Shown here: positions 1-64,000 of the stretch, piece by piece
How positions within the stretch are numbered: the first letter of the stretch is position 1
Layout of the letters: each line of letters starts with the position of its first letter
DNA from: Chitinophagaceae bacterium
GTDB lineage: Bacteria > Bacteroidota > Bacteroidia > Chitinophagales > Chitinophagaceae
DNA: 64,000 nt
Reading direction: 5' to 3'
Assembly: GCA_023957155.1 (NCBI GenBank)
Contig: JAMLHK010000007.1
Location: forward strand, 124,001 to 188,000
Notes under the pieces: model-generated
The model's input: only the letters and a program-made list of their open reading frames with translations
What the model was told of the DNA's origin: nothing
The model's database searches: none
Program-made: the position numbers and the translations under genes

Positions 1-329
1 TTGAACTACTCGCCATTGCCCTCAAAGAATTATATAATGCCAGCAATGAAATAAAAATAATTGGTACCCGTCACGGTGAAAAACTATATGAAACTCTGGT
101 CAACAGAGAAGAAATGATAAAAGCCATTGATATGGGAGACTATTTTAAGATTCCTGCCGATACCAGGGGACTAAATTATGAACAGTATTTTTCTGTAGGA
201 GATACAGATGTGTCAAAAATTGAAGATTATCATTCACATAACACCAATCAGATTGGTCTGGAGGAAACAAAAAAATTATTATTGCGCCTTGATATCATTC
301 AAAAGGATTTAAATGTAAACCAAGCCTGA
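1..329 (+). CDS. fnlA: UDP-GlcNAc 4,6-dehydratase FnlA/Cap5E-type, C-terminal fragment
   Basis: This is the 3' end of a gene that begins before the window; the frame is open from base 3 and closes at 329. The translation contains GTRHGEKLYETLVNREEM, a signature of the inverting UDP-GlcNAc 4,6-dehydratase/5-epimerase family (FnlA, WbjB, Cap5E), followed by the usual short C-terminal tail. The enzyme makes the first keto-sugar intermediate on the way to UDP-L-FucNAc in the cytoplasm. The identity is supported by the next two genes, which are the FnlB and FnlC types in the canonical order; only 4 bases separate it from fnlB, so they are surely cotranscribed. The SDR catalytic part is outside the window and cannot be checked. 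Confidence 0.9.
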   Translation, partial: ELLAIALKELYNASNEIKIIGTRHGEKLYETLVNREEMIKAIDMGDYFKIPADTRGLNYEQYFSVGDTDVSKIEDYHSHNTNQIGLEETKKLLLRLDIIQKDLNVNQA

Positions 330-333
330 GGAA

Positions 334-1452
334 ATGAAGAAAATAGGTATAACGGGACAAAATGGATTCACCGGTTCGTATCTCTATAATACTATAAGCC
401 TGCTGAAAGATGAATTCCAACTTATCCCGTTTGAGAAGACATATTTCAAAAATGAAAAACAATTACAGCATTGGGTTCAACAATGTGATGTGATTGTTCA
501 CCTGGCTGCCATGAACAGGCATCCCGACCCACAGGTAATTCATGATACAAATATTAATCTTGTAACAGAAATCATCAGTGCCGCAGTGGCTTCCGGCACA
601 CAGCCCCAGATTATTTTCACATCCTCCATCCAGGAAGAAAAAGATAATTTATACGGAAAATCGAAGAAAAAAGGCAGAACTCTTTTTGCTGAATGGGCAG
701 AAAAACATGGTGGTAAATTTGTTGGAATGATTGTTCCTAACGTATTTGGACCATTTGGTAAGCCCTTCTACAATTCGGCAGTAGCTACTTTTTGCCATCA
801 ATTGTGTAACAATGAGGAGCCTAAAATTGAAACAGATGGATTGCTCAAATTAATTTACATTGATGAGTTAGTTAAAATAATTATTGATGCAGCCAGGAAC
901 AACATGCATAATCCTGAATTTAAGATTGCCCATACAAGAGAGTATTACGTATCGCAAATCCTAAATCAGCTCCAGGAATTTAAAAATCAATATTTCAACA
1001 ATGGCATATTTCCTTCGCTTCAAAATAAATTCGATATAGATTTATTTAATACTTTCCGGAGCTTTATCAATTTGAAGAATTATTTCCCCTATCGGCTAAA
1101 ACAAAATACCGATAACCGGGGCACATTTGTGGAACTGGTTAAACTACAACAAGGCGGACAGGTATCTTTTTCTACCACCCACCCTGGCATCACGAGGGGA
1201 AACCACTTCCATACGCGTAAAATAGAGCGGTTTGCGGTAATCAAAGGAGAAGCATTGATACAACTCAGGAAATATAATACAGAAGAAGTATTTAACTTTG
1301 AACTTAAAGGAGAAGAAGCATCCTATGTGGATATGCCGGTATGGTATACGCATAACATTACCAATACCGGTACGGACGATTTATATACGATATTCTGGAT
1401 AAACGAATTTTTTGACCCTACCGACCCTGATACTTATTTTGAAATTGTTTAG
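334..1452 (+). CDS. fnlB: FnlB/WbjC/Cap5F-type bifunctional epimerase-reductase
   Basis: This 372-residue protein has the two-domain layout of Cap5F/FnlB (family length about 370). The N-terminal SDR domain carries the Rossmann motif GITGQNGFTG (residues 5-14) and a Tyr107/Lys111 YxxxK pair. The C-terminal cupin domain (about 250-372) has the metal-site sequences GNHFHTRK and VWYTHN. In the known pathway it epimerises C3 and reduces C4 of the 4-keto sugar to give UDP-L-talosamine derivatives for FnlC. It lies between the FnlA fragment (4-base gap) and fnlC (20-base gap). The DNA is A+T-rich like most of this locus. Family assignment is firm; the sugar product is inferred from the conserved three-gene set. 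Confidence 0.93.
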   Translation: MKKIGITGQNGFTGSYLYNTISLLKDEFQLIPFEKTYFKNEKQLQHWVQQCDVIVHLAAMNRHPDPQVIHDTNINLVTEIISAAVASGTQPQIIFTSSIQEEKDNLYGKSKKKGRTLFAEWAEKHGGKFVGMIVPNVFGPFGKPFYNSAVATFCHQLCNNEEPKIETDGLLKLIYIDELVKIIIDAARNNMHNPEFKIAHTREYYVSQILNQLQEFKNQYFNNGIFPSLQNKFDIDLFNTFRSFINLKNYFPYRLKQNTDNRGTFVELVKLQQGGQVSFSTTHPGITRGNHFHTRKIERFAVIKGEALIQLRKYNTEEVFNFELKGEEASYVDMPVWYTHNITNTGTDDLYTIFWINEFFDPTDPDTYFEIV

Positions 1453-1472
1453 ATAATGTTATATCATTTTTA

Positions 1473-2618
1473 ATGCATACCAATATAAAAAAATTAAAGG
1501 TATTGACCGTTGTGGGCACCCGCCCTGAAATTATACGACTATCCCGCGTATTAGCCCGATTAGACGAATCAGAAGCCATTGATCATATACTGGTACATAC
1601 CGGGCAGAACTACGACTATGAGCTAAACCAGGTGTTTTTTGAAGACCTCGAGCTCAGGAAGCCCGATTATTTTTTAAACGCCGCTGGACAAAACGCGACT
1701 ACCACCGTTGGACAAATACTAATAAATATAGACCCTATTCTTGAGAAAGAGCAACCCGATGCCTTCTTAGTGCTGGGCGATACCAATAGCTGTCTATGCG
1801 CAATTCCAGCCAAAAAAAGAAAAATACCCGTATTCCACATGGAAGCGGGAAACAGATGTTTTGACCAAAGAGTACCTGAGGAGACGAATCGTAAAATCGT
1901 AGATCATGTAAGTGATATTAACCTAACTTATTCGGATATTGCCCGGGAATACCTGCTTAGAGAGGGGCTTCCGGCAGACCGGATCATTAAAACCGGAAGT
2001 CCGATGTATGAGGTACTTCATCACTATATGCCTAAAATTAAAAATTCCGGTATACTTCAACAGCTTGGGCTGAAAAAAAACAAATATTTTGTTGTATCGG
2101 CACATCGCGAAGAAAATATAAATACAGAACGGAACTTTAGCAACCTTGTTTTAACACTCAACAACATAGCTGAGTTGTACAAGCTACCGGTGATTGTATC
2201 TGCACACCCGCGAACCAGAAATATGATCAAAGAAAAATCTATTGCATTTAATGATCTGGTACAATTACAAAAACCTTTCGGGCTGAGTGATTATTTATGT
2301 CTTCAGACTAACGCAAAAGCTGTACTTTCAGACAGCGGGACCATATCTGAAGAATCATCCATTCTCAATTTCCCGGCATTAAATATCAGGGAAGCACATG
2401 AACGACCTGAAGCTATGGAAGAAGCTTCTGTGATGATGACAGGGTTAAAATCCGAACGTGTTTTACAGGCGTTACAACAACTGGAACATCAGCAAACTGG
2501 CAGCCGTAATTTCAGGCTTGTGGCTGATTATTCCATGCCAAATGTGTCAGATAAAGTAGTTAGAATTATTATTTCGTATGTAGATTATATCAAACGTATA
2601 GTCTGGCATAATCTATAA
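1473..2618 (+). CDS. fnlC: UDP-N-acetyl-L-fucosamine synthase, FnlC/WbjD (WecB-like 2-epimerase)
   Basis: The 381-residue protein belongs to the non-hydrolysing UDP-GlcNAc 2-epimerase family. It shows TVVGTRPEIIRLS near the N-terminus, MEAGNRCFDQRVPEETNR in the middle, SAHREENI, and SDSGTISEES in the nucleotide-binding C-terminal half. In the FnlABC pathway this enzyme is the last step, a C2 epimerisation giving UDP-L-FucNAc. Its position directly after fnlA and fnlB distinguishes it from WecB, which would make UDP-ManNAc. The first Met at 1473 gives the usual N-terminus. It is followed after 11 bases by a glycosyltransferase that may use the product. Confidence 0.92.
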   Translation: MHTNIKKLKVLTVVGTRPEIIRLSRVLARLDESEAIDHILVHTGQNYDYELNQVFFEDLELRKPDYFLNAAGQNATTTVGQILINIDPILEKEQPDAFLVLGDTNSCLCAIPAKKRKIPVFHMEAGNRCFDQRVPEETNRKIVDHVSDINLTYSDIAREYLLREGLPADRIIKTGSPMYEVLHHYMPKIKNSGILQQLGLKKNKYFVVSAHREENINTERNFSNLVLTLNNIAELYKLPVIVSAHPRTRNMIKEKSIAFNDLVQLQKPFGLSDYLCLQTNAKAVLSDSGTISEESSILNFPALNIREAHERPEAMEEASVMMTGLKSERVLQALQQLEHQQTGSRNFRLVADYSMPNVSDKVVRIIISYVDYIKRIVWHNL

Positions 2619-2629
2619 TACCTGTAATT

Positions 2630-3835
2630 ATGCGTGTGCTATTTTTACTTCTATACTTCCCCGAACCAGGTGAGTCATCAAATCTTTATGCTGATCTGGT
2701 CGAGGAATTTGTCCTTAACGGGCATGAAGTAACCGTAGTAAGTTCAGCCAAAGAAAATCAGCCAACCTCTTTACAAAAAGAGAAAAGCGTAAAAGTATTA
2801 CGGGTTAAAACTCAAAAAATATTTAACGTCCATCCTATCCTAAAAGGAATGGCTACTATAAGGATACCTTATCAGTTTAAAAAAGCAATCCAAAAACACC
2901 TATCTTCAAACGCGTTCGATCTGGTTTTAACACCAACCCCTCCTATCACTTTTGTAGATGTCGTTGCCTGGCTTAAAAAAAAATATTCTTTAAAATCATA
3001 CCTTATTCTCCGGGACATTTTTCCTCAAAATGCCCGCGATCTGGGCATGATTAGAAGCTCTATTCTTTTTAATTACTTCAGAAAAAAAGAAAGAAAATTA
3101 TATCGGTATTCTGACTATATCGGATGTATGTCACAGGGAAATATTGATTATGTCATTAAACACAACCCGAAAGTTAAGCTCCAAAAGCTGTCATTGTTAC
3201 CCAACTGGCAAAAACCGGAACAGTTATCAGAAAAAGATGAAGCTATAAAAGATCAGTATGGAATAGCCGGGAAGTACGTAGCCATTTTTGGGGGAAATAT
3301 CGGCGAACCTCAAAAAATTGATAATATTATTGATCTTGCAAGGACTTATCAGCAAAACAACCATATTATATTTTTAGTTCTCGGCTCAGGTACAAAGAGA
3401 AGCTACCTTGAACAAATGAAAGCACATTACGCTTTAGCCAATTTAATTATTAAAGATACTATTCCCCGGCAAGACTACCAGAAATTGATATGCAGCGCAG
3501 ATGTTGGTCTCATTTCGTTAAGTGAAAAATTCACTATTCCTAATATTCCATCTAAAACCCTCTCCTATTTTAATGCTAAGTTGCCCATATTAGCCGCTAT
3601 TGATGCTAATACAGATTACGGGAAGCTATTGGAAGAATCGGGATCAGGATTGTGGTCAATATCAGGAGATATGGAAAAGTATACACAAAATTTTAACACT
3701 CTCTACAACGATAGTAGCTTACGTAAGCAAATGGGGGAAAATGGATATGCTTATTTGATGAATTATCTTACCCCCAAAAAGACGTACAACAATATTATTA
3801 ATACCATTAATGCGACTGCATTGACTCTTAATTAA
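2630..3835 (+). CDS. GT4-family glycosyltransferase (WcaI/WbuB-like)
   Basis: This 401-residue GT-B glycosyltransferase has an N-terminal acceptor domain starting MRVLFLLLYFPEPGES. A hinge segment LRDIFPQNARDLGMI corresponds to the RDLWP region of WbuB/WcaI-type enzymes. The C-terminal nucleotide-binding half contains FGGNIGEPQKIDNII and SEKFTIPNIPSKTLSYF. It follows fnlC by 11 bases, so transfer of L-FucNAc onto a lipid-linked acceptor is a reasonable guess, but the substrate cannot be read from the sequence. No membrane segment is seen; it should act at the cytoplasmic face of the inner membrane. Confidence 0.8.
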   Translation: MRVLFLLLYFPEPGESSNLYADLVEEFVLNGHEVTVVSSAKENQPTSLQKEKSVKVLRVKTQKIFNVHPILKGMATIRIPYQFKKAIQKHLSSNAFDLVLTPTPPITFVDVVAWLKKKYSLKSYLILRDIFPQNARDLGMIRSSILFNYFRKKERKLYRYSDYIGCMSQGNIDYVIKHNPKVKLQKLSLLPNWQKPEQLSEKDEAIKDQYGIAGKYVAIFGGNIGEPQKIDNIIDLARTYQQNNHIIFLVLGSGTKRSYLEQMKAHYALANLIIKDTIPRQDYQKLICSADVGLISLSEKFTIPNIPSKTLSYFNAKLPILAAIDANTDYGKLLEESGSGLWSISGDMEKYTQNFNTLYNDSSLRKQMGENGYAYLMNYLTPKKTYNNIINTINATALTLN

Positions 3836-3888
3836 GAAGGACTCATCCAACTATTCAATAAAAACTCATCAGGATCAGCTTAGCTTTT

Positions 3889-5349
3889 ATGACTTTAAAG
3901 CAACAGGCGTTCTCCGGATTATTCTGGACTCTTAGCGAACAATTTAGTATACAGATAATTAATTTTATCATTCAAATTATCTTAGCCAGAATATTACTCC
4001 CTTCCGATTTTGGATTGATTGCCATGATCATGATTTTTATAGGTTTAGGAAATGCCCTTTCAGATAGTGGGCTCACATCCTCCCTTATTCGTACAATTGA
4101 GACTGACAAAAGGGATCTTTCTACAGTATTTTTTTTCAACCTGTCAGGAAGCATTCTAATCTATTGGGGAATATATGCTTTGGCTCCTTTTATCTCTGAT
4201 TTTTATAATCAGCCTACCTTAACTTCAATAATTCGGGTATTCTCTCTTACCATCATCATCCGGGCATTAATTGAAGTACAGCTAACAATACTGAAAAAAG
4301 AATTAAAATTTAAGAAAATAATGCTCATATCACTTCCCTCTGTTTTAATTTCAGGTCTATTAGGAATTTTCCTGGCAAAACAGGGAGTGGGAGTATGGAG
4401 CCTTGTATGGATGAGCTTATGTCAATATGCGCTTCTGGCTATCCAGGTCTGGATAAAAACAAAGTGGCTCCCGGAACTAGTCATTGATAAAAAAAAGCTA
4501 AAGTACCATTTTAATTTCGGATACAAGCTTAGTCTTGCTTCTATACTCAACGTGATATTCCTGAACATTTATAACCTGATCATTGGCAAATGGTTCCTGC
4601 CTAAAGATCTAGGTTATTACAACCGAGCTGATACAATGCAGGGGTTTCCTGTAAGAAATTTGATAACTGCTGTAAAAAAAGTGGCATATCCCCTACTCTC
4701 AAAGATCCAGAACAATGATAGCTTATTGAAATCGACCTATAGAAGAATGATGTTACAGGTTGTATTTTGGATAACGCCTTTAATGATTTTACTCATATTG
4801 ATTGCGAAACCAATGATTGAGGTATTGTTAACAGACAAATGGCTACCTGCAGTGCCATATTTTCAGCTACTTTGCATCTCATCGATCTTATATCCATTAC
4901 AGGAGTATAACTTACAAATATTGGATGTTAAAGGAAGAAGTGAGATTTATTTAAGAATTGAGATTATAAAAAAAATACTGACCATCTTTACGATCCTCAT
5001 GGTGTTTCCATTTGGCATTATGGGGTTATTATATGGGCAAATTATTCTATCTATATGCTTTTATTTTATTAGCTCTTTCTTAAGCGGGAAGCTCATTAAT
5101 TATCCTGTATTGCATCAGGTTAAAGATATTTATCCTATTTTACTGCTATCTTTAGTAACCGGGATCGTTATATGGCTGCTTAAATTCAAAATAGGATTTA
5201 TCAACCAGCCAAATATTTTTTACATCGGAGTAACATCTTCTGTATTTTTCTTCGTTTACCTCACATTAAGCTATTTTTTTAAGATCCCGGTCATTTCAGA
5301 TATTTCTCAATTTATCAGTCCATATATAAAAAGGAAAGGAGAAAAATGA
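3889..5349 (+). CDS. Wzx-type polysaccharide flippase (MOP superfamily), cassette 1
   Basis: The 486-residue integral membrane protein is hydrophobic throughout, with roughly 12-14 helices, and opens GLFWTLSEQFSIQIINF, typical of the WzxC/polysaccharide-transport branch of the MOP superfamily. It should flip undecaprenyl-linked repeat units to the periplasm. It is clearly paralogous to the second flippase at 11720-13162: both share the N-terminal IIQIILARILLP block and LTDKWLPAVPYFQLLC. The stop codon overlaps the start of the next gene (ATGA), which indicates translational coupling to the polymerase. Two flippases in one locus suggest two polymers or a fused serotype region. Confidence 0.88.
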   Translation: MTLKQQAFSGLFWTLSEQFSIQIINFIIQIILARILLPSDFGLIAMIMIFIGLGNALSDSGLTSSLIRTIETDKRDLSTVFFFNLSGSILIYWGIYALAPFISDFYNQPTLTSIIRVFSLTIIIRALIEVQLTILKKELKFKKIMLISLPSVLISGLLGIFLAKQGVGVWSLVWMSLCQYALLAIQVWIKTKWLPELVIDKKKLKYHFNFGYKLSLASILNVIFLNIYNLIIGKWFLPKDLGYYNRADTMQGFPVRNLITAVKKVAYPLLSKIQNNDSLLKSTYRRMMLQVVFWITPLMILLILIAKPMIEVLLTDKWLPAVPYFQLLCISSILYPLQEYNLQILDVKGRSEIYLRIEIIKKILTIFTILMVFPFGIMGLLYGQIILSICFYFISSFLSGKLINYPVLHQVKDIYPILLLSLVTGIVIWLLKFKIGFINQPNIFYIGVTSSVFFFVYLTLSYFFKIPVISDISQFISPYIKRKGEK

Positions 5350-6599
5350 CAAAGCTATTGGTGCTTACAATGCTATGTATTTTTTTGTTTCCAACTTTTA
5401 ATTTAGGAGGTATCCCTTTTAGAATTGAGGATTTGATATTTCTGGTACTAATATTAATCTTCCCTTCCGGCATACTGGGATATTCCACATACTCAGGGAA
5501 GCGCATTTTAATAATGGTGTTAACCCTATTTTTTATTTCAAATATCATAAGTCTGTCACTTATAACTATTCAGACAACAAACAGTAGTATCCAGGATATG
5601 AATTATACCTTTTCCATTTTTAGGAATATAATAATATTTTGTTCAGGTATAGCAATCGGACAAAAACTCAATGTCCCCTTTTTTAAATTACTACTTATTT
5701 TTTCCATAGGTCCGCTAATCTCGGCCACAGTTTCCATAATTCAATATTTCAATTTGTTCGGCATGGGAGAATTTATGTTTCTACTATTCGCTTCGGCTGA
5801 AAGAATGGAATTTGGCATTACGAGAGCAGCCGGCATAATAGGAAACCCCAATTATGCCTGTTACTTTCAACTTATAGGTTTCATATCACTGATCTGTATT
5901 CCCAAAAAAGAAAGGACAAAATATAATTTTACTTATTTAATAGCATTAACTATCGTTACACTTTCTATTTTTGTAACCTTTTCGAGAACTGGACTCATCA
6001 CATTGCTCATTTCAATTCTGACCTATACAATAATCCAACGGAAGAGAACTTCCCTCCTTATAACTTTTTTCATTTTTCTTGCTTCTCTTCCCTATATAAA
6101 TAACGTTATTTCAAACACCAGATATGGCGTTATTATGGAAAACAATGAGGTTTGGGATGCCACATTAGGAGGGAGAACAACTTCTATATGGAATGAAAAA
6201 ATGGAACAATTTACCCAAAAACCACTTTTTGGGATTGGTGCAGTCAATAATCCCAAAGATACATCTGCTTTTTACTCAGCAATATTCGACAACAGCTTCA
6301 TTTTTTTACTTGTATCTTCTGGGTTAATTGGCTTCTGTATTTTATTGTTTTTCTTTATTGCTGAACTATACTATTTTTTTTTCAAAAGAAAGAATGCTCC
6401 TCAAAATCTCTGGTTATTTATCATCTTATTTAATATTTCAATTATTATATTTTTCATTACAACCGATCTAATCAGAAACGTAACCTTCACGTCATTTTTT
6501 TATTTTGTATTAGGAATAAGTGTTACTTATGCAAACAAAAAATCTCAAATAAATGAACCCGTTAATCTCTATACAAATCCTCAACTGGAACCGGGCTGA
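5346..6599 (+). CDS. O-antigen polymerase/ligase family membrane protein (Wzy-like), cassette 1
   Basis: This 417-residue protein has about 10-12 hydrophobic segments and the O-antigen ligase/polymerase (Wzy_C) signature: GIIGNPNYACY before a helix, FSRTGLITLLIS, and PLFGIGAVNNP in the large periplasmic loop. It is expected to polymerise repeat units in the periplasm, or less likely to ligate a glycan to an acceptor. It overlaps the upstream flippase by four bases, and its 3' end overlaps the next glycosyltransferase by 47 bases. The tight packing fits a single transcript. Wzy and ligases cannot be told apart here; the adjacent Wzx favours Wzy. Confidence 0.8.
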   Translation: MTKLLVLTMLCIFLFPTFNLGGIPFRIEDLIFLVLILIFPSGILGYSTYSGKRILIMVLTLFFISNIISLSLITIQTTNSSIQDMNYTFSIFRNIIIFCSGIAIGQKLNVPFFKLLLIFSIGPLISATVSIIQYFNLFGMGEFMFLLFASAERMEFGITRAAGIIGNPNYACYFQLIGFISLICIPKKERTKYNFTYLIALTIVTLSIFVTFSRTGLITLLISILTYTIIQRKRTSLLITFFIFLASLPYINNVISNTRYGVIMENNEVWDATLGGRTTSIWNEKMEQFTQKPLFGIGAVNNPKDTSAFYSAIFDNSFIFLLVSSGLIGFCILLFFFIAELYYFFFKRKNAPQNLWLFIILFNISIIIFFITTDLIRNVTFTSFFYFVLGISVTYANKKSQINEPVNLYTNPQLEPG

Positions 6600-7461
6600 T
6601 GACACTCAGCGGGCAATTAGAAGTGCGATGAAGCAGACTTATGATAATCTTGAGATTGTTGTAATAGATAATGGATCAACAGATCATTCGGTTAAACTTA
6701 CCAAAGAAAATTTTCCTCAGATCAAAATAATAGAGCTGGAAAAGAACTATGGTTGCCCCGGAGGAAGAAATATGGGTATCCAGTATTGTAACGGTGAATA
6801 TATATTTTACCTGGATAATGACGGCATATTACACAAGGACGCCGTAAAAAATGCATACGAAAGCATAACTGCATTCCCGGGTACTGGCATTGTAACTGGA
6901 GTTGTATATGAATTTAGCTCCCCATCGGAAATAAATCCTAATTGTGCTATTCGTAGTAATGTAAAGTATTTTTACAATGACTTTCAGGGAGGAATTTGTA
7001 TGCACGATAAAAAAATTTATGCAAAAACCGGGCTATATCCAGCACATTTCATATACGGAGCAGAAGAATATTATATGTCATTAAAAGTTTTTGAAAATGA
7101 TTTTAGTATAATAAAAGACGAGTCCGTAATCCTTTGGCACAAACAGAGTAATATAGCACGTAACAGGAGCCAGGAATTAACAAGTCGATTTTTCAATAAA
7201 CTATATACCTGTATTACATTATATCCTAACATAAATGCAATACAATTTGCTATCTACTTTGTACCAGTATATATAAAGCATGCATATAACCATGGAATTT
7301 TGTTATATTTCCTAAAAAAACTGCCTCGTGCCTATTTGAGAAATATATGGCTTGCATTAAAAAATCGAAATCCAATATCAAAAACGGCTTATAAAAGATT
7401 CCACTCAAATGAGAGAGTTTATGTGAAACAACCGGATAACAAACTGACCTTTTCATTTTAA
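6553..7461 (+). CDS. GT2-family glycosyltransferase
   Basis: The 302-residue protein begins ISIQILNWNRADDTQRAI and has VVIDNGSTDHS (nucleotide site) and YLDNDG (a DxD-like metal site), so it is an inverting GT-A fold, family 2 enzyme related to rhamnosyltransferases. The start at 6553 lies 47 bases inside the polymerase gene. This start is needed because it brings in the first beta strand of the GT-A fold, so the overlap is probably real. The tail contains hydrophobic stretches that may sit on the membrane. It probably adds one residue of the repeat unit of cassette 1; donor unknown. Confidence 0.83.
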   Translation: MNPLISIQILNWNRADDTQRAIRSAMKQTYDNLEIVVIDNGSTDHSVKLTKENFPQIKIIELEKNYGCPGGRNMGIQYCNGEYIFYLDNDGILHKDAVKNAYESITAFPGTGIVTGVVYEFSSPSEINPNCAIRSNVKYFYNDFQGGICMHDKKIYAKTGLYPAHFIYGAEEYYMSLKVFENDFSIIKDESVILWHKQSNIARNRSQELTSRFFNKLYTCITLYPNINAIQFAIYFVPVYIKHAYNHGILLYFLKKLPRAYLRNIWLALKNRNPISKTAYKRFHSNERVYVKQPDNKLTFSF

Positions 7462-7538
7462 TGTGAAACCCCTATCAATAGAATACATTTATCCTTTCTT
7501 ACAACGAGATATATTCGCTAACAATAAAAACTTACATA

Positions 7539-8327
7539 ATGTTTATATCCAGATTATGGTTGATTATATTCACTACATTCATCATATTATCCGCGATTTC
7601 CTGTCGTACGGGCAAGGAACTGGCTTTATTCCAGGATCTCAACTCCGAAGAAAACACCCAGGTCCGCGAAGTAAGAACCGCAGCCTTTGATCCTCTCAGA
7701 CTACAAACCGATGACCAGCTTCAAATCGTTATCAGCAGCATCAGTCCCGAAGCTTCACAACTCTTTAATCTCATGGGATCTGCAGTTATCACAAGTAATA
7801 ACAACACCCAAAACATGCAAAGTGTTTATTCCGTCTCCCCTTCAGGCAATATCACCATACCCATTATCGGGGATGTAAAAATAGCTGGACTAACCACCGA
7901 TGAAGCCAAAGCAGAAATCAAAAATGCCGTCAGCGAATACCTCAAAGATGCCGTCATCAGCGTTACCCTTATTAACTTCCGCGTTACCGTTATGGGTGAG
8001 GTACAAAGACCTTCCACCTTCCAGGTCGCCGGAGAAAAAATTAATGTCCTACAGGCCATCGGCATGGCAGGGGATCTTACTGTCTTTGCAAAAAGAAGCA
8101 ATATCAAGGTTATCCGTAAAGCCGCTGACAAAGTAGAAGTAGCTCACCTTAACCTTAATAACAGCAGCGCCATGCGATCCCCTTTCTATAACCTCAGGCA
8201 AAATGATATCGTACTCGTTGAACCAGGTAAACGTAAAGGACTTCAGGCTGAAGGACTCAATGTTATTATCCCTGCAGCTACCAGTATTATTTCTCTTATT
8301 ATCGTTGCCCTTACCCGTTTACGCTAA
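7539..8327 (+). CDS. wza: Wza-type outer-membrane polysaccharide export lipoprotein
   Basis: This 262-residue protein has a lipoprotein signal peptide with lipobox SAISC (Cys22), then a Poly_export domain (PSGNITIPIIGDVKIAGLT at about 100-118) and one SLBB domain (FRVTVMGEVQRPSTFQV). The C-terminal hydrophobic helix IIPAATSIISLIIVAL is the short transmembrane end typical of Bacteroidota Wza proteins. It should form the outer-membrane channel for polymer export with the adjacent Wzc. The gene and its partner have visibly higher G+C content than the flanking sugar genes, as expected for the conserved export core of a variable locus. Confidence 0.9.
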   Translation: MFISRLWLIIFTTFIILSAISCRTGKELALFQDLNSEENTQVREVRTAAFDPLRLQTDDQLQIVISSISPEASQLFNLMGSAVITSNNNTQNMQSVYSVSPSGNITIPIIGDVKIAGLTTDEAKAEIKNAVSEYLKDAVISVTLINFRVTVMGEVQRPSTFQVAGEKINVLQAIGMAGDLTVFAKRSNIKVIRKAADKVEVAHLNLNNSSAMRSPFYNLRQNDIVLVEPGKRKGLQAEGLNVIIPAATSIISLIIVALTRLR

Positions 8328-8420
8328 ACATCTTTTATTTACAGCATCTAAAACTTATTGCCCGTGCAACATAATGCTCAAATATCGCCAGTGCAGCAAT
8401 CCAATCTACCGGAGGAACAG

Positions 8421-10745
8421 ATGGATATCAGGAAAATATTGTTTAAAATCCTGCGCAACTGGCCCTGGATCTTATTATCTCTCTTTGTCATGATGACCAT
8501 AGCCTGGCTATATAACCGTTATACTGAGCCTGTCTATAAAGCCAAGGCTTCCATCATGATCAAAGATGAAAAAAAGGGAGGGGCTGGGCTACTTGATAAC
8601 CCGCTGCTTAAAGAACTTGATCTCGGAGGCGGAGGAAAACTCGTGGATAACGAAATAGAGGTACTCAAAAGCTTTGACCTCATGGAAAGTGTGGTAAGAA
8701 AACAGCAGCTCTTCCTCGATATTAAAAGCAAAGGCAATCTTACCAGCAGATCCGTTTTCGATAAAGAAGCACCCCTGAGCATTCAATTCGCCAACCCCGA
8801 TACCATTATACAACCCCTGCAATGGACTATTGCCAGAAAGTCTGACGGAAAATGGCACCTTAACTATGGTGTTCATAATAAAGATCTCCCCATCACCAGA
8901 ACCAGGTGGTATATCATCAACGGGCTGCTCTTTCAAATTACCGATAACCCCAACTTTAAAACAAGTTCCGACAGCACAAATCTCATTGAAGAATACCTGC
9001 TCTATATCAATCCCGTAAAAGTAGCAGTCAACAACTACTCCGCTGCGCTAACCGTACAACCCGCAAGTAAAACCGCCTCCATCATCAACATGGAGCTTAC
9101 CGATTATAATAGCAGAAGAGCACAGACTACGCTCAGTGCACTTATTGATATCTATAACCGGCAGGCGCTCGAAGATAAAAACAAGGTTACCAATAATACC
9201 CTTGAGTTCCTCAACGAAAGGCTTGCCATTATAGAAAATGAACTTCGCACCGTGGAAGGACAGGTACAGCAATTTAAAAGCACCAACCGGATCACCGATG
9301 TATCAGCTGAAGCACAAAAATACCTCGAACAGGCTAAACAGGTAGACATGCAAAAGGCTGAGCAGCAGACTCAGCTCTCTATCCTCGAATCTATTGAAAA
9401 AGACCTTAAAGCCAACCAGGATAATCCTAAACTTGCACCTTCCGGCTCCGGGATTACAGAGCCTTCCCTGGCTGAAATGATCCAGACACACAACCGCCTC
9501 GTACTTGAAAGAGAACGGCAGGCAGAAAGGCTCGGACCTAAAAACCCCATACCCGTTGACCTCGCCAACCAAATCGCTAACCTAAGGGTAAGCCTGCTCA
9601 CTAATATCGGTAATCTTAAACAGGCGTACCGCATCGCATTAAATGATATCAGCAGTAAAGATGCAGAGCTCAATGCCCGCATCAGAAACATACCTCAAAT
9701 ACAAAAAAACCTCGTACAGATACAGCGTGATCAGTCTGTAAAAGAACAGCTCTACTTCCTGCTCCTACAAAAAAGAGAAGAGTCCGCCATTACCCTGGCC
9801 TCTACTACTCCTGATTCCAGAAGTGTTGAAAAGCCCAGAAGCCTCGGTATTGTAAGCCCGAAAAGAACACTGATCATGGCTATTGCTTTCCTATTAGGAC
9901 TGCTTATCCCCATCAGTATTATTTACCTTATTAACTTCTTTAACAACAAAATTGAAGATAAGGATGAAGTAGAGCAAAATACTAAAGCTCCTGTACTGGG
10001 AGAGATCTCCTACGTCAAAAAAGACACTTCGCCCATCGTGGTACAAAAAGGCAGCAGGTCTATTGTCGCAGAGCAGTTCAGGGTGATAAGAACCAGTATC
10101 AGCTTTACCAGACCGGGGCATTCTCCAAGAATCATACTGGTGACCTCCCATCGCCCCGAAGAAGGAAAGTCCTTTACCAGTCTTAACCTTGCCGCCAGCT
10201 ATGCCCTGCTCAACAAAAAAGTAGTGGTGCTTGAATTTGATCTACGTAAACCCCGGCTTAGCATTGCTGTTGATATTCATGCCGATACCGGTATCAGCAA
10301 CTTCCTTGCCGGAAGCACTAATGAGATAACCAACATCCTGCATGAAGTGCCAGGATTTGAACAGCGGTTCTGGCTCCTGCCCGCAGGTCCCATCCCTCCT
10401 AACCCCGCTGAGCTCATCCTCGGTGAAAATATGAAGAAACTTATGGACGAACTCAACAAAAGGTTCGACTATATCATCTTCGACACCCCTCCCTACGGAC
10501 TCGTTACGGACTCCTCCCTGCTCGCTGCTCATGCCGACATCAGTGTTGTTGTTCTCAGGCAAGGGTTCACCTTTAAATGGGTACTCCAGGAACTCAATAA
10601 AAAATTAACCGACAACCCCAATCAGCCCCTTTACACCGTTATTAACAGAGTCGGTGAAAAAAACAAATACGGCTCCTATAAAAAATACGGCTACGGATAT
10701 ACAGAATACTTCGATACACCTAATAAAAAAAGAAAAAGAAAATAA
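8421..10745 (+). CDS. wzc: Wzc-type polysaccharide co-polymerase / BY-family tyrosine kinase
   Basis: The protein has a Wzz domain, a first membrane helix (WPWILLSLFVMMTIAWLY), a long periplasmic coiled-coil region with a GNVR motif, a second helix near LIMAIAFLLGLLIPISIIY, then a cytoplasmic BY-kinase domain. The kinase has a Walker A-like loop HRPEEGKS, Walker A' VVVLEFDLRKP and Walker B IIFDTPP. The C-terminal tail is Tyr-rich (GSYKKYGYGYTEYF), the expected autophosphorylation cluster. It controls polymer length and export with Wza. ATG 8421 is preceded by GGAGGA at 8411-8416, so I chose it; the frame also runs back to TTG 8358. The Walker A loop has Glu where PGEGKS is common. Confidence 0.9.
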   Translation: MDIRKILFKILRNWPWILLSLFVMMTIAWLYNRYTEPVYKAKASIMIKDEKKGGAGLLDNPLLKELDLGGGGKLVDNEIEVLKSFDLMESVVRKQQLFLDIKSKGNLTSRSVFDKEAPLSIQFANPDTIIQPLQWTIARKSDGKWHLNYGVHNKDLPITRTRWYIINGLLFQITDNPNFKTSSDSTNLIEEYLLYINPVKVAVNNYSAALTVQPASKTASIINMELTDYNSRRAQTTLSALIDIYNRQALEDKNKVTNNTLEFLNERLAIIENELRTVEGQVQQFKSTNRITDVSAEAQKYLEQAKQVDMQKAEQQTQLSILESIEKDLKANQDNPKLAPSGSGITEPSLAEMIQTHNRLVLERERQAERLGPKNPIPVDLANQIANLRVSLLTNIGNLKQAYRIALNDISSKDAELNARIRNIPQIQKNLVQIQRDQSVKEQLYFLLLQKREESAITLASTTPDSRSVEKPRSLGIVSPKRTLIMAIAFLLGLLIPISIIYLINFFNNKIEDKDEVEQNTKAPVLGEISYVKKDTSPIVVQKGSRSIVAEQFRVIRTSISFTRPGHSPRIILVTSHRPEEGKSFTSLNLAASYALLNKKVVVLEFDLRKPRLSIAVDIHADTGISNFLAGSTNEITNILHEVPGFEQRFWLLPAGPIPPNPAELILGENMKKLMDELNKRFDYIIFDTPPYGLVTDSSLLAAHADISVVVLRQGFTFKWVLQELNKKLTDNPNQPLYTVINRVGEKNKYGSYKKYGYGYTEYFDTPNKKRKRK

Positions 10746-10850
10746 AAACAAACCCAATTGTTAATGATTGCTCAATAGTAAAAATAATATTAAGCAATAC
10801 ATACCTCTGAACACCCGTTACAAGACTATTTATCATGTTAATTAATAAGT

Positions 10851-11720
10851 ATGAAAGGAATTATTTTAGCTGGAGGATCAGGCACACGCTTGTATCCATT
10901 GACTATAGCAGTAAGCAAGCAATTGCTCCCGGTTTATGATAAACCAATGATTTATTACCCGTTATCCGTTTTAATGCTAGCGGAAATACGCGAGATATTA
11001 ATTATCACTACTCCTCACGATCAAGAAGCATTCATAAAACTATTAGGAGATGGAAGTCAGGTTGGTTGTAGTTTCGAATACGCCGTACAGGAGCACCCTA
11101 ATGGATTAGCAGAAGCTTTCATCATAGGAGAAAAGTTCATAGGTCAGGAGAAAGTGGCTTTGATACTGGGAGATAATATTTTCTACGGGAATGGACTGGG
11201 AACACTAATACGAAGTAAAACAAATATTAACGGTGCCACAATCTTTGCTTACCCCGTCAAAGATCCTGAAAGATATGGTGTAGTTAATTTTGACAAAAAC
11301 TTTAAAGCCATAGGCATTGAGGAGAAGCCTTTAAAGCCTAAGTCTAAATATGCCGTACCCGGGTTATACTTTTATGATAACAATGTAGTGGAAATGGCAA
11401 AACAGATAATACCCTCAACAAGAGGAGAAAAAGAAATATCCACCTTAAACCAAATGTATTTGAATTTAGGCAAGTTGGAAGTAGGTGTTATGACCAGAGG
11501 GATGAGTTGGTTTGATACGGGAACAGTTGATTCTCTAGACGATGCAACGGAATTTATCCGAGTCTTACAAAACCGGCAAAGCACAATGATTGGTTGTATT
11601 GAAGAAGTAGCCTATGAAAGACAGTTTATCAATATACACCAATTAGAAAAAGCCGCTCAAAGATATGTAAAATCCAAATATGGGACCTACTTGTCTGAGT
11701 ATATTAAAGAAAGGTTATAA
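10851..11720 (+). CDS. rmlA: glucose-1-phosphate thymidylyltransferase
   Basis: This 289-residue protein is a textbook RmlA: GIILAGGSGTRLYPLT at the N-terminus, PMIYYPLSVLMLA, LGDNIFYG, EEKPLKPKSKYAV and GMSWFDTGT, at the family's normal length. It makes dTDP-glucose from glucose-1-phosphate and dTTP, the entry point to dTDP-linked deoxy sugars. It opens the second sugar cassette, and its stop overlaps the start of the second flippase (TAATG). RmlB, C and D are not in the window; RmlB at least must be supplied from elsewhere for the downstream aminotransferase to have a 4-keto substrate. Confidence 0.95.
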   Translation: MKGIILAGGSGTRLYPLTIAVSKQLLPVYDKPMIYYPLSVLMLAEIREILIITTPHDQEAFIKLLGDGSQVGCSFEYAVQEHPNGLAEAFIIGEKFIGQEKVALILGDNIFYGNGLGTLIRSKTNINGATIFAYPVKDPERYGVVNFDKNFKAIGIEEKPLKPKSKYAVPGLYFYDNNVVEMAKQIIPSTRGEKEISTLNQMYLNLGKLEVGVMTRGMSWFDTGTVDSLDDATEFIRVLQNRQSTMIGCIEEVAYERQFINIHQLEKAAQRYVKSKYGTYLSEYIKERL

Positions 11721-13162
11721 TGTCACTGTTAAAAAAAACTATTTCCGGACTTTTCTGGACATTTACACAGCAGTTTAGCGTACAGTTCATCAATTTTACT
11801 ATACAAATCATACTTGCAAGAATATTACTACCTGCCGAGTTTGGTTTAATTGGAATGATCGCCATATTCATCTCAGTGGGAAATAGCTTGATGGATAGCG
11901 GAATGACCTCTTCCCTAATTCGTACGTCTAATGCCAGTCAAAAAGATTTTTCAACAGTCTTCTGGATTAACCTTTTCGCAAGCATTTCGATTTATATCAT
12001 TACTTTTATTTGCGCACCACTCATAGCAAATTTTTACAAGCAACCTATATTAACTTTAATAATACGAATTTATACGCTATCATTTATCATAAGAGCATTC
12101 GTCGGAGTTCAGACTACCATTCTAACAAAAGAGATGAATTTCAAGCTACAAATGTCTATGCAAATTCCTTCAGTAATTGTAGGAGGAGTCATAGGAATTG
12201 TTATGGCATACCGGGGGTTCGGTGTCTGGAGTTTAGTATGGATGAACCTAACCCAATCTTTTCTTTTCAGCACACAACACTGGATTCGCACTAAATGGTA
12301 TCCAGCCTTTATCGTAGATAGAGAACGTTTATGGTTCCATTTAAAATTCGGTTATAAATTAACTATGTCAGGCTTACTCAATACCATATATGACAATATA
12401 TACAATATCATTATCGGGAAATTCTTCTCAGCAACTCAGTTAGGGTACTATACCCGGGCACAAACACTTCAAATGTTTCCCGTAACCAATATAGCAACAG
12501 CACTAAACAAAGTAACTTACCCGATGTTTGCAGCTATTCAACATGACGATGCTAGACTTAAAATAGCATATAAAAAGCTAATGCAGCAGGTGATTTTTTG
12601 GATTGCTCCACTTATGGTGTATCTCGCCATTGTTGCTGAGCCCTTATTTCGTTTTGTACTCACAGATAAATGGCTTCCCGCCGTACCCTATTTCCAGTTA
12701 TTATGTTTTAGTGGCATTTTATACCCCCTGCATACATACAATCTTAATATTTTAAACGTTAAAGGCAGAAGTGATCTGTTTTTAAAGCTAGAGATATATA
12801 AAAAAATATTTATATCAATTGGAATTATGGGAGCTTTGTACTTTGGTATTTATGGACTACTCATCTTTCAGCTAATTTCCTCTCTTTTCGCCTTTGCGGT
12901 TAATACAAGCTATAGCGGGAAGATGATAAACTATCCGGTAAAAGAGCAAATAAAAGATATCCTACCCTTCATAGGAATTGCTTTTACTGTAGGCGCGCTA
13001 TTATTTTCCCTGAATAAATTTATAATCGTTCCTCTCCACCCACACGATCTAATCATTATTATAATGATCGGTATAATATTCTGGGCAGTATATTTGTCTA
13101 TCAACTGGAAATTAAAAGTTCCCGCGATCAATGATTTCAGACACCTAATTTTAAAAAGATGA
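11720..13162 (+). CDS. Wzx-type polysaccharide flippase (MOP superfamily), cassette 2
   Basis: The 480-residue polytopic membrane protein is a paralogue of the flippase at 3889-5349 and aligns over its full length by eye (N-terminal GLFWTFTQQFSVQFINF; LTDKWLPAVPYFQLLC in the middle; SGKMINYPV near the end). It should transport a second lipid-linked repeat unit. Its start overlaps the rmlA stop by one base and its end overlaps the aminotransferase start (ATGA), so the three genes are translationally coupled. The DNA is A+T-rich (21 of 60 G+C in 12061-12120). Confidence 0.88.
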   Translation: MSLLKKTISGLFWTFTQQFSVQFINFTIQIILARILLPAEFGLIGMIAIFISVGNSLMDSGMTSSLIRTSNASQKDFSTVFWINLFASISIYIITFICAPLIANFYKQPILTLIIRIYTLSFIIRAFVGVQTTILTKEMNFKLQMSMQIPSVIVGGVIGIVMAYRGFGVWSLVWMNLTQSFLFSTQHWIRTKWYPAFIVDRERLWFHLKFGYKLTMSGLLNTIYDNIYNIIIGKFFSATQLGYYTRAQTLQMFPVTNIATALNKVTYPMFAAIQHDDARLKIAYKKLMQQVIFWIAPLMVYLAIVAEPLFRFVLTDKWLPAVPYFQLLCFSGILYPLHTYNLNILNVKGRSDLFLKLEIYKKIFISIGIMGALYFGIYGLLIFQLISSLFAFAVNTSYSGKMINYPVKEQIKDILPFIGIAFTVGALLFSLNKFIIVPLHPHDLIIIIMIGIIFWAVYLSINWKLKVPAINDFRHLILKR

Positions 13163-14241
13163 TACCAGTAACAAAGCCCTTCCTTCCTCCAAAGGAAGAA
13201 TACGAAAACTATTTAACCGGCATCTGGCAACGTCAGTGGCTAACCAATATGGGGCCTCTTGCCAACGACTTGGAACTGAAGTTAAAGAACTATTTACAGA
13301 TTAAACACCTACTATTTGTAACCAACGGAACTATTGCTCTTCAGATGGCTATAAAAGCACTAGAGCTCAGGGGAGAAATAATTACTACTCCTTTTTCTTT
13401 TGTCGCTACCACAAGTAGCATAGTTTGGGAAGGCTGTCAGCCGGTGTTTGTTGATATTAACGCTGAAACTCTTAATATTGATGCCACAAAAATTGAATCT
13501 GCGATAACCGATAAAACGGTGGCTATTCTAGCCACCCATGTTTATGGCAATCCTTGTGATGTGGAAGCAATAGATAAAATAGCCAAAGCCCACAACCTAA
13601 AAGTAATTTATGACGGCGCACATGCATTTGGCATCAAAATAAATGGGAAATCAGTTTTTGAATATGGTGATATTTCTACTTGCAGTTTGCACGCTACAAA
13701 ATTGTACCACTCCATTGAAGGAGGGCTCATAATTACAAAGGATGCCGACCTACTTAAAAAACTGGCTTATATGCGTAACTTTGGATTCAATGGTCCGGAG
13801 GCTTTTGCCGAATTGGGAATCAATGGCAAAAACTCTGAATTCCATGCGGGAATGGGATTAATTAATTTAAAGTATATTGATACTATAATCGAAAAAAGAA
13901 GGACACTCACTGAGCACTACCAGAAAAAATTAATTAATTTTAAAGCGACAGCTCCCGTGTGGCATAAAGAGGCTACCAATAACTATGGATACTTCCCCTT
14001 AATACTAGAAAATGAAGAGCTCTTAATAAAATGTAACCAACTGTTACAAACAAACGAGATTTTTGCAAGACGATATTTTTATCCTTCCCTGGCAACCACC
14101 TTACCATACGTTGAATTCAAACCAATGCTAATTACTGATGACATAGCCTCAAAGGTACTGTGTCTGCCATTATATTATGACTTATCAATTGAAGAAATTG
14201 ACTTAGTTTGCAGACTACTGCTGAGAGCTCAAAATAATTAA
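13159..14241 (+). CDS. DegT/DnrJ/EryC1 sugar aminotransferase (dTDP-4-keto-6-deoxyhexose 4-aminotransferase type)
   Basis: This 360-residue PLP enzyme has the family landmarks: PFSFVATTSS, the PLP-nitrogen Asp152 in YDGAHAFG, and the internal aldimine lysine Lys181 in SLHATKLYHSIEGG. The SxHATK version is typical of VioA/WecE/FdtB-type enzymes acting on dTDP-4-keto- or 3-keto-6-deoxyhexoses. With rmlA upstream, an acetyltransferase downstream and a WecF-like transferase next, the likely product is dTDP-4-amino-4,6-dideoxy-galactose or -glucose. No 3,4-ketoisomerase (FdtA/QdtA) is present, which argues for a 4-amino sugar. The exact stereochemistry is inference. Confidence 0.87.
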   Translation: MIPVTKPFLPPKEEYENYLTGIWQRQWLTNMGPLANDLELKLKNYLQIKHLLFVTNGTIALQMAIKALELRGEIITTPFSFVATTSSIVWEGCQPVFVDINAETLNIDATKIESAITDKTVAILATHVYGNPCDVEAIDKIAKAHNLKVIYDGAHAFGIKINGKSVFEYGDISTCSLHATKLYHSIEGGLIITKDADLLKKLAYMRNFGFNGPEAFAELGINGKNSEFHAGMGLINLKYIDTIIEKRRTLTEHYQKKLINFKATAPVWHKEATNNYGYFPLILENEELLIKCNQLLQTNEIFARRYFYPSLATTLPYVEFKPMLITDDIASKVLCLPLYYDLSIEEIDLVCRLLLRAQNN

Positions 14242-14247
14242 TCAAGC

Positions 14248-14919
14248 ATGTTAATAATTGGAGCAAAAGGATTTGCCAAAGAAGTGCTCGAAACATTTCA
14301 TCAAAGGCAGAAATTAACAAGCCTGGCCTTTTACGATGACGTTAATGCAGATATCGGAGATTTTCTATTTGATAAATTTCCAATTTTAAAGAACCACAGT
14401 CAGGTAAAAGAACACTTCAGAAAAAACGGAAATGAATTTACTCTAGGAATTGGTAATCCGGTTTTACGATTCAAATTATACGAAAAATTCAGAGCTTTAG
14501 GAGGAACTCTTGTATCCTCCATTAGTCCATCATCACAAATTGGAAGCTATCATATTGAAATTGGCAAAGGGTGTAATATCTTAAACAATGCAATTATTTC
14601 TAACAGTGTAACTATAGGGAAAGGCTGTATAATATATTACAATGCTATTATAACCCACGATTGTACTGTCGGCGATTTTGTAGAAATCTCACCCGCAGCC
14701 TGCCTGTTGGGGCGTTGTAAGCTTAATTCTTTCATTCAGATAGGCTCAAATGCCACTATATTACCCGATATCAGCATTGGGAATAATGTAATTATAGCTG
14801 CCGGTGCTGTTGTTACAAAAAACGTACCCGACAATTGCATGGTTGCCGGCATACCTGCAGCGATTAAAAAAGAGTTGACAGTGCCTGATGTAGTAATGCT
14901 TAAAAATAACCTTCAATGA
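14248..14919 (+). CDS. NeuD/PglD-type sugar N-acetyltransferase (left-handed beta-helix)
   Basis: The 223-residue protein starts with a Rossmann-like sugar-binding domain (MLIIGAKGFAKEVLETFH) and continues into hexapeptide repeats (IGKGCNILNNAII, IGNNVIIAAGAVV, VPDNCMVAGIPA), the trimeric acetyltransferase fold of PglD, NeuD and VioB-like enzymes. A catalytic His is visible in ITHDCTVGDFVEISP. It should transfer acetyl from acetyl-CoA to the amino group made by the preceding aminotransferase, giving dTDP-Fuc4NAc or dTDP-Qui4NAc. It starts 6 bases after the aminotransferase and overlaps the next gene by four bases. Confidence 0.85.
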   Translation: MLIIGAKGFAKEVLETFHQRQKLTSLAFYDDVNADIGDFLFDKFPILKNHSQVKEHFRKNGNEFTLGIGNPVLRFKLYEKFRALGGTLVSSISPSSQIGSYHIEIGKGCNILNNAIISNSVTIGKGCIIYYNAIITHDCTVGDFVEISPAACLLGRCKLNSFIQIGSNATILPDISIGNNVIIAAGAVVTKNVPDNCMVAGIPAAIKKELTVPDVVMLKNNLQ

Positions 14920-16034
14920 AAACCGAGATAAACATTCTACATGTACTAGATGACAAGAAATTTATCTCATATTGTAAAAATACGTTCTCATTACCTTATT
15001 TACGCAATACTATTACTGAATCTGTAAATCTCTCGTCAACTATCTTAGATCACTCGTTTGATATAATCATTTTCCATTCATTGAGAAACGAATCAGTTAA
15101 AGTATTAAACAGCGTATCAATATCACAACCTGTTATATGGTTCTTTTGGGGAGCAGATGGTTTTTGTCTGGGGAAATTTTATAATCTTTTTCTTCTTCCA
15201 AAAACAAAACGATCCAGACTGAGGCTGGCATTCAAAAACAGTTTAGGCAATGGATTAAAAACACTATACAAATCACTTTTTCCTCAATCAATAGATAAAA
15301 AACCATACTATAGAAACCTTATTAAATCATTTGGCAAAATATCAATTATAGTACCAATCGTTCCCGGCGACTTTGAACTATTACAAGAAAAATACACCCT
15401 AAAAGCCTCTTCTTTTCATTTAAACTATGTTAGTCCGATTTTCGATCACTCCATAGATTTATCTATTACCGGGGATAATATCCTTATTGGGAACTCCGCA
15501 CATTTTACCAACAACCATATAGAAATAATAGATATTTTAAGTAAAATGAACTTGGGCAACCGAAAAGTGATAGTTCCACTAAGCTATGGTAACCGTGCCA
15601 ATAGTCGTTTCATAGCAAGTTATGCAATAAAAAAACTGCCACAGAATGCTATATGTTTGACTGAATTCTTATCTTTTGAAGAATACTTGAAGATAGTACA
15701 ATCCTGTAGTATTGTTATAATGAACCATTTAAGGCAACAGGCTTTAGGCAACATTATTCAGTCTTTAGCCATTGGTGTAAAGCTGTATTTACAACCATCC
15801 TCTAGTTTATATAAATATTTAAAGGATAATCAATTTATCATCTATACTATTGAAGAATTAAAAAATACAAAACCCCTATCGGCGCAAGAACAGGAGCATA
15901 ATAGAGCAAAATGTATGGAACTTTTCGGTAAAGAACTACAACATACAAAGGTTAAGCAACTTATTGAACAAGCCCTTTCGCAAGACTTCAGAGAAAATAT
16001 AATAGTAAAAAACGCCCCCTTTTCGAATTATTAA
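14916..16034 (+). CDS. WecF-like 4-acetamido-4,6-dideoxy-sugar transferase (Glyco_transf_56)
   Basis: The 372-residue protein resembles the dTDP-Fuc4NAc:lipid II transferase WecF (GT56): NILHVLDDKKFISY at the N-terminus, WFFWGADGF, ILIGNSAHFTNNHIEIID in the donor site, VIVPLSYGN, and IVIMNHLRQQALGNI near the end. In enterobacterial common antigen synthesis this family adds Fuc4NAc to a lipid-linked disaccharide. The immediately preceding rmlA, aminotransferase and acetyltransferase could make exactly that type of donor, so gene order and family agree. It shares ATGA with the acetyltransferase. The acceptor is unknown, and Qui4NAc instead of Fuc4NAc is possible. Confidence 0.8.
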   Translation: MKTEINILHVLDDKKFISYCKNTFSLPYLRNTITESVNLSSTILDHSFDIIIFHSLRNESVKVLNSVSISQPVIWFFWGADGFCLGKFYNLFLLPKTKRSRLRLAFKNSLGNGLKTLYKSLFPQSIDKKPYYRNLIKSFGKISIIVPIVPGDFELLQEKYTLKASSFHLNYVSPIFDHSIDLSITGDNILIGNSAHFTNNHIEIIDILSKMNLGNRKVIVPLSYGNRANSRFIASYAIKKLPQNAICLTEFLSFEEYLKIVQSCSIVIMNHLRQQALGNIIQSLAIGVKLYLQPSSSLYKYLKDNQFIIYTIEELKNTKPLSAQEQEHNRAKCMELFGKELQHTKVKQLIEQALSQDFRENIIVKNAPFSNY

Positions 16035-16044
16035 GTCCCAGCTT

Positions 16045-17268
16045 ATGTTGATTCTATACCTGCTATTTTTCTCTTTTCTGTTTTTCCTTAACTATAGAAA
16101 GCATGGGTTTACACCTTCGACTTTTATAATTAGTATTTATTTGCTTTCTTCGGTTATGTCACTATTACTACTATACTATTATCAAATCTTTGATGAAGAA
16201 AGAATATCACTCATAGCCATTATTTTCCATATTATCTGTCTATACCTCTTTTTAAGCCCGATAATATATTTTGGAAACATCAATATAAACGAAATTAAGT
16301 TTCCGCCCTATCGAATACTGCGATACTTAATATGGACTATCATCTTGCTATCGTTGATCTCTATAGTGGTTTCCTGGAGCAAATTAAAAATTGTTTTCGC
16401 TTTTGAAGAAATAAGTGAAGCAAGACGTTTATATAATGCCAGAGAACTATACGATGAAGATAGGAATATATACACTTACCTCGGTGCGATAGGGCATCAC
16501 CTTTCAATATTCGCTATGTTCTTTTTCTTCTATTTTATTATTTTTTACCCACAAAAAAAAATTATACAACTATTACTGTTCATCTCAAGTTTCGCTATCG
16601 TCTTTTCGAACCTTTCTACTGCTGGCAGAGACGGAATTGTACGCTGGGGATTCTTCATGATATTCGCCTTCTCCATCTTTAAAAAAAACATTTCAGCAAG
16701 AGCAAAGAAATATATCTATACTCTGTCTCTTATAGCGGGGATACCAATAGTTTCAATATTTGTGATCATCACCCAATCCAGATTTGGTGAAAGAAACGGA
16801 GGTGTATTACAGTCAATTGCCTCATACATTGGGCAGTCCTTTCCCATTTTCTCCTATAACTTCAACCAGTTCATGGATGGTACAGCAGGAGGCAGAATAA
16901 ATTTTCCATTCCTTTTCCCGATATCACAAAGAAGATCACTGAATAACCTTAATGACTATTTTTACGCAGACTACAATCTTAACACTTTCTCTACTTTTGT
17001 AGGTAGTTTTTATTTCGATCTTGGCTTATTAAAAACGCTTTTATTCGCACTTTTCTTCTATTTTATTTTTACTTACTATTATAAGTTTCATAAACCTAGA
17101 GCTTCTTTTGTTAAAATGATGTCCTTTATTATACTTTATCAAATAATGCTACTGGGTATTTTTTATTATATGTTTTATTCAACCACTGTAACTAATACGC
17201 TCTTATTACTTATAGCAATAGCTGTATTCCTACAATATAAATCCGCTAACTACAGATACTCGCTTTAA
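16045..17268 (+). CDS. oligosaccharide repeat-unit polymerase (Wzy-like), cassette 2
   Basis: This 407-residue protein has about ten hydrophobic segments and looks like the EpsG/Wzy oligosaccharide repeat-unit polymerases: a long cytoplasmic or periplasmic loop with SEARRLYNARELYDEDRN, and TAGRDGIVRWGFFMIF. It is not obviously related to the polymerase at 5346-6599, so the locus holds two Wzy proteins of different branches. It starts 11 bases after the WecF-like gene. Wzy families are poorly conserved, so the assignment leans on topology, length and position. Confidence 0.7.
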   Translation: MLILYLLFFSFLFFLNYRKHGFTPSTFIISIYLLSSVMSLLLLYYYQIFDEERISLIAIIFHIICLYLFLSPIIYFGNININEIKFPPYRILRYLIWTIILLSLISIVVSWSKLKIVFAFEEISEARRLYNARELYDEDRNIYTYLGAIGHHLSIFAMFFFFYFIIFYPQKKIIQLLLFISSFAIVFSNLSTAGRDGIVRWGFFMIFAFSIFKKNISARAKKYIYTLSLIAGIPIVSIFVIITQSRFGERNGGVLQSIASYIGQSFPIFSYNFNQFMDGTAGGRINFPFLFPISQRRSLNNLNDYFYADYNLNTFSTFVGSFYFDLGLLKTLLFALFFYFIFTYYYKFHKPRASFVKMMSFIILYQIMLLGIFYYMFYSTTVTNTLLLLIAIAVFLQYKSANYRYSL

Positions 17269-17324
17269 GAAAAACACAGTATCAGATTCATAATGTATCC
17301 CCATTATTGAAAACAAAAACAAAT

Positions 17325-18497
17325 ATGTCAGATTTACATAGGACAAAAGTACTTATAATTACAGGCATTCTCCCTGTTGCGGATATTATTGAAAAAAAAG
17401 ACGAAAATGATATTCTCTTAATCACAGAAGATAATATCAAAATATTTCATTCTGATATTGAATTTGACTATATTTTTACATCTCCAAAAGTCAATAAAAT
17501 TTTATCTTTATTAAGTACCAAATGGAGATCTTACTACAAGGTTCAGCAACAAGAACAATTTGGTTTAAGAGGCAGAGTTATAAACACACTTGGGATAATT
17601 ATGCTGCCCAAAAAATTCTTTTTCCGGAATATCCTATATAATCTCAGCTTTTGGCTAAACAGAAATAGAATCGAGTACATTATTAAAAAAACTCAACCTA
17701 CAATAATTCATGCTCAGTCTATAGGAGGGAATGCATTTTTCGCAAAAAAAATAAGTAAAAAATACAATATCCCTTATATTGTTACACTCAGAGGACTTAA
17801 CGAGCATACAGATCACTTAGTAATTAAGACTTTAGAATCTGCCAAGCATCTGATAGCGATCAGCCCGACTCAAAAAAGAATTGCTGAGAAAATAATAAAA
17901 GAAACGGTTAATTTTATTCCACACGGAGTATCGGATCATTTTTTTACCGGAAATAAAGAAAAAACCGTTACCCTCCCCTTAAGATTCATGGTAGTATGCA
18001 GACTATTAAAATTAAAAAACATTGATAAAGTTATTAAAGAAATATCTTCATTCGGAGAAAATTATACAATGGATATATATGGCGAGGGACCTGAAAAAGA
18101 AAACCTGCAAACCCTTATCGAACAGTTAAACTTAACCAACAGAATAAAACTAAAAGGCTATATTTTAAACGAAAGCCTACCCTACATATATAAAGAATAT
18201 GATATTTTCATAATGCCCAGCATCCCGGAAACTTTGGGAAGGGTATACTTTGAAGCAATGGCTGGCGGATTGCCGGTAATTGCTTCTAAAGATACAGGTG
18301 TAGATGGAATAGTAACGGATGGAATACACGGATACCTGGTAAATCATAAAGATGATAAATCTCTATACAAAATATTGAATCTGATATTTTCAAATCCCGA
18401 AAACATTCCTATAATGCGAAAGCATGCATTAGAACTGTCCAAACAATTCCGATGGGAAAGCATTTCAGAGCTACTCTATAACATATACAAGAACTAA
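17325..18497 (+). CDS. GT4-family glycosyltransferase
   Basis: The protein is a GT-B retaining glycosyltransferase: PHGVSDHFF, MVVCRLLKLKNIDKVI, IYGEGPEKENLQ, and the E-x7-E motif in PETLGRVYFEAMAGGLP. The frame opens with TTG at 17307, but ATG 17325 (390 residues) is the more natural start. It follows the second polymerase by 56 bases. A 278-base A+T-rich spacer with no recognisable terminator separates it from the deacetylase gene. It probably builds the second repeat unit; sugar donor and acceptor cannot be inferred. Confidence 0.82.
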   Translation: MSDLHRTKVLIITGILPVADIIEKKDENDILLITEDNIKIFHSDIEFDYIFTSPKVNKILSLLSTKWRSYYKVQQQEQFGLRGRVINTLGIIMLPKKFFFRNILYNLSFWLNRNRIEYIIKKTQPTIIHAQSIGGNAFFAKKISKKYNIPYIVTLRGLNEHTDHLVIKTLESAKHLIAISPTQKRIAEKIIKETVNFIPHGVSDHFFTGNKEKTVTLPLRFMVVCRLLKLKNIDKVIKEISSFGENYTMDIYGEGPEKENLQTLIEQLNLTNRIKLKGYILNESLPYIYKEYDIFIMPSIPETLGRVYFEAMAGGLPVIASKDTGVDGIVTDGIHGYLVNHKDDKSLYKILNLIFSNPENIPIMRKHALELSKQFRWESISELLYNIYKN

Positions 18498-18775
18498 AAC
18501 TATTTTATAAGATATTAATCGGTGGATGCAACTCAATATACTATATAAAGTGACTATTTTTGTGCCTTAAAAGTCATTATATCCTATCCGTTCTAAACGT
18601 TCCAATCCCATCAGTAGAAATAAATAGACCTCTAATAAATTTATAAATAAGAGATGCGAAGAGGAAACAATTTATTCGTTTAAAGGCATAAACCCTAAAT
18701 TAATATATTATAATTACAATATATTATCTTTAAATAGGTCATTGTCTTCTTTCCTAACTCAAATTAAATAACAAC

Positions 18776-19636
18776 ATGATTCAACTTATTACGAATGCTG
18801 ACGATTTTGGCATGACCGTTTCTATCACAGATGCTATAATAGACAGCCATTTGAATGGTATAATGAAAAGTACTACCATAATGATTAATAGAGAAGGCAC
18901 AGACTATGCCATCAAAAAAGCGAAAGAAATATCTTCTTTAGGAGTCGGAATACATTTCAACCTTACAGGGGGAAAACCGATCTCTTCCCCTGATAAGATC
19001 CCAGAACTATTAAATGAAAAAGGGAATTTTAAACCCAATAAGGAGCAAAGAACTAACCTATTATTTGGGAAACACAAATTAAATCAGGTAAAAATTGAAT
19101 TAAAAAACCAGTTAGAGTATTTGCTAGACAATGGCATAACACCTTCACATTATGATAGTCATCATCATATAACAGGAGTACCTTTAGCATTCCGAGCCGC
19201 CATAGAAGTTGCCCAACAACATAATATTAATAAGGCAAGAATTACTAACACGAACTACTGGTATAATCCCGAATTTACCAATTACACCTTTAAGCTAAAA
19301 CAAAAACTTAAATCCTTTCCCAAATCTATTATCCATAATAGAAACAAAAAGACACTCACAAAAAATGGATTTAAAACTCCTGATTATAAAATTTTACCAT
19401 CAAGGGTTTACCCCTTTGATAAAAACCATATCAATCAGTTTATAAATACATTAAGAGTATTGAAAAATGGAATAACAGAAATTAGTTTCCATCCTGGATA
19501 TGCAAATTCAAGCGGGGAAGATTCCGTAAAAACAGCACAATTAAGACTTAATGATTTAGAAGTGGCAAAATCTGATATTGTCAAAGAATTTATTCTGCAC
19601 AACAAAATTCAACTTATCAATTTTAATGATATCTAA
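18776..19636 (+). CDS. ChbG/YdjC-type carbohydrate deacetylase
   Basis: The 286-residue protein is a YdjC-fold deacetylase (PF04794). It has the metal/catalytic residues in TNADDFGM (Asp9, Asp10), GIHFNLTGG (His60) and SHYDSHHHITGVP (His125, Asp127, His129-His131), plus a late SFHPGYA. Family members remove N-acetyl groups from chito-oligosaccharides or hopanoid-linked sugars. In this locus it may de-N-acetylate a sugar of the repeat unit, creating a free amine. It has no signal peptide, so it should act in the cytoplasm on nucleotide- or lipid-linked substrates. It is separated on both sides by long A+T-rich spacers, so it could have its own promoter. Confidence 0.85.
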   Translation: MIQLITNADDFGMTVSITDAIIDSHLNGIMKSTTIMINREGTDYAIKKAKEISSLGVGIHFNLTGGKPISSPDKIPELLNEKGNFKPNKEQRTNLLFGKHKLNQVKIELKNQLEYLLDNGITPSHYDSHHHITGVPLAFRAAIEVAQQHNINKARITNTNYWYNPEFTNYTFKLKQKLKSFPKSIIHNRNKKTLTKNGFKTPDYKILPSRVYPFDKNHINQFINTLRVLKNGITEISFHPGYANSSGEDSVKTAQLRLNDLEVAKSDIVKEFILHNKIQLINFNDI

Positions 19637-20022
19637 CAATGAATATAATATCCCTGAATAAAATGCTTCATCAAAAAAGGTACATATAAGACTAATTAAT
19701 TCCATAATTAATATAGCAAAGAAGTCAAAGTATATTTAAGATAATCATATACCTCACCGATAAAAGCTAAGGACACATTTTAATTAACCAGATAATAAAT
19801 TCAACATAGTAATTACCCCACCTCAATCGTTCATTTTTTAAATAATACCGCTTCTGTATTATTTAAAAAACAATAAAGTATCTTATATAGAAAAACCACA
19901 GATGATAACATAATCCATCGTCGGCATCACTTCTATATAAGACTAAAATGCATAAATTTCAGTTCAATATCCTAAAAGAGAAATATCAGCTAAAATGAAT
20001 ATTAATAACAAACAGCTCTCAA
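19637..20022. other. gene-free A+T-rich spacer with a perfect hairpin
   Basis: These 386 bases hold no credible reading frame and are very A+T-rich. The one clear structure is a perfect 15-bp inverted repeat at 19834-19870 (listed separately). The spacer separates the deacetylase from a glycosyltransferase whose best start is GTG 20023, so it probably contains a transcription start or stop. Confidence 0.6.
19834..19870. repeat. perfect 15-bp inverted repeat with 7-nt loop
   Basis: The left arm TTTTTTAAATAATAC (19834-19848) and right arm GTATTATTTAAAAAA (19856-19870) are exact reverse complements, separated by CGCTTCT. In RNA this forms a long A-U hairpin. It lacks the G+C-rich stem of a classical terminator but is nearly symmetric and could act as a bidirectional attenuator between transcripts, or be a remnant of a small mobile repeat. 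Confidence 0.6.
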
Positions 20023-21177
20023 GTGAATAAACAGACAATAATACATATAGCAAACGATTATACCGGTTCAATGGTCTATAAGAATTTAATCACAGAGCTG
20101 GATCAGTTAAAAACAGAACAAATCATATACACACCAATAAAAACAAATGCTAATATTGGAAAAAATGAGGTTCACTTAAGTACAAATGGCTCAAAAATCA
20201 TCTATTCTAATATTTTGAACAAATCAATTGATAGAATATTCTATAAACATAAGATAAAAAAAATTATTAAGGACATTGAATCCAAGATTGATTTCTCCAG
20301 AGTTAAACTCATACATGCCCATACATGGTATAGTGATGGTGGAGTAGCTTATCTGCTTTCAAAAAAATACAACATACCATACATTGTAACAGTAAGAAAT
20401 TCTGACCTAAATGTGTTTTATAAGTATTTGATACATAAAAGAAGATTTGGAAGAAAAATATTAGAAAATGCCAACAAAATAATTCTAATAGCTGCCACCT
20501 ATAAAGCAAGAACATTAAGTTTATCGTCACTACAATCTGTTAAAAAAGAAATCGAAAGAAAAATGTTAATTATTCCTAATGGTGTGGATAGCTTTTGGAT
20601 CGATCACACAAGAAAAATACAAACCGATGGGATACCAGCTTCGAAGGATATTTATAATCTCCTGTTTATAGGAAAATTTTCAAAAGGGAAAAATATAATT
20701 GCCTTACAAAAGGCAATTATTCAAATGCAAAGAGAAGACCGGTTTAATGTAATCTTACATATTGTTGGCGGTGATGGCGATAGAAAGAAATTAGCTATCA
20801 GACAAATCAAATCCTTTCCCAATTTGTTTAAATACTATGGGAAGGTATACGACAAACAGCAATTACTTCAGGTTTTTAGAAGCTGTGACATTTTCACTAT
20901 GCCATCGAGGCACGAAACTTTTGGGCTGGTCTATGTAGAAGCAATGCTGCAAGGCTTACCGATCTTATATACTCAGCATGAAGGAATAGACGGATTTTAT
21001 GAAGAGAAGATTGGGGAGAAAGTGCAAAACTTCTCCACAGAAGAAATTAAACAAAAGCTGTATGCTTTGATAATCAATCTTAATAACTACATTATTCCAA
21101 CAAACAAAATAAAACAAAACCATAACTGGACTTCAATTGCAAAAATATACCTGTCTTTATACGAGAATTCAGTATAA
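20023..21177 (+). CDS. GT4-family glycosyltransferase
   Basis: The 384-residue GT-B enzyme shows IPNGVDSFWI, LLFIGKFSKGKNII, and E-x7-E in HETFGLVYVEAMLQGLP. The start is GTG at 20023: it gives the first beta strand MNKQTIIHIANDYTGS expected for the fold, and no ATG lies earlier in frame without losing it. The gene is isolated by 386 bases upstream and 208 bases downstream. Base composition is very A+T-rich. It probably extends the glycan of cassette 2; donor unknown. Confidence 0.8.
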   Translation: MNKQTIIHIANDYTGSMVYKNLITELDQLKTEQIIYTPIKTNANIGKNEVHLSTNGSKIIYSNILNKSIDRIFYKHKIKKIIKDIESKIDFSRVKLIHAHTWYSDGGVAYLLSKKYNIPYIVTVRNSDLNVFYKYLIHKRRFGRKILENANKIILIAATYKARTLSLSSLQSVKKEIERKMLIIPNGVDSFWIDHTRKIQTDGIPASKDIYNLLFIGKFSKGKNIIALQKAIIQMQREDRFNVILHIVGGDGDRKKLAIRQIKSFPNLFKYYGKVYDKQQLLQVFRSCDIFTMPSRHETFGLVYVEAMLQGLPILYTQHEGIDGFYEEKIGEKVQNFSTEEIKQKLYALIINLNNYIIPTNKIKQNHNWTSIAKIYLSLYENSV

Positions 21178-21385
21178 TGGAGGAGTTTTTGCCGAATCAA
21201 AACAATGGATGATTGATTAGTATACAAGTAAACTGCGATAACAAACATAATATTGAAACCAAGGCTAAAAAACACTGGACACGTATAAATATAAGCATAC
21301 ACTCAGACAATGCAACCATTTGTTAACCTACTTTGTCTACAGCAGTTGTATTTATGCCAATAAATAAAAATTATCTATTTTAAAA

Positions 21386-22591
21386 ATGAAGATTCTTTAC
21401 ATTCATCAGTATTTTAATACACCACAGGAACCCGGTGGAACAAGATCATACTGGTTTTCAAAAGAGCTTGTCAACGCTGGCCATGAGGTCATCATGTTCA
21501 CATCAGCAAGAAAAGAACAACAGCATTTTATAGAAAGGAAAAACATTGAAGGAATAGCAGTTACCTATGTCCGCAATACATATAATGGTGAAATGGGAGT
21601 CATTCAACGCGCATGGTCCTTCGTACGGTTTATGTTCTATGCGATATGGTTTGGCATAAGACAAAAAGATATAGACCTTGTATATGCAACATCCACCCCA
21701 CTTTCTGTAGCTTTCCCGGCAATGGTGATCAAATGGTTTAAAGGTGTTCCTTTTATATTTGAAGTACGCGACTTATGGCCGGAAGTACCCATTCAAATGG
21801 GGGCAATCAAAAATAAGTTGCTCATAAAGCTGCTTTACTGGTTTGAAAAAAGGATATATATTTCTGCCGCACATGTAGTAACCCTGTCGCCCGGCATGAA
21901 GGAGGGAGTTCTTAAATATGGTATCCCCGAACAAAAAGTGTCTATGATCCCCAATATGTCTAAAAAAGAGGAATTTTATGAGCGTCCGAAGAACGAGGCA
22001 ATAGCCAAAGCATTTGGAATTAGCTTAAACAAATTTAACGCTATTCACTTTGGTGCTATGGGCATTGCAAATCATTTAGAGTATATCATAGATGCCGCAG
22101 CGGATTTAAAGAAAAGAAACTTGGAAGATATAGACATCCTGTTCCTAGGGTCGGGAAGTGTGGAAAGCAAATTGAAACAAAGATGCGAATCCGAAGGGCT
22201 TTCTAATGTAAAGTTTCTGGGCAAGCACCCGATGCAAACCCTTTCGGAAATCGTAAACCTCTGTGATGTGTCTATTGTAAGTTTTGCCAACATTCCCGTA
22301 CTCTATACTAATTCCCCAAACAAGCTTTTTGATTCTCTTTCAGCTGCAAAGCCCATCATCGTCAATTCAGCGGGATGGACAAAAGAAATGGTGGAACATA
22401 ATCACTGTGGCTTATTTACTAACCCTGACTCTCCTAAAAGCCTGGCTGACGCACTATTCAAACTATCAACTTCACCCGAAACTGTAAAAAAGATGGGGAC
22501 GAATAGCAGGAGTTTAGCCGAAACGGTTTATGACAAAACCATAGCATGCAAAACATTTTATGCGCTTATCAACCGCTTCAATAAAGCATGA
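21386..22591 (+). CDS. WbuB-like GT4 glycosyltransferase
   Basis: This 401-residue protein begins MKILYIHQYFNTPQEPGGTR and has VPFIFEVRDLWPEVPIQMGA, SPGMKEGV, FGAMGIANHLEYIIDAA and NSPNKLFDSLSAAKPI, the pattern of WbuB/WbpX-like family 4 transferases. E. coli WbuB is known to use UDP-L-FucNAc, and the donor genes fnlABC sit 20 kb upstream in the same locus, so this is a second candidate FucNAc transferase alongside the 2630-3835 enzyme. It is the last polysaccharide gene before the housekeeping rlmH, 38 bases downstream. Confidence 0.83.
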   Translation: MKILYIHQYFNTPQEPGGTRSYWFSKELVNAGHEVIMFTSARKEQQHFIERKNIEGIAVTYVRNTYNGEMGVIQRAWSFVRFMFYAIWFGIRQKDIDLVYATSTPLSVAFPAMVIKWFKGVPFIFEVRDLWPEVPIQMGAIKNKLLIKLLYWFEKRIYISAAHVVTLSPGMKEGVLKYGIPEQKVSMIPNMSKKEEFYERPKNEAIAKAFGISLNKFNAIHFGAMGIANHLEYIIDAAADLKKRNLEDIDILFLGSGSVESKLKQRCESEGLSNVKFLGKHPMQTLSEIVNLCDVSIVSFANIPVLYTNSPNKLFDSLSAAKPIIVNSAGWTKEMVEHNHCGLFTNPDSPKSLADALFKLSTSPETVKKMGTNSRSLAETVYDKTIACKTFYALINRFNKA

Positions 22592-22629
22592 AATATCCAT
22601 CCCGATAAAGGAAATTAAAAGAGACTTAT

Positions 22630-23103
22630 ATGAAAATCCAACTTCTTTGCATAGGGAAAGAGAACAACCTCAATATAAAAACCGGGATTGAAGAGTTTAC
22701 ACTGCGAATTAGCCGCTACTATCCTGCAGAATGGAAAATTATCTCCCCCTCAAAAAGCTGGACAGGTTTACAGGAAAAAGCATTAAAAGTAAAAGAAGCA
22801 GCCTTGATACTGGAAAGAATAAGAAAAGACGATTATCTCGTGGCACTGGATGAAAAAGGCATTCTACTCAGCTCAGCAAAGCTGGCTTCATGGATACAGT
22901 CCAGAGCTAATGAAAGTATTAAACAACTGGTATTTTTAATCGGAGGGGCTTATGGACTGGATGAATCTGTACTAAAACGAGCTAATTTTATATGGTCGTT
23001 ATCCCCTCTTACTTTCCCTCATCAGTTAGTACGATTAATATTAACCGAACAGGTATATCGTGCCTGTACTATTATCAAAAACGAAAAATACCATCATGCA
23101 TAA
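22630..23103 (+). CDS. rlmH: 23S rRNA (pseudouridine1915-N3)-methyltransferase RlmH
   Basis: The 157-residue protein is a complete SPOUT methyltransferase of the RlmH type. It has LVALDEKG, the SAM-binding knot region FLIGGAYGLDESV, and the conserved end SLSPLTFPHQLVRLILTEQVYRA followed by NEKYHHA, split here by only a few residues. It methylates pseudouridine 1915 in helix 69 of 23S rRNA. The ATG at 22630 gives the standard N-terminus MKIQLLCIGK. It marks the end of the capsule locus and may be read through from it. Confidence 0.95.
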   Translation: MKIQLLCIGKENNLNIKTGIEEFTLRISRYYPAEWKIISPSKSWTGLQEKALKVKEAALILERIRKDDYLVALDEKGILLSSAKLASWIQSRANESIKQLVFLIGGAYGLDESVLKRANFIWSLSPLTFPHQLVRLILTEQVYRACTIIKNEKYHHA

Positions 23104-23146
23104 CGCTTCTGCCAACATTATAAAATACTAATCTAACCCCGTTTCC

Positions 23147-23794
23147 ATGTCTGTAACACTCCTTATACTCATCGTCACCAGCATCGTTTCTATAGTCGCT
23201 CTTAAAAATGAGCAGTTACTGGATAATTTGATTTTTTATCCGCCGGCAGTGACCGAAAGAAAACAATATTATCGCTTCTTCACCTGTGGCTTTATACATG
23301 CCAATATACCCCATCTTGTATTCAACATGTATTCGTTCTGGATATTCGGCGAATATGTAGAAATACTTTTCATGTCAATCTTTGGACACATGGGGCGATG
23401 GTATTACTTACTCATGTATATCACGGCGCTAGCGGTATGTCTGTTGCCAACCTATGCCAAAAATAAAGACAATTACTACTATAGAAGTCTCGGTGCTTCA
23501 GGTGCTGTTTCCGCAGTAATTTTTGTCTTTATTTTCCTCAACCCGCTGCAGGGAATAGGACTGATCTTTCTGCCCAGAGAGCTGATGATACCCGGCTTTA
23601 TCTTTGGCTTTTTATATTTAGCTATTTCTTCCTATTTAGATAAAAAAGGCGGGGGCAATATTAATCACTCGGCTCATATATGGGGAGCCATATACGGGAT
23701 TATATTTCTTATTGTAACCGCCTGGTTATTTTCAGGAATTAATTTATTAGACAATTTTTTGCTATCAGTCAAATCATATTTTAGCAGATCCTAA
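23147..23794 (+). CDS. rhomboid-family intramembrane serine protease
   Basis: The 215-residue protein has six or so hydrophobic segments and the rhomboid signature: GFIHANIPHLVFNM in the first loop/helix, nucleophile Ser118 in LGASGAVSA, and His177 in NHSAHIWGAIYG. It should cleave membrane proteins within the bilayer; the substrate is unknown. Its last 27 codons lie in a 97-bp sequence that recurs, diverged, at 27832-27928. Just downstream, on the other strand, the same repeat keeps a 12-codon relic of the tilS 3' end, so this gene was originally convergent with tilS. Confidence 0.9.
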   Translation: MSVTLLILIVTSIVSIVALKNEQLLDNLIFYPPAVTERKQYYRFFTCGFIHANIPHLVFNMYSFWIFGEYVEILFMSIFGHMGRWYYLLMYITALAVCLLPTYAKNKDNYYYRSLGASGAVSAVIFVFIFLNPLQGIGLIFLPRELMIPGFIFGFLYLAISSYLDKKGGGNINHSAHIWGAIYGIIFLIVTAWLFSGINLLDNFLLSVKSYFSRS

Positions 23795-23810
23795 GCTTAC
23801 CCTAAGTACG
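23714..23810 (+). repeat. left copy of a 97-bp diverged direct repeat (rhomboid/tilS junction)
   Basis: This copy covers the rhomboid codons for VTAWLFSGINLLDN onward, the stop at 23792-23794 and 16 bases beyond. It aligns without gaps to 27832-27928, with 77 of 97 bases identical by hand alignment and 17 of the 20 differences transitions. On the minus strand, 23774-23809 reads VLRVSLGSAKI plus stop, matching the true TilS end MLRISLETVEI, so a tilS tail is preserved here although tilS itself lies 4 kb away. Confidence 0.85.
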
Positions 23811-24235
23811 ACTCTTATATTGGACAATACTGTCAACTAATTACCAACTCTTTTACTCATAGAATCTTCCTATTCTATTTTATATCAACCACACTTTTTC
23901 TTTTTCTGATTTTGGCAATTCCTAATTATAAGAACCTTTATAAGCCAAACCTATTTTAACCTCTAATGGACAAATCTGAGGAATCCCACACTTACAACAC
24001 AATAACAGTAAAGTATCCATTTCAATATTCTTATTTATAAACAATTTTCTCTAAATAATTTATTATTAATATTGATACATAAGGAACAACACATATTTGT
24101 AATTAAATATATTTAAATTCAAAAGAAAAGTATTTTTTTGCATGGTTATTGTAGCCCCATCTACCAATATTCGTCTTTAATTAAAAAGATATTATATATT
24201 ACTAGACCGTAAACCTGACAAATTTTATCCCTTTC
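23811..24235. other. gene-free, very A+T-rich spacer before the PL8 gene
   Basis: About 425 bases after the left repeat contain no open frame of note and are strongly A+T-rich. They presumably hold the promoter of the chondroitinase-like gene; CATATTTG near 24092-24099 is one mismatch from the Bacteroidota -7 consensus TAnnTTTG, but no convincing -33 partner was found. No similarity to the tilS coding region could be seen beyond the repeat. Confidence 0.5.
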
Positions 24236-27200
24236 ATGATTGCTACTTTTAAATCCAATTCTTTTTTTAAAACATCAAAAAAAACAATAATATCTTTCTC
24301 CATACTTATACTTACCTACAATATCATATATGCACAGCCTGACCTAGAGCATGCCGTACCGGCTAATTATAATACAACCCAAGGGACACTTTCGATAAGC
24401 GACAGGCATTACCGCCTTGGAGAACAATCACTTAGATGGGATTGGATAGCCGGAGATACACTGATAATTGATTTAACTCCCGATGAGGAAGATGAAGTGA
24501 ATCCATACTTAACATTATGGGCAAAGAATCACTTTGAAATGTGGATACACAACGAACTTCCTTCAACTGATACTTTTGAAGTTAAATTCATTAATTACGA
24601 CAATGAAGACCAATTTCGTTTTCGCTTCAATATTAATTATAAAGGATGGAGAAAAATGCTACGTAGCTATCGCTTAGACATGCTAAAACAATATATAACA
24701 TATAACACATACAAATGGAATGTAGATAAAATTTATCTATTAGCTCCCAATATAGGAAGCGGGTCTATATACATAGACAATATACAATATATGAGAGACT
24801 CTGAAATGAAATATTCTGACCGTCAGATGCCCGACCTCTATGCATTAGCTAACGATAAAGATAAACTTTCCAGTGATCTATATTACAAAATTGATAGCCT
24901 TAATAATTCAATACCGGTATCGATTCCAACTCCAACCGAATTAGCCGGGCTTTCTTCTATCCGCAATAAAATTTTACAACAAACTTTCAGTTCAGCACCC
25001 TCTTCAAATAACTTAACGAGTGCTAACTTGGAATATGAGTTCTATAATATTGTAACAAATGACAGCTTAATTAAGGGAAAAGACATTGAAAAGCCTGCAC
25101 AAATTTCCCAGATGTTTATGACCTTCACATATAGCTATATATATAACAATAATACCGATAGTAAAGATAAAGCTATCAATTTGTTGAGGTTAATGCTGGA
25201 TTGCGGGCTAGCCGGTGGAAGTGGACGATGGTTTGCGGGGAATTATAATGGCTATAATGATACGGTATTCTTTAAGACCCTCACCGATGCTTACCGGTTT
25301 ATTCCGGATGATCTTAAATACTCTATATATGATTTCCTAAAATGGTCAACTGATGTCAATTTGGGGTGGATGGACAATCCGGAAGGACTTTTTGACACTG
25401 ATAACATTTATACACTTTGCAGGGCTTACCTTTGTACCATTCTATATAATCCAGATACCGCTACTGCAGTAAAAGACTTAAAATGTCTCAAAGCTTTTAT
25501 TGAGAAATTTTTAACCTTTCAACCGGGAGATACTGATGGTATGAAACCGGATGGAACTGTCTTTCACCACTTTGCACACTATAACGGGTACGCTTACGCG
25601 TTCTCAAGACTTATAGACCCTATTTTATCCACACTAAGCGGTACAGTCTTTCAAATAAATGATACTGCATATTCCTATTTAAGAAAAGTAGTGTACTCCC
25701 AATACATTTCAAGCAACGAAGTACAATACGCCAATAGTCTTTGCGGAAGAAACCCTTTTTCAACAAATATTTCCTTTGCGAAGAGACATTTTTATTCTTT
25801 ATCACTAATAGGAGGAGATGTTGCGGGTGCTCCTTTTGATCCTGTTGCAGCAGGAGTATATATTCGACTATATGGCAAAAACGAGACATTCCCGGGCATC
25901 TCTGCAGAACCTTTTCCTTCCGGCTTCTGGCAAATGAACTATAGCCCGCTGGCCATGTACAGAAGAAATAACTGGGCTGCAACCATCAAAGGCATCAATA
26001 ACTATTTCTGGGGAACCGAAATTTACCCGGGAGCCAACCGCTACGGAAGATATCAAAGTTACGGAGCAGTGGAAATCATGTACCCCGATGGGCTTGCAGG
26101 AAGCGGTATAAGCGCTGCCGGATGGGACTGGAATAAAATACCTGGTGCCACAACCATAGCCTTGCCTTTTAACTCGTTAGTACTACCTTCTTCTCAAAGC
26201 AAATTAGACGAAAAAAACCAATTCAACTTTTCCGGTGGAGTAAAGTTTGAAACTCCTGCTCTTAATGCTCCCTCTGATGTGATCCTGACTGAGCTTCACG
26301 GCAACTATGGTATGTTTGCTTTGAATTTTAAACAAATAGCAGCTACTGCCACCCATAACTCCAGCTTTGTATTTCGTAAATCCTTTTTCTGCTTCGATGA
26401 TAAAATAGTTTGTCTGGGAAGTAATATCAACAACAACGATGCTGCTAATAAAACCATTACCACTTTGTTCCAGGGTACTTTACCTTCCACCTCTACACCT
26501 ACCATTATTGACGGGGCAGCAAAAACCGGCATTTCCCAATCCGAGGACCTTACCCAAACAAACCCACACTGGCTTATAGATGCATATAAAACAGGATACT
26601 ATGTTCTGCCAGGCAATACCATACATCTGGAAAGACAGTCCCAGACGAGCCCCGACCAGTCCGGCTCAGGAGCCACTACTACCGCCAACTTTGCCAATGC
26701 GTATATAGACCACGGCTATGCGCCTGCAAGTGCTGACTATGCTTATGTTATTGCACCCAATACCACCAGTCAGGGCATGACCACTTTTGCCACAAGTATG
26801 CAATCGCCATCTACCCGGGCTTTTGATATTCTCCAACAAGACACCGCAGCTCATATCGTCCGTGAGAATACCAACAGTGTTACTGGCTTCAGTCTCTTTT
26901 TACCTAACAACAACCTGCTTACCAATGATATTCTCAAAAGTAATGATGCACCCTGTGTAGCTGTTATGCAGATAAAAGAGGATACATTGCGTATCTCACT
27001 GGTTAACCCTGACCTGAACCTTGTTAATAATAAAAGTACAGCTGTTCCCATTACATTAACACTATATGGATCCTGGTCAAAAATCCCCGGCTTACCTTCT
27101 CATTACGCCTATGTATTATCGTCAGAAGGATCGCAAACTATTGTTCAGTTTAACCCGGTTGACGGAATGCCTGCCGAAATCGCCATGATCAAAAGCAATG

Positions 27201-27739
27201 AGGTCATCCTCCCTCTAGCAGTATTGTCATTCTCCGGAAGTTCCGATATATCCGCCAATCAAAATGTGCTTGATCTCACTGTTGAAAACGATGGCGAAGC
27301 AGTAACCTATTATCTTGAACGGCAGACTTCCGGTAGCAATACCTGGACTACCATCGCAGATCACAGCTTTGGTCCGGCAACGGGGAGCCAGAAATTCAGC
27401 TTCTATGACCACGATATTGATGCTTCTGATTATCTATATCGTGTTAAATGGCAGCAATATTCCGGGGTGTGGAAATACTCCCATATTGTAACACTCAGGA
27501 ATGATCGGATGAACCATATTATTGTAGCTCCTAACCCGGCAAAGGGTGCATTCACCGTACGATTAAAACAAAAAGCACCAGGCAAGCTGAGATGGCTGCT
27601 ATCTGACATTTCGGGAAAAGTAATAAAACAGGGATACCTGGCTAATGCCATAGAAACCATTGCTGTACAGGGAATAGCTCCAGGTCTGTATTTTTTCCAT
27701 CTCTCAACAGGGGAAACCATACGCATTATCCTGGGATAG
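24236..27739 (+). CDS. secreted chondroitinase-ABC-like polysaccharide lyase (PL8) with T9SS sorting domain
   Basis: The 1167-residue protein has a signal peptide (cleavage near YAQ, residue 34), an N-terminal jelly-roll domain (about 40-200), an alpha/alpha toroid (about 225-560), and beta-sandwich domains (about 560-1000). The end is a type IX secretion C-terminal domain (APNPAKGAFTVRL to GLYFFHLSTGETIRIIL). The PL8 catalytic residues align with chondroitinase ABC I: His445 and Tyr452 in HFAHYNGYA, Arg505 in CGRNPF, Glu595 before NRYGRYQS. It should be exported and cleave uronic-acid glycosaminoglycans or a similar acidic polymer. It sits between two diverged copies of the rhomboid/tilS junction. 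G+C is about 30 percent in sampled 5' lines and above 45 percent in sampled 3' lines, with the change near 25800. Confidence 0.88.
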   Translation: MIATFKSNSFFKTSKKTIISFSILILTYNIIYAQPDLEHAVPANYNTTQGTLSISDRHYRLGEQSLRWDWIAGDTLIIDLTPDEEDEVNPYLTLWAKNHFEMWIHNELPSTDTFEVKFINYDNEDQFRFRFNINYKGWRKMLRSYRLDMLKQYITYNTYKWNVDKIYLLAPNIGSGSIYIDNIQYMRDSEMKYSDRQMPDLYALANDKDKLSSDLYYKIDSLNNSIPVSIPTPTELAGLSSIRNKILQQTFSSAPSSNNLTSANLEYEFYNIVTNDSLIKGKDIEKPAQISQMFMTFTYSYIYNNNTDSKDKAINLLRLMLDCGLAGGSGRWFAGNYNGYNDTVFFKTLTDAYRFIPDDLKYSIYDFLKWSTDVNLGWMDNPEGLFDTDNIYTLCRAYLCTILYNPDTATAVKDLKCLKAFIEKFLTFQPGDTDGMKPDGTVFHHFAHYNGYAYAFSRLIDPILSTLSGTVFQINDTAYSYLRKVVYSQYISSNEVQYANSLCGRNPFSTNISFAKRHFYSLSLIGGDVAGAPFDPVAAGVYIRLYGKNETFPGISAEPFPSGFWQMNYSPLAMYRRNNWAATIKGINNYFWGTEIYPGANRYGRYQSYGAVEIMYPDGLAGSGISAAGWDWNKIPGATTIALPFNSLVLPSSQSKLDEKNQFNFSGGVKFETPALNAPSDVILTELHGNYGMFALNFKQIAATATHNSSFVFRKSFFCFDDKIVCLGSNINNNDAANKTITTLFQGTLPSTSTPTIIDGAAKTGISQSEDLTQTNPHWLIDAYKTGYYVLPGNTIHLERQSQTSPDQSGSGATTTANFANAYIDHGYAPASADYAYVIAPNTTSQGMTTFATSMQSPSTRAFDILQQDTAAHIVRENTNSVTGFSLFLPNNNLLTNDILKSNDAPCVAVMQIKEDTLRISLVNPDLNLVNNKSTAVPITLTLYGSWSKIPGLPSHYAYVLSSEGSQTIVQFNPVDGMPAEIAMIKSNEVILPLAVLSFSGSSDISANQNVLDLTVENDGEAVTYYLERQTSGSNTWTTIADHSFGPATGSQKFSFYDHDIDASDYLYRVKWQQYSGVWKYSHIVTLRNDRMNHIIVAPNPAKGAFTVRLKQKAPGKLRWLLSDISGKVIKQGYLANAIETIAVQGIAPGLYFFHLSTGETIRIILG

Positions 27740-27831
27740 TAATGAAGTATCTAAATATATTAAACAGAGCAGAACATAAACCCCTAAAAAAGATATTTTC
27801 ACACGTTTTGAAGCTACGAGAAAGTTTTTAT

Positions 27832-27912
27832 ATAACTGCCTGATTATCTTCAGAAATTAGTTTATTAGACAATTTCCTGCTATCGGTAAAATCATATTTC
27901 AACCGTTTCTAA
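27832..27912 (+). pseudogene. relic of the rhomboid protease 3' end
   Basis: The last 26 codons of a rhomboid gene survive here, with one in-frame stop (TGA for the Trp codon at 27841) and the terminal TAA at 27910-27912. The residues LLDNFLLSVKSYF are identical to the intact protein. The relic overlaps the end of tilS on the other strand by 21 bases, which shows how the two genes were once arranged. Confidence 0.8.
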
Positions 27913-27928
27913 GCTTATTCTGAGCATG
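27832..27928 (+). repeat. right copy of the 97-bp diverged direct repeat (rhomboid/tilS junction)
   Basis: This is the partner of 23714-23810. On the plus strand it reads ITA, stop, then LSSEISLLDNFLLSVKSYF, a relic of the rhomboid C-terminus with TGG changed to TGA. On the minus strand it holds the real last codons of tilS. Similarity fades just upstream of 27832, where only scattered matches to the rhomboid gene remain. Confidence 0.85.
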
Positions 27929-29256
27929 TTTTTTGTACTCGCCGTAACCTTAAACCGGTCATCAATTCTTTTATTTACTACCCACACAATTTTCTTTTTC
28001 ATTTCTATAACCCAGACGCTTTCTTTTTCAATCAGCGACATTTTCTGATCAATAAAAAACCTCGCCAGTTTTTTTTTCTTATGCATACCCAGCGGATAAA
28101 AGTAATCACCCGCTTTCCATTTACGCAGAATCAGCGGAAATTCGATCTGCTTTAAATCCAGGCAGGCAATAGTAGAAGATAACGGAAAATCCATCTCTCT
28201 GTCTTTTACCTCCTTCGTTGCTATGTTTAATCGCCCTCCCTCAAAAATCACCTCTGTATCTTCTTCCTGAATCAAAATCATTTGATTTGTCAAACGCTTT
28301 AAAGGCGAGATAATCAGCCGGTTCCTGTGCCGGAGTATCCGGTGGGTAGGTGACAGAACGAATTTTCCGGTTTCTGCCTCTAAAAGTGCAACCGCATCTT
28401 TGGTTTGCTTTGCCGTAAAACCGTACTGCTTTATAATTTCGAATACCACTGTTTTCAAAGGCTCTACCCTGGAAAGCTTGAGTATAGATACAGATAACTC
28501 ACCCTTCTTCTCTTCAAGCAGCTTTTTTTTATGTGCCGAAATAGCCTGATTGTATAGCAATTCAATGTCCCGGAAACGGTCAATATTATCCATTATACTT
28601 TGTCTGGCGGCCGGGTATATTTCCTCAATAGCAGGAATTATCCGGTGCCGTACATAATTCCGGGAATACTTATCGGATGCATTGCTGGAATCCTCAACGA
28701 ATTCCAAAGCCTGTTCTTTTGCAAAAGCCAGGATATCCTGTTTTCCCGTAAACAAAAGAGGTCTTATTATCATACCGATTTTCGGCAAAATACCCCTCAT
28801 GCCTCCAACACCTGTTCCTTTAAAAAAATTCATCAGTACGGTTTCTATGTTATCATCGCCATGATGGGCCGTTGCGACATATACAGGGCAGCCGGTTTCA
28901 GCATGCAAATGCGTTGCCAGTTCATCAAACCATCTGTATCTCAGCTCCCTGGCAGCAACCTGGACCGAAACCTTTTTTTGTGAAACATAGGATTCCGTTT
29001 CAAATCGTTTTGAAAACAAACGGGACCGGTAGCGCTCCGCCAATGAATATACAAATTGTTCATCGCGGATACTCTCCTCTCCTCTTAACTGGAAGTTGCA
29101 ATGTGCTATGGCAAATTGATAGCCAGATAAATGAAACAATTCACATAAAACTACGGAATCTGCTCCCCCACTTACGGCAAGCAGCAACTGGTTGTTTGAA
29201 GGAAAAAGTCTTTCCTTACGAATATATTCCTGAAACAGGAGTAGTAAATCTTGCAT
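27892..29256 (-). CDS. tilS: tRNA(Ile)-lysidine synthase
   Basis: The protein has the PP-loop LLAVSGGADSVVL, HCNFQLRGEES, VATAHHGDDNIETVLMNFF and the Ile-specific GTGVGGMRGI block, followed by a TilS substrate-binding middle and a C-terminal domain (WKAGDYFYPLGMHKKKK). It makes lysidine at position 34 of tRNA-Ile(CAU) with ATP and is normally essential. The frame runs up to ATG 29298, overlapping the TPR gene, but ATG 29256 (454 residues, MQDLLLLFQEYIRKE) gives the family's usual N-terminus and is preferred. The 3' end lies in the right copy of the 97-bp repeat. Confidence 0.93.
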   Translation of the reverse strand: MQDLLLLFQEYIRKERLFPSNNQLLLAVSGGADSVVLCELFHLSGYQFAIAHCNFQLRGEESIRDEQFVYSLAERYRSRLFSKRFETESYVSQKKVSVQVAARELRYRWFDELATHLHAETGCPVYVATAHHGDDNIETVLMNFFKGTGVGGMRGILPKIGMIIRPLLFTGKQDILAFAKEQALEFVEDSSNASDKYSRNYVRHRIIPAIEEIYPAARQSIMDNIDRFRDIELLYNQAISAHKKKLLEEKKGELSVSILKLSRVEPLKTVVFEIIKQYGFTAKQTKDAVALLEAETGKFVLSPTHRILRHRNRLIISPLKRLTNQMILIQEEDTEVIFEGGRLNIATKEVKDREMDFPLSSTIACLDLKQIEFPLILRKWKAGDYFYPLGMHKKKKLARFFIDQKMSLIEKESVWVIEMKKKIVWVVNKRIDDRFKVTASTKNMLRISLETVEI

Positions 29257-29287
29257 ACCTACAAATAATAAAATCTCTCTGAAGCTT

Positions 29288-29608
29288 TCATTCGCCACTC
29301 AATTCTTCCCACGCTGTATATAGTTCCTGGTATGTATTCCTATTACCAACCGTATTTGCAACATCCATTCCTCGTTGATACCAAAGCAAAGCTCCTGCAA
29401 TTTCTCCATTCCTTTCCAGTAATTTTGCCAGTTGATAATATGAACCCAGATAAGAAGGGTCTCTTTCCAGAACCTTTTCCAAAAGACGGCGCGCCTCCTG
29501 ATCATTCCCTTCTTTAATATATTCTAAAGCCAATGCATGCAGCAGAAAACTATCATCAGGGGAATCTTTCAAAAAAGATAATAATTTTTCAATTCTCTCC
29601 ATATCCAT
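29288..29608 (-). CDS. small tetratricopeptide-repeat protein
   Basis: The 106-residue protein holds about two TPR units: SFLLHALALEYIKEGNDQEA and GSYYQLAKLLERNGEIAGA, with the usual small and aromatic residues at helix packing positions. It has no signal peptide or membrane segment and is probably a cytoplasmic scaffold. It lies 31 bases upstream of the preferred tilS start on the same strand, so they may share an operon. Similar small TPR proteins are common in Bacteroidota; no specific function can be assigned. Confidence 0.8.
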   Translation of the reverse strand: MDMERIEKLLSFLKDSPDDSFLLHALALEYIKEGNDQEARRLLEKVLERDPSYLGSYYQLAKLLERNGEIAGALLWYQRGMDVANTVGNRNTYQELYTAWEELSGE

Positions 29609-29914
29609 TTAAAAATTTAAATTACATAACCTAACCCTGGAAATACATATTTTCTCATACACATACAGCTATATAAATAGTATATCAGGATCAAGCCAAA
29701 TCTTAGATAACAGGAATCTTCCCCGAAAATACCATCCCCCAAAATTTAGAATATCTCCGATTTCTTGCGCTATTAAATAAATCTCTTACTATATTTGTAA
29801 TTAAAAATAGTTGCATAAACAACTTTATGGGTCGTTTTCAAACCGGGATATTCCGGACATAAATTGAATCTCCCGGTTCCTGTTTGACAACAACCAAAGT
29901 GTAAAAATAAAGAA
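29609..29914. other. intergenic region between divergent TPR and etf genes
   Basis: These 306 bases separate divergent genes. The etf side contains a promoter-like pair (29765-29797) and a 117-base leader with two small dyads: AGTTG/CAACT (29809-29824) and AACCGGGA/TCCCGGTT (29841-29848 and 29871-29878). Nothing else stands out; the half near the TPR gene is plain A+T-rich sequence. Confidence 0.5.
29765..29797 (+). promoter_or_regulatory. Bacteroidota-type promoter for etfBA
   Basis: TATATTTG at 29790-29797 matches the Bacteroidota -7 consensus TAnnTTTG exactly, and TTG at 29765-29767 lies 22 bases upstream as a -33 element. The start of transcription would fall near 29803, about 110 bases before the etfB ATG. 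Confidence 0.55.
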
Positions 29915-30658
29915 ATGAAAATATTAGTTTGTATCAGCAAATCGCCGGACACTACAGCTAAAATTGCCTTTACCGATAATAATACAAAATTTGCCGCCGC
30001 GGGGGTACAATGGATCATCAACCCCTATGATGAATGGTATGCCCTCGTGAAGGCTATCGAGATTAAGGAAAAAGATACTTCTGCCGTTATACACCTGGTA
30101 ACGGTAGGTCCTGCAGATGTAGAACCCATTATCCGTAAAGCTCTGGCATTAGGGGGTGATGAAGCCATTCGGGTTAATGCCGATAGCCAGGATAGTTTTT
30201 ATGTGGCAGCCCAGATCGCAGAAATAGCCCGCCAGGGAGGCTACGATCTGATTTTCACCGGTAAAGAAACCATTGATTATAACGGATCTTCCGTGGGAGG
30301 CATGATAGCTGAAATGTTGAATATGCCTTTTGTCGGACTGGCCAACCATTTTGAACTAAACGGAAATACCTCAACCATCACCCGTGAAATAGAAGGCGGT
30401 GAAGAAAAAGTTGAAGTAGATCTACCCGTTGTGGTGAGCTGCCAGCAGGGAATGGCTGAAGCGAGAATACCCAACATGCGCGGCATCATGGCAGCCCGTA
30501 CAAAACCGCTAAAAGTAGTAGAACCGGCAGCAGCCGATAGTCTTACCGAGATTGTTCAATTTGAATTGCCTCCTGCAAAAGAAGGAGTAAAATTAATTCC
30601 TGCCGATAACCCGGCGGAACTGATAAGACTGCTTCACGAGGAAGCAAAAGTGATTTAA
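29915..30658 (+). CDS. etfB: electron transfer flavoprotein beta subunit
   Basis: The 247-residue protein begins MKILVCISKSPDTTAKIAF and has the ETF-beta pattern DEWYALVKAIEIKE, KALALGGDEAIRVN, TGKETIDYNGSSVGGMIAE and LPVVVSCQQGMAEARIPNM. With EtfA, 33 bases downstream, it forms the cytoplasmic FAD/AMP heterodimer that passes electrons from acyl-CoA dehydrogenases to the ETF-quinone oxidoreductase. Length and start are normal for the family. It follows a good Bacteroidota promoter and a leader with a dyad. Confidence 0.95.
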   Translation: MKILVCISKSPDTTAKIAFTDNNTKFAAAGVQWIINPYDEWYALVKAIEIKEKDTSAVIHLVTVGPADVEPIIRKALALGGDEAIRVNADSQDSFYVAAQIAEIARQGGYDLIFTGKETIDYNGSSVGGMIAEMLNMPFVGLANHFELNGNTSTITREIEGGEEKVEVDLPVVVSCQQGMAEARIPNMRGIMAARTKPLKVVEPAAADSLTEIVQFELPPAKEGVKLIPADNPAELIRLLHEEAKVI

Positions 30659-30691
30659 ACAGCTCATTTTCTAAACATCTAAAATTGAATC

Positions 30692-31663
30692 ATGTCAGTA
30701 CTCATATATATAGATCAATCAGAAGGACATATTAAAAAGGCGGCATTAGAAGCGCTCAGCTATGGTTCCCAACTGGCAAAACAAACGGGTACAACGGCTG
30801 AAGGTATAGTGATTGGAACAGTAAAAGATGATCTCGGTTCCTTAGGACAATACGGAATTACGCAGGTACATCAGGTTGCCAACCCGCAACTTGATCATCT
30901 TGATGCGCAGGTCTTCACCGGCATCCTTGCACAAGCGGTACAATTAACCGGGGCTACCATAATCATCTTTCCCGGCAATGCAGATGGCAAAACCATAGCA
31001 CCGCGCCTGTCCGTACGATTAAAAGCCGCCCTTGTTTCAGGCGCGGTAGGCCTGCCAGATACGACCAACGGTTTTATCGTAAAGAAATCAGTATTCTCCG
31101 GGAAGGCTTTTGCCCGGGTTTCATTAAAAACGGATATAAAGATCATTACGCTCAATCCCAATGCTTTCCCTGCGGTTGTTTCCGCTACTGATGCTAAAGC
31201 AGCAGTTGTTCCATTTAATGCTACCCTGGATGCAACCAAAGTAAAGTCATTATCCGTCAATAAAGTTAAAGGCGATATTCCCCTGAGTGAAGCAGAGATC
31301 GTAGTAAGCGGGGGCAGAGGATTAAAAGGCCCGGAAAACTGGGGTATGGTTGAAGAGCTGGCCAAGCTATTAGGTGGGGCTACCGCATGCAGTCGCCCCG
31401 TGTCAGATTCCGACTGGCGGCCACATCATGAGCACGTTGGACAAACCGGCCTGGCTATAGCACCCAACCTGTATATAGCGATCGGAATTTCAGGAGCCAT
31501 ACAGCACCTGGCCGGGGTGAACAGAAGTAAAACTATTGTAGTTATTAATAAAGATCCCGAAGCACCTTTTTTTAAGGCAGCCGATTACGGAATTGTCGGC
31601 GATGCTTTTGAAGTAGTACCCCAATTAATAGAAGAAGTTAAAAAGCTGAAAGGCGTAGCATGA
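30692..31663 (+). CDS. etfA: electron transfer flavoprotein alpha subunit
   Basis: The 323-residue protein carries the ETF-alpha FAD domain in order: [73 protein letters not shown] and the end [15 protein letters not shown]. The Arg in CSRP and the Gln/Thr of VGQTG are the known FAD-contact positions. It pairs with EtfB upstream. A Rho-independent terminator lies 24 bases after its stop, closing a two-gene operon. Confidence 0.96.
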
Positions 31664-31686
31664 GAAAACACAGCTCTTAACTTTAG

Positions 31687-31718
31687 ACCGCTCTGATATA
31701 AATCGGGGCGGTTTTTTT
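31687..31718 (+). terminator. Rho-independent terminator after etfA
   Basis: A stem ACCGCTC (31687-31693) pairs with GGGCGGT (31705-31711, one G-T pair) around an 11-base loop and is followed by seven T. It lies 24 bases beyond the etfA stop and 55 bases before the next gene. Confidence 0.85.
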
Positions 31719-31773
31719 AATACCTTCGGGGCACCTTCCGTTTTACAAAATTCTTGTACTTTCGCAACATATT

Positions 31774-32370
31774 ATGAAGAAAATAGAACTGGAAATAGTA
31801 GCATTATCCCATAGTATAACCCAGACTCATTCTTATGCTGTTGTTCTTGGTGAAACAAACGGCTTGAGACGCCTGCCGATCGTTATTGGCGGATTTGAAG
31901 CCCAGGCCATAGCAGTAGCTTTAGAGCGCATGCAACCCAGCAGACCACTTACACACGATCTGATGAAAAACTTCATGATGGCCTTTAATATAGAGCTCCA
32001 CGAAATTATCATCAGCGACCTTCAGGAAGGTATATTTTACTCCAAGCTTTTATGCAGCAATGAACACGATACTGTTGAGATTGATTCCAGAACTTCGGAT
32101 GCCCTGGCTCTTGCTGTTCGATTCGGATGTCCCATCTATACTTACGAACATATTCTGGAAAGCGCAGGCATCCTGATGGAAGATACCGGGAAAAAGAAAA
32201 GACCGGATGAAGAAAAACAACTGGTGCAGGAAACCGGTTCAAAAGAGGATCTCAAATCTATGTCCCTGGAAGAGCTTAACCAGTTACTGAATGAAGTATT
32301 GGAGCAGGAAGACTATCTCAGGGCAATTGCTATCCGGGATGAGATCAATAACAGGAAAAAGAAATATTAA
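31774..32370 (+). CDS. bifunctional nuclease (DUF151/BFN) family protein with C-terminal UvrB/UvrC motif
   Basis: The 198-residue protein has an N-terminal BFN/DUF151 domain (LRRLPIVIGGFEAQAIAVAL, LTHDLMKNFMMAF, EIDSRTSDALALAVRFGCPI) and a C-terminal UvrB/UvrC-like hairpin (EELNQLLNEVLEQEDYLRAI, ending in RDEINNRKKK). This combination is common in Bacteroidota. Family members have been reported to have nuclease activity, but the cellular role is unclear. It starts after the etf terminator, and TACTTTCG at about 31757-31764 is a possible promoter element. IspE follows after 29 bases. Confidence 0.88.
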   Translation: MKKIELEIVALSHSITQTHSYAVVLGETNGLRRLPIVIGGFEAQAIAVALERMQPSRPLTHDLMKNFMMAFNIELHEIIISDLQEGIFYSKLLCSNEHDTVEIDSRTSDALALAVRFGCPIYTYEHILESAGILMEDTGKKKRPDEEKQLVQETGSKEDLKSMSLEELNQLLNEVLEQEDYLRAIAIRDEINNRKKKY

Positions 32371-32399
32371 TTGCTCCCTTACCTCAAAATTACCAGCTC

Positions 32400-33239
32400 G
32401 TGGTTCTTTTCCCCAATTGCAAAATCAATTTAGGGCTTAATATTACCTCAAAAAGACCCGATGGATACCATAATATAGAAACCGTTTTTTATCCCCTCAA
32501 CTGGTGCGATGCAATAGAATTAATTCCCGGAGATAAAACATCTCTTTCTCCTTCCTCTGCGCATCCTGTACAGTTCTCCTGCTCCGGGCTTACCATACCC
32601 GGAAACCCTTCGGATAATATCTGCCTGAAAGCATACCAATTGCTCAAAAAAGACTTTCCTTCACTTCCGCCGGTTTACATGCACCTGCACAAAACAATAC
32701 CCACAGGCGCCGGGCTTGGCGGTGGCTCTTCCAACGGAGCATTCACTTTACTCCTGGCAAATCAGAAATTCAATCTCAATCTTTCATCAAACCAACTTAG
32801 CCGTTATGCGCTGATATTAGGCAGTGATTGTCCTTTTTTTATTATGAATACGCCCTGCTATGCAACCGGCCGGGGCGAACAGGCTGCCCCCCTCCCGCTC
32901 AGCCTTTCTGCTTATTCTTTTTTAGTCGTCTACCCCGGAATTCATATCCCGACAGCATGGGCATTTTCTCAACTTACCCCCCGTCTACCTGTTAAACCGG
33001 CTAAAGACATTGTAATGCAACCGCTGACATCATGGAAAAATGAGCTGGTTAATGATTTTGAATTGCCGGTATTCCGGGAATACCCCCAAATTGAAAGCGT
33101 AAAAAAAACACTGTATGCCAACGGGGCACTCTACGCATCACTTACCGGAAGCGGATCATCGGTATACGGTATATTTCATAAAAACAAAGTACCGGAACTG
33201 AAATGGGATAAGGGTTATATACAGAAAACAATAGAATAA
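32400..33239 (+). CDS. ispE: 4-diphosphocytidyl-2-C-methyl-D-erythritol kinase
   Basis: This 279-residue GHMP kinase starts with GTG at 32400. The start is fixed by homology, because family members open with a short VFPNxKINLGLN segment and here it is VLFPNCKINLGLNITSKRPD. The ATP loop PTGAGLGGGSSNGA and the C-terminal LTGSGSSVYGIF motif are intact. It phosphorylates CDP-ME in the MEP isoprenoid pathway. It lies 29 bases after the BFN gene. A small hairpin with 6-bp arms (33252-33271) follows the stop but lacks a T-run. Confidence 0.94.
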   Translation: MVLFPNCKINLGLNITSKRPDGYHNIETVFYPLNWCDAIELIPGDKTSLSPSSAHPVQFSCSGLTIPGNPSDNICLKAYQLLKKDFPSLPPVYMHLHKTIPTGAGLGGGSSNGAFTLLLANQKFNLNLSSNQLSRYALILGSDCPFFIMNTPCYATGRGEQAAPLPLSLSAYSFLVVYPGIHIPTAWAFSQLTPRLPVKPAKDIVMQPLTSWKNELVNDFELPVFREYPQIESVKKTLYANGALYASLTGSGSSVYGIFHKNKVPELKWDKGYIQKTIE

Positions 33240-33445
33240 AAGCGAGCCGTTCCGGGTTTCAGGTTACCCGGTTCAGGGCTTACCCATATTACGCATAACT
33301 TATCTCCATTATAAATCCCAAACTATTCGTATCTTGCAGCACAATTTATTTCTATCTTACTAGGCATATACATATTATCCTTTCTGGATCGTAACCTCGA
33401 TTTCCTCGATCATCAATAACATCGGACCGCTTCTACTACTTTGGT

Positions 33446-33460
33446 GAGCAGTTGCTGCTC
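33446..33460. promoter_or_regulatory. 15-bp perfect dyad upstream of rocD
   Basis: GAGCAG-TTG-CTGCTC is a perfect 6-bp-arm palindrome 48 bases before the rocD ATG, in a 269-base intergenic region otherwise without features. It has the shape of an operator for a dimeric regulator, but I cannot name the protein. Confidence 0.35.
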
Positions 33461-33508
33461 CTGTATTCTGATTTATCTTTTATCTAAAACAATTTAACCC
33501 TGTTTATC

Positions 33509-34744
33509 ATGTCTGTTGCGATGCCCCTTTCCGAACAATCTGCTTACTACCTGACACTCGAAGAAAAATACGGCGCACACAATTATCATCCCGTTCCCGT
33601 AGTTTTAAACCGTGGAAAAGGAGTGTTTGTCTGGGATGTGGATAATAAGCGCTATTACGATTTTTTAAGCGGATATTCTGCCGTTAACCAGGGGCATTGC
33701 CATCCGCGTATCATTAATGCCCTGTTAACACAGGCTCAGCAACTAACCCTTACCTCAAGAGCCTTTCATAATAATAAGCTCGGTGAGTACGAACAGTATA
33801 TAACAGCCTATTTCGGTTACGACAAAGTGCTTCCCATGAATACCGGGGCGGAAGCCGTAGAAACAGCACTTAAGCTTTGCAGGCGATGGGGTTATAAGGT
33901 TAAAGGAATACCCGACAATAAGGCAAAGATCATCGTGTGTGCCCACAATTTTCACGGACGCACTCTGTCGGTGATATCGTTTAGTACCGACCCTTCTTCA
34001 ATAAAACAGTTCGGACCCTTCACTCCCGGCTTTGAAATTATCCCCTATAATAACATTGAAGCGTTATCTGTTGCTTTGGAAGATAAGCATGTTACGGGAT
34101 TTTTAGTTGAACCCATCCAGGGTGAAGCCGGTGTGGTGATCCCGGATGAAGGTTACCTGAGCCGGGCGAAGCAGCTCTGTGAGCAACACCACGTACTGTT
34201 TATTGCCGATGAAATTCAAACCGGCTTATGCCGTACGGGAAAATTGCTTTGCTGCGATCATGAAAACGTAAAACCGGATATCCTGCTTTTAGGAAAGGCA
34301 TTAAGCGGCGGTACCTTACCGGTAAGTGCTATATTGGCTAATGATGAGATTATGCTGACCATACAAGCAGGCGAGCATGGCTCTACCTATGGAGGAAATC
34401 CTCTTGCCTGTAGCGTAGCCATAGAAGCATTATCTGTTTTAAAGGAAGAAAAAATGGCTGAAAATGCAGAACAGGCAGGAGCGCTTCTGCGGTCAGAATT
34501 GAAGAAATTAAATTCTCCTTATATTCAGACCATTCGGGGAAAAGGATTACTGAATGCTATTATAATCCGGCATAAAGATACAGAAGCAGCATGGCAGCTC
34601 TGTCTTAAATTAAAGGAAAACGGGCTATTGGCTAAACCTACACACGGAGATAAGATCAGGTTATCTCCACCCTTAGTCATCACAAAAGAACAGGTTATGG
34701 AATGTGTGGACATTATAGCAAAAAGTACAGACGCAGCTTTTTAG
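33509..34744 (+). CDS. rocD: ornithine--oxo-acid transaminase
   Basis: The 411-residue class-III aminotransferase opens [20 protein letters not shown] and has [38 protein letters not shown], the PLP Asp in [14 protein letters not shown] and Lys263 in [14 protein letters not shown]. These features identify ornithine delta-aminotransferase rather than acetylornithine or GABA transaminase. It converts ornithine and 2-oxoglutarate to glutamate semialdehyde and glutamate in arginine degradation and proline supply. It has its own upstream region with a perfect dyad, so it is probably regulated separately. Confidence 0.93.
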
Positions 34745-34920
34745 CCTCTCCTGCCGGCTAAGATCATGCTGATTATACCTGCATTTGTTTTTAGCAAATA
34801 TAGCCCGGGCACAACATGCGGGGCATATACCGTGATTATTACCCCAACGGACACGACATCGTTAAAACAGATGACGGATTAAATGTGAATGTATTTACCG
34901 ATTTTTGCAAAAAATTGAGC

Positions 34921-36336
34921 ATGTATTCAACGGTGAAAAATTCCTCTCTTTCACAACATCATATTGACCTGTTTAAAACCATCATCGGGGATGCATACGT
35001 ATTGGAAGATACTGAAACGAGGCTGCACTACGGGCATGATGAGACTGAAGCACTATCCTTTCCCCCGGAAGTGGTGCTAAAGCCCCGTACGGCGGCTGAA
35101 ATAAGTGAAATATTGAAAATCTGCAACGCGGCGCAGATCCCGGTAACACCAAGAGGTGCAGGAACGGGTTTAAGCGGTGGCGCCCTGCCCCATCTCGGTG
35201 GCGTATTGATCTCTACCGAAAGAATGAACAGTATCCTGCAGATTGATGAGGATAATCTGCAGGTCATTACCGAGCCGGGCGTAATAACAGAAGTTTTGCA
35301 GGATGCAGTTAAAGCGAAGGGATTATTTTATCCTCCCGACCCCGCCAGCCGGGGTTCCTGTTTTATCGGAGGCAATATTGCAGAAAACAGTGGCGGTCCC
35401 AAAGCGCTGAAATACGGAGTGGTAAAAGACTATGTCCTTAATCTTGAAATTGTACTCCCCGATGGTAATATAATATGGACGGGAGCCAATGTACTTAAAA
35501 ACGTTACCGGTTATAGTCTTACCCAGCTCATTATTGGCAGCGAAGGAACCTTAGCCATAGTTACAAAAATTGTATTAAAACTTATTCCCCTGCCAAAATA
35601 TGACTTATTGATGCTGGCGCCTTTTTCCTCTCTTGAGAAAGCAGGCGAAGCCGTAAGTGGTATTTTCAGGGCAGGCTTTACACCCAGCGCCCTGGAATTA
35701 GTGGAAATAGATGCTTTACGTATTGTAAGCAAAATGGCTGGCGGATCTCCCATACCCATTACCGACCACACAGAAGCTCACCTCATTATTGAAGTAGATG
35801 GTAACCACCTGGAAACACTAATGACGGAAATGGAATCAATTAGTGAAGTGTTAACAAGATATGACTGCGGAGAGATTTATTTTGCAGACGATGAACAGCA
35901 AAAAGCCGCTTTATGGAAGGTTCGCAGACAGGTGGCAGAAGCGGTAAAACTGGAGGGTTATACTATTGAGGAGGATACGGTAGTGCCCCGGGCAGCTCTT
36001 CCTGCCCTCATTAGGGGAGTAAAAGCGCTGGGAGAAAAATACCAGTTCCATGCGGTATGCTACGGACATGCCGGTGACGGCAACCTGCATATCCGTATTA
36101 AAAAAGAAGGTACTGAAAACAGCTTAACCGAACCGGTAATGATTGAAGGTTTGTATGCCTTGTTTGAACTGGTAAAAGACCTGGGCGGCACCATCAGCGC
36201 AGAGCATGGTATAGGATTAGTACAGAAAGTATATATGGATATTGTAATGAATGAAACCCATATCCAACTGATGCGTGGCATCAAGAAAGTATTTGACCCC
36301 AACAATATTTTAAACGCTGGTAAAATTTTTGACTGA
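34921..36336 (+). CDS. FAD-linked oxidase, GlcD/D-lactate dehydrogenase type
   Basis: The protein has a PCMH-type FAD domain (LKPRTAAEISEILKICNAAQ, TPRGAGTGLSGGALP, GNIAENSGGPKALKYGVVKD) and a FAD-oxidase C-terminal domain (CYGHAGDGNLHIRIK, GTISAEHGIGLVQK). This is the GlcD subunit/D-lactate dehydrogenase branch, oxidising a 2-hydroxy acid with FAD. The frame extends to ATG 34816, but the first 35 residues do not look like the family, and ATG 34921 (471 residues) is the better start. No GlcE or GlcF gene is adjacent, which favours a stand-alone dehydrogenase. The next gene overlaps its stop. Confidence 0.88.
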   Translation: MYSTVKNSSLSQHHIDLFKTIIGDAYVLEDTETRLHYGHDETEALSFPPEVVLKPRTAAEISEILKICNAAQIPVTPRGAGTGLSGGALPHLGGVLISTERMNSILQIDEDNLQVITEPGVITEVLQDAVKAKGLFYPPDPASRGSCFIGGNIAENSGGPKALKYGVVKDYVLNLEIVLPDGNIIWTGANVLKNVTGYSLTQLIIGSEGTLAIVTKIVLKLIPLPKYDLLMLAPFSSLEKAGEAVSGIFRAGFTPSALELVEIDALRIVSKMAGGSPIPITDHTEAHLIIEVDGNHLETLMTEMESISEVLTRYDCGEIYFADDEQQKAALWKVRRQVAEAVKLEGYTIEEDTVVPRAALPALIRGVKALGEKYQFHAVCYGHAGDGNLHIRIKKEGTENSLTEPVMIEGLYALFELVKDLGGTISAEHGIGLVQKVYMDIVMNETHIQLMRGIKKVFDPNNILNAGKIFD

Positions 36337-36899
36337 TGAAAAAAATAATAACGCTGTTCATCATAATTACAGCAGCGCTGACACAAGCCATATATGCGCA
36401 GGATCAGCAGGAAGAAACGCCACCGGGTGGCTTTGATAAATCGAAATTATTTTTCGGCGGCAATTTCGGGTTAGGCTTCGGCAGCAACAGCTCGTCAATA
36501 ATCGTTTCACCCCAGGTAGGCTACCGGTTCAATACGCATTTTGCGGCAGGAGCCGGTGTTAACTTTAACTACTACAGCTATAAAAACCTTTTTGATGAAA
36601 AGACGAGATACGGGTATGCCGGACTTAATATCTTTGGCAGGATATACCCTTTCTCCTACCTGCTGCTACAGGCGCAACCCGAGCTGAACTATAGCTGGGG
36701 CTCCGTAAAATACCCTGCCGACAATATCACCCAGAAGCTTAAAGGGCAGCTTGTTCCTTCGCTGTTGCTGGGAGGAGGCGCTGCTATTCCTACCGGTGGA
36801 AACGGTGCGCTGCTGCTCCTGCTTCAATATGATATATTGCAGGAAGCACGATCTCCTTATGGAAATAAGATGTTCTTTACTATGGGCTATAACTTTTAG
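36336..36899 (+). CDS. small outer-membrane beta-barrel protein
   Basis: The 187-residue protein has a signal peptide (MKKIITLFIIITAALTQA, cleavage near YAQ) and alternating aromatic and polar strands (FFGGNFGLGFGS, AAGAGVNFNYYSY, GYAGLNIFGRIYPF). It ends in Phe (TMGYNF), as outer-membrane proteins do. About eight strands are likely, similar to OmpW/PorT-like small barrels of Bacteroidota. Its ATG overlaps the stop of the oxidase gene (TGATG), so the two are coupled, although no functional link is obvious. Role unknown. Confidence 0.8.
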   Translation: MKKIITLFIIITAALTQAIYAQDQQEETPPGGFDKSKLFFGGNFGLGFGSNSSSIIVSPQVGYRFNTHFAAGAGVNFNYYSYKNLFDEKTRYGYAGLNIFGRIYPFSYLLLQAQPELNYSWGSVKYPADNITQKLKGQLVPSLLLGGGAAIPTGGNGALLLLLQYDILQEARSPYGNKMFFTMGYNF

Positions 36900-37286
36900 G
36901 TTTGAATAAAAGCCTGCTCCGGAAAGGATGGTCTACATTAACTCTGCCTGCCTTTTGTTTTTTAGCGTTATTCCTTTAACCTATATCAATAAACAGCAGA
37001 TCACACTTCTGCTTCGTGTCGGGTGGTTTAGATTGAGTAAACAGTTGTTGTTACGTAGTTTTACCTTAGCCGGTAGAAAATACGCACAGACCCTATATAT
37101 AGCATATACACAATATGCTGCATGTTTAATATTTATACATAAAATAATGTATAATATAATTTAATAAGAGAAAAGCCTTAATACAGCACCACCGTAGTTC
37201 TCCGCCATTGTAGAAGAACAATGACTAAACATTGATACCAGGCACTATTTTTTTACTACGGAGCTTGATCTTTCTTTGTGTAACAA

Positions 37287-37400
37287 ATCCAATGATCCAT
37301 ATCCAATATCCCGAATCCAATAATCCGAAAAATCATCCAATATCTGTGATCAATACCTTATCCTGTAAAAAACCAGCTTTATCAAAAGCACAAATCCAAT
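37287..37400. repeat. cluster of five ATCCAAT heptamers
   Basis: Exact copies lie at 37287, 37301, 37315, 37335 and 37394; the first three are spaced exactly 14 bases apart. A near copy (ATCCAT) lies at 37295. It looks like a decayed short tandem array. Confidence 0.5.
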
Positions 37401-37455
37401 AACCTGATGAAGAAGCAATGTGTTTAAACCGTCCGATTAAAGCATTGCATACCGG

Positions 37456-37538
37456 GCAACAGAAAATGGCACAGCGATCATTCGCAACAGATTAAACTAA
37501 CCCCTTCATAACCTTAATCTTTTTCCATTTTCTGTTGC
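37456..37538. repeat. perfect 14-bp inverted repeat around a 55-base loop
   Basis: GCAACAGAAAATGG (37456-37469) is the exact reverse complement of CCATTTTCTGTTGC (37525-37538). On the plus strand the right arm is followed by TTTTTATTTTC. An 8-base partial copy of the left arm (GCAACAGA) recurs inside the loop at 37484. It could fold as a long-stem RNA or mark the ends of a small degenerate element. Confidence 0.6.
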
Positions 37539-37581
37539 TTTTTATTTTCACTGGTCATCTCCTGTTCTTCTCCGCTCATTC

Positions 37582-38178
37582 CTACTGATCCTTTCCCTGC
37601 ATCATCCCCCATTCGTTTAATAACGTGTTGTAACGGAGTTCCGGTAAAGTCTTCCGGCTGTAATGACCCGCCCGGTCCTTTTGCCTGAAAGCTTCATAAA
37701 TGGTAACCGCACAGGCTACGGAAATATTTAAAGATTTTATGATCCCTACCTGGGGAATAATAAAATTACCGTCTGCGAGCGTCCTGATTTCTTCACTTAC
37801 CCCTTCATGCTCGTTACCAAAAACCAATGCAAGCGACTGGGTAAAATCTATATCATATATGTCCACTGCATCGCTGCTCAGATGCGTAGTGAGGATCTTG
37901 TCATACCGCTTCCTGAGTTCACCAAAGCAGGTTGCCACATCGGTAAACTGATGGACAGTAAGCCATTTGGATGCGCTGGAAGAGCTTTTAGCTCCCCATT
38001 TTTTATGCCGGGGTATTTTACTGTTCAAAACATATATATCCTGTATACCTACCGCATCACAGCTACGCATGACAGCAGATATATTATGCGGATCAAAAAC
38101 ATTTTCCAGCACAACAGCAATATTATTTTGACGTTTATTGAGCACATGAAGCAGCCGTTGATATCTTTCTGGCGTCAT
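37582..38178 (-). CDS. trmH: TrmH-family tRNA/rRNA 2'-O-methyltransferase
   Basis: The 198-residue SPOUT protein has the three SpoU motifs: VLENVFDPHNISAVMRSCDA, LALVFGNEHEGVSEEI and IIPQVGIIKSLNISVACAV. It starts directly with the MTPERYQRLLHVLNKRQ segment found in TrmH, the tRNA Gm18 methyltransferase, with no extra RNA-binding domain in front. This makes TrmH more likely than RlmB. It is divergent from the AsmA gene across 80 bases. Confidence 0.85.
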   Translation of the reverse strand: MTPERYQRLLHVLNKRQNNIAVVLENVFDPHNISAVMRSCDAVGIQDIYVLNSKIPRHKKWGAKSSSSASKWLTVHQFTDVATCFGELRKRYDKILTTHLSSDAVDIYDIDFTQSLALVFGNEHEGVSEEIRTLADGNFIIPQVGIIKSLNISVACAVTIYEAFRQKDRAGHYSRKTLPELRYNTLLNEWGMMQGKDQ

Positions 38179-38258
38179 ATTTGTACATTTTAAAACATAC
38201 TGATATATAATTAGTTATTTTCGGGCCATCCCTTATCAAAAAAGACTGAAAGAAAGCT

Positions 38259-41200
38259 ATGCTAAAAAAAATTGCAAAAATAACCGGTATTATCCTAATT
38301 GCCCTGATTGCCCTTGCTTTTATTCTTCCGCTGGTGTTCAAGGATAAAATCATGCACATCGCCAAAACCGAAATCAATAAAAACCTCAATGCAAATGTTG
38401 AATTTAAGGATATTGACCTTTCTCTTTTCCGGCGTTTTCCCCGCCTTGCCGTTGGGATACAGGAGCTGCAGATCACGGGAAAGGATGATTTTTCGAAGGA
38501 CACATTGGTTGCTGCCAGGCAGATTGATCTCGCGCTTAACCTGATGAGCCTTTTCTCGGGAGATCAGATGAAAATCTACTCGGTTACTATTGATAAGCCG
38601 CGCATCCACGCCATCGTGGATAAAACAGGAAAAGCAAACTGGGATATTACCATGCCCGATACCTCAACCGTAGAGTCACCGGCTAATTTCAATATTCAGC
38701 TGAAAAAATACCGCATTAATGATGGCTATATCAGCTACATTGATATTCCCGGCGATATGAGCAGCGAAATATTCCATCTTAATCATTCGGGCGGTGGTGA
38801 TTTTACGGCCGATCTTTTTACGCTAAAAACAAGCACCTCAGCCGAATCTGTTTCTTTTACATATACCGGCATTCCTTACTTAGTCAATGCAACAGCCACT
38901 CTGGATGCTGATATACAGGTAGACAACCGGAATGATAAATACACATTCAAAACAGACGATATTGTATTAAATGATCTGAAGCTGTCGGCAGACGGTTATT
39001 TCCAGTTTGTAAATGATACTACATACGGGATGGATATTAAATTCAACGCCCCTTCCACCGAATTCAAAACCCTGTTGTCTTTAGTGCCCGCGATTTATAA
39101 AAATGATTTTGAAAAAATCAAAACCAGCGGTAAAGCTGTTTTCAACGGCTTTGTTAAAGGAGAATACAACGCAGAAAAAATACCGGCATATAGCATTAAC
39201 CTGAATGTTGAAGATGGCTTTTTCCAATACCCTGACCTGCCCCAGCCCGTAAAGAATATTGCCATAGCCTTAAAAGTAGATAACCCGGATGGTATAACCG
39301 ACAATACGGTTGTAGATATATCCAAAGGTCATATAGAATTTGGGAATGATCCGTTTGATTTCAATCTGCTGCTCAAAAAACCGGTTACCGATCAGTATAT
39401 AGACGCCCGGGTAAAAGGTAAGTTGAACCTGGCACAGATCAGCCAGTTTGTAAAGCTGAGCGCTGATACGAAATTGTCCGGTCTTTTGGATGCCGATGCC
39501 ACAGCGAAAGGCAACGTGGCTGTAATTACACAGCAAAAGCCGGGACCATTCAGCGCTAACGGATTTATTCATATTACCGGACTGAATTATTCTGCCAAAG
39601 ATTTTCCTCAGCCCATTCGAAACAGCAATATTCAGATCAAGCTGGATAACCCCGATGGCGTGGCAGACCATACAGTAATACATATACCCTCCGCTCACGT
39701 AGAAATAGGAAATGATCCCGTAGATTTTAACGTGCTTATCAAAAATCCCGCCACGGTTTTATCCTTTGACGGGAGTGCAAAAGGGAAATTCAATTTAGCC
39801 CATGTCGCGCAGTTTACCAGCTTTGAGCCCGGCACAACCTTATCAGGGCTTCTTTCTGCCAATATTGCTTTTAAGGGTAATAAAACAGACATTGATAAAG
39901 AAGCGTACGAGAAAATCAACTTATCCGGTACCCTGAACGTTGCAGATCTGCAATATACCAGCAAAGACTATCCCACCGGTATATCTGTAAATAATGCGGA
40001 CTTCACCTTCAATCCAAAAAACATTACGCTGAACCGGATGAAAGCAACCTATCTGAAATCCCGGATCTCCGCCAGCGGTGCAATAGATAACGCCATAGGA
40101 TATGCGCTGAAAGATGAGCCGGTGGCAGGAAATATAGAAATTCATGCCGATAAGCTGAACCTGAATGAGCTTATGGGTACAGAAGCCCCGACCGATAGCA
40201 CTGAGCAGTCTGCAACCCCTTCCTCAGAGCCCTTTGTTGTTCCTAAAAATATAGCTTTTACCTTACAAGCGGCGGTAGACGAGCTTATATATGACAAAAC
40301 CAGCTATAAAAATCTAAAAGGCACCGTGGCGATTAAAGACGAGACCGTTTCACTGAAAGATCTGAAGATGGATGCGCTGGATGGCAGGATCGGGCTGAAT
40401 GGCTCCTATTCTACCAAAACGGATAAAAAACACCCGGATATTTCCCTGACGTATGATGTAAAAGAGCTGAGCGTGGAAAAAGCATTTTACGCATTTAATA
40501 CGGTTCAGCAATTAATGCCCATCGGTAAATTTATTTCAGGAGTGGTTAGCTCACAGTTAACCCTGAATGGTAAATTAGGACAAGACATGTTTCCCGTAGT
40601 AAGCTCACTAACCGGTAAAGGTAACCTGCTGCTGCTGGAAGGCGTTTTAAAGAAATTTGCTCCTCTCGAAAAAGTAGCGCAGAGCCTGAATGTTGCTGAA
40701 TTAAACGGCATGACGCTAAAAGATATTAAAACCTATTTTGAATTTACCAATGGTAAGGTGCTGGTTCAGCCTTTTCACGTAAAAGTAAAAGACATTGATA
40801 TGGAAATTGGCGGAATGCACGGGTTAGATCAGTCCATCAACTATGCCATTGGTATGAAACTCCCCCGCAGTCTTTTGGGAACCCAGGGCAATTCTTTAAT
40901 TAACAACCTGGCCCAGGAGGCGGCTAACAAAGGAATACCGGTTAAACTCAGCGATTACATCAACCTGAATATCAAAATGGGCGGCACCATCACGAACCCC
41001 CAAATCAATACCAACCTGAAGGAATCGGCTGGTGATGCCGTAGCGGATATGAAGCAGCAGGCAGCAGAATTTGCCCAACAAAAAATAGACAGCGTAAAGA
41101 AAACCTTACAGGATTCCGCCAAAGCCATTAAGGATGAAGTGGTAAAAGACCTGAAAGAAGAGGTAACCAAACAATTACTGGGTGGTAAAAAAGATAGTAC

Positions 41201-41315
41201 CGGCTCCGGGGCGCCGCTGGAAAATACCAAGAAGAACGCGGAAGAAGCGGTAAAAAACACGCTAAAAGACCTGCTAAAAAAGAAACCGGCTAACACTACG
41301 GAAAAAAAGGAATGA
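38259..41315 (+). CDS. AsmA-family envelope protein with internal duplication
   Basis: This 1018-residue protein has one N-terminal membrane helix (GIILIALIALAFILPLVF), then an AsmA N-terminal domain (residues about 25-130). A long beta-rich periplasmic body follows, of the kind now linked to bridge-like lipid transfer proteins. Two modules of about 100 residues are clearly duplicated: about 322-418 (LPQPVKNIAIALKVDNPDGI, LNLAQISQFV) and 441-541 (FPQPIRNSNIQIKLDNPDGV, FNLAHVAQFT). An AsmA-like C-terminal region lies at about 800-940. The last 90 residues are a Lys/Glu/Ala-rich, probably helical tail. Role in envelope lipid homeostasis is inferred from the family. Confidence 0.88.
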   Translation: MLKKIAKITGIILIALIALAFILPLVFKDKIMHIAKTEINKNLNANVEFKDIDLSLFRRFPRLAVGIQELQITGKDDFSKDTLVAARQIDLALNLMSLFSGDQMKIYSVTIDKPRIHAIVDKTGKANWDITMPDTSTVESPANFNIQLKKYRINDGYISYIDIPGDMSSEIFHLNHSGGGDFTADLFTLKTSTSAESVSFTYTGIPYLVNATATLDADIQVDNRNDKYTFKTDDIVLNDLKLSADGYFQFVNDTTYGMDIKFNAPSTEFKTLLSLVPAIYKNDFEKIKTSGKAVFNGFVKGEYNAEKIPAYSINLNVEDGFFQYPDLPQPVKNIAIALKVDNPDGITDNTVVDISKGHIEFGNDPFDFNLLLKKPVTDQYIDARVKGKLNLAQISQFVKLSADTKLSGLLDADATAKGNVAVITQQKPGPFSANGFIHITGLNYSAKDFPQPIRNSNIQIKLDNPDGVADHTVIHIPSAHVEIGNDPVDFNVLIKNPATVLSFDGSAKGKFNLAHVAQFTSFEPGTTLSGLLSANIAFKGNKTDIDKEAYEKINLSGTLNVADLQYTSKDYPTGISVNNADFTFNPKNITLNRMKATYLKSRISASGAIDNAIGYALKDEPVAGNIEIHADKLNLNELMGTEAPTDSTEQSATPSSEPFVVPKNIAFTLQAAVDELIYDKTSYKNLKGTVAIKDETVSLKDLKMDALDGRIGLNGSYSTKTDKKHPDISLTYDVKELSVEKAFYAFNTVQQLMPIGKFISGVVSSQLTLNGKLGQDMFPVVSSLTGKGNLLLLEGVLKKFAPLEKVAQSLNVAELNGMTLKDIKTYFEFTNGKVLVQPFHVKVKDIDMEIGGMHGLDQSINYAIGMKLPRSLLGTQGNSLINNLAQEAANKGIPVKLSDYINLNIKMGGTITNPQINTNLKESAGDAVADMKQQAAEFAQQKIDSVKKTLQDSAKAIKDEVVKDLKEEVTKQLLGGKKDSTGSGAPLENTKKNAEEAVKNTLKDLLKKKPANTTEKKE

Positions 41316-41437
41316 TGATGCCTTCATCCTTTAAGTAACTCCATATACTGCCAAATCTTATAAAAAATAAAAAGCTTCTCATAATGGATTTGCGGGAATA
41401 ATAATTTCACAATACTTTTGCTGCGCCGGAAATTTAA

Positions 41438-41511
41438 CGGGATGTAGCGCAGCCCGGTAGCGCGCTTCGTTCGGGACGAAGAGGCCGCTGGTTCGAATCC
41501 AGTCATCCCGA
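41438..41511 (+). tRNA. tRNA-Pro (anticodon CGG)
   Basis: The cloverleaf folds fully: acceptor CGGGATG/CATCCCG with discriminator A at 41511, D arm GCGC/GCGC, anticodon stem CTTCG/CGAAG with loop TTCGGGA (anticodon CGG at 41472-41474), and T arm with GTTCGAATC. The 3' CCA is not encoded. The gene lies between the AsmA gene and a terminator, on the plus strand. Confidence 0.95.
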
Positions 41512-41529
41512 CAATAAAGATGAACATAG

Positions 41530-41557
41530 CCTCCGCGAAAGCGGAGGTTTTGTTTTT
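41530..41557 (+). terminator. Rho-independent terminator after tRNA-Pro
   Basis: A perfect 7-bp stem CCTCCGC/GCGGAGG closes a GAAA tetraloop and is followed by TTTTGTTTTT. It lies 18 bases after the tRNA. Confidence 0.85.
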
Positions 41558-41632
41558 GATGCGGAACGGGGCGAACTTGCCCGGGTAAGTACAGCGTCAA
41601 TAAACAAAATACCCGAAGGACTGTGCTGATCT

Positions 41633-42208
41633 TTATTTACCATGAATCATTTTGGAAACTATACCTCTTTCACTGGTAAGCTCCGCAAAGACTAATCCCG
41701 AAAAATGTAGTACAATAAACGCCAGTGCGAAGTACAGCGACTGAACATGAACGGTTTTCATTACAGATCTGACAAGCTCCCACTGGTCATGCACCAGGTT
41801 GATAAACGCCCCGCTAATAAGCGTAACGGCAAGAAGTATATAGAACGCGAGATATACTATGCTTTTGAATCTTTTTTTAAAGGACAGTTTTTTTGCAAAA
41901 GGGCTGGCAAACACCGGACCCTGCACCCGCATTACCACCAGGCGAATGACATATAGTCCAACCAAGAAATAACCGGCATAGATATGCCAGTCCCACATGG
42001 GTTTACGAATGGCTTTACCAATTTTTACAGCCTGTTCCCTGGAAATCTCAATATTCATCCCGGCAAGACGATCCATTATAATATTTGCAGTATGATCCCT
42101 GTTCAGCCAGTACATTCTTAAATAAACGGTAAGCAGGATAAACAAAAAAGTAAAAGCAATCAGCCAGTGAAGAATACGGTGAGCCAGCGTAAATGATCTC
42201 TGTTCCAT
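41633..42208 (-). CDS. membrane cytochrome b (b561/hydrogenase cytochrome b fold)
   Basis: The 191-residue protein has four hydrophobic helices and His residues at haem-ligand positions: His10 and His14 in LAHRILHWLIAFTF, WDWHIYAGYFLVGLY, TVHVQSLYFALAF and FIVLHFSGLVFAEL. This is the cytochrome b561/Ni-Fe hydrogenase cytochrome b domain (PF01292). It sits 110 bases downstream of a TonB-dependent siderophore receptor on the same strand. Small cytochromes of this kind next to such receptors may reduce ferric iron from the siderophore, but that role is an inference. Confidence 0.78.
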   Translation of the reverse strand: MEQRSFTLAHRILHWLIAFTFLFILLTVYLRMYWLNRDHTANIIMDRLAGMNIEISREQAVKIGKAIRKPMWDWHIYAGYFLVGLYVIRLVVMRVQGPVFASPFAKKLSFKKRFKSIVYLAFYILLAVTLISGAFINLVHDQWELVRSVMKTVHVQSLYFALAFIVLHFSGLVFAELTSERGIVSKMIHGK

Positions 42209-42318
42209 TAAGCATGTATTCGTTTTATATAATAAATACGGTCACTCATATACATAAGCAATGGGAACAATAATAGATAGTGTTCCCACTGCTTAAATAT
42301 AAAAACAGCCGCTGTTTG

Positions 42319-44790
42319 CTAAAAGATATACCCGATACCAATCATCATATTTCTTGGCCTACCCGGAAAAAGCCGGGTAAAAGAATCGGCTCCCATCCAG
42401 TATGTTTTATCAAAAATATTATTAAAGTTGGCGGATATTTTGAATTTGTCAATCGTATAATACAGCGCGGCATTAGCCAGCGTATAAGCCGGCAGGGTGA
42501 GCTTGCCGTCTGCGGCCAGCTTCGATTGCTGAAAATTACTGCCCAGCGCTACACCCACACCACGCAATGCTTTAGCTGTAAATACATACTTCAACCATAT
42601 ACCACCCTGGGCTTTGGGCGCGTTATCGGCCTGCCGTCCTATCTCATCTTTATCATCACTTTTCGTGATCTCGTTATTATTAAAAGCAATATTGGCGGTC
42701 ACACTCAGGTTAGCTAATATATTACCATACACATCCACTTCCACTCCATTACCCACCTGTTGTCCGATCTGGCGCAGGAGGTCAGGATTACCGGCATCTC
42801 CCGCATTAATAAGAATATTATTTTGTTCAATACGATATACGGCCACATTGGCAGATAACCGGCCCGGCAGCCATTCCATTTTAGCTCCTGCTTCAATCAT
42901 ATTGCTGCTCAAAGGATCAAAGGGACCTCCGTAAGTTGCCGGAGATCCTATAACACCGGCGCTTTGCGGCTGAAAGCCATAGGTATACGTGCCATAAAAG
43001 CTTACCGGCTTAAAGGGTGTATATACTACACCTATACGCGGCAACAGCTCTTTCTGGCGAATATTCCTGCTGTTGTTTTTTCCGTAATTTTCCACATCAG
43101 CATAATATTCCTGGCGCAGTGCAAGGAGGGCCTGCACTTTTCCCCACCTGATCTGATCCTGCAGGTATACGCCATGCGTAAAATATTTCCCCAGCTTATC
43201 CTGTTTCGCTACGTTGATATAGGATGATCTTTCGGAAATAGAATAATCCGGGTTATCGAAACTGAAGTGAGGTACATTCGGCACGGGACGGCCGTTAACG
43301 ATCAGGTACTTTTCCGGCTTGTTCTTGTCGTATTTTGAAATAGAAGATTTGCCATCGGCTGAAAGATATCCGTCCGCATTGTAAGTAGTATTTCCCAACC
43401 CGTCCGCACTTTGAATATAGTCGTAACCTGCCAGTACCTTATGTTGAAGTGGGCCGGTATTAACGTCAAATATAAAATAAGTACTTAAGTTGTCCGAGTA
43501 ATTATCCGTGATCCTGTAATTGTTTTGCATTTCAAAAAGTCCGCGGATAGTATTGCCTTCCACATCAACGGCATAACGGTTCGATGTGCGGTGTTCCTGC
43601 AGATCTTCATGATATATGCTCTTCATGTAAGAAGCATTAAAAGAAATATGGCTATTGAGCTTACGCTGCAGGGAAATAGTAGAAAACAACTTGGCTGATT
43701 TTGCGAAGTCGTTCACTTTCACTAATGCAAAAGAAACGGGCGTTGAATACAAGTCCGGTTTCCCGTCTTCCGTCAGCATCGAAGGTTGTCCACGGTCATT
43801 TTTACCATTATCCCGGATGTATACCACGTCAAAATTAACGCGGGTTTTATCATCCGGAATGAACGATACCGATGGAGCCACTACGAAGGTTTCTTTCCCC
43901 TGCAGTGTTCTGAAAGAACCTGCATTCTGATAAGCCGTATTCAGCCGGTATAACAGGGTATGTGACTGATTCAGCGGACCCGTGAAGTCGGTGGTAAGTC
44001 TTACCGTGTTCCAGCTTCCCGTAGCAAAATTGAGCGATTTCCTGTTCTCATCCAGGGGCTTCTTGGTAACCGAGTTAATAGTTCCACCGGGACTGGCATT
44101 GGCAAAAAGGGCGCTGGCCGGTCCTTTTATTGCTTCTACCCGTTCCAGGTAAGGTATTACATCCCCGTTGCGCTCACCGCTAAAACCTTTAAGCCCGTTA
44201 ATAATGGTTTGTTTTGATTCCGACTCAAATCCTCTTACGATGAATTTATTATTGGTATAAGAATTTTGGCCGATGCCGCTCATATTATACAGGATATCTG
44301 ACATATTAAAGGCCTGCTGATCATTGATCAGCTCTTTGGTTACATAGCTCACCGCCTGCGGTACGTCTCTTAACCGGGTTTCTGTTTTGGTTGCCGTAAA
44401 AGAGGTGGTGTTGGCATATCCTCTTTCTTTCCTGCCGGTGATCTCTACTCCCTGCAGGATGCCGGCGGAAGGTACCAGCACGATAGCCAGCTTTTGCTTA
44501 TGATCGTCAAGCTGTATCGTTTTGGTAATATTTTCATACCCTACCATAGAAAAAATAAGGGTATACCTGCCGGGTGTAAGATGACTCAGCTTAAATTTCC
44601 CCTTTTCGTTGGTGATCGTAAATTGATCAGTACCCTGAATGGATACCGACACCGCACTTAGCGGTGCATTATCATTGCTGCCGGTTACCACGCCTTCTAT
44701 TTTGCCATCCTGGGCAACAGCCCCGGAAAAAAGAAACAGCAGGATCAGCGAAATAAACGAATTCTTAGTATGTATATCTTTTTTACTCAT
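42319..44790 (-). CDS. TonB-dependent siderophore receptor
   Basis: The 823-residue protein has a signal peptide (cleavage near AVAQ), a CarboxypepD-like beta-sandwich (IEGVVTGSNDNAPLSAVSV, about 30-110), and a plug (RDVPQAVSYVTKELINDQQA, FIVRGFESESKQTIINGLKG, ERVEAIKGPASALFANASPG). It ends in a 22-strand barrel finishing in GIGYIF. The plug sequences RDVPQAVSV and GPASALFG-like are those of ferrichrome/hydroxamate-type receptors (FhuA, FoxA, FpvA group). It should import a ferric siderophore using TonB. Two palindromes lie in its upstream region. The downstream gene is a membrane cytochrome b. Confidence 0.9.
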   Translation of the reverse strand: MSKKDIHTKNSFISLILLFLFSGAVAQDGKIEGVVTGSNDNAPLSAVSVSIQGTDQFTITNEKGKFKLSHLTPGRYTLIFSMVGYENITKTIQLDDHKQKLAIVLVPSAGILQGVEITGRKERGYANTTSFTATKTETRLRDVPQAVSYVTKELINDQQAFNMSDILYNMSGIGQNSYTNNKFIVRGFESESKQTIINGLKGFSGERNGDVIPYLERVEAIKGPASALFANASPGGTINSVTKKPLDENRKSLNFATGSWNTVRLTTDFTGPLNQSHTLLYRLNTAYQNAGSFRTLQGKETFVVAPSVSFIPDDKTRVNFDVVYIRDNGKNDRGQPSMLTEDGKPDLYSTPVSFALVKVNDFAKSAKLFSTISLQRKLNSHISFNASYMKSIYHEDLQEHRTSNRYAVDVEGNTIRGLFEMQNNYRITDNYSDNLSTYFIFDVNTGPLQHKVLAGYDYIQSADGLGNTTYNADGYLSADGKSSISKYDKNKPEKYLIVNGRPVPNVPHFSFDNPDYSISERSSYINVAKQDKLGKYFTHGVYLQDQIRWGKVQALLALRQEYYADVENYGKNNSRNIRQKELLPRIGVVYTPFKPVSFYGTYTYGFQPQSAGVIGSPATYGGPFDPLSSNMIEAGAKMEWLPGRLSANVAVYRIEQNNILINAGDAGNPDLLRQIGQQVGNGVEVDVYGNILANLSVTANIAFNNNEITKSDDKDEIGRQADNAPKAQGGIWLKYVFTAKALRGVGVALGSNFQQSKLAADGKLTLPAYTLANAALYYTIDKFKISANFNNIFDKTYWMGADSFTRLFPGRPRNMMIGIGYIF

Positions 44791-44825
44791 TGAGTAGGTT
44801 TTAAAATGAAAAATGAATTGACTTA

Positions 44826-44840
44826 CACTTTATTAAAGTG
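44826..44840. promoter_or_regulatory. palindrome in the siderophore-receptor promoter region
   Basis: CACTTTATTAAAGTG has 7-bp perfect arms around one base and lies 36 bases before the receptor start. It is a candidate binding site for a dimeric regulator, possibly iron-responsive. Confidence 0.4.
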
Positions 44841-44933
44841 CACGCAAATTGTAGCAATATGCTATGAACCCGGTTTCGCAATAAGGAAAAAAAGACATGC
44901 AATGAGGAAAATTCTGCATAGTCCATATTGTTA

Positions 44934-44949
44934 CATTCCTACAGGAATG
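44934..44949. promoter_or_regulatory. second palindrome upstream of the siderophore receptor
   Basis: CATTCCTACAGGAATG has perfect 7-bp arms around AC. It lies about 145 bases upstream of the receptor, in the same 230-base intergenic region, which is otherwise without a gene. Confidence 0.35.
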
Positions 44950-45020
44950 ATGTGTTACCTGCATATTAATAACAGGACACGGGAGAAACGCTAAACCCAA
45001 CACCGGAGTGAGAGTATATA

Positions 45021-46670
45021 TTACAGGCCCGTTACCTTCACATCCCGGAACATAAATTTGTTATCGCTAAGCTGTAACGCTTTACCACTGGCGGTGGTTA
45101 CATTTCGGAGAATGACCTCCTTAGTTATCCTATATGGAAATTTCTCCAGGTAGGTACTGTCTTTCCGCTTTGGATTAAAATCAGAGAAAACAGTAACACC
45201 CCGGTATCCCGCAGGATGACGGGCGTCATCAATCTTTAGGTTTTCAATAGTAATACGTTCCGGCATATAACAGGTGTATCCAAAATCGTGCTGACCGGAA
45301 TACGATCCGTTGATAAGGGCAGCGCTGGCTGATTTGCCGGCTCCGGGCACGAAAATGCAATTGCGTATAATAAATTCTCCCTGCCACGTACTACCATAAT
45401 CGCTGCGAAGATTAACAAGATTCCTGCCATAGATCGTGCTGTTTTCAATAGTTAAAATACCGCTGCCTATGGCATTGATCCCCATATACCCGAGAACGGA
45501 GTTACGGATGGTGGCATTAACAACACCCTTATGGGCATCAAACCTGGAGAAAGTACAGCTGTCATACAAGATATTTTTGCAATAATTAGACCCCATGACT
45601 CCCCAATACCTCTTGTCATTGATATCATTGGTCTGGCTACAGTTCAGGAATGATATATTAAGCGCCCGTGTTACTGAAATATCATAACTACCCATCGTAG
45701 CAGGCTCCCCGGCGGAACCGATCGTACGATACGTTTTATGCCCGGTGAGGATAGTATTTTTAACGGTTACGTAAGCACAATTCATAATACTAATAAAACC
45801 GGCATAAGGCGCACCGTGGTCTGCTTCGCCGGTAATACGGTGTTCAAGCCCGTCCACTATAACATTTGAACGTCTGATCGCCATATTACGGGCATAATAG
45901 GTATATTTTGATTCCGCTTTATTGGCGATGGTAGTAAAACGTCCGCCGGTGATGTGCAGTGTCTTTTCATCAACAGGAAGCGCTGTAATATCCGTAATCT
46001 TATCAAAGTCCCAGATGATGGGCGCATCAATATTCACATTACCGTTTTTATCAACAATAAAAATGTCTGTCTGGTAAGATCCGTTATCCTGGTTCAGTCC
46101 GTAGCGGATGTAATGTTTCACTTCAGCATTGGTTACCGTGATCAGGCAGGTTGAGGGAAAAGAGATATCAAGTTTTTTTTGATTTCTTTTAAGGGCGGAT
46201 ACGCCTTCCGGTTTAAACGATGCCAGGCTGGAACGAATTTCAAAGACTGGAGCGTTCCTGTTCTGCACTTCGGTATCGTCAATAATAAAATTTGCCGTGC
46301 CAAAATCAGTATCCGTCTGTATAACTGCCGTCCGTTCCTTTCCCCCGATATAGTAAGTGGCTCCCTTATCCGCTATCACCCAAAGTCCATACCTATTAGC
46401 AAATGCATGGGTTGCGGCAATAGCATCTATATCATTATGTTTGCCATCACCGCTTGCCCCGAAGTCACTATAGCACACCGCCCCGGTAGCTTTAAATTTT
46501 TGTATGTTTTTTGGTGATACATTTACCTGTAACGCTCCCTCGTCATTTGTATGCACTTCTGTTTCTTTATCCAGGGATGTTATTGTTACCTTTTGAGATA
46601 TCCTCCCGGTCTGAGCCCGCACAGTAAACACCAATATGAGAAAGAAGAATATAAGGTTGTATTTAGCCAT
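45021..46670 (-). CDS. secreted right-handed beta-helix (pectate-lyase-like) protein
   Basis: The 549-residue protein has a signal peptide (cleavage near VRAQ) and a pectate-lyase-superfamily start (CYSDFGASGDGKHNDIDAIA, which matches the DxGAxGDGxxDDTxAI pattern). A series of parallel beta-helix rungs follows (ITGGRFTTIAN, VTVKNTILTGHKTYRT, SFLNCSQTNDIND, LYDSCTFSRFDAH, ATIRNSVLGYMG, LTIENSTIYGRN). It probably binds or cleaves a polysaccharide in the periplasm or at the surface. Catalytic residues cannot be assigned. It is the last gene of the minus-strand SusC/SusD locus. Confidence 0.82.
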   Translation of the reverse strand: MAKYNLIFFFLILVFTVRAQTGRISQKVTITSLDKETEVHTNDEGALQVNVSPKNIQKFKATGAVCYSDFGASGDGKHNDIDAIAATHAFANRYGLWVIADKGATYYIGGKERTAVIQTDTDFGTANFIIDDTEVQNRNAPVFEIRSSLASFKPEGVSALKRNQKKLDISFPSTCLITVTNAEVKHYIRYGLNQDNGSYQTDIFIVDKNGNVNIDAPIIWDFDKITDITALPVDEKTLHITGGRFTTIANKAESKYTYYARNMAIRRSNVIVDGLEHRITGEADHGAPYAGFISIMNCAYVTVKNTILTGHKTYRTIGSAGEPATMGSYDISVTRALNISFLNCSQTNDINDKRYWGVMGSNYCKNILYDSCTFSRFDAHKGVVNATIRNSVLGYMGINAIGSGILTIENSTIYGRNLVNLRSDYGSTWQGEFIIRNCIFVPGAGKSASAALINGSYSGQHDFGYTCYMPERITIENLKIDDARHPAGYRGVTVFSDFNPKRKDSTYLEKFPYRITKEVILRNVTTASGKALQLSDNKFMFRDVKVTGL

Positions 46671-46731
46671 CAGTAAAGTTAACCATTCTGTACCTGTTTA
46701 CCGGGCAGAACTCAGCGTATGAAGTCCGGCT

Positions 46732-48195
46732 TTACCTCTTTTCTAAATGAACTACAATGGTATTCTTTCCCTTATTAAGATTTAAGCGCAACAGGGCAAC
46801 CTGGTTCTCCACAGGTCCGATACAGGTTGCACCCTCAACCTGCCTGATCTTATACCGGTCAAAATCATACCACAGCGTAATACCATAAGGCATCTCCCGG
46901 TCTGTATTAACTTCAATCGGAATTTCGGTAAACTCCATATCTTCCCAGGGAATCTGCAATTTAACCTCAGGCTGGTAGTCAGACTGATAATACCGGGGAT
47001 CATACAATGCCCTGTTATGCACATAATCACGATGCATCTTTGGCTTAAGCTGCCCCTCTATAAAAGCCAGCTGACATTCTTTATCATAATAAAGCAATGT
47101 CTTCGGCCAGGGACCCGTTGCCCTGTTCTCTCTCCCATACCAAAACACGGGCTGCTTCACTGCAGCGTCATCAAACAACATGACAGACGGCTCCGTTTCT
47201 TTAAAATTATCATTATACATCTGCACGGCGTCAGGTATGGTCTTACACTCCACCAGGTCATCATAAGACTTTACATAAGCAAAAAAAGCATCCAGCATTT
47301 TTTCCGCTTCATCAATCTCTTCAGGTGAATAGGATTTACACACATCACCATATTCCATTTCATGGGCTTCCTGGTGCTGCTGAAAGAATACAAACCTGTT
47401 AGAAGAAATGTTCCTGATATAATTATCAAAGAATGTTTTCCAATAAGTAATATCCGCCCCCGAACACAATCCGGATCTGCCCACATCATTAGGATCGCTG
47501 GAATAGATCGTGGGCGCTTCGGTGTGAAACGATTTCAACAAATCACGTGATGTCCACTCAACAGAAACCAGCCCCTTCCCCTCTAAGGACGGCAGCTTGT
47601 AATTATCTTCGGATGCATAAAAGAAGCCCCACGGAGTACCCCGGTCTGTAATCTGGTCCACGCCAACCTGCTCCCAGCAGGAGCCCCACACGGCGGATAA
47701 CCCTAATTCCTTCCCCGCCTGCAACATTTCGTTACTTCGATGAGATGCCGCCAAAGGCTTAACATCTGACCAGGGGAAAAGCACCTTTAATGAATCCAAC
47801 TCCGTTTTCATTTTTTCTTTATCTACCTGTCCTCCATTTTCGCTCTCCAGGTAAAGCGCGATATCGTCACCGTATGTTTTATGCCATTCATCAAGCTTAT
47901 CTTTCATAGCAGTGCCTGTACCCGTATCAATCAGCCAGGTAACAGGAATATGATGCTTATGTGCAATGCCGGCTAACCGCTCCATGCCAGCTAAGGGCTT
48001 ACCATGCCCCCACTTTGCATCTACGGTATACGCTAATGCCGCAAAAGTAAAAATGAGCTTCCCCCGGGTATTATTTTTCAACAAGCCGGATTTTAGATCA
48101 GGTAAAAAAGAGTATTCCTTTTTTTCCACAGTTTCAGTACAAGACGTGAAAAGCCAAAGGATAGAACACCAAAGCCATACTTTATTAATACGCAT
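46732..48195 (-). CDS. lipoprotein with deacetylase-like barrel domain (unrecognised family)
   Basis: The 487-residue protein has a lipoprotein signal (LWLFTSC, Cys near 19). The N-terminal half looks like a glycoside hydrolase/deacetylase beta/alpha barrel: IFTFAALAYTVDAKWG, IPVTWLIDTGTG, VKPLAASHRSNEMLQAGKEL. The segment WEQVGVDQITDRGTPWGFFY resembles CKDQVGTDGYTLWGGYWNQ of the 50165-51892 protein, so the two are probably distant relatives. The C-terminal 130 residues are beta-rich (VALLRLNLNKGKNTIVVHL). It lies 57 bases from the phosphatase gene. I do not recognise a characterised family. Confidence 0.6.
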   Translation of the reverse strand: MRINKVWLWCSILWLFTSCTETVEKKEYSFLPDLKSGLLKNNTRGKLIFTFAALAYTVDAKWGHGKPLAGMERLAGIAHKHHIPVTWLIDTGTGTAMKDKLDEWHKTYGDDIALYLESENGGQVDKEKMKTELDSLKVLFPWSDVKPLAASHRSNEMLQAGKELGLSAVWGSCWEQVGVDQITDRGTPWGFFYASEDNYKLPSLEGKGLVSVEWTSRDLLKSFHTEAPTIYSSDPNDVGRSGLCSGADITYWKTFFDNYIRNISSNRFVFFQQHQEAHEMEYGDVCKSYSPEEIDEAEKMLDAFFAYVKSYDDLVECKTIPDAVQMYNDNFKETEPSVMLFDDAAVKQPVFWYGRENRATGPWPKTLLYYDKECQLAFIEGQLKPKMHRDYVHNRALYDPRYYQSDYQPEVKLQIPWEDMEFTEIPIEVNTDREMPYGITLWYDFDRYKIRQVEGATCIGPVENQVALLRLNLNKGKNTIVVHLEKR

Positions 48196-48252
48196 TTGAA
48201 AATATTTTTTACTTGTTTTATGTATTCAAGATCGTTTACTGCTTACCGTATA

Positions 48253-49896
48253 TTACGGCTGCCTGTTCGTCAGCTCAAGTATCGGCTGACCTGTACTTCC
48301 GCTGGGCATCTGTATCCTTAGTAACCCTGCTAAGGTAGGAGCTATATCATTCATCCCTATCAGCCTGTTGGTATGTCCCTGCGGGATATTCCATCCCATC
48401 CATACGAGAGGTATATGTGAATCAAACGGATACCACCACCCATGACCCGCTCCCATCGAAGGACCAAACTTTGTAGGTTGATATACAATAGCAATATCTC
48501 CACCCCGAACAGGATGATAACCATTGATCACTTTATTTTTCAGTATCTCGGGCCATGGCGCATAACCTAACTCCCGGTTCGGCCACGCATCAACAATCCT
48601 TTCATGCTTCCGTAATACGGCAATCACATCTTTCACTAACTGCTTTTCATCAATCTGCTTCCTTGCCCGTATTTCATCCCAGTTAAGATATATCTCCTGG
48701 TTACTTTCGTTTACAATTACTTTGCTGATCCCATATTTTCGCTTAGCCATCGCGTTAACTTCAGCCACATAGCCCGCAGCCTTACTGATCCGGGTGGGTA
48801 ATTTATTTTCTGCCAGGAAACCATAAGCCTGTGAGGCGCCATGATCGGCAGTAATAAAAAGCAAATAGCCTTTCTCCCCATACCGGTTGTCGAGGTACCG
48901 GAAAAAATCAGCAAGATCCAGGTCCAGCCTTAAATACATATCTTCCACTTCCACTGCATTCATCCCTACCGCATGTCCTAACCGGTCTGTTGAGCTAAAG
49001 CTTACCGCTATCATATCCGTACAATCCCCGCTGCCTAACTTTTCTCCCTCAATAGCAGCCTTTGCCATTTCAAACACCAGCTTATTGCCGAAGGGGGATT
49101 TGGTTAACGCACCGTAATCCTTACCAAGCTTACTGAAATCGTAAGGGAAAACTGATTTTTCTTTATTGATCACCTTGCTTTCATAGGGCTTATCATCCGC
49201 CGTACTCTGAACATAGGTTTCCATAGGGTACAGCGTTTCCCAGGTTTGACCAAGGTACTGGTCCGCCAGCTTACGATCATTAAAATTCTTTACCCACTGA
49301 GGCAGGTCATCCATATAATAGCTGCTGGTAATAAATTTTCCCGTGCCATTGTCATACCAATACGACCCGTTCGATAAATGACCTCCCGGAAAAACAGCAC
49401 TCCGGTCTTTGATGGAAACCCCCACTACCTTGCTCCTGAAATTATTAGAAAGCTTTAATTCATCGCCAATGGTAGTTACCAGCAAGTTGCGGGGCGAGCT
49501 GGAGCTGCCGGAATCTACTACTCCAATCGTTTGAGCCAGGGTATCTTCCACACAATACATCTTCCGCTTAATGGAGCGATCATACCACGAGTTGCCTACA
49601 ATACCATGAACAGCAGGTACACTCCCGGTGTAAACACAGGTATGCCCGGGGCCTGTTGCAGTATTACTATAAGGAATATGCGTATTCTCACAGGTAAACC
49701 CCTGTTTCAACATTCGTTTAAAACCGCCTTCCGAATACCGGTCCTGGTAGCGGTACAAATAATCCCAGCGCATCTGGTCTACCATCACTCCCACAACAAT
49801 TTTGGGTCTGTCCTGCCGGGTCTGTGCATTTATCCCCGATCCGGTAACAATAAAAAATAATACAAAACAGAAACTACCAACAATACGATATAACAT
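48253..49896 (-). CDS. PafA-like alkaline phosphatase (type I phosphodiesterase/nucleotide pyrophosphatase superfamily)
   Basis: The 547-residue protein has a signal peptide (cleavage near INAQ), then VVGVMVDQMRWDYLYRY (metal Asp40), NTATGPGHTCVYTGSVPAVH (nucleophile Thr81), GNSWYD, and later metal-site segments VSFSSTDRLGHAVGM, FITADHGAS and GAGHGWWYPF. This follows PafA of Elizabethkingia/Flavobacterium closely in order and length. It should hydrolyse phosphate monoesters in the periplasm. Within this SusC/SusD locus it could release phosphate from a phosphorylated glycan or other organic phosphate before uptake. PafA versus a diesterase cannot be fully decided by eye. Confidence 0.88.
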   Translation of the reverse strand: MLYRIVGSFCFVLFFIVTGSGINAQTRQDRPKIVVGVMVDQMRWDYLYRYQDRYSEGGFKRMLKQGFTCENTHIPYSNTATGPGHTCVYTGSVPAVHGIVGNSWYDRSIKRKMYCVEDTLAQTIGVVDSGSSSSPRNLLVTTIGDELKLSNNFRSKVVGVSIKDRSAVFPGGHLSNGSYWYDNGTGKFITSSYYMDDLPQWVKNFNDRKLADQYLGQTWETLYPMETYVQSTADDKPYESKVINKEKSVFPYDFSKLGKDYGALTKSPFGNKLVFEMAKAAIEGEKLGSGDCTDMIAVSFSSTDRLGHAVGMNAVEVEDMYLRLDLDLADFFRYLDNRYGEKGYLLFITADHGASQAYGFLAENKLPTRISKAAGYVAEVNAMAKRKYGISKVIVNESNQEIYLNWDEIRARKQIDEKQLVKDVIAVLRKHERIVDAWPNRELGYAPWPEILKNKVINGYHPVRGGDIAIVYQPTKFGPSMGAGHGWWYPFDSHIPLVWMGWNIPQGHTNRLIGMNDIAPTLAGLLRIQMPSGSTGQPILELTNRQP

Positions 49897-50164
49897 GATA
49901 CAAGCATTAATTTTTATAAAGAACTGCTATTTATCCGCAATAATACAATTCAGGTACTTTATTTTATTCAGTTAAAATTCACATTATAATATTTATACTG
50001 ATAAAAAATATGTGCAGCACCTGACGAAAAAGTTGTCGGGTATTACGCGTAAATAATCAGTCCGGGCTTAATCATAAGAGAACAATACTGAGCGGGCTGC
50101 AGGCCGGAAATACATAACGGGAGTAAGTGCAGGTATTGCTCCCAATGTCATATTCCTTTAATCA
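49897..50164. other. intergenic region between phosphatase and barrel-protein genes
   Basis: These 268 bases hold no gene. A small hairpin (CCTGAC at 50020 with GTCGGG at 50035) is the only visible structure; neither strand has a T-run after it. The phosphatase probably has its own promoter here. Confidence 0.4.
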
Positions 50165-51892
50165 TTATTTACCAGGGTCTGCAACGGAGGGCAGAAGGCC
50201 GAGGAGAGGAGCAGCTTCAGAAAAATTCAACACAATCACATTGTTCTCCGGCTTAAGGCGCACCACTTCTTCCCTGGGTGATTCCGAAAAAAAACCTTTA
50301 TCCGCTTTAACCTGGTAATCCATTTTATCAAACCGGCAGTATACTATACGCGGGGTAAACCGGGTAAAAGGCAAATGAGCACTGTCGCTGGCGGAGAGAT
50401 CAAGAAACCAGTTGATATTGTCCATGCCTTCCGTCTTCATCGTAATTTGCTTTTCGTCTACATCCAGCAACAATTTTGCACCGGGTATTTTCAGGGGCCA
50501 CTCAATATATAGCCTGCCCTGTACATGATCCTTTATCACCGGATCACCGCCTTCCAGCAAAGTTTCTTTTCCGTCTACCACTGCTTTAAAACACAATCCA
50601 GCCGTTTTATCGGATGCGCTCCAGCGATATCCATCCACAAAAGGCAATGTAAAGAAGGAACATTCATTTGAAGTAGCCACATGCTTCGTGTAATAAGAGG
50701 GGAAGTTTTCATTAAACAAATGAATATCCCGGAAGCGGAGTGTATTATTCTCCCACAGTAAATTGAACCTGTAAAAACGGCTGTTGAACCATACCGTCTT
50801 TTTATTGATTCCGTCAATATCCTTATTCACCGTTACAGCCGTTGCAGGCGTAAGCTTATATTTTTTCCGGAACCACTCGCCTGAAGCTGCCAGCGTTTCG
50901 ACTCTCAGCTTCTTTTGATTTCTCAATTTTGCGATCAGGGGCATCTGTATCTCAAATCCTTTCTTCATGGCATTCCAGGTAAAGGAATTCTCCTGTCCTG
51001 CCTGCACATAGTTATACTCCATACTTTCACCTTCTATAAACTCCCGGAAATACCAATACACCCAGGCGGAATCACCACCACCAAATCTATATACCGGCTC
51101 GAGCGTTACCACACCCTGCCCGTTTGTTCCGTGACCTTTATCATCATACTGCCTCACCGGGTCGCTGCCCAGCATCCTGAATACAGGAACCGGCGTTTGA
51201 TTGGCTTCCGTTTGTGCAGGCATATAGCTGTTTATTTTGCTGGGATAATAGGCCTGGTTCCAGTAGCCTCCCCATAATGTATAGCCATCTGTGCCCACCT
51301 GGTCTTTACAATTAGCAGAAGCAATAATCTTGTATTTCTCATACATATAATTCAACGTATGCGCGTCAATAAACCAGGAAGCTACTGATTTAGGGTAATA
51401 GCCGAATATCTCTTTAAAATCAGCCATATAAACATCCACCAGCTTTTCCCGCTCGGCAGGAGTATATCCTGTGGCAAAACCCACGTTCGCATGCCAGTCC
51501 CAGGGAAAGCGCCCGCGCCATGTCAGTCCCGCCTTTTCCACCAGCGGTTGCGGGATCTCCCACCAGCCTCCTATTTCGAAGGAATGTGCCGGCAGTTTTT
51601 TCAAAAGCCGCTGGTAACGGCTATCCATCAACGCATCATATTGTAATAAAAAGGTTCCGGGCAGCTTGTATTTCTTCATTATGTCAACCTGCTTTACCAC
51701 CGTCTGGTAAAGTACCTCCTCGGTTATCGCGGGAATACGGGGCTCAAGTAAGCGAATGAAATTAATAATATTGACAATCTTAGGCTTTGTATGATCATCA
51801 ACTGCCTGTGCAGATACATCCCGACCTCCCAACAAAGAGATCAGCAATAATACCGGGATAATACGCTTAGGGAAAACGAACGAGGTTATCAT
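50165..51892 (-). CDS. secreted deacetylase/glycoside-hydrolase-like barrel protein (unrecognised family)
   Basis: The 575-residue protein has a signal peptide (cleavage near VSAQ). The N-terminal 300 residues have the layout of a NodB-like or related beta/alpha barrel: KIVNIINFIRLLEPR, LPGTFLLQYDALMDSRY, HSFEIGGWWEIPQPLVEKAG, FPWDWHANVGFATGYTPAER, FGYYPKSVASWFID and NCKDQVGTDGYTLWGG. The C-terminal half is beta-rich, like a carbohydrate-binding domain. It is distantly similar to the lipoprotein at 46732-48195. Action on a glycan imported by the neighbouring SusC/SusD is plausible, but no reaction can be assigned. Confidence 0.6.
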   Translation of the reverse strand: MITSFVFPKRIIPVLLLISLLGGRDVSAQAVDDHTKPKIVNIINFIRLLEPRIPAITEEVLYQTVVKQVDIMKKYKLPGTFLLQYDALMDSRYQRLLKKLPAHSFEIGGWWEIPQPLVEKAGLTWRGRFPWDWHANVGFATGYTPAEREKLVDVYMADFKEIFGYYPKSVASWFIDAHTLNYMYEKYKIIASANCKDQVGTDGYTLWGGYWNQAYYPSKINSYMPAQTEANQTPVPVFRMLGSDPVRQYDDKGHGTNGQGVVTLEPVYRFGGGDSAWVYWYFREFIEGESMEYNYVQAGQENSFTWNAMKKGFEIQMPLIAKLRNQKKLRVETLAASGEWFRKKYKLTPATAVTVNKDIDGINKKTVWFNSRFYRFNLLWENNTLRFRDIHLFNENFPSYYTKHVATSNECSFFTLPFVDGYRWSASDKTAGLCFKAVVDGKETLLEGGDPVIKDHVQGRLYIEWPLKIPGAKLLLDVDEKQITMKTEGMDNINWFLDLSASDSAHLPFTRFTPRIVYCRFDKMDYQVKADKGFFSESPREEVVRLKPENNVIVLNFSEAAPLLGLLPSVADPGK

Positions 51893-52317
51893 AAGGATTA
51901 AAGATAATTAAGATCCCGGATCTTCGCTATTCAAAAAAAGTAACCATAATACGGATTCACATCGGGATGTTCATCAAAAGCTGTTGTGGGATGGCTATGA
52001 GATCCTGACGCCGGGGCCTATCTGCCGGGGTCCCACCCATACACTCAGTAGCCGTGCTGCGGAGACCCCGTTGGGAAGTCAAAACTTTCATCTTTCGATT
52101 TTGACACAGTTTTTTCCACCACTGATGATCTTCACCCCAATAATTAGTTCGTTCGGAAACGAACCAGGGCATGAACGAAGACAAATCCTCTATTTATAAT
52201 TCGAAATCAGCAAGCACCGGAATGTGGTCACTTAAGGCAAACCCTTTGGGATCTTCATTGTTCATGCGAAACCTCCTTCGAATAAGGACATAAATATTCA
52301 AAGTCATCTAATACTTA
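51893..52317. other. intergenic region with gene relic and G+C-rich patch
   Basis: This 425-base stretch between susD and the barrel-protein gene holds a G+C-rich patch at about 52000-52085 with several G/C runs that can pair. It also has a hairpin GTTCGT/ACGAAC at 52147-52164 and the relic of a phosphoesterase gene at 52194-52307. It looks like a scar from gene loss or exchange. Confidence 0.55.
52194..52307 (-). pseudogene. 3' relic of an endonuclease/exonuclease/phosphatase-family gene
   Basis: The minus strand encodes 37 residues ending FALSDHIPVLADFEL and a stop. SDHxPVxADF is the invariant C-terminal active-site motif (Asp-His pair) of the EEP superfamily; the preceding NNEDPKG and IRRRFRM fit the strand before it. 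Everything N-terminal is missing: a stop codon and then the susD 3' end follow upstream. EEP proteins are frequent partners of SusC/SusD loci with phosphatases, so this was probably a functional member of the locus. Confidence 0.7.
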
Positions 52318-53826
52318 CTACCATCCAAGATTCTGGCTAAGCTTTGAATTAGCATCAATTTCTGATTGTGGAATTGGCCATAAAAGATATTGCTGGTTAA
52401 ACGTAACTCCGCTCTCATTCTCAAAGGAAAAAATATCCTCAAATTTTCTATTCCCCAGATTGAATGCCATATGAGTCCTCTGAATATCAAAATACGCCTT
52501 ATTCTCAAAGCTTAATTCATGATAACGCTCTCTCCATATAGCCTCTCTAAATTCATCTTTTGTTAAATCTTCTAAAGGAGAAAGTTCTGCCCGGCTACGA
52601 ATCAAATTTATTTGTTGATATGCCTTTTGGGTAGGACCGTTAACTTCATTAGAAGCTTCAGCATAAATAAGGATAACTTCAGGTAACCGAAGTAGTGTCC
52701 AATTCTGATCTTCGACTACATCCCCATTAGGCCCGGCAGCCTCTTCTAACCAAAACTTGTAAAGGGCAAATCCACCAAACTCCTCTATTATTGTTGGATT
52801 TCCCCACTGAGAATACTTCGTAAAATAAAACTGCCCCTCCTTAGCTCTTTTATCATTCGTCTCATATGATTCTAAAAATTCATTACGAGGTATAATTGAT
52901 CCCCACCCCCTGCCAAGGCTAGATATATTCTTACCGGCCGGTGTTATATATTGTGTAATATTACTACTCTGTACTCCGGCCAAATATTGTGCCTGAAGAA
53001 TAAATTCTTCCTGATTTTTATGAGCACGATCATGTAAGTGTTTATAATCTGTAAACAAATTATACCAATTGCTATCAATAACTTCTTCTGCCTTATCAGC
53101 AGCCAATTTGAAAAACTCGGCACCTTTATTCAAAGGGTGTCCGGCCATAGTCAGATAAACACTTGCCAATAAAGATTTTACAGCGCCAAGTGAAACTCTT
53201 CCTGTTCTATCTACCGGAGGCAATCCTGACATTTCTGCTTCTTTAAGATCAGTAATAATCAAATCATATATCTTCTCTATAGGGGATCTCTCGGGATAAA
53301 GATTGAAACTCGAAAAAGTTATTGTTTCGGCAATTAAAGGAATATCTCCATATAGCCGTACCAAATAATAATAGTAGAATGCTCGCAAAAAACGAGCTTC
53401 CCCCAATAAACTCTTCTTACGAATTTCACTCATTTCGACCATTGGTATTCTTTCTATAGCAACATTGGCATTTGCAATACCCTTATAAAACGCCTGCCAG
53501 AGAATTCTGAAGACCGGATCGAAACTAGCACTTCGATGATTGATTAAATCGCTATTATAAACAATCTGAGTATTCGAGTGACCAACGGGCATTTCAATAG
53601 AAGCCCAGACCATTTCTCCGGCACGTCCAGTAGTATTTGCGAACGTCTGTAGCATTGGATAGATACCATTTATTGATGCTTCTGCCTGAGAGGCTGTCTG
53701 AAAATAATTTTCAATTGTAATAGCTGATGGATTACTTTCTTCAAGCATTTTTTTACAGCCTATTCCTCCTATAAAAAGAAGAACAAAATATAAATTAATC
53801 CTCCTCATTTTGCATTTTTTCATCAC
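52318..53826 (-). CDS. susD: SusD/RagB-family nutrient-binding outer-membrane lipoprotein
   Basis: The 502-residue protein has a lipobox GGIGC (Cys24), the SusD N-terminal segment NPSAITIENYFQTASQAEAS, and helical TPR-like repeats including GEARFLRAFYYYYLVRLYGDIPL. It ends IPQSEIDANSKLSQNLGW, as SusD proteins do. It should cap the SusC channel and bind the substrate at the cell surface. It lies 23 bases after susC. The coding DNA is A+T-rich like the susC barrel, unlike the genes further downstream, which suggests that it entered together with the susC barrel. Confidence 0.93.
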   Translation of the reverse strand: MMKKCKMRRINLYFVLLFIGGIGCKKMLEESNPSAITIENYFQTASQAEASINGIYPMLQTFANTTGRAGEMVWASIEMPVGHSNTQIVYNSDLINHRSASFDPVFRILWQAFYKGIANANVAIERIPMVEMSEIRKKSLLGEARFLRAFYYYYLVRLYGDIPLIAETITFSSFNLYPERSPIEKIYDLIITDLKEAEMSGLPPVDRTGRVSLGAVKSLLASVYLTMAGHPLNKGAEFFKLAADKAEEVIDSNWYNLFTDYKHLHDRAHKNQEEFILQAQYLAGVQSSNITQYITPAGKNISSLGRGWGSIIPRNEFLESYETNDKRAKEGQFYFTKYSQWGNPTIIEEFGGFALYKFWLEEAAGPNGDVVEDQNWTLLRLPEVILIYAEASNEVNGPTQKAYQQINLIRSRAELSPLEDLTKDEFREAIWRERYHELSFENKAYFDIQRTHMAFNLGNRKFEDIFSFENESGVTFNQQYLLWPIPQSEIDANSKLSQNLGW

Positions 53827-53849
53827 TAAATAATTTAAAGAGTTTTGTA

Positions 53850-56800
53850 TCAGAAGTTTAAATTAACACCTATCAAGAATGTTCTTGATTTAGGATAATC
53901 ATAAAAAAGAACCCCTTGCGAAAACTGGTCAGCATCGTCGTAAGTAGATACTTCCGGATCGTATCCCGGATATTTGGTGACTAAAAAGAAATTTTGCAAA
54001 GCAGCATACAGCCTTAAACTCTTGAATTTTATTCTCGAATTAGCCGATACAGGAAAATTGTAGCCAAAAAGTAAATTGCGTCCACGAATAAAGGAGCCAT
54101 TTTCAACTCTTCTATCATCAGAATAATAGCTATATCCTGCGCCAGGGGGTCTAACTTGTTCCAAAATAGCATCTTGATTTTCGGGAGTCCAGGCTTCTAA
54201 TACTGTACTATAGCTGTTTGCCTGTCCCTGACGGGCTTCGCCTGTACTTCTAGAATTCATATAAAGATCATTTCCATACGAATATTGCAAATCCAACAAT
54301 AAATCGAAATTTTTAAATCTAAAAGTGTTTAAAAAAGTACCATAAAAATCCGGGATACCTTTTCCTATAATAGTCCTGTCATCTGCGTTGATAACGCCAT
54401 CTTTATTTAAATCTTTCATACGCAAATCGCCAGGTTTTTTTCCAAAACTTTTAGCTTCCTCAGCTTGAGACGTACTCCAAATGCCATCTCTCAAGTATCC
54501 ATAGAAAGAACCTACAGTTTCTCCAACTCTAAGAATTAGTACATCTCTTATTCCATAAATGATGTCTTCATTATTCTTGCCTAGTGCAGTTATTTTATTT
54601 TCTAATAATGAAAAGTTAAAAACAGTTGACCAATCGAAAAGCTTTGTCCGAACATTTTGTGTATTTAATGATACTTCAATTCCTCTATTTCTCATACTGC
54701 CAATATTTTGCGTAACCGCAGTGTATCCACTAGAACTCGGGACTGGGGCATCAAATAGTAAATTGCTTGTGTTTTTAATATAAAAATCTGTTGCTAAGGA
54801 TATTCGATCACTAAATAATCCTAAATCAAAGCCCACGTTATACTGAATCGCTTTTTCCCACTGAAGCTCCAAATAAGCTAATCTATCAATTGAGGAACCA
54901 GTAACTCTTGAGCTATTGAAAATATAAGAATTCGAACTTAAATTTGCCTGAGACCTGTAAGATCCAATCTCTGAATTTCCTGTTGCTCCAAAGCTGGCCC
55001 TCAATTTCAAATCCGAAATTACTCTGCTATCTCCTAAAAAATTTTCTTCTGAAACCCGCCAGGCAATTGCAGTAGAGGGGAAAAATGCATACTTATTAGC
55101 TACTCCAAATCTGGAAGAACCATCATAACGTCCTGTAAAAGTTAAAAGATATTTCTTCCTATAACTATAATTTATCCTACTGAAATAAGATTCCATTTGG
55201 TAACCGTTTGCTGAAGAAGATGGTGCGAGAGGATTAGCACCTGCACTTAGATTATTCCATAGATAATAGTCATCTGGCATTTTTTGAGTTCCTGCAAACC
55301 ATGTTAGATAATTCAATTTTTGAAGTTCTGATCCTAATAAAAAATTTAAAGAATGGTCTTTTTTTATGTTGGCAGTATAGTTTAATCTGTTTGACCATTG
55401 CCAGAACAAAGATTCATTACTGGAAATCTGCGCACCATTCATTCCTTTCGGAGACATGAGCGACAATTCGCCTTTGAATCTTTGATTTATTCTATTTAAG
55501 TTGGTAATGCCGAACGTAGAAGTGAATTCCATTCCATCCATTATTTTAAAATTAACATACGTATTGCCATTAAATGAATTGGAATTATAAATAGTTTTTA
55601 ATTCCCGAAGCTGTGCTAAAGGGTTGTCACCTTCTTCCAGTCCTGAGTAATCAAGTCTATATCCGTAAGTGCCGTCATCATATTTATAAGGAATAAAACT
55701 GACCATTTCAACTAATAATCGTAAAGCATTATTTGACCCTACACTTTCATCAACACGACTATCAGTCGTCCGAGAGTAACTAATATTTCCACCAACCTTT
55801 AACCACTTTTTGATTTGATGATCAATTACCATTCTTATATTGTATCTTTTTGCAAAACTTTCTTTGACTATACCATCCTCATTAATATAACCCAAAAACA
55901 AGCCGTAATTAGAATGAGCATTTCTTCCGGTATATGATAAGTTATGAGCATGGGCGAAAGCATTACGCGTTACCATATCCTGCCAATCAACATCATAAAT
56001 TGGTTGAGGTATTCCATCTTTATCAAAAACAAATAGCTCTCGATTCCCTAACGTATTTCCAAGCAAATATTTCTTTCTTTTCTCAATAGGATCTTCATAT
56101 TTACCTCCTGCAAAGCCAACTGGATCAAATTTTGATGCATTTTTATATTGTTCTTCCTCTATAAACATAAACTCTCTCGAATTAAGGACATCCTGCTTTC
56201 GATCCCGAGGAAGCCAATTAATCTTTATATAATTCTCAAATGATACATTACTTCCTGTTTCACCTCTTTTTGTGGTTATTAAAACTACTCCGTTTGAACC
56301 TCTGGTACCATATATTGCAGTAGCCGATGCATCTTTTAAAATATCAATGGATTTGATCTCGTTTGGATTTAAGTCGTTAATCCCGGCAGTCCAAATTATT
56401 CCATCTACAACATACAGGGGATCGTTAGAAGCGTTTATAGAACTATATCCTCTAATAGAAATCGAGGTTCTTCCACCAGGTCTTCCAGAATTAGTTTGAA
56501 CATTAACCCCAGCAATCTTACCAGCAAGCGATTGCTCTACATTGAATGCAGATCTTTCAGCAATGCTTTTATCATTTACATGTCCAACCGAGCCAGTTAA
56601 ATCACTCTTTCTCATCGTCCCATACCCCACTACCACCACTTCACCCAAAGCCTGCGTAGAAGTCACCATCACAATCCCCACATTCGATCTCCCTCCCAGC
56701 TTCACTTCCTGGGTTTCAAACCCTACATAGGAAAATACCAACACGGCATTGACTTCTATATCGTTCAAGGTAAAATGCCCTTTGGCGTCAGTGGTTGTAG

Positions 56801-57347
56801 CCTTAGCACCACCTTTTACCTGCACCGTAACCCCAATCAAAGGTTCTCCTTCCTGGCTGGTTACCGTACCTTCCACCGAGAAAGCAATGCGGGGAATGGT
56901 CTTGAGTATGGATTGGGAGGGGAGCCTGGTAATGGTCAGCATATCATGCTTTGTAGTGGTGCTCATCTTTTTCTCCCCTTCGCTGATCAGACCGTTCAAA
57001 TGCTTCGACATTTGCCTCAATGATTCCAGCCCGTTCGCATCGTCTTTATACAGGATCACAAACCGCCGGTCGTAAAACTGGTATTTCAAACCGGTACCCT
57101 TTAAAATACGGGAGATGGCATCCTCTGCCGAACTATACAGCGCACGCTCATACTGGACCTCCACTTTGGCTACCAGTGTCATGTCGAAAGTGAAATACAC
57201 ATCGTACTCCTGACTGATCTTTTCAATGGCTTCGAGAAGCGTGATCTTTTCTTTGCCGGTTGGATTGGCCTGCGTGGTTGAAGGATATAATCCGCCATAC
57301 CAGAGGAAAAGGGATAAAAGAGTTGACAGGGCATATTTTATTCCCAT
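53850..57347 (-). CDS. susC: SusC/RagA-family TonB-linked outer-membrane transporter with STN domain
   Basis: The 1165-residue protein has a signal peptide (to about 27), an STN secretin/TonB N-terminal domain (about 30-105), a CarboxypepD-like domain (about 155-230, VEGTVTSQEGEPLIGVTV), the TonB-box region GEVVVVGYGTMRKSDLTGSV, a plug (NVEQSLAGKIAGVNV, SISIRGYSSINASNDPLYVV) and the barrel. The STN domain is the part that signals to FecR in iron-dicitrate-type systems, fitting the adjacent fecR and sigma genes. G+C content changes sharply at the VVVGYGT codons (about 56620): 50 percent in 56641-56940 versus 38 percent in 56281-56580. Confidence 0.94.
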   Translation of the reverse strand: MGIKYALSTLLSLFLWYGGLYPSTTQANPTGKEKITLLEAIEKISQEYDVYFTFDMTLVAKVEVQYERALYSSAEDAISRILKGTGLKYQFYDRRFVILYKDDANGLESLRQMSKHLNGLISEGEKKMSTTTKHDMLTITRLPSQSILKTIPRIAFSVEGTVTSQEGEPLIGVTVQVKGGAKATTTDAKGHFTLNDIEVNAVLVFSYVGFETQEVKLGGRSNVGIVMVTSTQALGEVVVVGYGTMRKSDLTGSVGHVNDKSIAERSAFNVEQSLAGKIAGVNVQTNSGRPGGRTSISIRGYSSINASNDPLYVVDGIIWTAGINDLNPNEIKSIDILKDASATAIYGTRGSNGVVLITTKRGETGSNVSFENYIKINWLPRDRKQDVLNSREFMFIEEEQYKNASKFDPVGFAGGKYEDPIEKRKKYLLGNTLGNRELFVFDKDGIPQPIYDVDWQDMVTRNAFAHAHNLSYTGRNAHSNYGLFLGYINEDGIVKESFAKRYNIRMVIDHQIKKWLKVGGNISYSRTTDSRVDESVGSNNALRLLVEMVSFIPYKYDDGTYGYRLDYSGLEEGDNPLAQLRELKTIYNSNSFNGNTYVNFKIMDGMEFTSTFGITNLNRINQRFKGELSLMSPKGMNGAQISSNESLFWQWSNRLNYTANIKKDHSLNFLLGSELQKLNYLTWFAGTQKMPDDYYLWNNLSAGANPLAPSSSANGYQMESYFSRINYSYRKKYLLTFTGRYDGSSRFGVANKYAFFPSTAIAWRVSEENFLGDSRVISDLKLRASFGATGNSEIGSYRSQANLSSNSYIFNSSRVTGSSIDRLAYLELQWEKAIQYNVGFDLGLFSDRISLATDFYIKNTSNLLFDAPVPSSSGYTAVTQNIGSMRNRGIEVSLNTQNVRTKLFDWSTVFNFSLLENKITALGKNNEDIIYGIRDVLILRVGETVGSFYGYLRDGIWSTSQAEEAKSFGKKPGDLRMKDLNKDGVINADDRTIIGKGIPDFYGTFLNTFRFKNFDLLLDLQYSYGNDLYMNSRSTGEARQGQANSYSTVLEAWTPENQDAILEQVRPPGAGYSYYSDDRRVENGSFIRGRNLLFGYNFPVSANSRIKFKSLRLYAALQNFFLVTKYPGYDPEVSTYDDADQFSQGVLFYDYPKSRTFLIGVNLNF

Positions 57348-57392
57348 AGCATATAGTTTTTATTTTTTAAGATGGATAGATATTTTATGTGT

Positions 57393-58376
57393 TCAGTTTT
57401 TCCCGTTCTTCACCACATAATGCTGCGGCTCTGTTTCTTCAAACTGGATATTCAGCGACAGTTCCAAAGCCTGCCGTACCGCTTCCCAGTTGGAGTAAGG
57501 CACCCCGAGATACATCGGCGTACGCAACAGTTTTTGATCGGTACATTCAAAAGACTGCCCGTATATATCCCGGAGCAGATCCAACACTTCACCGAATTGC
57601 ATATTTTTAAAGTTGAGTACATTCACCTTCCATGCCGCCGCCGTTATCATCGTTTGTCCTTCCGACTTTTCTATCTTTTTCTGTCGCACACTGTAGCTCA
57701 CCTGCTCGCCCGGACTCATAATTATTTCCTGCAAATGATTACGACCACCAGGGTTATTGTTAGTTTCATTTAATTTCAGGTTAACCCGGCCTTCATCTAA
57801 GTAAACTTTCGTTTTTTCTTCCCTGCTGTCTACATTAAAAGACGTGCCGAGTACCTCTACCGCCACATCATTGGTATGTACGGTAAAGGGAATACCGTTT
57901 TGTTTTTTGATTTTAAAAAAAGCCTCACCCTCCAAAGCAGCCTGCCGGCCTTTAGCTTTGCTCCAATCTTCCGTCCAGCGCAGGGTAGAGTTGGCATTGA
58001 GCGTAACAACGCTGCCGTCATCCAGCTTAACCTCTAACCGTTCGCCAAACCCCGTTTTATATACCAATTCCTTCTGACCCCAGGTTGCCTGCGTACCCCA
58101 CAGATAATAAAATAAACCCAGTAGTATTAACAAGGAAGCGGCAATACCCGAGAGCCGTAAATACCTCCATCGTTTCGCCGGCCGAAAATCGCTCAACTCC
58201 ATCTCCTCTGCCTCAGCAGAAATGGGATCATTTTTCCAGTAAAAGTCCAGGCGTTCGTCCAGATCCTTTTCAATCTCATGGTCGCCCAGTATCCAGATCA
58301 GTTCTTTGTATTCTGCCTGGCTTAAACTTCCTTTCCTGTATTTTTCTAATAAATAATTAAATCGCTGGTTGTTCAC
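57393..58376 (-). CDS. fecR: FecR-family anti-sigma factor / transmembrane sensor
   Basis: The 327-residue protein has a cytoplasmic N-terminus (LLEKYRKGSLSQAEYKELIW, sigma-binding), one membrane helix (IAASLLILLGLFYYLW, about 93-108), a FecR domain (ERLEVKLDDGSVVTLNANST, EGEAFFKIKK, VAVEVLGTSFNVDS) and a C-terminal DUF4974 domain (NFKNMQFGEVLDLLRDIYG). It should hold the ECF sigma factor and release it when SusC senses substrate. It lies 45 bases before susC. The sigma gene is on the opposite strand, which is unusual, because most such systems are collinear. Confidence 0.93.
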   Translation of the reverse strand: MNNQRFNYLLEKYRKGSLSQAEYKELIWILGDHEIEKDLDERLDFYWKNDPISAEAEEMELSDFRPAKRWRYLRLSGIAASLLILLGLFYYLWGTQATWGQKELVYKTGFGERLEVKLDDGSVVTLNANSTLRWTEDWSKAKGRQAALEGEAFFKIKKQNGIPFTVHTNDVAVEVLGTSFNVDSREEKTKVYLDEGRVNLKLNETNNNPGGRNHLQEIIMSPGEQVSYSVRQKKIEKSEGQTMITAAAWKVNVLNFKNMQFGEVLDLLRDIYGQSFECTDQKLLRTPMYLGVPYSNWEAVRQALELSLNIQFEETEPQHYVVKNGKN

Positions 58377-58612
58377 TTGTGTATGATTTCAAATTCAGAA
58401 TGTGTAACACTATCTCTCTATTTGAATCGGCACATTTCATCATTTCGTATTACTACAACTGCGATCATTACCTTTTTGACCAGCGTAAAGACTGTTTTTT
58501 TATTTTTTTTATTTGACCGTATTATTATATCTTGGAGGATCGAATCTCTCAAACAGCATCGGAAAATCATTTTCATCATTTCGCTTTGATTAACCGTATA
58601 TCATGTTTGAAG

Positions 58613-59152
58613 ATGGAAAATGGAATGCCATATTACCGGGCGAAGGTGTATCGCTTTATTGTTCAGTTTGTAAAAGATCATACGCTCGCTGAAGATCTCA
58701 CACAAGACATCATGGTGAAAGTATGGTGCAGGTACGATCAATTATCTGCATTAGAAGATAAGGATAACTACATCCTGAAGATGGCCAAGCACCATGTTCT
58801 TGATCACTTTAAAAAGCTGTCCAGGGAAAAGGCTTACCAGGAAGAAACCTGGTATCGCATACAAAAAAGTGCCAACGCTGTTGAAAGTAAATTAGCGGAG
58901 GCCGATATGAATGCCCACCTGGAAGCCGTTATACAATCCTTACCCCTTCGTCAACGGGAAGTATATATGCTCAGTAAACGGGAAGGTCTCTCGCTCGCTG
59001 AAATTGCATCCGCTTTAGGTATCACCATACGCACCGCCCGGAATCATTTAGACCGTGCGCTTAAAGTGATTCGCAATAATATAAATACAGATTCCTTATT
59101 TTTTTGGATCATATCGGGTTCGTGTTATGCAGCTATAATGATTAGTCAATAA
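58613..59152 (+). CDS. ECF RNA polymerase sigma-70 factor
   Basis: The protein has sigma region 2 (AEDLTQDIMVKVWCRYDQL, then LEDKDNYILKMAKHHVLDH) and region 4 (SLPLRQREVYMLSKREGLSL, then AEIASALGITIRTARNHLD), plus a C-terminal hydrophobic segment (LFFWIISGSCYAAIMI) seen in many Bacteroidota ECF factors. It probably activates the divergent fecR-susCD genes. The frame is open from TTG 58532, but ATG 58613 (179 residues) is the first normal start. Even so the N-terminus before YRAKVYRFIVQF is shorter than usual and not well conserved, so an upstream frameshift or a non-ATG start is possible. Confidence 0.88.
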   Translation: MENGMPYYRAKVYRFIVQFVKDHTLAEDLTQDIMVKVWCRYDQLSALEDKDNYILKMAKHHVLDHFKKLSREKAYQEETWYRIQKSANAVESKLAEADMNAHLEAVIQSLPLRQREVYMLSKREGLSLAEIASALGITIRTARNHLDRALKVIRNNINTDSLFFWIISGSCYAAIMISQ

Positions 59153-59312
59153 GTGCATCGTATTGATGTTCCTGCTATATTGCCGTATGTGATGGAGTTC
59201 CCACCTGATTCATCAGCCACAAAGACGTTCAAAGGGGCCTCAAAATATGTATAACCGCAAGGTTTTTCAATACATTTTCTCTAAACCGCAGTACGGCGTA
59301 ATATTATCGCTG

Positions 59313-60548
59313 CTAACCATTCCTGATCATTTTTATGGAAAACCAGCCGAGCAGTAAAACAGCGATAATGATAACCGCCCACAGCCATTTTTTGTCTGTA
59401 AAAAGAGGCGCTTTTTCTATCCCTCTGTCTTTTTCCCGGCTTTGCTCATCACCCAAATACAGCTGATTAGGCGAATCCGGTATCTTATCTGCGAAGTAAT
59501 TCAGATCGTAATTTGGAGCAGGTGCATTTTTATTCCCGTAAACGAGGTAATAGGTGGCGTCCTGGGCAAAACGGACTATCATCCGGTGAACATATCCTTT
59601 TACATGAAGAGCGCTGATATGCAAAGGATGATTATCATTGTTACTTATTATTATTTTCAGCTTCCCGGCAACTACCGTATTGAACTTAAACCCGCTTGTA
59701 TCTAAAGAATTGAGTACACCCGATGCCAGGGTGCGATAGCGGTAATTCCAGCCGCTTTCGGTTTTTATGCTATCGGCAAGATATTGTATGGTTACAGGGC
59801 GGTAATAATCAAACGTATCCGACACCTTAATCTTTATATGATCAACCGGAACAGGCAATGACAATTCCATATCTATTTCGGATTGCTTAGACTGCCGGTC
59901 AGTTTTCATCTCCCACTTTTTGATCGCATAGTCATTCCACAATCCCCCGGTTATCTCATGCTTTCCGGTCTCTGCAACAGTCAGATCAGGACGGGTTGTA
60001 GCATCTACAAACAACCGGTAATAACGATATTTCGCGTCCGGGAAGGTAAGTGTAGTGAACCGGAAATCTGCCCACTCATTTTTAATAGACAATATCCGGT
60101 ACCTGTCAATCAGCGTAAACCATTCCCGTTGATCCTGGCTACCCTCCAGGGCTACCCGCCAGTCAAAATTCTGTTGCTTAAATCCTGTTTTAATTTGGTT
60201 AACCGGTTCATCGGATAAAACCTCAAAAGTAAAATAAAAGCCCTTTTCATTACCGGTTACATTAAGTACCCGGAGCGGAACAACTTTATCAGACAGCTTC
60301 TCTTTCATCACCTGCAGAAGGTAGGGAGATTCAATAGTATCTCCTCCCGGGGTGATCCCGAAAATCCGGATATCGCTAAAGTCCGGAGCAACTTTACTGA
60401 AAATATCATCCGGAAGTACAATGCTGCTCCATTGTTCAGAGACATCTTTCAATACCCTGTAGTATGTATATTGCTGCATTTGTCCCTGCCCGTAAGCAAA
60501 GGACAGTACCAAAAGCATACAGACAAAAATGTTACGGGTTACTTTCAT
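59313..60548 (-). CDS. DUF3999-type envelope protein
   Basis: The protein has a signal peptide (MKVTRNIFVCMLLVLSFAYG), a long beta-rich extracytoplasmic region (YYRVLKDVSEQWSSIVLPDD, FSDIRIFGITPGGDTIESPY, RYYRLFVDATTRPDL) and one C-terminal membrane helix (LWAVIIIAVLLLGWFSI). This matches DUF3999. The frame runs to ATG 60659, but ATG 60548 gives the signal peptide and only 17 bases of overlap with the upstream DUF2339 gene. DUF3999 and DUF2339 genes are often adjacent; their joint function is not known to me. Confidence 0.8.
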   Translation of the reverse strand: MKVTRNIFVCMLLVLSFAYGQGQMQQYTYYRVLKDVSEQWSSIVLPDDIFSKVAPDFSDIRIFGITPGGDTIESPYLLQVMKEKLSDKVVPLRVLNVTGNEKGFYFTFEVLSDEPVNQIKTGFKQQNFDWRVALEGSQDQREWFTLIDRYRILSIKNEWADFRFTTLTFPDAKYRYYRLFVDATTRPDLTVAETGKHEITGGLWNDYAIKKWEMKTDRQSKQSEIDMELSLPVPVDHIKIKVSDTFDYYRPVTIQYLADSIKTESGWNYRYRTLASGVLNSLDTSGFKFNTVVAGKLKIIISNNDNHPLHISALHVKGYVHRMIVRFAQDATYYLVYGNKNAPAPNYDLNYFADKIPDSPNQLYLGDEQSREKDRGIEKAPLFTDKKWLWAVIIIAVLLLGWFSIKMIRNG

Positions 60549-62910
60549 CGGAAATAACATGCTTGTATTTATTATACAAAAATGAAATAATGAGCAGCAG
60601 TACACCCAACGAGATAAAAACAATGGTTTTGGCAATGGTACCCAGGTGCGATATATCATAGAAAAACAGCTTGATCAGCGTTATTCCAAACAAACTAATG
60701 GCTCCTATTCGAAGATGTTTTTTCCTTTGCCGGATCCCGAGGATAATAAGAAACAGGGAATACGCTCCCCATAAGATCGTCAGTTCCAGCTTATAAGATG
60801 ATGACCCGGAATAGGTCAGATCTATCCAGTTAATGATCTCACTGCTCATGATCCATATAACGGATATATGCAGGACAAGGTCGAATACTATGCGAAGGTC
60901 TCTCTTTATAAAGTCTTTGCGGAGATACCGGTAAAAAGAGTATAAAGCGAGGGCTACCAATATGTAAGAAACATACCTTATACCGATGCTAAAAACATTT
61001 CCTCCACCAGATAGTAAAGGACCCGGATTGAGATAGTGATCACGCAGTTCACTAAGAATATACAATCCCCGGGTTAAAAATACGCCGAGGGAGAAAATGA
61101 TCAATCCTATATTGAATAGTCCGAGCAGCCGGTTCCTGATCTTCCCGATATTTACAAAGGCGAGAGCCGAAACAAAAAGCAGCGAATAATTAATAACCCA
61201 TATCGTCCTGTACAGTACCAGGTGATTACCCGCATAGTAACTGTTGACCTCATCGCCCCGGAACTCAATAGTGTGAACGAAGCTCATTAAGCGCTGGTTC
61301 CAGTAGGTTTCAATTTCCATACGAAAAGCATAATAAACCGTTAACAACAGGATGGCCGCAAGAAAGAAAGAGACCCACATTGTAAATCGTCCGAAGGGTT
61401 GAACCCTGTTGGGATCGGTTTTCTTTTGATGAAGAAAATTGATAAAGCCAAAAGCAGCTATCACCAATAAAGAAGAAAGAAAATGGATATTAAAGACCGG
61501 GGGTATCTTTGTTCCGGGCAGCGCCGGCTGATATACGAAATACTGGGTTGTCCAGTCGTGTATAATGCTGAAAAATGCCAGGAGGATCAGGGGTAAGGAC
61601 AATATTTCATAAAACGGAACCTGCCTGGTTCTGCCTATCCAGAACAATAAAGCCGCTTCTCCCGCCCATAGCAGGGTAACCCAATTACCGTCTAACTGAA
61701 CCGGGATAGCAATAGTAGTAAAAACCAGCACTAATCCGAAAACCAGGTAAAACAGGTTCCGGTCAGCCAGCTTTTTACGGTAAATGATCAAACCGACAAC
61801 AGAATGAATAATGGCATTAAAAAGCGTAAAAAGTCCCAACAACTGCTCACCCGTTTCATAATCTTTCAATATGGCATACCCGATACCATAAAAAATAAAG
61901 GAGTTGGAGAGCAAAGAAGTAATATCCGTGAACCGGAATTTCTCTTCCCGGAACAATTTATAGGCAAGAAAGATCAGGTAGAAGCATACAAAATAGATAA
62001 ACAAAAATGCCAGCGCCAGCCCGAAATGCTCACTCTCCCGGTAACTGAATATATACCAGAAACCATAGATCAGCCAGGTTAATGTAAAAGACAAATAGTA
62101 AAGAGGTTTCCAGTATCTTTTAAAGGCAATGATCAGTATTCCCGAGTTGATGATCGCGATATACGTAAATAATACCCCGACTTTCCCGGAACCATCACTC
62201 AGCAGGAACGGAATGGCATAAGCGCCAACCATCCCTATATGGGCGATCACCTGGCGGTTATATTTTATTGCCGCCACTACCGTGAAAGCGGTAAAGACGG
62301 TCATAAGCAAAAAAGTAGCTGCCTGAGGGATCAGGCTATAGAAACTATAGGCGGCATACGTAATAAAATATAGGATAGCCATAGAGCCGCTTAGCAGAAC
62401 AGCGCTGAAATTTTCATACTGCTTTTTGAGTTGTATGGCTAACCCCAGCAAAATGATCCCCACAAGATATCCTAAAATGATCCTTGTCAACGGACTGATG
62501 AGCTGGTGATCTATGGCATATTTAGCCCCTATCGCAACGCCGATGACCGTAATACCTATGCCAATTTTGCTTATCAGGTTTTCACCGATAAATTTTTCCA
62601 GGTCTGATTTTACGTTGAATCCGGGTTTGACAGACGGAACAGCCTGTTGGCGGGCTTTATGCTTTAGCTGATTGATGCGGGGGAAATCTGCGGACGGATC
62701 TTGTTCTTTCACTACGGGCGAACCCGGCTTATGAATAACCTCTGGCTGCGCTACACCTTCAGGCTTCATCAATTCATTGACACCACCTTTTTTTAATTCG
62801 CTGATTTCAACCCGTAAGCTATTGATCTCTTTTAAAAAATCATCCTGTTTCTTCAACAGTTCCTCGAGCTTGCTATGAAGCAGATTAATTTTGTCCTGAT
62901 TATCCGGCAT
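60532..62910 (-). CDS. DUF2339-type polytopic membrane protein
   Basis: The 792-residue protein begins with a coiled coil (LLHSKLEELLKKQDDFLKEI, residues 8-27, extending to about 45) and a proline-rich linker. About two dozen membrane helices follow, starting at LISKIGIGITVIGVAIGAKY. The sequence FIGENLISKIGIGITVIGVA and the very high helix count are the DUF2339 hallmark. It lies upstream of and overlaps the DUF3999 gene, so the two products probably form one membrane complex. No catalytic residues are evident. Confidence 0.85.
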   Translation of the reverse strand: MPDNQDKINLLHSKLEELLKKQDDFLKEINSLRVEISELKKGGVNELMKPEGVAQPEVIHKPGSPVVKEQDPSADFPRINQLKHKARQQAVPSVKPGFNVKSDLEKFIGENLISKIGIGITVIGVAIGAKYAIDHQLISPLTRIILGYLVGIILLGLAIQLKKQYENFSAVLLSGSMAILYFITYAAYSFYSLIPQAATFLLMTVFTAFTVVAAIKYNRQVIAHIGMVGAYAIPFLLSDGSGKVGVLFTYIAIINSGILIIAFKRYWKPLYYLSFTLTWLIYGFWYIFSYRESEHFGLALAFLFIYFVCFYLIFLAYKLFREEKFRFTDITSLLSNSFIFYGIGYAILKDYETGEQLLGLFTLFNAIIHSVVGLIIYRKKLADRNLFYLVFGLVLVFTTIAIPVQLDGNWVTLLWAGEAALLFWIGRTRQVPFYEILSLPLILLAFFSIIHDWTTQYFVYQPALPGTKIPPVFNIHFLSSLLVIAAFGFINFLHQKKTDPNRVQPFGRFTMWVSFFLAAILLLTVYYAFRMEIETYWNQRLMSFVHTIEFRGDEVNSYYAGNHLVLYRTIWVINYSLLFVSALAFVNIGKIRNRLLGLFNIGLIIFSLGVFLTRGLYILSELRDHYLNPGPLLSGGGNVFSIGIRYVSYILVALALYSFYRYLRKDFIKRDLRIVFDLVLHISVIWIMSSEIINWIDLTYSGSSSYKLELTILWGAYSLFLIILGIRQRKKHLRIGAISLFGITLIKLFFYDISHLGTIAKTIVFISLGVLLLIISFLYNKYKHVISDESNP

Positions 62911-63065
62911 ATTTTCTTAAGGTTTGGGTATCTGTGATCGTTTAGCAGCAAACCTGTTCATTAAAGATAATTAAGAGACCGGGATAATCAGTGAAAACTT
63001 TAAGGCTTTTCATTTCTCCTCAAACCGTACACGATTCTAAAAACAGGTAACCTTCTGTTCCGGAA

Positions 63066-64000
63066 TTATCCTTCTACCACCACGCCTTCCAGGTCATAAT
63101 CATAGGCCCTGACGATCTTTACATTTACAAATTCGCCTATATTCAGCTTTTGCCCGGAGGCAATAATGACTTCATTATCTACTTCCACAGAATCAAATTC
63201 CGTACGGCCGAGGTAACGGCCCGCCTCTTTTTTATCTATCAGTACCTTAAAGACTTTACCTGTTTTTTCCTGGTTCTTCTCTAAGCTGATCTCCTGCTGC
63301 ACTTCCATGATTTCCTGTGCCCGCAGCTTCTTTTCTTCCATTGGAATATTATCTTCCAGGCTATACGCCGAAGTATCTTCCTCATGTGAATAGGTAAAGA
63401 TACCCACCCGGTCAAAACGGTGCTTTTGTAAAAAAGCTTTTACATCCTCCACATCTTCTTCCGTTTCACCCGGGAACCCGGCAATCAGCGTAGTACGTAA
63501 ACAAATACCGGGGATACGGCTCCTGATCTCTCCGATCAGGGTTTCCATCTCAGACCGGGTTATCTGGCGGCGCATACTTTTCAATATCCGGTCACTGCTA
63601 TGCTGTAAAGGCATATCTAAGTAATTGCAGATGTTGTCATGTTGCTTCATGACATCAATAATTTCTAAAGGAAATTTTGACGGATAGGCATAATGCAGGC
63701 GGATCCACTCCAATCCTTTAACCCCGGCAAGCGCATGCAGCAGGGCGGGAAGCTCACGTTTTTTGTAAATATCCAAACCATAATACGTCAGTTCCTGGGC
63801 AATCAGCATGATCTCTTTTACCCCCCTGCTCACTAACCGTTCCGCCTCAGTAACCAATTGCTCTATGGGCTTACTGATATGTTGTCCTCTCATCAGGGGT
63901 ATGGCACAGAAAGCACAGGTACGGTTACAGCCTTCTGAAATTTTCATATACGCATAATGGCTGGGAGTGCTTAACATCCGCTCTCCGACAAGCTCCGTTT
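63066..64000 (-). CDS. rimO: ribosomal protein S12 methylthiotransferase RimO, C-terminal part
   Basis: The frame is open to the window edge, so the 5' end (MTTase N-terminal domain) is missing. Visible are the radical-SAM cluster motif EGCNRTCAFCAIPLMRG, YLDMPLQHSSDRILKSMRR, RTTLIAGFPGETEEDVEDV and FDRVGIFTYSHEEDTSAY. A C-terminal TRAM domain (KVFKVLIDKKEAGRYLGRTE) follows. The HYAYMKISEGCNR start of the radical-SAM domain is RimO-like rather than MiaB-like. It adds a methylthio group to Asp of ribosomal protein S12. Confidence 0.92.
   Translation of the reverse strand, partial: TELVGERMLSTPSHYAYMKISEGCNRTCAFCAIPLMRGQHISKPIEQLVTEAERLVSRGVKEIMLIAQELTYYGLDIYKKRELPALLHALAGVKGLEWIRLHYAYPSKFPLEIIDVMKQHDNICNYLDMPLQHSSDRILKSMRRQITRSEMETLIGEIRSRIPGICLRTTLIAGFPGETEEDVEDVKAFLQKHRFDRVGIFTYSHEEDTSAYSLEDNIPMEEKKLRAQEIMEVQQEISLEKNQEKTGKVFKVLIDKKEAGRYLGRTEFDSVEVDNEVIIASGQKLNIGEFVNVKIVRAYDYDLEGVVVEG

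Follow-up and report, generated by a model that had tools for sequence, protein, structure and literature searches.

The lyase gene and the repeated junction around it

The window (the whole stretch of 64,000 nucleotides that was analysed, whose first letter is position 1) comes from a Chitinophagaceae genome, and the genus of this genome includes Agriterribacter humi (Chitinophagaceae). The genus was sampled with 12 genomes, the study genome (coded G000) and 11 others. The gene order at the locus is rlmH (identified by PF02590), rhomboid, a PL8 lyase, tilS (reverse), a TPR-protein gene (reverse), etfB and etfA, where the last two are presumed names given from the look of the sequence. The features are as follows.

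23147..23794, + strand: intact rhomboid gene, 215 aa (ORF; Pfam PF01694, E = 4.3e-22)
23706..23907, unstranded: left junction copy, intact rhomboid 3' end plus tilS relic (gapped alignment, shuffles)
23795..23907, - strand: relic of the tilS 3' end, about 113 bp, with a 7-base and a 2-base indel, no codon constraint (alignment, shuffles, codon-position counts)
23908..24235, unstranded: intergenic DNA leading up to the lyase; the spacer comparisons gave no clear relative
24236..27739, + strand: PL8 lyase, 1167 aa, with a C-terminal type IX secretion tail (ORF, Pfam, structure match)
27740..27824, unstranded: short intergenic stretch from the lyase stop to the rhomboid relic, no clear relative found in the spacer comparisons
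27825..28030, unstranded: right junction copy, rhomboid relic plus intact tilS 3' end (repeat finder, alignment, shuffles)
27825..27912, + strand: relic of the rhomboid 3' end, 88 bp, with a TGA at 27841-27843 (alignment, protein search)
27892..29298, - strand: intact tilS, 468 aa (ORF; Pfam PF01171, PF11734)
29288..29608, - strand: TPR-protein gene, which adjoins tilS in G003 and G007 too (ORF, relatives' loci)
29915..30658, + strand: etfB, marker of the rhomboid-tilS-etfB neighbourhood (ORF, genome matches)

For the lyase, we found PF09092 (94 bits), PF09093 (100 bits) and PF02278 (113.4 bits) above their cut-offs (the PL8 domains Lyase_N, Lyase_catalyt and Lyase_8), and the C-terminal PF02884 just below its cut-off (21.4 bits, cut-off 22). 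Among solved structures, chondroitin ABC lyase I matches best (E = 8.3e-83, best stretch 313-984), and we take its catalytic residues to be His501, Tyr508, Arg560 and Glu653. Read by eye, His445, Tyr452, Arg505 and Glu595 of the lyase align with the catalytic residues of 1hn0. By domains and catalytic residues, the protein is thus a PL8 polysaccharide lyase with a predicted activity. It matches the chondroitin ABC lyase group of PL8 in sequence, and its position and its type IX secretion tail set it off from that group. Beyond the position of its gene, we saw nothing unusual in it.

The initial annotation had described a 97-bp repeat (23714-23810 and 27832-27928) with 77 of 97 sites identical and mostly transitions between the copies. 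Our ungapped count agrees, and transitions make up 17 of the 20 differences. The same junction pair is the top entry of the repeat finder (141 nt, 73%; 103 of 141 identical), and gapped local alignment stretches the repeat to 23706-23907 and 27825-28030, about 202-206 bp. The identity lies well above background, since the gapped score is 76 and the maximum among 300 dinucleotide shuffles is 20. Besides, when the left region was searched against the whole genome, the right copy came up (E = 5.3e-19, 84% over 85 bp), and the rhomboid protein as query retrieved the relic with its one TGA (E = 5.7e-4). The arrangement of the two copies was described correctly as well: alignment and protein search place the intact rhomboid end in the left copy, and the intact tilS end together with the rhomboid relic, 88 bp with an in-frame TGA, in the right one. 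The tilS relic, which was given as 12 codons, turned out to be about three times longer, as tilS homology runs about 113 bp beyond the rhomboid stop in the left copy; for its far part (23854-23907), the score of 21 was matched by 1 of 1,000 shuffles. When both junction copies were folded as RNA on either strand, the z values (-1.15 to 0.40) were unremarkable, and the motif TAnnTTTG, which we take as a promoter-like consensus, does not occur between rhomboid and the lyase.

An assembly artefact or a chance similarity is highly improbable as the source of this pattern. The assembly does consist of 26 contigs, with 88.28% completeness and 4.35% contamination, but the site lies inside a 256-kb contig (contig 24 of 26), and the copies differ at about one fifth of their sites and show relic decay, which is not expected of a misjoin. 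As to chance, the shuffles never came near the score of the repeat.

The rhomboid/tilS junction in related genomes

To place the study genome, we used a tree of five proteins (lepA, oxidoreductase, etfB, tilS and rhomboid) without G011, which G001 entered without tilS and G008 without the oxidoreductase. It turned out that G010 is the sister of the study genome (support 95/97), and in G010 the site is empty, with rhomboid and tilS overlapping by 12 bp. The initial annotation had proposed that the event which brought in the lyase also duplicated the junction, and the empty site of the sister agrees with this. In the genus of 12, rhomboid and tilS are adjacent in G010, G004, G006 and G009, and they lie apart in G002 and G008. 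Three genomes have a filled junction: the study genome holds the lyase there, G003 an MBOAT gene plus another gene with no Pfam match, and G007 two ORFs that by eye look like those of G003. The classification covers these 9 genomes, as contig ends or a gene that was not found stood in the way in G001, G005 and G011; the end of the G001 contig beyond rhomboid yielded nothing.

For a wider survey, we collected 35 distinct genomes besides the study genome with both genes on one examined locus, 19 of them from a genome search and 16 from a contig scan (loci L033-L144 and L186-L191). L113 (taken as a duplicate of G018) and L093, L094 and L096 (identical to G010, G007 and G003) were removed from the count, and L110 and L118 bear one strain name, so that one of the 35 is perhaps counted twice. 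The two genes are convergent in all 35, a count that genomes with rhomboid and tilS far apart could not enter. Their stops overlap in 19 of the 35 and abut in one. In the remaining 15 a gap separates them, which measures 8-32 bp in 6 genomes, 77-699 bp in 7 and over 2.6 kb in 2.

In the reading of the initial annotation, relatives without the lyase should not carry both junction copies. Loci with a gap below 77 bp leave no room for a repeat, and in the 9 other loci with a gap of at least 77 bp (G003, G007 and the 7 with 77-699 bp), none showed a junction repeat above shuffles. The best hidden-repeat score against a locus's own genes was that of L101 (48 of 300 shuffles as good), and the best against the junction of another genome was that of G007 against G010 (18 of 300 shuffles as good). 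As the inserts of G003 and G007 have no visible repeat, either a junction duplication is not needed for every insertion at this place or the repeats there have decayed.

Divergence and decay of the two copies

Over the 81-nt rhomboid tail, identity is 81% between the copies and 52-63% to G010, G003, G007 and G001. For the tilS relic, it is 65% to the tilS end of its own genome and 51-56% to those of G010, G003 and G007. Judged by these identities, each junction copy has the other as its nearest sequence among the relatives compared, and neither looks foreign. Alignment to the junctions of relatives, which had been expected to tell the native copy, placed neither copy nearer to the relatives than to the other copy. 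Since the copies are each other's closest relatives among the sequences compared, they are what a duplication within the lineage should leave.

We compared the left copy, the right copy and G010 as outgroup over 140 ungapped columns. All three agree at 66 columns, left and right agree against G010 at 36, the left copy alone has changed at 19 and the right copy alone at 8, and all differ at 11. In the part that belongs to tilS only, the left copy alone has changed at 14 sites and the right copy at 4 (two-sided binomial p = 0.03). By tilS codon position, the differences between left and right number 10, 10 and 9 at positions 1, 2 and 3 (the count takes in the 21-bp overlap). The working tilS, in contrast, has most of its differences from G010 at the third codon position (11 of 21). 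The even spread in the left-right comparison marks the tilS relic as free of codon constraint. In the part that belongs to rhomboid only, the right copy alone has changed at 4 sites against 2 for the left copy, numbers too small to be decisive by themselves, and the differences in the rhomboid frame number 7, 5 and 2 at codon positions 3, 2 and 1. With such a small excess and such a spread, it is the stop codon, and not the counts, that speaks for free decay of the rhomboid relic. On this sequence evidence, each gene appears to have kept one copy and the other half to have become a relic, clearly so for tilS.

The two relics have not decayed equally. The rhomboid relic differs at 9 of 59 sites and the tilS relic at 24 of 60 (Fisher p = 0.004), where the latter count is ungapped and may be inflated by small indels. 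A single event followed by neutral decay doesn't predict this inequality. The slower decay of the rhomboid relic could be explained by gene conversion that used the working end of rhomboid, or by a constraint on the DNA past the tilS stop; for such a constraint, RNA folding gives no supporting structure.

The divergence also bears on a single-crossover integration of a circular or imported segment, which would have brought in the lyase and a second junction, both from a relative. Direct repeats on both sides are what the crossover of a circle with a junction would leave, and the copies do differ at 20 of 97 sites; in the rhomboid frame, 7 of the 14 differences fall at third positions, as expected if the divergence partly predates the loss of function. 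We nevertheless regard such an import as quite improbable. The junction copies are nearest each other and the tilS relic is nearest the tilS of its own genome. The single-gene tree of tilS joins the study genome to G010 (91/92), as does that of the oxidoreductase (90/91), and the lepA, etfB and rhomboid trees leave its place open. Among the 58 genomes searched, no other one has a lyase at the rhomboid/tilS junction among the matches listed. The suggestion in the initial annotation that the second copy was imported from a relative is therefore not borne out, as each copy has the other for its nearest sequence among those compared and the left one carries a decaying tilS relic.

The usual home of the lyase and the proposed course of the move

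The initial annotation did not mention that, elsewhere in the genus, the lyase stands at a different home, which is lyase-free in the study genome. The lyase was found in at least 5 of the 12 genomes (G000, G003, G006, G009 and G010), and the best matches of the other 7 are weak (E from 9e-11 to 2e-7) and fall in the C-terminal secretion-tail part. G003 and G009 share the order oxidoreductase (PF01408), TIM-barrel gene (PF01261), FA hydroxylase (PF04116), lyase and lepA, the last being a gene name that we assume; the domain names were read from the proteins of G010 and G003. G006 has the same order with one extra reverse ORF before the lyase. Contig 12 of the study genome carries the same row without the lyase. 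About 140 bp separate FA hydroxylase from lepA there, and the portion of this spacer nearest lepA matches the lyase-lepA spacer of G003 (score 52, 0 of 300 shuffles as good). The lyase is also missing between FA hydroxylase and lepA in G001, G004 and G007, so its loss is common there and need not be tied to the move. The flanks of the lyase in the study genome have no match to the old home, and transport of home DNA is thus not supported. As a separate observation, G010 has the lyase followed by etfB and an LRR gene followed by lepA, the reverse of the pairings in G003 (lyase-lepA and LRR-etfB). We found no link of this exchange to the event in the study genome, and the pairings hint at an exchange-prone neighbourhood.

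On their own, the lyase trees do not unite the study genome with G010: with far outgroups, G003 and G010 are grouped (86/91), and without outgroups the fork is open. A grouping of the study genome with G010 is not rejected (p-AU = 0.36) and one with G003 is (0.01), so that the tree does not reject vertical descent of the lyase in its species-tree place.

The account that we favour, and hold to be somewhat more probable than all others together, is that the native lyase relocated into the overlapping junction together with a duplication of about 0.2 kb within the lineage, after which the redundant halves decayed. In the ancestor, rhomboid and tilS would have overlapped tail to tail, and the lyase would have stood at its usual home beside lepA. 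About 200 bp spanning the junction would then have been duplicated in the lineage of the study genome, a copy of the native lyase would have landed between the two junction copies, and the home copy would have been lost. Rhomboid would have kept the end in the left copy and tilS that in the right copy, and the unused halves would have become relics. We infer that the lyase which moved was native to this lineage and that the insertion followed the duplication or coincided with it; a small tandem duplication, for example, could have rendered the seam tolerant. As the genes overlap, a plain insertion at the seam would probably damage one of them, and a duplicated seam avoids this harm. Alternatively, the repair of a break may have filled in staggered ends. 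Ku genes are present in 7 of the 12 genus genomes and absent from the study genome and G010, and this absence makes an end-joining version less plausible.

A larger tandem duplication with loss would need the lyase to stand first between tpr and etfB; the block from the rhomboid end through tilS and tpr to the lyase would then be duplicated, and the first tilS-tpr and the second lyase would be lost. Tandem duplication is a common kind of mutation, and this course yields exactly the observed order and both relics. Besides, the lyase of the sister G010 lies directly upstream of etfB, and G003 and G007 have another secreted-protein gene (LRR, with a type IX tail) in the tpr-etfB gap. However, the order rhomboid-tilS-tpr-lyase-etfB occurs in 0 of the 12 genus genomes by match coordinates, among the matches listed, and an earlier lyase move and two later losses are required. 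Possibly related spacers show marginal similarity in two of five spacer comparisons (5 and 13 of 300 shuffles as good). When the gap between tpr and etfB was searched for remains of the LRR gene or a second lyase copy, only short or marginal matches came up, and a full deletion would leave none; the DNA of this gap that matches relatives is that adjoining etfB. Taken together, we regard the larger duplication as unlikely.

The proposed relocation with a duplicated seam is ordinary genome evolution, well preserved, and no new kind of system. It leaves a readable fossil of a gene move, in which the old home, the empty target in the sister, the duplicated seam and both relics are traceable, and it suggests how a gene settles between overlapping genes without harm. 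Its signature, two seam copies with decay on opposite sides, is searchable across genomes. It is doubtful that seam duplication is the main route by which overlapping convergent gene pairs in compact genomes are opened to new genes, and that reciprocally decaying seam pairs are a general, datable fossil of gene insertion; if this were true, the rhomboid/tilS seam would be a natural test bed, with the lyase here and an MBOAT gene plus partner in two relatives.

One close counterpart is the model in which gene order changes by tandem duplication and random loss (PMC5745709, PMC4223735), familiar above all from animal mitochondria. As in that model, a block is duplicated, redundant parts decay, relics lie beside kept genes and the order is changed; in contrast to it, only a seam of about 0.2 kb is visibly duplicated here, the setting is a bacterial chromosome, and the gene stands at another locus in relatives. 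Titles and the starts of abstracts in the literature on duplication-loss in bacteria, long target duplications, overlapping convergent genes, gene relocation and nick repair revealed no paper on this case. Agriterribacter is named in five of the papers searched, a single time in each.

The ORFs of at least 80 aa between the repeats are the lyase and two antisense ORFs within it, nothing else, and integrase, transposase and relaxase are absent among them. Transposons duplicate their target site by staggered insertion, typically over a few bases. They share with this locus the direct repeats around the insert, and differ from it in that about 200 bp are repeated here with no transposase ORF seen. 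Integrative elements rebuild the 3' end of their target gene, and direct repeats flank the insert. The same direct repeats and a target gene with a working 3' end are seen at this locus, but here the ends of both neighbours are duplicated and the insert is one ordinary lyase gene.

Unequal decay of the two junction relics

The decayed 3' ends of rhomboid and tilS on either side of the PL8 lyase gene were presumably made in one event, and the rhomboid relic is the better kept of the two, with 9/59 differences (27832-27891 of the window) against 24/60 in the tilS relic (23795-23854).

The rhomboid/tilS seam and Ku across the genus

In Agriterribacter humi YJ03 (G003), rhomboid and tilS are separated by two genes, one encoding an MBOAT protein and the other lacking a Pfam match (locus L096:8740-11153), and two ORFs that look similar to this pair occupy the same place in the genus genome G007 (locus L094:8826-11278). 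No junction repeat is visible at these two filled seams. Within the genus, the seam is opened by more than one route.

Elsewhere in the genus, about 134 kb separate rhomboid from tilS in G002 (contig C45), and the two genes are located on separate large contigs in G008 (C1 and C2).

In a survey of the 12 genus genomes, Ku was found in seven, and it was not found in this genome, its sister G010, G001, G008 or G011.

Neighbours of the lyase and the LRR gene

The LRR secreted-protein gene, which adjoins etfB in G003, G004, G007, G001 and G011, has no match at E <= 1e-50 in this genome, where the corresponding gap is 29609-29914 of the window. G003 has the pairings LRR-etfB and lyase-lepA, whereas in the sister genome G010 lepA comes directly after the LRR gene and etfB after the lyase gene (loci L093:10158-13946 and L137:7731-12502). 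The downstream neighbours of the two genes are reciprocally exchanged in G010 relative to G003, and a type IX secretion tail forms the C-terminal end of both exchanged genes.
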